Of a DNA stretch of 31,134 nucleotides, positions 1-31,134 are shown piece after piece; position 1 is the first letter of the stretch; the number at the start of each line of letters is the position of its first letter. Position numbers and translations under genes: made by a program. Source of the DNA: a virus; IMG/VR virus record IMGVR_UViG_3300020395_000736, positions 1-31,134 of that record, one strand, 5' to 3'. The notes under the pieces are model-generated. The model was not told where the DNA came from, made no database searches, and saw only the letters and a list, made by a program, of their open reading frames with translations.

Positions 1-2
1 TT

Positions 3-512
3 AAAGATACTGCCAAGTATATGTGGCAAGGGTTAGAAGTAACCTTTGATCATATGAGAAGGAGACCTGTAACCATACAGTATCCTTATGAGAAACTAAT
101 ACCCTCTGAACGCTATAGAGGACGCATACACTTTGAAATGGATAAGTGTATTGCTTGCGAAGTATGTGTCAGGGTATGTCCTATTAATCTCCCAGTAGTC
201 GATTGGGTGATGAATAAGGAAGCAAAGAAAAAAGAACTAAGAAACTATTCAATTGACTTTGGAGCTTGCATATTCTGCGGTAACTGTGTAGAATACTGTC
301 CAACCAATTGTTTAAGTATGACCGAAGAATATGAACTTTCTACATTTGATAGACACTCACTTAATTATGATAATGTCGCTCTTGGACGATTGCCCACTAA
401 TGTTACAACTGATCCCTCAGTTAGGGCCATGCGTGAGTTGGCTTACCTTCCAAAAGGAAAAATGGATCCCCATGAAGTACCCGATAGTGAACCCCGTGTA
501 GGTGCAAGATAA
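3..512 (+). CDS. ndhI: NDH-1 (photosynthetic complex I) subunit NdhI, 5'-truncated by window edge
   Basis: This is the iron-sulfur subunit of the peripheral arm of the cyanobacterial NDH-1 complex. It carries electrons from ferredoxin toward NdhK and plastoquinone on the cytoplasmic side of the thylakoid, in respiration and cyclic electron flow around photosystem I. Two bacterial-ferredoxin motifs of the form CxxCxxCxxxCP are intact: cysteines at residues 43, 46, 49, 53 and at 83, 86, 89, 93, counted from the ATG at 21. The family-typical stretches [28 protein letters not shown] and [11 protein letters not shown] are present. The ATG at 21 is probably not the start: the frame stays open to base 3 and encodes KDTAKY, which fits the residues preceding this point in host NdhI. 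About 20 N-terminal residues are therefore missing, compared with the usual length of 190 or more. The C-terminus looks a few residues short of host versions. The stop is 2 bases from the next ATG, so the two are probably co-transcribed. Confidence 0.96.
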
Positions 513-514
513 TA

Positions 515-1126
515 ATGTTAAAAAGTATTACTCCATCTAATGTTGGATGGTTGGAACATAAGCTAAATGCTGATGAATTGAAGCATTTGTGGATGTGTGT
601 TGATGAGCATGTTAGTGATGCCAAACCACAGTTAATAGGGCATGTGGATAAGAGTATTAATATAAAGGACATAGGTGACCTATTCCTGTTTAATACTATC
701 AATCCATTAATCCATAAGTTTAACGAAGTCTTTCAGTCTGGTAAGCACGAGAACATATACAAAGAGCATCCATACTTCCTTAGGGACTTCTGGGTAAACT
801 ATCAGCATCAACATGAATATCAACCCATCCATAATCATGGAGGAGCATATTCATTTGTTATATGGTTAAAGATACCAACAGACTACGAAGAACAAAACAA
901 AGATAATACTGCTAACTTTAAGTTGAATGGTGTATTTGAAATACAGTACCTGAATATACTAGGAGAGACATGCATGTATCGTTATCAGCTAACAAAAAAG
1001 GATGAAGGTACAATGTTATTCTTTCCGTCTAGGTTGTTACATGCAGTGTATCCATACTATAATTGCGAGGAAGAAAGGGTGTCGATCAGTGGTAATGTAT
1101 GGTTGAACACGGACATTAGTCGCTAA
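515..1126 (+). CDS. 2OG-Fe(II) oxygenase-like protein
   Basis: The 203-residue protein looks like a small cupin-fold 2-oxoglutarate/iron oxygenase of the kind common in marine T4-like cyanophages. A likely iron site begins with H106-x-H108 (PIHNHGG), followed by a strand (SFVIWLKIP). A distal histidine, H176, lies in FPSRLLHAVYPYY, and R188 before SISGN is placed to bind the 2-oxoglutarate carboxylate. The first motif is HxH rather than the textbook HxD. I recall HxH in the 2OG-FeII_Oxy_5 type of family, so this is not necessarily a dead site. The substrate is unknown. The start is 2 bases after the ndhI stop, and the stop codon overlaps the CTAAATA box before gp25, so it closes the upstream transcription unit. 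Family assignment is moderately sure; catalytic activity is inference. Confidence 0.75.
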   Translation: MLKSITPSNVGWLEHKLNADELKHLWMCVDEHVSDAKPQLIGHVDKSINIKDIGDLFLFNTINPLIHKFNEVFQSGKHENIYKEHPYFLRDFWVNYQHQHEYQPIHNHGGAYSFVIWLKIPTDYEEQNKDNTANFKLNGVFEIQYLNILGETCMYRYQLTKKDEGTMLFFPSRLLHAVYPYYNCEEERVSISGNVWLNTDISR

Positions 1127-1129
1127 ATA
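1122..1129 (+). promoter_or_regulatory. Putative late promoter (GCTAAATA) before gp25
   Basis: GCTAAATA overlaps the stop codon of the oxygenase gene and lies 22 bases before the gp25 ATG. It resembles the T4 late promoter box TATAAATA, which is read by the phage sliding-clamp-dependent sigma factor (gp55 type). The same box recurs in the gaps before the DUF4815 gene and the terminal fibre gene. Assignment rests on motif and position only. Confidence 0.6.
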
Positions 1130-1132
1130 GAA

Positions 1133-1145
1133 ACAGCCTTGCTGT
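1133..1145 (+). other. Small hairpin in gp25 leader
   Basis: ACAGC-CTT-GCTGT is a perfect 5-bp stem with a 3-base loop in the 25-base gap before gp25. It ends 6 bases before the ATG and there is no T-run, so it is not a classical terminator. If transcription starts a few bases after the CTAAATA box, the hairpin would form the very 5' end of the mRNA. No clear Shine-Dalgarno sequence is visible here. Confidence 0.35.
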
Positions 1146-1151
1146 GTCTAC

Positions 1152-1544
1152 ATGCCCTCCTTTCAGACATTTAAAGATCTGAGTTTAACTTTTAAGAAGC
1201 ACCCTGTTACCAATGATATGGTAACGGTGAAGGATAATGCAGCTATCACACAATCGATAACCGCATTACTTCTTACTGCTAAAGGAGAAAGACTATTCCA
1301 ACCTGAATTAGGTTCTGATTTAAGAAGTATTTTATTTCAACCTCTAGATTATGGTGCAGCTGCACTTATTAGGGGTAAAGTTAAAGACTGTATTAGTCGT
1401 TACGAACCTAGAGTATTTGTTACTGATGTAATTTGTTATCCAGATATGGATAATGATGGTTATAGTGTTGAATTGTACTATACGATTATAGGAAGAGACG
1501 ATAGACCAGTGGCACAGGAATTCTTCTTAGAGCGTACACGATAA
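1152..1544 (+). CDS. gp25: Baseplate wedge subunit gp25
   Basis: The 130-residue protein matches the T4 gp25 / GPW_gp25 lysozyme-like family of sheath-initiator and wedge proteins, and its length is almost that of T4 gp25 (132). The hallmarks are an N-terminal DNAAITQSI segment, TAKGERLFQPELGSDLR near residues 42-60, and the conserved EPR turn at residues 85-87 (SRYEPRVFVTDV). gp25 sits at the wedge-tube junction, where it contacts gp6 and helps start the contractile sheath. It begins 22 bases after a late-type promoter box. Its stop shares one base with the gp6 ATG (TAATG), so translation of gp25 and gp6 is probably coupled. The N-terminal PSFQTFKDLSLTFKKHP is the usual cyanophage-type start. 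Nothing looks broken. Confidence 0.95.
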   Translation: MPSFQTFKDLSLTFKKHPVTNDMVTVKDNAAITQSITALLLTAKGERLFQPELGSDLRSILFQPLDYGAAALIRGKVKDCISRYEPRVFVTDVICYPDMDNDGYSVELYYTIIGRDDRPVAQEFFLERTR

Positions 1545-3340
1545 TGCCTTATACACAGGTTGCTAATTTAGACTTTGAAAATATCAAAGTAACTCTCAAA
1601 GAATATTTGAGAGGACAAACAGATTTTACTGATTATGATTTTGAAGGTAGTGCATTAGCTAACCTGATTGATGTCTTAGCGTATAATACCTACTATACGG
1701 CGTTTAATACTAATATGGTAGTCAATGAACTATTCATTGATTCTGCCACCTTGAGGGACAATGTAGTAGCAATTGCGAAGCAGTTAGGGTACAGACCCAA
1801 AAGTATTACTTCTCCTACTGCATATGTTTCTTTTACTGTCAATTATTCTAACCCAACAACTGATACTGAACTAATTCTTAAGAAAGGAACAGGATTTATT
1901 GCGACTTATGACAATAAGATCTACCAATATGTCACAATTGACGATACAAAAGCACAAGTAGCAAATAATGTAGCTACATTTACTGATGTTTCTGTTGTAG
2001 AAGGTTCACAAGTAGTTAATAATTTCATTTTTAATGCTGCAGCAAAGGGTCAAAGGTTTGTTCTTGACAATAAAAATATTGATACCAACACAATTAGGGT
2101 AAAAGTGTTCCCTGGTGGAGGTACTTTCAACGAACCATACCTTGTAGCTGACAATATTTTAGGTGTTGATGGTAATTCAAAGGTATTTTTCCTTGATGAA
2201 GTAGAAGATGGAAGATATGAAGTCTTAATGGGAGATGGTGTATTAGGAAAAAAACTAGAAGATCAATCTTTGATTGAAATATCTTACATGACCACTGCTG
2301 GTCCTGAAAGTAATGGTGTAAGGACATTTGTCTTTAATGGTGTTCTAGAAAACCCTGATGGAGTCTCTCCTAGTGCATTTACAACTAACATTACCTCTAC
2401 CATTGCCTCAGCAGGCGGTGAGGTGCAAGAAACCACTCAGAAGATAAAATATACCGCTCCTAAGGCATACGGCACACAAGACCGTGCAGTGACCTCTCAG
2501 GACTATGAAGCAATTGTAAGAAAAGTTTATCCTGCGACTAGTGATATCATTATTTTTGGTGGAGAGGATCAAGAACCACCCGAATATGGTAAAGTTTTCA
2601 TTGCATTGAAACCAACTGATCAAAGTTATCTTACTTCATTAACAAAACAGAAGATTATCGCAGATCTTAAGAAGTATGTTGTAGCTTCTGTTGAACCTAA
2701 GATAATTGATCCTTCTATTCTATACGTTGAGCTAACAAGTAAGATCTATTACAATGGATCTACTACTGATCAGACAACATCACAGATTAGAGACAAGGTT
2801 ATTACTGGTGTACAGTCTTATCTTAATACTTCAGATACTGAAAAGTTTAATGGTAAGTTTAGACATAGTAAGATGGTGGGTGTAATTGATGATTCTGATA
2901 ATAACATCAATTCCAATCTAACATCTGTTACAATGAGGAAGGATTTCTATCCTCAGTTAAATTCCACCTTCTATTATGAAGTGTGTTTTCAAAATTCTTT
3001 TGATAAGGACTGTGAAGAACCAGTCCTTTCATCCACTGGGTTTAGGGTTACTGAGTATCCTACTTTTGACGTATATCTAGAGGACAGGGATGGCAAAATT
3101 ATCCTATATAGTCTAGATAGCGTAACTGGTGAAAAGGTTGTCCTTGACAAGGAAATTGGCGATATAGATTATGACAAAGGTGAATTGATGATGTATAGCT
3201 TAACTATCATTAAAGGTAGTTTCTTTGATAATCGTATTTCTGTTAGAGTAAAACCCAAATCCAACGATATCAAGGCACTCCGTGAGGTTTATCTTGACGT
3301 TGACGTTGCTAATTCATCCTTCACTGCATACAAAGAGTAA
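1544..3340 (+). CDS. gp6: Baseplate wedge subunit gp6
   Basis: The 598-residue protein is the gp6 (gpJ-like) wedge core, which in T4 (660 residues) dimerises and links neighbouring wedges into the inner baseplate ring. Seen in the sequence: an N-terminal helical region with FEGSALANLIDVLAYNTYY, then LFIDSATLRDNVVAIAKQLGY (about residues 64-84), followed by beta-rich domains. A central YGTQDRAVTSQDYEAIVRKVYP segment (about residues 311-332) is typical of gpJ-like baseplate proteins. The C-terminal segment is acidic and beta-rich. Its ATG overlaps the gp25 stop by one base, and the next gene starts 5 bases after its stop. The order gp25-gp6-gp7-gp8 supports the call independently. No frameshift or internal duplication was seen. 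Confidence 0.94.
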   Translation: MPYTQVANLDFENIKVTLKEYLRGQTDFTDYDFEGSALANLIDVLAYNTYYTAFNTNMVVNELFIDSATLRDNVVAIAKQLGYRPKSITSPTAYVSFTVNYSNPTTDTELILKKGTGFIATYDNKIYQYVTIDDTKAQVANNVATFTDVSVVEGSQVVNNFIFNAAAKGQRFVLDNKNIDTNTIRVKVFPGGGTFNEPYLVADNILGVDGNSKVFFLDEVEDGRYEVLMGDGVLGKKLEDQSLIEISYMTTAGPESNGVRTFVFNGVLENPDGVSPSAFTTNITSTIASAGGEVQETTQKIKYTAPKAYGTQDRAVTSQDYEAIVRKVYPATSDIIIFGGEDQEPPEYGKVFIALKPTDQSYLTSLTKQKIIADLKKYVVASVEPKIIDPSILYVELTSKIYYNGSTTDQTTSQIRDKVITGVQSYLNTSDTEKFNGKFRHSKMVGVIDDSDNNINSNLTSVTMRKDFYPQLNSTFYYEVCFQNSFDKDCEEPVLSSTGFRVTEYPTFDVYLEDRDGKIILYSLDSVTGEKVVLDKEIGDIDYDKGELMMYSLTIIKGSFFDNRISVRVKPKSNDIKALREVYLDVDVANSSFTAYKE

Positions 3341-3345
3341 AGTAA

Positions 3346-6300
3346 ATGCCTGCTGTAAAAACCAAGAGAATTTCCACTCTAATTGAAACGCAGCTTCCAG
3401 CTTTTATTACTGATGAATATGAACTCTTTAGTAAGTTCGTTCAAAAGTATTATGAAGCACAGGAGGTACAGGGTGGTACCTTGGATGTTATTAACAATAT
3501 CCAGAAATACGCAGATATAGATTATTATGAACAAAATATTCTTAGACAGTCTGATATCTTGGACACTAGTATTTCTACTAGTGATGATACAATTGTACTA
3601 CAAGATGCGACGAGTTTTCCAAAAAGAAACGGATACGTAAGAATTGATGACGAGATCATCTTCTATGCTTCTAGAACAGACACAGAGCTGAGAGAGTGCT
3701 CTAGGGGCGTCAGTGGCAATACATCGCTTGGAGACCTATATGAGTCTAGTAGCTTCACAACGACGGTTGCTGCTGCTCACAACGCAGGACAGAAGGTTCA
3801 TAACATAAGTAACCTTTTCTTATATGCATTAGTTAAAAACTTTGAGAATCAGTATCTAGGTTCTTTCCCTGAAAAATATCTTAGGGGTGAAGTAGATAAG
3901 AGAACTCTGATCAAGAATATTCAGAAGTTTTACAAATCTAAGGGAACTACAAGTTCCATCAAGTTTATTTTTAATACTGTTGTTGCTAAATCAACAGATA
4001 ACAAACCAGAAGTATACAAACCAAGAGATTTCACATACAAATCTTCTGAAGCTGATTGGGTTAACGTTTATGCACTTAAATGTAAGGTTGTATCTGGAAA
4101 TGTAAAGGATTTAGTAGGTAAGAAGATTGTACAGACAGCTACTGAAGAATATGGTTATGCTGATTCTACTGTAGATAATGTTTTTGCTGATGGTACATCA
4201 GATGGTGAAGTAATCTATAATATTGTATTAGCACCTGAGACAGTTAATGGTTCATTTGAAGTATCTACTAAAACTAAGCTTGAAAAAACCCTGTCAGGGA
4301 CTGCGATCTCAGGGGATAGAATTGATGTCTTCTCTACTGTAGGTTGGGGTAAGACAGGATCAGTATTAATTGGTGAAGAGACTATTACATTCAGCGAGAA
4401 GAATGTAACACAATTTGTTATTGATGAAAGGACGGCACAGACTGCTGTTCAACATGTAGCAGGGTCTTCAGTATACAAACCAGTAACCATTAGTGGTTCT
4501 GATGTTGTTCTACTGACCTTAGGTGTTGTATACAACCTACAACCATCTGATGCACAACCATATTCTGCTATTGGGGACAAGATTCAAATCTCAAATCCAG
4601 GATTTGAAACTTCCGATTCAAAGATTGTTCAGACTGGTACCAATCAAACCAGATGGGTGTTAAGTTCAGGTGCTGCAGTCGATGTGCCTACGCTTCCATC
4701 CGTTGCATCCTCCTTAGATCAAGTTTCTACTAACGTATCAGCGATCTTTGAAGATGAACAGTATTATTATATCACAAGTTCTAGCTACCCATCACATAAG
4801 ATTTTAGATGGATCTGTTGTTAATGAGACTGCACTAGATCAGAAACTGCTTCGTATCATTAGAAAGCAAGCAACTAGAACTACAGAACAATATAAGACAC
4901 CTAGAAGAGACGTTGGTATTGCTCTTAATGGTGTACCTTTCTATAGTTACAAAGATCCAGACAGTGTTAGGTTTGGTAAATTAGAAGAAATTAAGGTTGA
5001 TGTTAGAGGTACTGGATATGTAACACCTCCATTTGTCCTTGTAGATCAAGTTCCATACAAAGCTAGAGCAATCCTTGCTGGTCAGGTTGTGGAAAGTATC
5101 GTTGTTGATACTCAAGACATTTTCCCAAGAACTCCTGATATCACTATCACTTCTGGTCGTAATGCATCTGTAAGTGCTGTTGTTACTGGTGGTAAAGTCA
5201 CTAGTCTTGTTATTGACAATCCAGGTGAATTCTACTCTTCTGCTCCTTTAATTAGAATCAGAGATAATGCAGGTCGTGGTAGATTTGCAGAGTATCGTTC
5301 TATTGTTAATACTGATGGTAAGATTACAGGATTTGATAAGATTGGAGAAGGAAACTTCTATAATCAAGCTACTGTTATTGTTGATGTCATTCCAGTTGGT
5401 AATAGTGCAACTGGTATTCCTCTTCTTAAAGAATGGAATTTTAATAGATTTGAAAAATTAGAAAATAAATTAGATACTGAATATGGTTATATCTTTCCAA
5501 ACTATAATAACGTACTAGAATATGGTTATGGATATGCTGCTAACCCTAAAGCTTTACGTGTTGCTTTAAGCGATAATATTAATAGTGCAGGATCTGAACC
5601 TGCTACAAAAACTCATTCTCCCATTATTGGATTTGCTTATGATGGTAATCCAATCTATGGTCCTTTTGGATATGAGAACCCCTTAGATGCTACCTCATCC
5701 ATTGTTAGGATGACTTCTAGCTATGCTATAAATGGAAATCGTTCTGATGGTCCTTCATTGACAACTTACCCTCTGGGTACGTTTGTTAATGATTACACAT
5801 ACACTCATAAAAGTGGAACACTAGATCAAAACAATGGAAGATTTACAGTTACCCCAGACTTTCCAGAAGGAACTTATGCTTATTTCATTACTATTGATAG
5901 CAATCAAGTACCGCAATATCCATATCTTATAGGAGAGAACTTCTATTCTCTACCAGTAGATAGTAATTACAATTCTAATATTAATCAGGATGATATTCCA
6001 AAGAATTCTAGAAGATTCTATCAAAATGGAATGCAGAGAAATGGTGATGGTGTCATTGCTCAAATTGCAGAAGTAAAACAAGGAAATGTAGAAGAAGTTA
6101 ATGTATTAGATTCTTCTGCCAATTTCTCTATTAACTCACAAGTATATTTTGATAATAAAGGAACAGAAGGTTCTGAAGTAGAAGCTATTATAAACTCAGT
6201 TAAAGGTAAAGATGTTTCGTACTTAGAATGTAAAGAAGATAAAGTTGTAAGATTAACGACAATTCAGAGTGCTTATCTATTTGCTGATGATACACTAAAT

Positions 6301-9300
6301 CAACCATCTTCAGGTGCATCTGGTTCTATTGTAGGTACAGTTAAGAACGATAATACAATTGTACTAAGAAACGTCAATGGTACGTTTGATGAAACAGGAA
6401 CATTCTCTGCATCTATTAAAACATTTACTATTCTTTTAGATCAGAGAAGTTCATATACTAAAGGTGCAACGTTAAGTTTAACTGATGGTGTTAATGCACC
6501 TATAGCTACTGGTGAAGTATTAGAAGGAACTAATAGTCAAAACGTAGTAGAGATAAAGGTTCTTACTGGAACTTGGATAGTTGATGATTCTTATTTCTTA
6601 CAATCAGATGACTTATTCAATACTTCTGGAACTAGGATTGTAAGACTCACTTCTCTTAGTGATGGATTAGAACCATTTGATGTTAATCAAAGTGTTGCTC
6701 TAATTGAAACAACAGCACCTCATGGATTAGGAATTGGAGATCAGGTAACGATTGACATTAATCCTAATGACACAACTAAAACTAAAACTTATTATTTAAG
6801 AAAGAGGTTGTATCAGGAAGCTATTCTTGTACCACCTAGTAATAAGTCTACAATCGATTTTACAGGAATAGGAAGATATGAAATACTCAATGGTGGTGCT
6901 GACTATACAGCTGGTACTTACACTAGTGTGGCTCTTACTAGTGGGTCAGGATCTGGAGCAACTGCTACCTTTACTGTTTCTGACGCAGGTGTAGTTTCTG
7001 ATATTCAAATTCAGAATGCTGGTTCTGGATATGCAAGAGGTGACTACTTATCAGTTGCTGATGAAGATCTTTCAAGATCAGGTGCATCACAATCTACTTC
7101 AAGGTTTACAATATATGTTGGACATGTTGGTATTCCTGCTGGTGGTACAAAAGTTGCAGTTAAGAGTATATTAGGGTTTGCTGCTAATGATTTGATTCAA
7201 ATTGGTGAGGAAATTCTAAAGATTGAAAGTATTACTGGAACTTCTCTTAATGTAATTAGAGGACAAGAAGGAACTAGTGATGTTGATCATTTCAATGGTC
7301 AAGAAGTAATACTATACAAACCACAATATAACTTTGCTGCTAATTATCAGATCTTTAGTGGTAGCAATTCTGGATATATTCAGTCTTATGATCCAGTAAC
7401 TCATAAAATCAATATTGTATATGATTATGGTACTATTAAATCTACAGCTACCAAAGTAGTATTGAGTTCTAGTTTCTTTGATAGTAGTAATCCTCAAAGA
7501 TTAGTCTCTATTAAATCTGCATCGGATATAGTTTATAATTTTGAATTCTCAGAAGATAATAGTACATTTGTACCTAATCCTAATATAGATTTACAAGAAT
7601 TTTATAAGTATAAGTTTGATACGTCTCATTCTAGTCTTACTGGGACTTACTTTGATATTAGTCCAAGTAACAACTTTAACTTAATTACTGCAGAGAAAAC
7701 AGAATCTACTATTCTTCCTGGTAACCCAGGATCATTTAGTGATGTCAAGTTTGGATTTGGTTCTAGGTTAGCTGTTAATAACTATCAGACAAAAACTGGA
7801 ACTGATTTTACTAACTTCTATTATTTTGACAAAAAGAATGTAGTTGATTCAGAGAGTGCATATTTCAGAATTATTACAGATCCTCTACAGGGAACTAAAA
7901 CTCTTAACTATGTTACATCAAATCGTTTTGTTTATGATGTTACTAGTCCTCCTCTTTGGGATGGTTCTGGATCCATTTCTTATACTACTACTGGTCAGTT
8001 CGCTATCGGTAAGATTAATACCACTCAAATAATAAACCTAGGATTGAATTATAAGAAAGTTCCTGTTATTGTTGGTGTTGATCCAACTGCAAATTATAGA
8101 GCAGAAGCTACAGTAAAATTTGATATTGCAACAAAAACTATTAATGCCGTAGAGATTACTAAAAAAGGTTCTAATTATGTAAATCCAAAAGTCTTCATTA
8201 CTAATGGTGATGGTTCTGATGCTAAGTTTAATATTCTAGTTAGAGATGGTGAGGTTGCTTCTATAACTGTAGATAAACCTGGTAAGGGATATACATTTGC
8301 ACCTGAAATTATTATTGTAGAAGGTGAGGTAGAAGCATATGCAGAGAGTACATCTATTGGTGTTCCTAAGAGTGTTAATCTTACTACTAATGGTGGAGCA
8401 TTCCATTTAGATAAAACGGTATCTTCTACTTTTAGCTCAAACTATATTGTTACTGTTAAAAATATCAATGGTAACTTTAGTATTGGTGAAACTGTACTTC
8501 AAAAGATTAATGGTGTAGAAGTATTCAGAGCAACTGTTACTGATTGGAGATTTGGATCTAATTTACTTAAACTTGCGAATGTACAAGGTATTATTCGTGA
8601 GAACGTTTCTATTGAGTCTTTAAGATTCCCTGTAGATGCAATTGTAGGTAAAGTATTTGTTTCTACATTCCAAGAACAGATTTCTAGTTTTTATGATAAC
8701 TTAGGATACTATACATCTGATAGAGGTAAGTTAGGTGTATCCAATCAAAAACTTATCGATAGTTTCTTCTATCAAGATTATTCATATGTTGTAAAATCTA
8801 AAACTTCTATTGAGCAATGGCGTGACTTAATTAAGTCTACAACACATCCTGCAGGATTTAAACTATTTGGACAAGTAGATGTAGAAGCTACTGCAAGTTC
8901 TGAGATGCCAGTTGAGATGCCAAAGTCATCACACTTTAGTGTCATTCAATTATGGGATCCAGCAAAGAATAAAATCACTGTTGAGAATACAAGCAGAATT
9001 GTTACTCAAACTGTACAAACAGTTGAGAATCAGAGAATACGTAAAGCATTTGGTACTGCTGCTCCTAGTGAGTTCTTATTCAACGAAGTTCGCACATTTG
9101 AATTAGCTCTTGGAGCACCGTTTGATGGATATATTGACACAGATGGAAGACTACAAGGAACTACACAATTCCAAGTATTAGTTGCTGGTAATCCATTTAC
9201 TCTATCATCAACATATGGTACTATTATCACTTTAGATGGTGTAATTCAAGAACCAGGTGTTGCATACACAATTTCTGGTGATCAAATTACATTCGCTGCT

Positions 9301-12300
9301 CCACCATTAGGAGATGGAACTAAAGCTGGTTCTTCTTATAAAGGTGTTACTTTCTATGGTAAGGTATTCCAATTTAAGGATGCACAATACAATACAAAGT
9401 ACCTCAGAAAATTAAGAAATATTTTCCAACGTGGTGGTGTATGGATTGATGCTGCAAATCAAATTGAAAGAAATTTAGAATTCATTATTAACGAAACTAT
9501 TGGATATGGTAAGGCAACTCATCCTACCCTAGATTGGGCAACTAAACAAGATGATTATGAGAATAATATCAGATTTATCTTAGATGCATATCAACATGAT
9601 TTAAGGTTTGGTGGAAATATAAAAACAATTGATTATTCTGCTATCTTTAATAGTAGTTCCGAATATCTCTATATTCAAAATAATAAAACAAAATCTATTG
9701 ATATTTTTGAATATGTAACTAGATTAGCAAAACTTGCTATCAGAAATTGGGATTATATTGATACAGGAATCACTTACAATCAAGGGTCTACTACAATGAC
9801 TGTTAGTAGCACTAAAGATCTTGCAGTTGGTTTATTTGTAAGTTCTGGTAGAGGATATCCCGCAGGAACAAAGATTGTATCTATTGATAGTGATACTGAG
9901 ATCACATTAAACAATGCAGCACTAGCTAACTCTGGTGGAGGAGGTGGTGCTCCAGTAGGAACCACTTTACTAAGTGGCACAGCATCTACTGGCACTTTAC
10001 CAACTAGCACTGGTGCTGTTGCTCCTGGAAATACTTACAATGTGCCACCTGGTGTAACTGTCACAACACCTTCATCTTTCTCTGGTACTTCACAAGCATC
10101 ATTCTCTTGGAGTGGTTTAAACAAAGGTATGTTCTATAAAGCAGGACAACTAATTGCATTAAACAGAGCACATATCATTACAGAATCATTATCATGGGCA
10201 CAAACAACATATCCATCACTTAATTGGGGAACTATTGAAACTAAGTGTGGTAGAGACATTGGTCTTATGTTGGATGCTTATGTTTACTCACTTAAGTTTG
10301 GTGGTAATGAAAGAATCTTAGAAGCAGCACAATTATACTATAGGAGTAAAGAATATCCTTATGGAGAAGAATTATCTTATATTACAGGATCCTTAACTGA
10401 GACAGTTGCGACATTTAGCTATGCTAAAGATTTAATGGTACAGGCAATGAGAAATCAGTTGCCAGGTACAGATCCTAATGCTTTAATTGATTCTATTACT
10501 CCTGTATGTGCAGAAGTACAGAGTACACTTAATACCTATCACGACATTGTTACTACTATTTTAACAGAGGGTAGAGGTCTTATAGAGAAGACAAAACAGA
10601 ATCCTAATAAGTCTGGTAATTGGACACAAGATACTACTTACTCTAACTATAATATTCTTGGAGATCCTTTACTTCCTGCACAAGAATGTGCTACTGTAAT
10701 TTCTGCAATGAATTCATTGTTTGATAACTTAGACGATGTTATTAGAGAAGAGTCTGTAACAAGATCACTTCCAGATTATATTGATGGAGAAAATAAAGAA
10801 TTTGAATTATATTGGGATGATAATACAGAAGTTAATAGTGAAGAGGATGAAAATTTATTCTTAACTATTAATGCAGTATTACAAAGACCTAAGTTTACAG
10901 AAAATTATCCTTTAAGGGATGCATATTGGATTGATAGAACTGTTATTCCTAACAAGATAGTATTTGATGTAGCTCCTATATGGGATCAAGATTTGGGAGC
11001 TAAGACAGTTGGTGAACCGACTGCAGTTGAGAAAGTAGTTGGTATTGGTGTTGCTAATTATAAACGACTCACTATTGACTTTGATTTAGTTGATGGTGTT
11101 AGAAATGGTCCTTTCTTAATTTTAGATGTAGAAGATTATACTGTACAGAGTATTGAATCTGAAGATAGTATGTATGTTTTCCTAGATGGTATTCTACAAG
11201 TAAAAGGAAAAGCATATACTGTATCTGGTCCTAACATTACCTTTACTAAACCTATTAATAAAGAACATAATGTTGATATTAGATATCTTTATGGTAGGGA
11301 TGTTGGTCAGGTTCTTAACATATATGATTTTGCTCCTGATTCATATTTTGCACAAGGTACATTCTCATTCACTGCTGCTACACCTATTCTAGATGATCTA
11401 TTAGGATATGCTTGGATGGGTGATGGAATTGGAAAACCTATTCATTGTTGGCAAGAAAGAGCTAATGGAACTAGAAATCTTATTGGTGAACTTAAGAATC
11501 CAATTAGATCTGGAAACAATGTTGTTTTTGAACTTAAGTGTCATAACCCAGTCATAGAAAGCGATTTGGACTTTACTTTTGGTGTTAGAGGATATTATGA
11601 TCGAACAAATGTAATTGCTGATGGAGATATTACCAATCAAACACTTGCATTCAAAAAAGACGAAACAGGTAGAAAACTACTAAAAGATGATAATGCATTA
11701 TGGTCTGGAACATTCTATGGTAGAACTTATAAACCACCATTTGTATATCTTGCTAATAGTGACAAGATTAGAGTAGAAGGTGAGGAAGGATTTAGGGAAG
11801 TTAAGAGACTTCCTACTGAAGCTACCAGTAAAGATGGAAGACCTAATGAACAAACATCTGATGATATCTTCGGTACAGTCTCAATTGAGACTTATACTGG
11901 AATCACGAGAGGAGAAGGTCTCTCAGTAGTCGCTACTATTGAGAATGGATCTGTTACCAAATTAACATGGAACCAGCGTAGTTATGATCCAATTACACAA
12001 CCAACTGCATACCAATACTTTACACCTCCTATACTTAAGTTTGAAACACTAGATGGTAATGGTGGTGGTGCTAGAGCTAATGTTCTAGTAAGTAAAGGTC
12101 AAGTTATTAGTGTCGATTTGATTGATGGTGGTTCTGATTACACTACAGCACCTAGGGTTATTACAACTAGAAGATTTGATATTCTTAAAGAAAGAGATAT
12201 TGGTGTTTCACTAATTCAAATTGGTGTCAACCCATTTGTTGAGACTGGTGGAATGACTGCTTTCTCAGTTGTTTCTGAAATTGATGAAGCTGGTCTTACT

Positions 12301-13653
12301 TCAGTTACTGGTATTAGTTCTTTACCTGTACAGATGGCATCTGATCGTGATGTTGTTATTGCAGCAGAACTTCAAATTGGAGCTACTGGATTACCATCAT
12401 CTACTATTGTAGATAATGGGTTTGATATGCCAATTGGTGTTGAACAACCTGGTGGTGCTCAGATTGTTTATATTGAACCAGACCCTGTTGAGATTGAAGG
12501 AGAGGGTGGTGTACTAAGACTTCAAGGTAGTGCATCTTATGTCAAGGCAGAAATTCAGGATATCATAACTACAAATTCTATTTCTACTATATCCAAGGCA
12601 ATTACACAGACCCAACAGATTGAGATTCCTAATAATGCAATCAGCAATATCAATTACTTTGAGAATGCTGCATATCTTGATGTTGATCTTGCTGTTGGTG
12701 ATACTGAAGTTTATATTCCTGATACCAGCAAATTTGCTGTCAATGGAAGAATATTGGTTGGTAATGAAATTATATTCTATAATAAGAAATTACCTGATAG
12801 ATTCTTACAAATCCTTAGAGGTTATCAAAACACCACAGAACAATTCTGGTCTGCTGGTGCATATCTAAGACAGATTGAAGATGTAACAGTCGCATACGGT
12901 GGTATTGCTTCTATCGAATCTGAATCTGATATCAGCATGGTGGCTGTATCATCTGCTGCTGGTGGATTTGAAAGGAGAGTAACAAGACAGATCTCTCCTG
13001 CTTCTGAAATGTCCGTAACTAGAGAAGCTACGGAAGTTGTTATTACACCTCCACCAGGCGGTGTGGTTGACAGATATCTAGAAATTGCATTCTTGAGTGA
13101 TCCTATTGCACAAAGGAATGGTCCTGGTGTAACTCTGGTTACTGGAGCAGAAGATAAATATTATGTTACTCAAAGAAGTGGAAACGAACAAGTAATCAGA
13201 AACCAATTGTTTACTGTAACTAGTGGTTATATTGGAAATTATGCTATAACTAACGTTGGACACACTATTGGTCACTTTGATTACTTTATAGATGATGGTG
13301 TTGGTGTATCCAGTATGACTATTGGAGAAGTATCAACCTTCTTTGGTGGTATGACTATTGAAGACTTTAGTAAGAGGAGAGACTCACAGTATACATCTGC
13401 TGGTGATAAGTTTAATCTTGCACCTCCTTCACTTCAACAACCAGTTACAACAACAACTACTTCTGGTACAATACCTACCAGTATAGCTGCGCTAAATACT
13501 GCATACTTTGCGGATTCTGGTTACTTCTTCACTTCAAGTGGATCTGTAATCCAATATGCATCTAAAACTGCTAATACTTTTGACGGATGCACTCTAATAA
13601 GGGGTAATAACTCCATATCAAACGGGGATGAGTTGATTCCGTTCGCAATTTAA
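3346..13653 (+). CDS. gp7: Giant baseplate wedge protein, gp7-like core with large insertions (YHYH domain, repeats)
   Basis: At 3435 residues this is more than three times T4 gp7 (1032). The gp7 role is inferred from gene order (gp6-here-gp8) and from two stretches that resemble the C-terminal part of T4 gp7 as I recall it: residues about 160-305 (FYKSKGTTSSIKFIF at 195-209, then DLVGKKIVQTATEE) and residues about 1795-1842 (YSYVVKSK, then W-RDLI, then THPAGFKLFG at 1833-1842). In T4 these are nearly contiguous; here about 1490 residues lie between them, including a YHYH domain (about 757-862). Downstream are two helical 'LDAYxxxLxFGGN' modules (about 2026-2130 and 2263-2350), a VDSATQ-like module (about 2143-2196) followed by a Gly/Thr-rich linker, and beta-rich domains. 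Five 'IG-E-I' modules are spread from residue 75 to the C-terminus. It probably forms the wedge body plus an outer extension. The start follows a weak purine-rich site (AAAGAG). Confidence 0.85.
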   Translation: MPAVKTKRISTLIETQLPAFITDEYELFSKFVQKYYEAQEVQGGTLDVINNIQKYADIDYYEQNILRQSDILDTSISTSDDTIVLQDATSFPKRNGYVRIDDEIIFYASRTDTELRECSRGVSGNTSLGDLYESSSFTTTVAAAHNAGQKVHNISNLFLYALVKNFENQYLGSFPEKYLRGEVDKRTLIKNIQKFYKSKGTTSSIKFIFNTVVAKSTDNKPEVYKPRDFTYKSSEADWVNVYALKCKVVSGNVKDLVGKKIVQTATEEYGYADSTVDNVFADGTSDGEVIYNIVLAPETVNGSFEVSTKTKLEKTLSGTAISGDRIDVFSTVGWGKTGSVLIGEETITFSEKNVTQFVIDERTAQTAVQHVAGSSVYKPVTISGSDVVLLTLGVVYNLQPSDAQPYSAIGDKIQISNPGFETSDSKIVQTGTNQTRWVLSSGAAVDVPTLPSVASSLDQVSTNVSAIFEDEQYYYITSSSYPSHKILDGSVVNETALDQKLLRIIRKQATRTTEQYKTPRRDVGIALNGVPFYSYKDPDSVRFGKLEEIKVDVRGTGYVTPPFVLVDQVPYKARAILAGQVVESIVVDTQDIFPRTPDITITSGRNASVSAVVTGGKVTSLVIDNPGEFYSSAPLIRIRDNAGRGRFAEYRSIVNTDGKITGFDKIGEGNFYNQATVIVDVIPVGNSATGIPLLKEWNFNRFEKLENKLDTEYGYIFPNYNNVLEYGYGYAANPKALRVALSDNINSAGSEPATKTHSPIIGFAYDGNPIYGPFGYENPLDATSSIVRMTSSYAINGNRSDGPSLTTYPLGTFVNDYTYTHKSGTLDQNNGRFTVTPDFPEGTYAYFITIDSNQVPQYPYLIGENFYSLPVDSNYNSNINQDDIPKNSRRFYQNGMQRNGDGVIAQIAEVKQGNVEEVNVLDSSANFSINSQVYFDNKGTEGSEVEAIINSVKGKDVSYLECKEDKVVRLTTIQSAYLFADDTLNQPSSGASGSIVGTVKNDNTIVLRNVNGTFDETGTFSASIKTFTILLDQRSSYTKGATLSLTDGVNAPIATGEVLEGTNSQNVVEIKVLTGTWIVDDSYFLQSDDLFNTSGTRIVRLTSLSDGLEPFDVNQSVALIETTAPHGLGIGDQVTIDINPNDTTKTKTYYLRKRLYQEAILVPPSNKSTIDFTGIGRYEILNGGADYTAGTYTSVALTSGSGSGATATFTVSDAGVVSDIQIQNAGSGYARGDYLSVADEDLSRSGASQSTSRFTIYVGHVGIPAGGTKVAVKSILGFAANDLIQIGEEILKIESITGTSLNVIRGQEGTSDVDHFNGQEVILYKPQYNFAANYQIFSGSNSGYIQSYDPVTHKINIVYDYGTIKSTATKVVLSSSFFDSSNPQRLVSIKSASDIVYNFEFSEDNSTFVPNPNIDLQEFYKYKFDTSHSSLTGTYFDISPSNNFNLITAEKTESTILPGNPGSFSDVKFGFGSRLAVNNYQTKTGTDFTNFYYFDKKNVVDSESAYFRIITDPLQGTKTLNYVTSNRFVYDVTSPPLWDGSGSISYTTTGQFAIGKINTTQIINLGLNYKKVPVIVGVDPTANYRAEATVKFDIATKTINAVEITKKGSNYVNPKVFITNGDGSDAKFNILVRDGEVASITVDKPGKGYTFAPEIIIVEGEVEAYAESTSIGVPKSVNLTTNGGAFHLDKTVSSTFSSNYIVTVKNINGNFSIGETVLQKINGVEVFRATVTDWRFGSNLLKLANVQGIIRENVSIESLRFPVDAIVGKVFVSTFQEQISSFYDNLGYYTSDRGKLGVSNQKLIDSFFYQDYSYVVKSKTSIEQWRDLIKSTTHPAGFKLFGQVDVEATASSEMPVEMPKSSHFSVIQLWDPAKNKITVENTSRIVTQTVQTVENQRIRKAFGTAAPSEFLFNEVRTFELALGAPFDGYIDTDGRLQGTTQFQVLVAGNPFTLSSTYGTIITLDGVIQEPGVAYTISGDQITFAAPPLGDGTKAGSSYKGVTFYGKVFQFKDAQYNTKYLRKLRNIFQRGGVWIDAANQIERNLEFIINETIGYGKATHPTLDWATKQDDYENNIRFILDAYQHDLRFGGNIKTIDYSAIFNSSSEYLYIQNNKTKSIDIFEYVTRLAKLAIRNWDYIDTGITYNQGSTTMTVSSTKDLAVGLFVSSGRGYPAGTKIVSIDSDTEITLNNAALANSGGGGGAPVGTTLLSGTASTGTLPTSTGAVAPGNTYNVPPGVTVTTPSSFSGTSQASFSWSGLNKGMFYKAGQLIALNRAHIITESLSWAQTTYPSLNWGTIETKCGRDIGLMLDAYVYSLKFGGNERILEAAQLYYRSKEYPYGEELSYITGSLTETVATFSYAKDLMVQAMRNQLPGTDPNALIDSITPVCAEVQSTLNTYHDIVTTILTEGRGLIEKTKQNPNKSGNWTQDTTYSNYNILGDPLLPAQECATVISAMNSLFDNLDDVIREESVTRSLPDYIDGENKEFELYWDDNTEVNSEEDENLFLTINAVLQRPKFTENYPLRDAYWIDRTVIPNKIVFDVAPIWDQDLGAKTVGEPTAVEKVVGIGVANYKRLTIDFDLVDGVRNGPFLILDVEDYTVQSIESEDSMYVFLDGILQVKGKAYTVSGPNITFTKPINKEHNVDIRYLYGRDVGQVLNIYDFAPDSYFAQGTFSFTAATPILDDLLGYAWMGDGIGKPIHCWQERANGTRNLIGELKNPIRSGNNVVFELKCHNPVIESDLDFTFGVRGYYDRTNVIADGDITNQTLAFKKDETGRKLLKDDNALWSGTFYGRTYKPPFVYLANSDKIRVEGEEGFREVKRLPTEATSKDGRPNEQTSDDIFGTVSIETYTGITRGEGLSVVATIENGSVTKLTWNQRSYDPITQPTAYQYFTPPILKFETLDGNGGGARANVLVSKGQVISVDLIDGGSDYTTAPRVITTRRFDILKERDIGVSLIQIGVNPFVETGGMTAFSVVSEIDEAGLTSVTGISSLPVQMASDRDVVIAAELQIGATGLPSSTIVDNGFDMPIGVEQPGGAQIVYIEPDPVEIEGEGGVLRLQGSASYVKAEIQDIITTNSISTISKAITQTQQIEIPNNAISNINYFENAAYLDVDLAVGDTEVYIPDTSKFAVNGRILVGNEIIFYNKKLPDRFLQILRGYQNTTEQFWSAGAYLRQIEDVTVAYGGIASIESESDISMVAVSSAAGGFERRVTRQISPASEMSVTREATEVVITPPPGGVVDRYLEIAFLSDPIAQRNGPGVTLVTGAEDKYYVTQRSGNEQVIRNQLFTVTSGYIGNYAITNVGHTIGHFDYFIDDGVGVSSMTIGEVSTFFGGMTIEDFSKRRDSQYTSAGDKFNLAPPSLQQPVTTTTTSGTIPTSIAALNTAYFADSGYFFTSSGSVIQYASKTANTFDGCTLIRGNNSISNGDELIPFAI
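3373..4260 (+). other. gp7 core, first half (domain)
   Basis: Residues about 10-305 of the giant wedge protein. They hold a helical N-terminus (AFITDEYELFSKFVQKYYEA), an inserted IG-E-I module (75-153), and the helical KFYKSKGTTSSIKFIF segment leading into a beta region with DLVGKKIVQTATEE. I compare this with the T4 gp7 segment containing YSTKGIEASYKFLF and LTEDLVGQTIYTATG, recalled from memory. Confidence 0.7.
5614..5931 (+). other. YHYH domain within the gp7-like protein
   Basis: Residues about 757-862 carry the hallmarks of the YHYH domain (Pfam YHYH type, function unknown): HSPIIGFAYDGNPIYGPFGY at 757-776, GTFVNDYTY near 811-819, and NGRFTVTPDFPEGTYAYF near 830-847. The domain is known from secreted marine bacterial proteins and from cyanophage virion proteins. 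Here it sits in the middle of the insertion that splits the gp7 core. Confidence 0.85.
8728..8871 (+). other. gp7 core, second half (domain)
   Basis: Residues about 1795-1842: QDYSYVVKSKTSIEQWRDLI followed by THPAGFKLFG. I recall the T4 gp7 counterpart as SYYVMKIKSNLPSSRWKSDV followed by HPVGFGF. The aromatic-V-x-x-KSK, W-x-x-x-I/V and HP-GF pattern is shared. It closes the core after the long insertion. Confidence 0.7.
9421..10395 (+). repeat. Duplicated helical 'LDAY..L.FGGN' module
   Basis: Residues about 2026-2130 and 2263-2350 align: IERNLEFIINETIGY with IALNRAHIITESLSW, HPTLDW with YPSLNW, and FILDAYQHDLRFGGN with LMLDAYVYSLKFGGN. The two predicted helical modules are separated by a VDSATQ-like beta module and a Gly/Thr-rich linker. 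The pattern resembles helical segments I recall from other cyanophage virion proteins. Confidence 0.75.
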
Positions 13654-13663
13654 TAAATATTGC

Positions 13664-13677
13664 TATAAATATAAATA
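13664..13677 (+). promoter_or_regulatory. Tandem late promoter (two overlapping TATAAATA boxes) before gp8
   Basis: Two exact copies of the T4 late promoter box TATAAATA, at 13664-13671 and 13670-13677, share two bases. A weaker AATAAATA lies at 13652-13659 over the upstream stop codon. They are 37 bases before the gp8 ATG, inside the 61-base gap. A CGGAAC stretch (13700-13705) lies 9 bases before the ATG. The best promoter candidate in the window. Confidence 0.8.
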
Positions 13678-13714
13678 ACTCAAGGCACATACACTACGTC
13701 GGAACAGAAAAACA

Positions 13715-15529
13715 ATGGCTGCTATTATCTCTGATAAGTTTAGGATATTCAATGCTAAACAATTTTTAGAATCTCTCACTGAAGGTCCCAATGATACTAG
13801 TGCGGAACGCTCTAGGATGTACTTCTTTGTGGGTCGTCCACAACCATGGAAAGGGTACTTAGAGGTTCACACGCAAAATGCCACGGCGTTTGTAGTTGGT
13901 AACGAAGTGTACATTGGAACGTATGGTTCCACCGCTTTCCGTGCCACAGTTGCTGCAGTTTATGATAGTGCCCTTCTTTTGACCGACGTTTTTGGTAGCA
14001 ACGGTGTTAACTCTGCTCCTCCTCTTGGTTCTGCTTTAAAAGGTAGAAGCGGTGGTTCTGGCGGATCTGACACAGGTGCCACAGCAGTTTCTGGTGTATA
14101 TCGCTACGCTACTGAAGATGTTCCACCTCTTCCTCTTGATAACCAAACAGAGAAGTATGGTCTATATGACGAAATGATTGCTGCAAAGCGTATCACAGAT
14201 TCATTTGCAAGAACAGTTATCCGTCGTTACAACTGGGACTTAGTAGCTAACCCTAAGTTCGATATGTGGAAACCTGACTATTCTGCTACACCAGGTGGCG
14301 GTGGTCAAATTGGTAAGCAAACTGCAACAGGTGCTTCAAGCATTGCAGATGCTAAGTTCTATGTAATGAACTCATCTTACGAAGTATTTAAGTGTCTTTA
14401 TAACGGAGAGAATCCTTCTAACACTACTGGTCAGAACGCAACTGAAGAACCATCTACAGCAGGTGGTAACTATGCTTCTGCTACAGGTCTTTATACAGAA
14501 AGCACTGGTGCTGGATACATTTGGAAGTATATGTATACCATCCCAACTGATGATGTTCTGAAGTTCTTATCTTCTGACTTCATGCCAATCGTTCTTTCTA
14601 ACAACACTTCTAGACAAGCAGTTGTAGCTCTTGCTGTTGCTGGTGCTGCTGATGTTGCTTTGATCGAGAACGCTGGTTCAGGTCTTCCTGCATCACAGAC
14701 TCTATACACATCTATTAAGGGTGATGGATCTAATGGAATTGTTAAGTTTGTAACAAACGGTTCTGGTACAATCACATCTGCTGAGATTCAAGCTCGTGGA
14801 TCAGGTTACACATATGCTAATGTTCTTTTAGGTAATGGTAACTTATTCTCTGATGCTGGTTTAAGCAGTGCAGTAGCTACTGGTGGTTCTGCTGTTGGTG
14901 CTATTGAAATTGTTCTTCCTTCTTCTGGTGGACATGGTTCTGATCATGAAACAGAATTGAATGGTAAGCGTGTTATGACGAACATTCGTCTAACATATGC
15001 TGAAGGTCAAGGTGACTTCCCTGTAGACAACGATTTCCGTAGAATTGGTATTGTTTCTGATCCTTATAACTACGGTACAACAACTTTTGCAACTGCTGAC
15101 ACATTATCTGGTCTAAAAGCAATTAAGATTACTGGTGCTTCTGCAGACTTCTCTGTTGATGAGAAGATTACTCAGACTGTAACTGGTGGTACTGCAGAAG
15201 GTACAGTTGTTTCTTGGACACTTGATAGTGGTTCTACAACTGCTGGTGTTCTTAAGTATATCCAAACCTCTGATGCACACACAGATCAGGGTGTTGTAAG
15301 AGCATTTGAGTCTAATGGTTCTAATGCTATTAGTGGAGAGACTTCTACTGCTTCTGGTAACGTTGATACTTCTTATGCTTCTGCACTATTAGGTGTCACT
15401 TTCGCAAGTGGTCTAGCTAACCCAGAAATCGAAAATAACTCTGGAAACGTGATTTATGTTGAGAACAGAAGACTAATTACTCGTGCTCCAGACCAAATTG
15501 AAGATATCAAACTAGTTATTGAGTTCTAA
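13715..15529 (+). CDS. gp8: Baseplate wedge subunit gp8
   Basis: The 604-residue protein is the gp8 wedge component, which in T4 forms a dimer on the outer face of each wedge. Motifs shared with gp8 as I recall it: FFVGRPQPW near residues 37-45 (T4 has FGRSEPW), MIAAKR near 151, VIRRYNWD near 168, GYIWKYMYTIPTDD near 268, NDFRRIGIVSDP (439-450), and the C-terminal SGNVIYVENRR-ITRAPDQIED block (576-597; T4 has SGEMIYMENR and MDQTEEI). It is nearly twice the T4 length (334). The extra sequence includes a Gly/Ser linker near residue 110 and a GxGY-type beta module (about 314-378). It has its own tandem late promoter, which fits a protein needed in many copies. Complete, with no visible defects. 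Confidence 0.95.
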   Translation: MAAIISDKFRIFNAKQFLESLTEGPNDTSAERSRMYFFVGRPQPWKGYLEVHTQNATAFVVGNEVYIGTYGSTAFRATVAAVYDSALLLTDVFGSNGVNSAPPLGSALKGRSGGSGGSDTGATAVSGVYRYATEDVPPLPLDNQTEKYGLYDEMIAAKRITDSFARTVIRRYNWDLVANPKFDMWKPDYSATPGGGGQIGKQTATGASSIADAKFYVMNSSYEVFKCLYNGENPSNTTGQNATEEPSTAGGNYASATGLYTESTGAGYIWKYMYTIPTDDVLKFLSSDFMPIVLSNNTSRQAVVALAVAGAADVALIENAGSGLPASQTLYTSIKGDGSNGIVKFVTNGSGTITSAEIQARGSGYTYANVLLGNGNLFSDAGLSSAVATGGSAVGAIEIVLPSSGGHGSDHETELNGKRVMTNIRLTYAEGQGDFPVDNDFRRIGIVSDPYNYGTTTFATADTLSGLKAIKITGASADFSVDEKITQTVTGGTAEGTVVSWTLDSGSTTAGVLKYIQTSDAHTDQGVVRAFESNGSNAISGETSTASGNVDTSYASALLGVTFASGLANPEIENNSGNVIYVENRRLITRAPDQIEDIKLVIEF

Positions 15530-15544
15530 CATCCTCGGATCTCT

Positions 15545-15552
15545 GCTAAATA
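15545..15552 (+). promoter_or_regulatory. Putative late promoter (GCTAAATA) before the DUF4815 gene
   Basis: GCTAAATA lies in the 59-base gap, 36 bases before the ATG at 15589. Spacing is nearly the same as for the boxes before gp8 (37) and the terminal fibre gene (35). It is identical to the box before gp25. Confidence 0.65.
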
Positions 15553-15562
15553 CTTTAACGAG

Positions 15563-15574
15563 AATACTAGTATT
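15563..15574 (+). other. Perfect 12-bp palindrome in the DUF4815 gene leader
   Basis: AATACTAGTATT is a perfect 12-base palindrome between the CTAAATA box and the start codon. It could fold into a weak 4-bp hairpin in the leader RNA or be a protein-binding site. It may also be chance in AT-rich DNA. Confidence 0.4.
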
Positions 15575-15588
15575 ATTGGCGGGAAACG

Positions 15589-18500
15589 ATGCCTCAGAAG
15601 ACTAACTTAAATGTAAGCCCTTACTACGAGGACTTTGATGCGAACAAGAATTTTTATAAAATTCTTTTCCGTCCTGGTTACTCCATTCAAGGCAGAGAAT
15701 TAACACAGGTTCAATCTATTCTACAGAATCAGGTTGAATCTTTTGGTAAGTATGCCTTTAAACAAGGTGAACTTGTCATACCTGGTGAGGTAGGTCTCAA
15801 TACAAAATTAGATTACGTAAAATTATCGTCTGTTTCTGAGGTTGCTGTCTCGGAAGGAGACGATATTGTTTATAAGAAATATGATATTTCACAACTAATC
15901 GGTCAACAACTGATTGGTTTAACTTCTGGTGTCAAAGCTACTATTCTCGCAACAACTTTAGCAACAGATTCTACTGCTGATACATTGTATGTTAATTACA
16001 TCAATAGTGGTAGTTCAAATACAGAACCAACCTTCCGTCAAGGTGAAACTCTAGAAGTTGTTGATGGTGTTAATACACCACTTCTGGTTGTTGGTACAGA
16101 TGGTAGTGTTCTACCAACCAGTATTCAAGTAACTAATCCTGATACAAATGAGGTAACTTCATTAGAAAGTCCTGCTATGGGATTTGGTTCTGCTGTTAAG
16201 GTAGAAGAAGGTATTTACTTTGTCAATGGTTATTTTGTTCGTTGTAATCAAGAGCTATTAGTTATTGACGAGTATTATGACAAACCATCTGCAAAGATTG
16301 GTTTTACCATTAAAGAAGAAATTGTCACTCCAGAGGAGGATCCATCATTATATGATAATGCAATAGGATCATCTAACTATACTGCACCTGGTGGACATAG
16401 ATTAAAAATCTCTTTAACACTAAAAGAGTTTGCTTTAAATGCAATTACTGATAAAAACTTTATTCAACTTCTTACTGTTTCCAGAGGACAAGTACAAAGT
16501 AAGATTTCTACTACAGACTTTAGTGTTCTAGAACAAACTTTAGCACGTAGAACATTTGATGAATCTGGTAATTACGTTGTTGATAATTTTTCAGTTGATG
16601 TTAGAGAATGGGCACAGAAGGATAGCAACAAAGGTTTATATGCTGTAGATGAATTTGGTTTTTATAACGGAAAGAGTGCTTCTGACGCAGCTAAGAAAAT
16701 GGTTGCAAGTATTGGTCCTGGTAAAGCATATATTAAAGGTTATGAGATTGTTAATAAAGAAACCAAGTATTTAGAAATTAACAAAGCTAGAGAAAGTCTT
16801 TCTTCTGATAATGTAACTCTTAAAACAAGAGGTCTTCCTTCCTATAGCATTACCAATGTATATGGTAGTGTTCCTTTAAACAAAGAAGGAGCAGAACTTA
16901 CTGCATATCCAGATATATTCTTATATTCCACATTTAATGATGGATCTATTGGTTTAAACAATACAGAACTTGCAACAGATCATAGACAAACAATTGATAG
17001 AAGAGGAAAATTCTTCTCTGCAAATGATGCTATTAAAACTATTACTATACAAGTTACACATCCAACTGCTCAAATTGGAACTGTAACAGATGCATCATTC
17101 CAAACTACATACGGTGAATTATACTATATTAAAAAATACACTGATGCTACTCCTGCAGAAGGAGAGTCTTATGCAGCAGAGAGTGTAATTTCTTTTAAAA
17201 CTCTTTCATATGCTACTACAAACAAACCACTTATCAATCCAGCTGAATCTGTTCAATTCTTAGAGCTAACTGTATATGGTAATAAGGATGATCTTGATAC
17301 ATTATTAGTTGAATATGATCTTAAAAATAGTGGTTTCAAAAGAGAAATTTACCTAACAGAATCTGATGCTGCTTCAGGTGGAACTCCATTTGGACATATT
17401 AAAGATTATCAAAGTGTAATTACTCCTATTATTGGTAAGGTAAAACCTAACAACTTCTTCTTAAAGCAAAGAGGTTCTGGTTTTAATTCAGACTCAGATA
17501 TAGTTCTTTCTAGAGGTCGCCTTGCTGCAGGAACCAGTGCATATAATGCGACATTTGGATTGTCTTATTTTGATCCTCAATTCTTCACTAAACTTATCTT
17601 AGAAAAGACTCCTAGTAAAGATATTGATGATAAAGCATTTGATGAGGGTAAATATGTCTTTGGTGTAGAGAGTGGAGCATATGGTGTTGTAGAAGGAACT
17701 GCTTCAGGTGTATACAGTACAGGAAATATTTTATTTGTTACGACATTATCTGGTAAATTCTTATCTGGAGAAACAATAAGAGATGAAGGTGGTACTACTG
17801 TAAGAATAGCTAAAGACAATACTATCTCTCATTTCATTATACAGGATAGAGGACTTGGATATTCATCTACTGGTAATATTACACTTCTAATTAATGGATT
17901 AGAATATGATAACTCTAAAATTGAATTAGAAAATACAGAATCAGGTGAAATTTATAAAGCATCAATTATTAATAGATCTGTTGTTAACGTAGTATATGCA
18001 CAACCACCTGCTGTAACAGCTAAAAATCCAGATGGAGCTGGAAATCCTAGTAGTGCTGCAGCTATAGTTCCTGTTTTGTTTAGAAACACAGTTACTACTT
18101 ACACTCCACAGAATGTCAAGTCTCTTGCTTGTTCTTATGGATCTGGTAATGCTAATACTTTTTCTGCAGACGTTGTTGTAGATAGTCAAAAGTATTCAGA
18201 AATTAAAGCAGTAACAAATTATACATTTATTGGTAGCAAAGGTTCTACATTCATTGAGTCATCAAGTTTCAGTGCTGATGCATCAAATGCTGTACAACAA
18301 GGTGATCTTATACAATTATCAGATGATGATAATAATATTGTTAGAGCATTTGTACAATATGCTACACAACAAGAAGGATCATACAAATCTAGAATTTACT
18401 TAGATACAGCTCTACCAGGCACAGTTACTAATGCTAGTATTGTAAGATTACGTCCTGTAGTGGACAATTCTACAAGTGGCACATTACTATTCTCTACTGG

Positions 18501-21500
18501 TAGTAAGCAAGTATCACAAATTTCTGCTGGTGGAGATGATACTAAGATCAAGTATTTCTTCCGTAAAGATTTTGTAACTACTGCATCTGCTGGTGGTGGT
18601 ATTATTACATTTGCTGCACAGTTACCATTTGGTACACAAAGGTTTGCTACGTATAGTGAAGAAAATGTTATGATCACTGTTATCGATCCAGGTGATGCAC
18701 CTGATATCGTTAAAGGTGATATTGTCTACTTAACAGCAGACAATGTAGAGATTAGTTCTTCTACTGACACTGCTAGTGGATTAACATCTGGTAGTATCAG
18801 TCTGCAGCTACCATCAACATATTTTGGTACTATTCCTAATAATGGTAACTATCCAAAACTTAAATTGACTGCAACTCTAGAAGTTGAAAATGCAAAACCA
18901 AGACTTAAGACTGTAGTAGAAAATAAGAGAATTACAGTTTCATCTGCTGGTGACCGTGTTGTACCTCTAAGAGGAACAGATTATGATAGTGATGCAGTAG
19001 AAATACTATCATACTCTGATGCATATAAACTTAGATATGTTTATGAAGGAACTTCTTCTCAAGCACCTGAAATTGATACTGCTGGTAATCTAATTTCTGG
19101 TACTGATGTAACATCGAGATATACATTTGATGATGGTCAAAGAGATACTATCTACGATGTTTCTCGTATAGTTCTAAAACCAGGATTTGAAGAAACAACT
19201 GGTCAACTTGTAATTGCTTTTGATTATTTTGAGCATTCACAGGGTGATTTCTGTACAATTGATAGCTACTTACACGAAGCAGGTGTTCCTGAAAATGAAA
19301 TTCCTACATTCAATTCTTCTGTTCTTGGTATTACAGAACTCAAGGATGTAATTGACTTTAGACCAAAGGTAGATAGCACTGCTATTATACCAGGTTTCCT
19401 TGATACATCTGTATTAGAAAGAACTCAAGGATCTTTTGCTGGTTCTGGTGCTATTATTGCAAGTAGTCCTGCTCCTGATTTAAACTTAGAGTATACTTTC
19501 TCATTCAGTCAAAAGCAATATCTTGATCGTATCGATGGTATCTTCTTGGATCAAAAAGGAAACTTTGTTGTTAAAGAAGGTAATTCATCTCTCAACCCAA
19601 CAAAACCAGATCCAATTGAAGATGCAGTTCCATTATTCTATGCATTTATTCCTGCATTTACTAAGACAAGTAAAGATGTACGTATAACACCAGTTGATAA
19701 TCGTCGTTATACGATGAAGGATATTGGTAAATTAGAAAAACGTATTGAACGTCTTGAATACTATACAACTCTTAGTATCCTAGAACAGCAAGCTCTTAAC
19801 ATGCAAGTTAAGGATGAGATTGGTCTAGACAGATTTAAGTCTGGATTCTTTGTTGATAATTTTGAAGCACATAGAGTTGGTAGTCTTAAGTCTCTTGATT
19901 ATCGTTGTGGTATTGATTCTCAACAATCTGTATTACGTCCACAGTCTAAAGAAGATTCTGTTAATCTTGTAGAAGTTAATAATAGAGAAGATCAAAGAGC
20001 AGTTTCTGGTTATAAGAAAACTAATAATATGGTAACGTTACCATATTCTCCACTATCTTTATTAGGAAATAGTTTTGCTTCTTCAAAATTAAATCCAAAC
20101 CCATTTGTTGTTTTACAATATGTTGGTGATAGTGATCTTTCTCCTGCTATTGATCAATGGTATGATCAAAATGAAGAACCTGTAGTTGTTGACACAAACA
20201 CAGATCTTTTCAATATTTTCTTAGCTAAGGAAAATGTAAAAGAAAGTTTCTCAAGTCTTTATAATTCTTTTGTAATTAACTGGGTTGGAACATCCTCTTC
20301 CTTTACTTCAATCAATTCTTTAGGTGGAGTTAATTCTCAAAATGCAGTAACTTCTGTAACGTCAGCATCTATTGGTAGTTCTTCTAATATCAGTCCTCAA
20401 AATAATGAGGTTGGTAAAGGTGTACAGACTAAAACTGTTGGAGATAATCTTGTTTCTACATCATTAGCTTTCTATGCTAGAAGTCTTCCTGTCAAATTTA
20501 AAATTGGTAGAATGAAACCCAATACTAAGATCTATGTTTTCTTAGAAGGTAGAGATGTTTCTAGATGGGTTAATCCAGACTTGAGATTTACTGGTATTGC
20601 TGGTAATTCACTGTCTGCATTTAATGGTGAAATTAATACAGATGAATATGGTAATGCATCTGGTTTAATTATTATTCCTGCTGGCAGACCACCAACAGAA
20701 AATACTACATGGACTGGAGATATCGATACTGTATCATATGATCCAGATGGACAAGAATTAAACTTCACTACTGGTGAATTAACATTTAGATTTACTTCTA
20801 GTGCAACTAATGAATCAAAACTAGGTGTAGATTCTTATACAGAAGTCAAGTATTATGCTACTGGTATTTTACCAGAGAATCCTTCTAGTATTGTATCTAC
20901 AAAACCATCAATATTCAAATCTAACGAGGGTGTACAGTTTATTTCAAGTAATACTGATAATCCTATTAGACCAAATCCACTAGCTCAAACATTTAAGGTA
21001 GAAAATCTAGAGGGTGGATGTTTTGTAACTGGTGTTGATTTATACTTTAATAAAAAGAGTACAAATGTACCAGTAAAGACATACATTACCAATGTAGATG
21101 CAGAAAAACCTGCTAAGAACATTGTTCCTGGTTCTGAAAAGACTTTATCTCCAAATAGTTTCCTTAAGTGTGCTGCTAGTGGAAACATGGCAGTATTTAA
21201 AGGAGAAAGTGTAACTGGTGCATCTTCTGCTGCATCTGGTCCTATACTTAAAGTATTTGATAAGAATAATGTAGAACTAGTAGCTAGTGCTTCTGGTAAG
21301 TATAGTCTTACTAACGAGCAAGTTTATACTGTGGTTCTAAGTAACCATAATGGTAAATCATTCTTAGCAAATGAAGATTTAATTGTTCCATCTGTAACTC
21401 TTGCTAATGCAACAGATGGTACAGATTTTGTTCTTTCTATCGTAAAAGATAGTGGTAAGTTATCTGATATCAGAATTACTAATCCTGGTATAAATTATGA

Positions 21501-23721
21501 CAGTGCAATTTTAACTATTGAAAGTCCACAACTTCCTGGAGGTTCTACTGCTACTGCAAGAATAGAAGTATCTGGTGGTAAGATTTACAATACTGAAATT
21601 TCATTATCTGGTTTTGGATATACTGAAGCACCTTCAGTTGTTGTCAAAGGTGTTGGTAATGGTGCTAGTGGATGTGAAATTCAGACATTTATTGATATTG
21701 ACACTCCTGCAGTCAGAATGGGTGTAGCTATTGATCAAGTTGGTGTTACAGAATCTACTACTCCCACACACTTTGCATTTGATTATCCTGTATATCTACA
21801 GAATGATACAGAGTATGCACTTGTAATTGAAACTGATTCTATTGATTATGAGTTATGGTCTTCCAAGTTAGGGGAAACCGACATAGCAACAAGTACGGTC
21901 ATCACAACCCAACCAAGTTTAGGTTCGGTATACCGTTCCCAGAATACCGAAAGTTGGACTGAAGATAATTTTGAAGATCTTAAGTTCACTATGTATCGTG
22001 CTGAGTTTGATACAACTAGACCAGCAGAACTTTTAGTTAAGAATGAAAGTCTTGGTTATGATCTTCTAGACGAACATCCATTTGAAACAAATGCAAATGC
22101 AAATACTAACTCTACTTCTAAGCTATTCAAGAACAATAACTCTATTATTAAAGTAAATCATAGAGATCATGGATTTGAGACTGCTGGAAATTCTTATGTG
22201 TTCTATAGAACTGCATTAGAAACAGGTGGTATTACAGCATCAATTTTAAATAACACACTATTCCAAGTAAGTAATTCTGGTATTGATTCATATAATATTA
22301 GTTCTAGCTCTCAAGCTGCTGGTAATTCTATTGGTGGTGGAAGTGTAGTATATGCATCTACAAATAGAAAATACGAAACTCTATATCCACAAGTTTCATA
22401 TCTCTCATTTACTGGTACGAATTTATCAACAGAAGTTAAAACAACTAATGTTGTTCCAGTAGATTCTACTACACCTAATTTCACTTCATATTCACAACCA
22501 GATTATGAAAAGACTTTCTTGAATGAACCACATTACTTCACAAATCAGAAGTTTATTGCATCTGATATTAATGAAACTCTAAACGGTTTATCTCAGTCAC
22601 TTACATATAAGATGACTCTATCGTCTACTGTGTCTCATTTGAGTCCAATTATTGATCTTTCTAGTGCTACTGTAAAAACAGTATCAAATAGAATTGAAAA
22701 TGCTACTGGACAAGAAGATAGATTTGGTAGGAGAGATCAAGTAATTGAATTCTATCCTGTATATAAATTCAATCTTGCTGGTAATGGTGCTACAGATTTA
22801 CAAGCTGATCAAGTAATCAATGGTAATACTACTAAGACAGTAGGAACTATTGCTAGAGTTGTAGGTCAAGTTGTATACGTTAGAGTTAAGACTAGTCAAT
22901 TCTTCCAGAAAGGAGAAACTGTAACTTTAGGAAAACAGTTGAGTCTTACAAATGTTACTGTGGATTCAAATCCATCATTAGAGTCAACAACTATTGCAGA
23001 TGCTGCAACTATTGTTGCTCGTAACCCATCTGTTATCACAGAGACATACGACAATATTATTACTGGTAAAGCTACTATCTGGAATAGTGAAACACAAAAG
23101 TTAACTTTAAGAAATGATGTAAATCCTATTAATAATAACTTTACTGATAGAATTATTGATAGTGCTTTGTATACCAGAAATGCTGAAGTTGGTGATCAAA
23201 TTGCAGATATCTTCCGTGTAGGTGACTTTGCTAAGTATCCTAATCAACCAGATGATGAAGCTAAGTATTTGGAAGTTGGTAAAGTAACTTATACAGATGG
23301 TATTGACTTTGTTGGTGAAGATACATCCAAGAATGGATCTTCTGTTGCTAAGTACGTAACTAAAGAAGTTTCTATTACAAGTCCAGCTACTGCAATTGAT
23401 GTACATCTACTTGCAAATGTCAAAGATATTTCTAACTTAGAAGTATTCTACAAGTTTAAGAAAGCATCAAGTCAAGAAAACTTTGATGATATTGATTGGG
23501 TTTACTTCAATGAAAAAGGAGAACCAGATACATATCAAATTGCAACTAGTGAAAATACAATTTCTGGAATAGTAGAGAAGCAATCTGCATATCAAGATCT
23601 TAAATATACGGTATCAAATCTACCAGAATATTCATCTTTCTCAATCAAAATTGTAATGAAAGGAGTGGATCCAGCGTATGTACCTAAGATTCAAGACATT
23701 CGTGCTGTAGCTGCATTCTAA
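15589..23721 (+). CDS. Giant DUF4815-type tail/baseplate protein
   Basis: The 2710-residue protein starts MPQKTNLNVSPYYEDFDANK followed by FRPGYSIQGREL and LQNQVESFGKYAFKQG, the signature I recall for DUF4815 phage tail proteins. Further family-like landmarks are GPGKAYIKGYE (375-385), VIDFRPKVD (1253-1261), a coiled-coil segment around RLEYYTTLSILEQQ (1388-1401), VFLEGRDVSRWV (1650-1661), PLAQTF (1797-1802) and a C-terminal SFSIKIVMKG. These suggest a conserved scaffold through the whole length, with inserted beta modules. One such insert is a pair of GxGY-type repeats at about 1955-2030, inside the region after PLAQTF. It lies downstream of gp8, where T4 has gp9 and gp10, so a role in the peripheral baseplate or fibre attachment is likely but not shown. 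It has its own CTAAATA box and a CGGGAAAC leader just before the ATG. A short stretch near 21860-21960 has unusual codon use. Confidence 0.85.
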   Translation: MPQKTNLNVSPYYEDFDANKNFYKILFRPGYSIQGRELTQVQSILQNQVESFGKYAFKQGELVIPGEVGLNTKLDYVKLSSVSEVAVSEGDDIVYKKYDISQLIGQQLIGLTSGVKATILATTLATDSTADTLYVNYINSGSSNTEPTFRQGETLEVVDGVNTPLLVVGTDGSVLPTSIQVTNPDTNEVTSLESPAMGFGSAVKVEEGIYFVNGYFVRCNQELLVIDEYYDKPSAKIGFTIKEEIVTPEEDPSLYDNAIGSSNYTAPGGHRLKISLTLKEFALNAITDKNFIQLLTVSRGQVQSKISTTDFSVLEQTLARRTFDESGNYVVDNFSVDVREWAQKDSNKGLYAVDEFGFYNGKSASDAAKKMVASIGPGKAYIKGYEIVNKETKYLEINKARESLSSDNVTLKTRGLPSYSITNVYGSVPLNKEGAELTAYPDIFLYSTFNDGSIGLNNTELATDHRQTIDRRGKFFSANDAIKTITIQVTHPTAQIGTVTDASFQTTYGELYYIKKYTDATPAEGESYAAESVISFKTLSYATTNKPLINPAESVQFLELTVYGNKDDLDTLLVEYDLKNSGFKREIYLTESDAASGGTPFGHIKDYQSVITPIIGKVKPNNFFLKQRGSGFNSDSDIVLSRGRLAAGTSAYNATFGLSYFDPQFFTKLILEKTPSKDIDDKAFDEGKYVFGVESGAYGVVEGTASGVYSTGNILFVTTLSGKFLSGETIRDEGGTTVRIAKDNTISHFIIQDRGLGYSSTGNITLLINGLEYDNSKIELENTESGEIYKASIINRSVVNVVYAQPPAVTAKNPDGAGNPSSAAAIVPVLFRNTVTTYTPQNVKSLACSYGSGNANTFSADVVVDSQKYSEIKAVTNYTFIGSKGSTFIESSSFSADASNAVQQGDLIQLSDDDNNIVRAFVQYATQQEGSYKSRIYLDTALPGTVTNASIVRLRPVVDNSTSGTLLFSTGSKQVSQISAGGDDTKIKYFFRKDFVTTASAGGGIITFAAQLPFGTQRFATYSEENVMITVIDPGDAPDIVKGDIVYLTADNVEISSSTDTASGLTSGSISLQLPSTYFGTIPNNGNYPKLKLTATLEVENAKPRLKTVVENKRITVSSAGDRVVPLRGTDYDSDAVEILSYSDAYKLRYVYEGTSSQAPEIDTAGNLISGTDVTSRYTFDDGQRDTIYDVSRIVLKPGFEETTGQLVIAFDYFEHSQGDFCTIDSYLHEAGVPENEIPTFNSSVLGITELKDVIDFRPKVDSTAIIPGFLDTSVLERTQGSFAGSGAIIASSPAPDLNLEYTFSFSQKQYLDRIDGIFLDQKGNFVVKEGNSSLNPTKPDPIEDAVPLFYAFIPAFTKTSKDVRITPVDNRRYTMKDIGKLEKRIERLEYYTTLSILEQQALNMQVKDEIGLDRFKSGFFVDNFEAHRVGSLKSLDYRCGIDSQQSVLRPQSKEDSVNLVEVNNREDQRAVSGYKKTNNMVTLPYSPLSLLGNSFASSKLNPNPFVVLQYVGDSDLSPAIDQWYDQNEEPVVVDTNTDLFNIFLAKENVKESFSSLYNSFVINWVGTSSSFTSINSLGGVNSQNAVTSVTSASIGSSSNISPQNNEVGKGVQTKTVGDNLVSTSLAFYARSLPVKFKIGRMKPNTKIYVFLEGRDVSRWVNPDLRFTGIAGNSLSAFNGEINTDEYGNASGLIIIPAGRPPTENTTWTGDIDTVSYDPDGQELNFTTGELTFRFTSSATNESKLGVDSYTEVKYYATGILPENPSSIVSTKPSIFKSNEGVQFISSNTDNPIRPNPLAQTFKVENLEGGCFVTGVDLYFNKKSTNVPVKTYITNVDAEKPAKNIVPGSEKTLSPNSFLKCAASGNMAVFKGESVTGASSAASGPILKVFDKNNVELVASASGKYSLTNEQVYTVVLSNHNGKSFLANEDLIVPSVTLANATDGTDFVLSIVKDSGKLSDIRITNPGINYDSAILTIESPQLPGGSTATARIEVSGGKIYNTEISLSGFGYTEAPSVVVKGVGNGASGCEIQTFIDIDTPAVRMGVAIDQVGVTESTTPTHFAFDYPVYLQNDTEYALVIETDSIDYELWSSKLGETDIATSTVITTQPSLGSVYRSQNTESWTEDNFEDLKFTMYRAEFDTTRPAELLVKNESLGYDLLDEHPFETNANANTNSTSKLFKNNNSIIKVNHRDHGFETAGNSYVFYRTALETGGITASILNNTLFQVSNSGIDSYNISSSSQAAGNSIGGGSVVYASTNRKYETLYPQVSYLSFTGTNLSTEVKTTNVVPVDSTTPNFTSYSQPDYEKTFLNEPHYFTNQKFIASDINETLNGLSQSLTYKMTLSSTVSHLSPIIDLSSATVKTVSNRIENATGQEDRFGRRDQVIEFYPVYKFNLAGNGATDLQADQVINGNTTKTVGTIARVVGQVVYVRVKTSQFFQKGETVTLGKQLSLTNVTVDSNPSLESTTIADAATIVARNPSVITETYDNIITGKATIWNSETQKLTLRNDVNPINNNFTDRIIDSALYTRNAEVGDQIADIFRVGDFAKYPNQPDDEAKYLEVGKVTYTDGIDFVGEDTSKNGSSVAKYVTKEVSITSPATAIDVHLLANVKDISNLEVFYKFKKASSQENFDDIDWVYFNEKGEPDTYQIATSENTISGIVEKQSAYQDLKYTVSNLPEYSSFSIKIVMKGVDPAYVPKIQDIRAVAAF

Positions 23722-23730
23722 TTTCCGCAT

Positions 23731-23937
23731 ATGGACTTTGTGAAAGTTGATGGACATGATGGTCTCGTAAGAGATCAAAACACTGGTGCCATCTTGAATT
23801 TGGACGATTCTGCTATAGCTGCAAGAAGGAAATCTATGCAGCTAAGTTCCGCATTGGATGACATAAATACATTGAAGAATGAAGTCTCTGAACTTAAGTC
23901 AATCCTTGCGGAAATCATAAAAAATGCCAGCAATTAA
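23731..23937 (+). CDS. Small conserved-type protein with C-terminal coiled coil (function unknown)
   Basis: The 68-residue protein has two parts. The N-terminus reads FVKVDGHDGLVRDQNTGAIL, which resembles the start of small proteins I recall from other T4-like phages. The C-terminal half (about residues 40-64) has a leucine/isoleucine heptad pattern (ALDDINTLKNEVSELKSIL), a probable short coiled coil that could oligomerise or bind a larger partner. It starts 9 bases after the DUF4815 gene and overlaps the next gene by 14 bases, so translation of the two is probably coupled and its product may act with the 1800-residue protein. There is no signal peptide or membrane segment, and no visible Shine-Dalgarno site. 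A virion or assembly role is inferred from context only. Confidence 0.8.
   Translation: MDFVKVDGHDGLVRDQNTGAILNLDDSAIAARRKSMQLSSALDDINTLKNEVSELKSILAEIIKNASN
23862..23869 (+). promoter_or_regulatory. Possible intragenic late promoter (CATAAATA)
   Basis: CATAAATA matches an NATAAATA late-type box and lies inside the 68-residue gene, 54 bases before the ATG of the 1800-residue protein. It could give that gene independent late expression. Motif matches are expected by chance in AT-rich coding DNA, so this is tentative. Confidence 0.3.
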
Positions 23938-26900
23938 TGTAGCTAAGACCGATACCTTTGAGTCTCAAAGGACGAAGATCAATCAAATTAGCGCAAATCT
24001 TTTCAACGTCACATCTGGTGGTAGTGACCTATCCACTGGTAACCTACAATTAGGAGATGGTCTAGTTGGAAACCCATCACTTAAATTTACTACTGACACC
24101 CAGTTAGGTCTCTACAAAGCTGGTGTAAAAACTATAGGGTTTGTTAATAGTGGTAAGAAAGTTATTGATTTTCAGTTATCAGAACTTACTTCATATCAAG
24201 ATATTAATATCCAACAAAGGAAATTAGCACAATCTCTACTTACTATGGTTAGTGGTGGTAGTGGATATGATGCTGGTTCATATACATCAATTCCTCTAAT
24301 TGGTGGTACAGGACAAAATGCTACTGCAGATTTTGAAGTATTAGCATTTGATGGTTCTGTTACAAATAATGGTTCTGGTTATGTCACTGGTCAGTATCTA
24401 TCAGTTCCTCTTGTTGATGGTAATGGAACTGGAGCAATTGGAAGCTTTGACGTTAGTGAACTTGAAGGTGCTATCACACAACCTGGTTCTGCTTATTTTC
24501 CTGCTACTTTTGAAAATGTTCCTCTTACAGGAGGAAATGGATCTGGAGCAGAAGCTACCATTGAAATTACTGGTACATCAACTCCTGCAGGAAGTATTAC
24601 TAATACTGGTAGTGGATATACCGATGGTTCTTATTCACAGGTTCAAATATTTAACGAACCAGTTCAAACATTTGTTGTTACATCTGTAGCTAACCCTAAT
24701 GCTGGTGGTTCAGGACAACCAAACTTCATCTATAACATTGACGGTGTAGATCAACCTCAGTTAACACTAGATGTTGGTAACACATATAGATTTGATCTTT
24801 CTGATTCATCAATAGCAGGAGCTAATCCAGGAGCACCAGGAAGTGATCATAGAATAACATTCCAACTTGCTAATGGAGGACCTGTTGATGCGACATTAAT
24901 TGAACCCTTCACTGCTGGTGTTTTCGGACAAGCAGGATGCTTTACTGATCTCGTATTAAAACCTGGTGCTCCCACAGGTAGTCTCAGTCTTCGTTATGAT
25001 TGTGCAAACCATCCAGGAATGGGTCCTTCAGGTGGTAGTATTACCACACAAGACACAACAACATACACTAACTATGGTTGGCAAGGTTTCTTTGATGTTA
25101 CTATCTCAGGCGGTGCAGTTACTGATGTACAATGGACTAACACAGGTGTTGATTATGGCACTGGAGATGTAGTTAGCATTCCAAATAGTTTAGTTGGTGG
25201 TACAGGATCTGGATTCGAGTATACTATTTCTAGTGTAACTAATACAGGTATTGTTGATAGTGTAACAATTACTGATAGTGGTGTTGGTTATCAAAATGGT
25301 GATGTACTTAGCGTAGCTGATTCTTCTGTAGGAAGTGGAGGTGGATCTGGTTTTCAATGGACAGTCTCAGCTATTCCTGGTGATCTTACTAACTTTGTTC
25401 TTAATGAAAGAGGATCTGGATATCAAATTGGTGATGTACTAGGATTACCTAAACAAATTTCTAACGTATCTGTATATCTACCTGGTTCAATTGGACCATT
25501 CACTGCAACTTTAAGTACAGGTAGTACGCAGGTAGTTATTACAGATACATCCAGTCTTATAGCAGGTCTAAATGTAGATGGAAGTGCTGGAGATACTGGT
25601 GAACTTGCTCAAGGAACCACTATTGCATCTGTTGATAGTGCAACACAAATAACACTGTCTGCAAATCCAACTGTATCTGGTTCAGCGAATTTAACATTCT
25701 CTACAACAGCTGCAAACGAAGTTACTCTTGCAAACACAGCAGGACTTACTATTGGATTTAAAGTAGAGAAGGTAAGTGGTACAGGTGTACTAGCAGCAGA
25801 TACAACGATTGCTAACGTTGACAGTACCACCACCATTACATTATCAGATACCCCAACTACACTAGGACCTGCTGTTGTTAACTTTGTTCCTGCATTTGGT
25901 GATCCTGCAGATGATTTTGCTTACACAATTGATACTCTTGGTGAGGTAGGAAGTTTTACTTTAGTAGAAGTAGGTAATGGTTATTCTCCACTTGATGAGT
26001 TTACGGTAAATGCTGGTGATCTAACTCAACCTATCCCATATACAGTAACAGTTAAAGACGTTCAAAGGATTACTTTAATTCAAACTGTCGCTGGTGGAAC
26101 TATTACAACTAGTGATACAATAGAAGAATTAGCTGGAGGTGTCACAAACGTCACCTTTACAGGTGGTGACATTGCACAAACTGTAACTGGTCCTCTTGCT
26201 TGTAGCTGTGTTCAAGGAGCATTTACAGCAACACTCGCAGATACAACTGGTATTAGTGTTGGAGACGCAGTAGCAGAAGATGGAAGTGGTAACCTTGCAG
26301 TTAATGTTACTGTTGCATCTGTTGATAGTGCAACTCAAGTAACACTATCTGCTGCATTCCTTCAAACTGCTAGTATTAATCTAACATTCACATCAGACGA
26401 GACTGGAACATTTAGTGGTGTTGCTTCTACAACTGCTGGAAATGGTAGTGGTGCAACATTTGATGTTGTTAGAAGTGCAAACGGAGACATCGCAAGTGTT
26501 GATGTTGCTGCTGCTGGTCTTGGATATGCTGATTCTGATACTTTAACGATTGCTGGTAACTTAATTGGTGGAGCTACTCCTGCAAATGATATTACTGTTA
26601 CTGCTGTTACTGTTACTACTGTTACAGCAGTTCCTGTTTTAAATGTTGATTTAGATGGTAGTGGTAACATTTCTACTATTCTAATTGAAGTAGATCAAGG
26701 TAGTGCATTTACTGCTGGACAGCAGTTTATTAAAACTGGTGTTCCTGGAACACAGTATACATCTGATACAGCAGGTAATCTTGAATTTAGATTCTTAATT
26801 GACGTTGGATCTGGTCCAGTTCTTACTCCAGCATGGACAATTTATGTTGGTAATACTTATAGATTTGACTTAAGTGATAATAGCGTATCTGGTCACCAAT

Positions 26901-29326
26901 TTGCTCTTAGTGAATTTAGAGATGGAACATACGCTCCAAGTTTAGTAGAGAATGTTAATACAACATTAAGTGTATCTAGTTATCAAATAACTGTAGCATC
27001 TACTACAGGTATTCTGGTTGGAATGCTTGCTTCTGTGACTAGTGGCGATGGTTTATTAGCGTCCAATACAAGAGTTGAATCTATTGACAGTGCAACTCAA
27101 CTAACTCTTACTCTTTTACCAGAAACAGCAGGTGCTTCAGTTCTTACTTTTAGTGGTACTGAATACACTGACGGTGTGCAAAGAGGTGCTGATGCTGCTG
27201 GTAATGCTTATCTAGATTTAACTGTTACTTCTGCAACTCCAAACCTTTACTACTATTGTGCTTCTGGTGCTGGTCACGAAGACGAAGGTGGTGAAGATAA
27301 CAACGAAGCATTAATAACTATTGATCCTAACAACCCTAAGACATTTGGTACTGGATTAGTTCTAAGAGCTACAGATATTTCTTCTGTAAATATCGTTACA
27401 ATGGAAGTTCTTACTGGTCAGGTAAGTGTTTCTGACATCGTAGCTACAGAAGGAACCATTGATACTCTTAGTGCTCCTGATCTTTCATCTACTACTGTTG
27501 CAGCAAGCACTAGCGTTACAACTCCATTACTTACCGCAGCTGGTTCTGCTCTTACTCTATCAGGAAGTTCTGTAGCGTCTACTGCAAACTTCTCAGTTGG
27601 TGGATTTTCTGTTACTCAAGCAAACAGTGATGTTGTTACTACAGGTGAACTTAAGACTACAAATAAACTTAATGTAAACGATAATATATTCATTGAGAAT
27701 AATGTTATTTCTTCTGATTCTGGTAGTGACATAGTTATAACAGCTCCTACTGGTAAAATCACCCAATTTACTGGTTTTGGTTCTATTAATATTCCTGCTG
27801 GTACAACTGCACAACGTCCTGGTGTTAGTGGTGCAGACAATGGATCTATCAGATTTAATACTGATAGTAATCAATATGAAGGTTACAGTGCTGCAACTTC
27901 TTCTTGGTCTTCTCTTGGTGGTGTAAGAGACTTGGATGGAAACACATACATCACTGCAGAACTTTCTATTGGTTCTAATGATAACACACTCTGGTTCTAT
28001 AATGATGGAGATAATACTGTTAAGTTTACTCCAAATGAATTAGAATTCAGAACTAATAAGACTATTAAGTCTGCAAATGTATCTGCTCCAGCATTTACTA
28101 ATTGGATAGCTAACGCACCTGTATTAGTTGGTGCATATCTGAAGTGGAAGAACAATTTATATGAAGTAACTGTAGCTGGTACAACTGCCACAAGTGGTAA
28201 CGAACCAACACACACTTCTGGTGCAATACCAAATGGATCAGCAACTCTGTCCTTCTGGGGTCTTGCAGTTGCTCCTTTAACATTTGTTGACGTTGAGGAA
28301 ATTAGATTAGATCCATTAGGTTCTTCTCCCTTCGTGATTAACGGAGATTTGAGACTTAGAGATAATATTATTTCTACAGATATTAGTGATCTTACTCTTC
28401 AACCTAATGCTGGTAAGAAGATTATATGTAGTGCAAACACTAGTATAGCAATTCCTTCTGGTACTGATTCAGAAAGAGGTGCAGTAATTCAAGGTGGTAT
28501 TAGATTTAATACAACTGCTAGTCAGTTTGAAGGTTATGATGGAACTAACTGGGGTTCACTTGGTGGAGTAAAAGACGTTGATCAAAACACTTATATTATT
28601 CCTGAGACTTCACCTGGTGCAAATGAGAATATCTTATACTTCTATAATGATGGAACAAACACGATGCGTCTTACTGCATCTGCACTTGAATTCTATAGCG
28701 TAGATACTATTATCTCTAGTACATCTAGTGAGTTTGAAATTACAGCAAGTTTGATGACATTCGATAATGCTGAAACAACTCTTGATAATACTCTTGCAGA
28801 TAGAACATTCTTGCATACCAGTAAGCAATACTTTGACCTAGGTCTTTCTGGTGGTTTATCAGTTGACCCAGTTCTTAGACTTGATAATCAAGGTGATGTT
28901 TATTTCAATACCTCATTTGGTACAGGTAACTTTACTGGAGTCAAAGTTTTTGATGGAGATCTTAAAGAGTTTGAACTTGCAGACACTAAGATCCTAACAG
29001 AAAAAGTAACTCTAACCAAGGGTTCTGCAAACACAGGTGGATCTGATATCTATGATGCTGTAACTGCAGTAGGAGCTAAAACAGTTGTAGTTGCAGAAAA
29101 CTTAAATAACAATGATAGAGAGTTTTTCGAGTTTGGTCTTATAGATAATGGAACAGATATCTTCCATACAGAGTATGGTAATGTTAGAACTGGGCAACAA
29201 CTAATTGTTCCCACGTTTGAGAGAACATCTGGCAACCTTGCTAGAATCAATTTTGAAGTTGGAGCAAACCTGCTTACTGGTCATCAAATCGAGATCACAA
29301 TCGTATCTACTATTACCAAAAAATAA
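23924..29326 (+). CDS. 1800-residue modular tail/fibre protein with two cupredoxin-like domains
   Basis: The N-terminus (MPAINVAKTDTFESQRTKIN) faintly recalls the start of T4 gp10, which anchors to the wedge; this is weak. Then come four GxGY repeats (about 111-240), a cupredoxin-like domain (265-378) with possible copper ligands H309, C360, H363 and M366, three more GxGY repeats (about 395-515), VDSATQ modules (527-593, 595-655, 766-822), and a second cupredoxin-like domain (965-1130) interrupted by another VDSATQ module (about 1012-1078). The C-terminal third holds two fibre repeats (1285-1383, 1505-1598) with IRFNT, EGY, SLGGV, NTYI and YFYNDG or WFYNDG, separated by a Trp-rich module (1391-1446). 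This architecture fits an extended peripheral baseplate or fibre protein. It overlaps the upstream gene by 14 bases. Surface or host recognition is inference; no enzymatic motif other than the copper-site pattern was seen. Confidence 0.85.
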   Translation: MPAINVAKTDTFESQRTKINQISANLFNVTSGGSDLSTGNLQLGDGLVGNPSLKFTTDTQLGLYKAGVKTIGFVNSGKKVIDFQLSELTSYQDINIQQRKLAQSLLTMVSGGSGYDAGSYTSIPLIGGTGQNATADFEVLAFDGSVTNNGSGYVTGQYLSVPLVDGNGTGAIGSFDVSELEGAITQPGSAYFPATFENVPLTGGNGSGAEATIEITGTSTPAGSITNTGSGYTDGSYSQVQIFNEPVQTFVVTSVANPNAGGSGQPNFIYNIDGVDQPQLTLDVGNTYRFDLSDSSIAGANPGAPGSDHRITFQLANGGPVDATLIEPFTAGVFGQAGCFTDLVLKPGAPTGSLSLRYDCANHPGMGPSGGSITTQDTTTYTNYGWQGFFDVTISGGAVTDVQWTNTGVDYGTGDVVSIPNSLVGGTGSGFEYTISSVTNTGIVDSVTITDSGVGYQNGDVLSVADSSVGSGGGSGFQWTVSAIPGDLTNFVLNERGSGYQIGDVLGLPKQISNVSVYLPGSIGPFTATLSTGSTQVVITDTSSLIAGLNVDGSAGDTGELAQGTTIASVDSATQITLSANPTVSGSANLTFSTTAANEVTLANTAGLTIGFKVEKVSGTGVLAADTTIANVDSTTTITLSDTPTTLGPAVVNFVPAFGDPADDFAYTIDTLGEVGSFTLVEVGNGYSPLDEFTVNAGDLTQPIPYTVTVKDVQRITLIQTVAGGTITTSDTIEELAGGVTNVTFTGGDIAQTVTGPLACSCVQGAFTATLADTTGISVGDAVAEDGSGNLAVNVTVASVDSATQVTLSAAFLQTASINLTFTSDETGTFSGVASTTAGNGSGATFDVVRSANGDIASVDVAAAGLGYADSDTLTIAGNLIGGATPANDITVTAVTVTTVTAVPVLNVDLDGSGNISTILIEVDQGSAFTAGQQFIKTGVPGTQYTSDTAGNLEFRFLIDVGSGPVLTPAWTIYVGNTYRFDLSDNSVSGHQFALSEFRDGTYAPSLVENVNTTLSVSSYQITVASTTGILVGMLASVTSGDGLLASNTRVESIDSATQLTLTLLPETAGASVLTFSGTEYTDGVQRGADAAGNAYLDLTVTSATPNLYYYCASGAGHEDEGGEDNNEALITIDPNNPKTFGTGLVLRATDISSVNIVTMEVLTGQVSVSDIVATEGTIDTLSAPDLSSTTVAASTSVTTPLLTAAGSALTLSGSSVASTANFSVGGFSVTQANSDVVTTGELKTTNKLNVNDNIFIENNVISSDSGSDIVITAPTGKITQFTGFGSINIPAGTTAQRPGVSGADNGSIRFNTDSNQYEGYSAATSSWSSLGGVRDLDGNTYITAELSIGSNDNTLWFYNDGDNTVKFTPNELEFRTNKTIKSANVSAPAFTNWIANAPVLVGAYLKWKNNLYEVTVAGTTATSGNEPTHTSGAIPNGSATLSFWGLAVAPLTFVDVEEIRLDPLGSSPFVINGDLRLRDNIISTDISDLTLQPNAGKKIICSANTSIAIPSGTDSERGAVIQGGIRFNTTASQFEGYDGTNWGSLGGVKDVDQNTYIIPETSPGANENILYFYNDGTNTMRLTASALEFYSVDTIISSTSSEFEITASLMTFDNAETTLDNTLADRTFLHTSKQYFDLGLSGGLSVDPVLRLDNQGDVYFNTSFGTGNFTGVKVFDGDLKEFELADTKILTEKVTLTKGSANTGGSDIYDAVTAVGAKTVVVAENLNNNDREFFEFGLIDNGTDIFHTEYGNVRTGQQLIVPTFERTSGNLARINFEVGANLLTGHQIEITIVSTITKK
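24254..24643 (+). repeat. Block of four GxGY repeats
   Basis: Residues about 111-240 contain four copies of about 40 residues: GGSGYDAGSYTSIPL, NGSGYVTGQYLSVPL, PGSAYFPATFENVPL and TGSGYTDGSYSQVQI, each followed by a Gly-rich loop and a strand. At least three more copies follow the first cupredoxin domain. Similar units occur in the gp7-like, gp8, DUF4815 and terminal fibre genes. Confidence 0.8.
24716..25057 (+). other. Cupredoxin-like domain 1 with complete type-1 copper ligand set
   Basis: Residues about 265-378. The domain reads LDVGNTYRFDLSD, then SDHRITFQL, and ends LRYDCANHPGMGPSGGSI. H309 and the C360-x2-H363-x2-M366 cluster fit the His-Cys-His-Met set of a mononuclear blue-copper site, in the short-loop form seen in several microbial cupredoxins. 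Copper binding is inferred. Confidence 0.7.
25502..27157 (+). repeat. Four VDSATQ beta modules
   Basis: Copies at 25502-25702, 25706-25888, 26219-26389 and 26957-27157. The pattern is T-x-x-I/L-x-x-G-x-x-V, then a T-x-(I/V)-(A/E)-(S/N)-(V/I)-D-S-(A/T)-T-(Q/T)-(I/V/L)-TL core, then about 12 residues and a strand ending (L/V)-(T/N)-F. Copies 1 and 3 share a 38-base stretch (25625-25662 and 26315-26352) with three differences. A fifth, diverged copy lies in the gp7-like protein (residues about 2143-2196). Confidence 0.8.
26816..27313 (+). other. Cupredoxin-like domain 2, interrupted by a VDSATQ module
   Basis: Residues about 965-1130. It shares VGNTYRFDLSD exactly with domain 1, then SGHQFALSEF (H991) and, after a roughly 67-residue inserted module, LYYYCASGAGHEDEGG with C1112-x4-H1118. 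No methionine follows where an axial ligand would be expected, so this copy looks degenerate or differently coordinated. Confidence 0.65.
27776..28717 (+). repeat. Duplicated C-terminal fibre repeat
   Basis: Residues 1285-1383 (27776-28072) and 1505-1598 (28436-28717) align throughout: SINIPAGTTAQR with SIAIPSGTDSER, GSIRFNTDSNQYEGY with GGIRFNTTASQFEGY, SLGGVRDLDGNTYI with SLGGVKDVDQNTYI, LWFYNDGDNTVK with LYFYNDGTNTMR. Between them is a Trp-rich module (1391-1446). Confidence 0.85.
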
Positions 29327-29328
29327 AA

Positions 29329-29829
29329 ATGGCAACTACAACCGAAAAATTTGATTCTAAAGGTGGTTTTGCTGTCGGCAAAACTGTCATTATGGATGAA
29401 CTCAGGAATGGAAAAGATTTCAATAGTCTAGAACTAAAGAATAGTCACTTTACGGATAGTCATACAACTCGTTATATTTTAAGAGGTCTTAATACCTCTA
29501 CTCTTGACTTGGATGGATTAGGAACTAAAATTTCTATTGCAAATAATACTTTAAATTTCGTCACAGGAACTATCATTGCAGCTAATGAAGCAGGAACTAT
29601 ATATGCTGTTAAATTTGAGACTGCTGTCATGTGTGACGGATCAGGAAATGTAAATATTATGTCTAGTTTCCAAACAGTAATTAAAGATGATATTCCCGTA
29701 GGTGAAACTTGGGACATCCAACCTACTGGTGGAACAAATGTTTTTAGCTATAATAGCACAAGAGCTGGTACTACATCAACAATTAAATGGGTTGCATCCA
29801 CAGAAGTTATTAGTATCGAGTGGGCTTAG
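29329..29829 (+). CDS. 166-residue protein of unknown function, likely virion-associated
   Basis: I do not recognise a family. The protein begins MATTTEKFDSKGGFAVGKTV and continues with alternating polar/hydrophobic segments that predict beta strands (LNFVTGTIIA, GTIYAVKFETAVM, GNVNIMSSFQTVI). It ends TIKWVASTEVISIEWA. There is no signal peptide, membrane segment or catalytic motif. It starts 2 bases after the 1800-residue gene and is the last gene before the next late promoter box, so it is probably co-expressed with the tail/fibre genes. A small fibre or fibre-cap component is plausible from position and beta content; this is inference only. Confidence 0.8.
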   Translation: MATTTEKFDSKGGFAVGKTVIMDELRNGKDFNSLELKNSHFTDSHTTRYILRGLNTSTLDLDGLGTKISIANNTLNFVTGTIIAANEAGTIYAVKFETAVMCDGSGNVNIMSSFQTVIKDDIPVGETWDIQPTGGTNVFSYNSTRAGTTSTIKWVASTEVISIEWA

Positions 29830-29830
29830 T

Positions 29831-29838
29831 GCTAAATA
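29831..29838 (+). promoter_or_regulatory. Putative late promoter (GCTAAATA) before the terminal fibre gene
   Basis: GCTAAATA begins 2 bases after the upstream stop codon and lies 35 bases before the ATG at 29874. It is identical to the boxes before gp25 and the DUF4815 gene. A CGGGAAC stretch (29864-29870) lies 3 bases before the ATG. Confidence 0.65.
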
Positions 29839-29873
29839 TAGAATAGGAAAAAAGTCAAAAGCACGGGAACACC

Positions 29874-31134
29874 ATGAGTTTTCATATTAATTCCGATAAA
29901 GAGAAGATTAGAGGCGTCAACTCTAAATTCATCGGAGATAATGAAGCAACGATAAGAATCGGCACAGGCGCAGACGAGAAAGAAGTCTTGCGAGCTGAGT
30001 TGGATTCTGCCACTCAATTACCCCGTATCGGTATTAACCGAACTGGGAATAGAGTTAATAACATTGTTCTCGAAACTGCAGGTACTGGATATACAGTAAA
30101 CCCGAATGTAACTATCGGACCTCCTAATGTTGAAGGTGGTATTCAAGCACTTGCTTCCGCATTTATTTTTAACGGTAAAGTAACTACAATTGCTGTTAAC
30201 AACCCAGGTTCTGGATATACCATTGCTCCTCTAGTTACAATTGAAGGTGGTGGTGGATCTGGTGCTACTGCAACTGCAGAACTTGACACGGTTGATTATG
30301 AACTTGATATCAATGGTGCTATCAGAACATCTACATCTATCATTTCTGATACTGCTAGAATCCTAAACCTTGATATTGACAACTTTGTTACTCCAGATCC
30401 TAACTTCAGGGGTCCTAACCTGAAGACTTATATGAATAACACAGGCACCTTGTGGTCTGCTAATGTTATCATACAAAAAGATCAATACAGATATTTTGGT
30501 GCTAATGTTTATCAATCATTAAACACTGGACAAACAGGATCTGAAGCTCCAGAACATGTTGATGGTATTGTAAAAAATGGTGCTGTTGACTTTAAACATA
30601 TAGGTTTCCGTGTCAATGATCCAACTGAGTTTGGATATAACACCACTGGAGAAGCTGGAGTATTCCCAAGATCTATTACACCTCTACTAGGTGACAGATC
30701 AGACAAAGTAGCTACTACAGAATATGTCCTTAACCTAGCAACGAATGACGTTGGTGGTCGTATTTACGTTTCAGCACAGATTGGTTCTGACCTTAACGAT
30801 GGTCGATCTGCTGTAAACCCAGTTAGAACTATTAAGAAAGCAGCACAAGAGGCATGGAAAACGCCTGGTGTTAAAGAAACTATTATCGTATCTGGTGGAG
30901 ATTATGTAGAAGATAACCCAATATCACTACCTCCTGATGCATCAATCGTTGGTGATAACTTACGTTTGGTAATTATCAGACCAGCTAACCCTGGTAAACA
31001 CATGGTTAAGTTTGGTGATAAGAACTATGTTATTGGTGTTACTTATCGTGACCAAATTGATTCTAATGGCGACTCTGTTGCTACTTGGGATTATGCCATG
31101 GTCTTTGATGATAAGCAAAGAATCATGGTTGACA
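29874..31134 (+). CDS. Fibre/spike protein with beta-helix-like region, 3'-truncated by window edge
   Basis: The frame opens at 29874 (MSFHINSDKEKIRGVNSKFI) and stays open for 420 codons to the window end, so the C-terminus is missing. Seen in order: an N-terminal segment, two GxGY repeats (GTGYTVNP at about 70-77 and GSGYTIAP at about 111-118) with a GGGGSGATATAE loop, a Trp-rich module (about 191-249) like one in the 1800-residue protein, the phage-fibre motif DRSDKVATTEYV (274-285), and GGRIYVSAQIGSDLNDGRS (293-311) followed by PVRTIKKAA. The last pattern typically opens a right-handed parallel beta-helix in polysaccharide-binding or -cleaving tailspikes. No catalytic residues can be judged from this part. 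It has its own CTAAATA box and CGGGAAC leader. A receptor-binding role is likely but inferred. Confidence 0.85.
   Translation, partial: MSFHINSDKEKIRGVNSKFIGDNEATIRIGTGADEKEVLRAELDSATQLPRIGINRTGNRVNNIVLETAGTGYTVNPNVTIGPPNVEGGIQALASAFIFNGKVTTIAVNNPGSGYTIAPLVTIEGGGGSGATATAELDTVDYELDINGAIRTSTSIISDTARILNLDIDNFVTPDPNFRGPNLKTYMNNTGTLWSANVIIQKDQYRYFGANVYQSLNTGQTGSEAPEHVDGIVKNGAVDFKHIGFRVNDPTEFGYNTTGEAGVFPRSITPLLGDRSDKVATTEYVLNLATNDVGGRIYVSAQIGSDLNDGRSAVNPVRTIKKAAQEAWKTPGVKETIIVSGGDYVEDNPISLPPDASIVGDNLRLVIIRPANPGKHMVKFGDKNYVIGVTYRDQIDSNGDSVATWDYAMVFDDKQRIMVD
30444..30620 (+). repeat. Trp-rich module shared with the 1800-residue protein
   Basis: Residues about 191-249 (LWSANVIIQ, then ANVYQSLNTGQTGSEAPEHV and GIVKNGAVDF) match the layout of residues 1391-1446 of the 1800-residue protein (NWIANAPVLVG, NNLYEVTVAGTTA, EPTHTSGAIPNGSATLSFWG; bases 28094-28261). 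The shared pattern is W-x-A-N, Y, G-x-T, P-x-H-x-x-G, NG. Confidence 0.65.

Follow-up and report, generated by a model that had tools for sequence, protein, structure and literature searches.

A candidate type-1 copper site in a predicted virion structural protein of a marine T4-like phage

The stretch of viral DNA analysed here, referred to as the window (31,134 nucleotides, positions 1 to 31,134 of the IMG/VR record IMGVR_UViG_3300020395_000736), encodes a large protein that contains two cupredoxin-like domains. A type-1 copper centre is formed by the residues His, Cys and His together with Met in cupredoxin order, and a complete set of these residues is present in the first domain. The locus therefore raises the question of whether a phage structural protein holds a working copper site that is under selection or whether the ligands were retained by accident, which the initial annotation had named as the main alternative.

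The PHROG search assigned the 1800-aa ORF to phrog_6005, 'virion structural protein' (E 0), and additionally to phrog_32294, 'baseplate wedge subunit' (3.9e-75). Several genes located upstream match PHROGs named baseplate wedge subunit, and downstream, at 29874, a gene matches a tail-fibre PHROG, which is the arrangement of a T4-like baseplate-wedge cluster. The annotated gene order of Prochlorococcus phage Syn1 is identical from gp8 on, and the homologue in the respective Syn1 slot is Syn1_099, annotated as 'virion structural protein'; the names gp25, gp6 and gp10 and the equivalence to the T4 gp10 slot are presumed by us from the T4 gene order. Judged from these matches, the 1800-aa protein is a predicted virion component of a T4-like phage and belongs to its baseplate region; it is not a proven fibre. 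The initial annotation had placed the domain in a phage tail/fibre protein, and the label 'fibre' is too specific in view of the wedge-gene cluster and the separate tail-fibre gene downstream, although domain 1 alone has its top PHROG match in phrog_30742, 'tail fiber protein' (2.1e-8). No relative of the whole protein was detected in the PDB at E<=0.01. The protein contains six Cys and eight His residues, and two of the former and four of the latter occupy ligand positions in the two cupredoxin-like domains. A CxC pair (C760 and C762, 26201-26209) is located outside both domains. Elsewhere in the window, directly before the baseplate genes, positions 21-512 encode a 2OG-Fe(II) oxygenase (phrog_81) and positions 515-1126 a small protein that weakly matches ferredoxin. 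The ORF 3346-13653, specifying another large structural protein of 3435 aa, shows a weak cupredoxin-profile match at 7576-7746 (residues 1411-1467; E 2.4e-4 over the whole protein and 9.6 bits in this stretch), and this stretch is possibly a degenerate cupredoxin copy. The features of the 1800-aa protein are compiled in Table 1.

Table 1. Positions of the predicted protein, its cupredoxin-like domains and their ligand residues in the window
Feature	Position	Strand	Evidence
Predicted virion structural protein, 1800 aa, two cupredoxin-like domains	23924..29326	+	ORF, PHROG matches
Domain 1, cupredoxin-like, residues 248-381	24665..25066	+	AlphaFold2 model, fold matches, plastocyanin-type profile match
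H309, predicted copper ligand 1	24848..24850	+	His in 89/90 copies; aligns with plastocyanin-type ligand His
C360, predicted copper ligand 2	25001..25003	+	Cys in 90/90 copies
H363, predicted copper ligand 3	25010..25012	+	His in 89/90 copies
M366, predicted axial ligand	25019..25021	+	Met in 88/90 copies, Glu in 2/90
Domain 2, diverged cupredoxin-like with inserted module, residues 929-1150	26708..27373	+	Domain-1 profile, model
H991, counterpart of H309	26894..26896	+	His in 42/51 aligned domain-2 copies
Module inserted within domain 2, model residues 79-150	26942..27157	+	VIA-align
C1112-x5-H1118-x2-E1121, counterpart of the C-x2-H-x2-M loop	27257..27286	+	Alignment of domain-2 copies

Translation of the ORF placed H309, C360, H363 and M366 in frame, and the only CxxH or CxxHxxM motif among the ten window ORFs examined starts at C360. 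At the level of the superfamily, the type-1 copper pattern is present, since His, Cys, His and Met follow each other in this order and the Cys, the second His and the Met share one loop (C-x2-H-x2-M). The presence of H309 and of C360-x2-H363-x2-M366 in the right order within one domain, as proposed initially, is thus confirmed by translation as well as by the conservation and the model described below. The domain had correctly been called the first of its kind, as a second, split copy is located at residues ~929-1150. The interval 24716-25057, to which it had been assigned, corresponds to residues 265-378 and is part of the domain, but the model also uses the strand just upstream, and the boundaries were consequently extended to residues 248-381.

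The AlphaFold2 model of residues 248-381 is a confident beta-sandwich (pLDDT 92.8, pTM 0.87). In this model, H309 (model H62) is located just before strand 64-68, C360 (model C113) ends strand 105-113, and H363 and M366 (model H116 and M119) precede the last strand. The ligands are thus predicted to occupy the strand-terminal and loop positions expected of a cupredoxin beta-sandwich, and in this respect the model is compatible with the co-location of the four residues on which the initial proposal depended. A Foldseek search of the PDB with the domain-1 model returned no match at E<=0.001; rusticyanin ranked first (E 0.012), the first ten rows also contained immunoglobulin-like FLT3 chains, and amicyanin chains occurred among the rows. 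VIA-align gave as top match the copper nitrite reductase 2dv6 with a modest score (Z 8.5, rmsd 3.0, 99 aligned residues), followed by two-domain laccases (Z ~8). The matching part of this three-domain reductase is its N-terminal cupredoxin domain (chain residues 27-137), which shares 18% identity with the phage domain and, in contrast to it, belongs to an enzyme. In the BFVD, the domain-1 model matches giant-virus 'beta-sandwich proteins' from Pithovirus and Marseillevirus records (A0A481Z7Q7, A0A481YY19 and A0A481Z6J5; E<1e-3).

For the analysis of ligand conservation, the search profile covered only the portion of the domain N-terminal to the first ligand, so that the motif itself was not selected, and the loci L001 to L160 were searched. 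The loci L001 to L073 derive from a scan with six seeds, CANHPGMG among them, whereas L076 to L155 are the best 80 of 478 relatives, a choice that favours window-like copies, and many of them share contigs with L001 to L073. The unfiltered search with the N-terminal profile yielded 157 distinct copies, including 90 with the full set, 49 with the early His without C..H..M in reach, 12 with neither and six truncated ones. Conservation was counted in a set of 90 distinct copies that includes the window copy (effective number 51 at 80% identity); exact duplicates were removed, and truncated copies, N-terminal matches with E>0.01 and 53 insertion-bearing copies of the second-domain type, recognised by a regular expression, were left out. 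In this set, the four ligands are complete in 87 of 90 copies, with the exceptions of L151, which lacks both His residues, and of L147 and L150, which carry Glu instead of Met. For 50 of the copies, the representative derives from a scan in which GNTYRFD was the only seed, and complete sets were likewise present in 47 of these. A cruder count on L076 to L155, the best 80 of the 478 relatives, gave 54 full sets out of 59, the five incomplete ones being two domain-2 copies, L151, L150 and L147. It is mainly because 87 of 90 copies keep the ligand motif that we do not regard it as a chance occurrence; the four residues do not vary freely among viral homologs, where the initial annotation had suggested that their conservation be checked.

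An alternative reading is structural reuse, in which a stable beta-sandwich, recruited for binding or as a spacer, would retain its ligand residues for packing, with no metal bound. Virion proteins often reuse beta-sandwiches, which speaks for this reading. On the other hand, conservation stays below 25% in every other His, Cys or Met column across the 90 copies, and the alignment A1, consisting of the window copy and 37 of 50 copies chosen by profile and not by motif (38 rows), contains seven invariant columns, four of which are the ligands. Moreover, the ligands are kept while the length of the loop varies, as L049 and L050 carry C-x2-H-x4-M in place of the C-x2-H-x2-M of the window.

The second domain bears on the same alternative. 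The domain-1 profile matches it at residues 968-1012 and 1075-1117, on both sides of an insert, and its model has a pLDDT of 88.2 and a pTM of 0.78. In profile comparisons, domain 2 matches domain 1 with 99.5%, versus 6.2% for the plastocyanin-type cellular alignment A4 introduced below. The inserted module resembles protein domains of Arthrobacter phage Bridgette (8eci_1, VIA-align Z 8.7) and of the tail tube of phage Mystique (9n71_A, Z 7.9), and visual inspection suggests that the 1800-aa ORF contains further stretches of this type. The insert dominates the fold search with domain 2, in which copper proteins appear weakly (factor VIII, Z 5.1; AcoP, 4.5; laccase, 4.5). An alignment of 51 domain-2 copies, comprising the window and 50 of 59 sequences, revealed the first His together with a C-x(2-8)-H-x2-[E/M] loop in 36 copies. 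Nine copies lack the first His, and the Cys is gone in all nine; six further copies lack the Cys yet retain the first His. The loop His is absent from each of the 15 Cys-less loops. A Fisher test on the domain-2 ligands gave p 1.1e-7 for a table (41, 7, 0, 11) that was compiled by eye from 59 rows and ignores shared descent. On the tree of domain-2 copies, at least three changes of the first His and at least five of the Cys are required; independent tree pairs agree in direction but are not significant (three supported pairs; median p 0.25 or 0.5). The axial position is occupied by Glu in most Cys-keeping domain-2 loops, with the longer spacing C-x5 to x7-H-x2-E; L144 carries C-x2-H-x2-E, and L133 and L155 carry the canonical C-x2-H-x2-M. 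These loops possibly represent a natural series of altered copper sites.

The persistence of domain 2 in the 15 of 51 rows that miss the Cys and the loop His is compatible with structural reuse, as are L151 and the copy in a small PSS2 protein, in which the first His, the Cys and the loop His are all lost. The same observations, however, show that relatives tolerate the loss of ligands to which domain 1 holds on in nearly every copy, and that where ligands are lost, at least two go together (15 of 15 Cys-less domain-2 rows, PSS2 and L151). Since related domains persist without ligands, accidental retention in domain 1 appears unlikely, and the grouped loss points in the same direction. The alternative favoured initially is thus weakened, and structural reuse is, in our estimation, improbable. 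The preferred reading is that domain 1 contains a type-1 copper site that works and is selected in a virion structural protein of a marine T4-like phage, which we consider likely from sequence conservation and modelling; if so, such phage particles probably carry copper.

A comparison with cellular cupredoxins indicated how far this likeness extends. No cupredoxin model of Pfam, PF00127 (Copper-bind) included, matches domain 1 of the window, which is accordingly not a PF00127 member, and NCBIfam gave no cupredoxin model for the window copy either. PF00127 is not among the 16 Pfam families listed for the 38 members of A1; a single member has a weak Cu-oxidase match (E 0.037) and two have weak matches to the amicyanin model TIGR02657 (best E 0.078). 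Matches below the cut-off to PF25489, an At5g54830-like domain, were noted in seven of the 38 members (best E 0.0014) and in three of six phage copies scanned (P-SSM2, S-SCSM1 and S-H35). Phosphoglucomutases found in the PDB by phmmer with the window domain as query (16 sequences, E 0.022-0.19) all match query residues 34-64 and were dismissed as chance. Seven of the eight PDB chains listed for the A1 profile are blue copper proteins (best E 0.12), and the list is headed by the immunoglobulin-like LRIG1 (E 0.0099), above plastocyanin.

The cellular alignment A4 comprises 28 of 36 candidate proteins that were picked by the H..C..H..M pattern, so that its ligands are invariant by construction; by our reading of the sequences they are mostly plastocyanin-type, and they come from the class to which a genome titled Prochlorococcus belongs. 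A second phage alignment, A2, contains only copies with the C..H..M pattern, and the invariance of these three residues is likewise by construction. In one comparison each, A1 matched A4 with 95.2% (E 2.9e-8) and A2 matched A4 in hhalign with 96.5% (E 9.9e-10), both with the four ligands in register; as the rows of A2 and A4 were chosen by ligand patterns, part of this likeness is by construction, whereas the rows of A1 were chosen by profile. The A2-A4 score of 58.2 compares with a maximum of 23.4 in 100 column shuffles, and masking of the four ligand columns reduced it to 22.7, within the shuffle range, and the probability from 96.5% to 9.3%. The likeness of the phage and cellular sequences thus appears to be mainly that of the copper site, and homology beyond it is weakly supported. 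A bridging copy is that of P-HM1, which matches plastocyanin 1b3i (E 3.2e-4), lies just under the Pfam Copper-bind cut-off (20.2 versus 21.2 bits) and shares 47% identity (50/106) with a cellular cupredoxin from a genome titled Prochlorococcus sp. AG-355-N18; the latter protein exceeds the Copper-bind cut-off, and the start of its ORF is signal-like by our reading. With respect to the small cupredoxins of the plastocyanin type, the phage domain shares the His...Cys-x2-His...Met register and, in the model, the beta-sandwich with a Cys ending the penultimate strand and His and Met in the next loop; it differs in a loop that is two residues shorter, in its location within an 1800-aa virion protein and in having little similarity outside the ligands. 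Amicyanin (TIGR02657), which has the same C-x2-H-x2-M spacing, is a free periplasmic electron carrier, unlike the phage domain.

The site might also bind another metal, for instance zinc, or the cysteine might be engaged in a disulfide bond in the clade of the window, in which case the window copy would not be a copper site. Type-1 sites can take zinc in vitro, and a further cysteine, Cys339, which is a Cys in 16 of the 90 copies including that of the window, might pair with Cys360 in this clade, counting against the copper site. However, the residues His, Cys, His and Met follow the cupredoxin order of a type-1 copper set, and all 16 copies with Cys339 keep the full ligand set, although a disulfide would have let the three other ligands drift. 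We give this alternative, like structural reuse, a small chance.

The distribution of the domain was determined by tblastn with one phage copy, which matched 73 of 50,697 phage records. According to the first word of their names, these belong to Synechococcus (38), Prochlorococcus (14), Cyanophage (10), Methylophilales (4), Pelagibacter (3), Marine (2), phage (1) and uncultured (1), the lone record named 'phage' being from seawater; judged by these names, the relatives in phage records appear to be nearly all marine. Under a loose pattern, at least one full ligand set occurs in 12 of 13 named phage regions that were our choice among the matches, and 15 of 20 domain matches are full. Domains with full sets are present in phages of Synechococcus, Prochlorococcus, Pelagibacter and Methylophilales, Syn1, P-HM1 and ACG-2014h being examples of phages with a full set, and the proteins that carry them are annotated as structural or tail-fibre proteins. 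Among genome contigs, the seed GNTYRFDx[SA] occurred in 24 stretches, five of which contained a relative, namely two Prochlorococcus records, one TaraRedSea assembly, one TMED44 assembly and one short Streptomyces match that was treated as chance. Ordinary PF00127 proteins are found in 51 of 59 cellular genomes, and the marine restriction consequently applies to the phage-type subfamily only.

As the hosts differ while the sea is shared, these data suggest a role outside any single host's photosynthetic chain. They bear directly on the view that the domain is a mimic of plastocyanin, an electron carrier of the host, with which it would exchange electrons as the phage enters. The identity of the P-HM1 copy to the cellular cupredoxin mentioned above, whose start is signal-like by our reading, is in favour of such a mimic, as is the fact that cyanophages carry petE, encoding plastocyanin, as a metabolic gene (PMC3037559); this phage-encoded cupredoxin is, however, a stand-alone gene and not part of the virion. 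The occurrence of full-set relatives in Pelagibacter and Methylophilales phages and the embedding of the domain in large structural proteins argue against it, and we regard the mimic as very improbable.

Reports on a virion cupredoxin, or on a type-1 site conserved in a structural protein of a phage, were not found among the open-licence papers listed in the literature searches. In S-SM1 virions, 41 proteins were detected by Sullivan et al. 2010 (PMC3037559), and the words 'copper' and 'cupredoxin' are absent from the main text of that paper; viral NirK is treated in PMC8115048. Cupredoxins as such are already known, and what appears to be new, judged from these searches, is a conserved type-1 site inside a phage structural protein. 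A precedent for metal in phage tails is the gp37 tail fibre of T4, in which iron ions are coordinated by HxH motifs, with cases in marine phages also being proposed under the 'Ferrojan/Trojan horse' hypothesis (PMC11705849). Both systems would place a metal site on an exposed tail structure, but T4 gp37 holds iron by HxH motifs in a fibre, as opposed to a cupredoxin domain here.

Under the preferred reading of a working copper site, the domain at residues ~248-381 would bind one copper ion through H309, C360, H363 and M366, the last three provided by the short C-x2-H-x2-M loop. Copper is kept scarce in the cytoplasm, and the simplest guess is therefore that the ion would be loaded not there but upon cell lysis, within the host envelope or in seawater. 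It would then act at the surface of the particle. A possible, if tentative, role is that of a contact with the host surface, or a trigger there, that depends on copper. About equally likely is a site that binds copper only to harden the domain in seawater and has no contact, redox or sensing role; the iron in the T4 fibre is a precedent for metal in such a structure (PMC11705849), and the marine-phage structural proteins that contain the module carry different annotations. The persistence of related domains without ligands argues against copper serving only the fold, as the metal is then not required for the retention of the domain, and because of these ligand-less copies we lean to host contact. 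Still broader, and rather unlikely at present, is the notion that many ocean phages of various hosts carry a working type-1 centre on the tail or baseplate as a copper-dependent switch or envelope contact, a 'copper Trojan horse'; if true, the free virion would be a copper metalloprotein particle and a carrier of trace metal in seawater.

Confirmation of the copper site would mean that ocean phages have virions that are copper proteins, with an unsuspected metal need for adsorption or particle stability. A function would thereby be provided for a domain that recurs in marine phage records under the labels 'virion structural protein', 'tail fiber' and 'hypothetical protein', along with a new handle on the sensing of cell surfaces by phage tails. 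Moreover, these particles would constitute a seawater pool of bound copper, comparable in kind to the iron that has been proposed for tail fibres.
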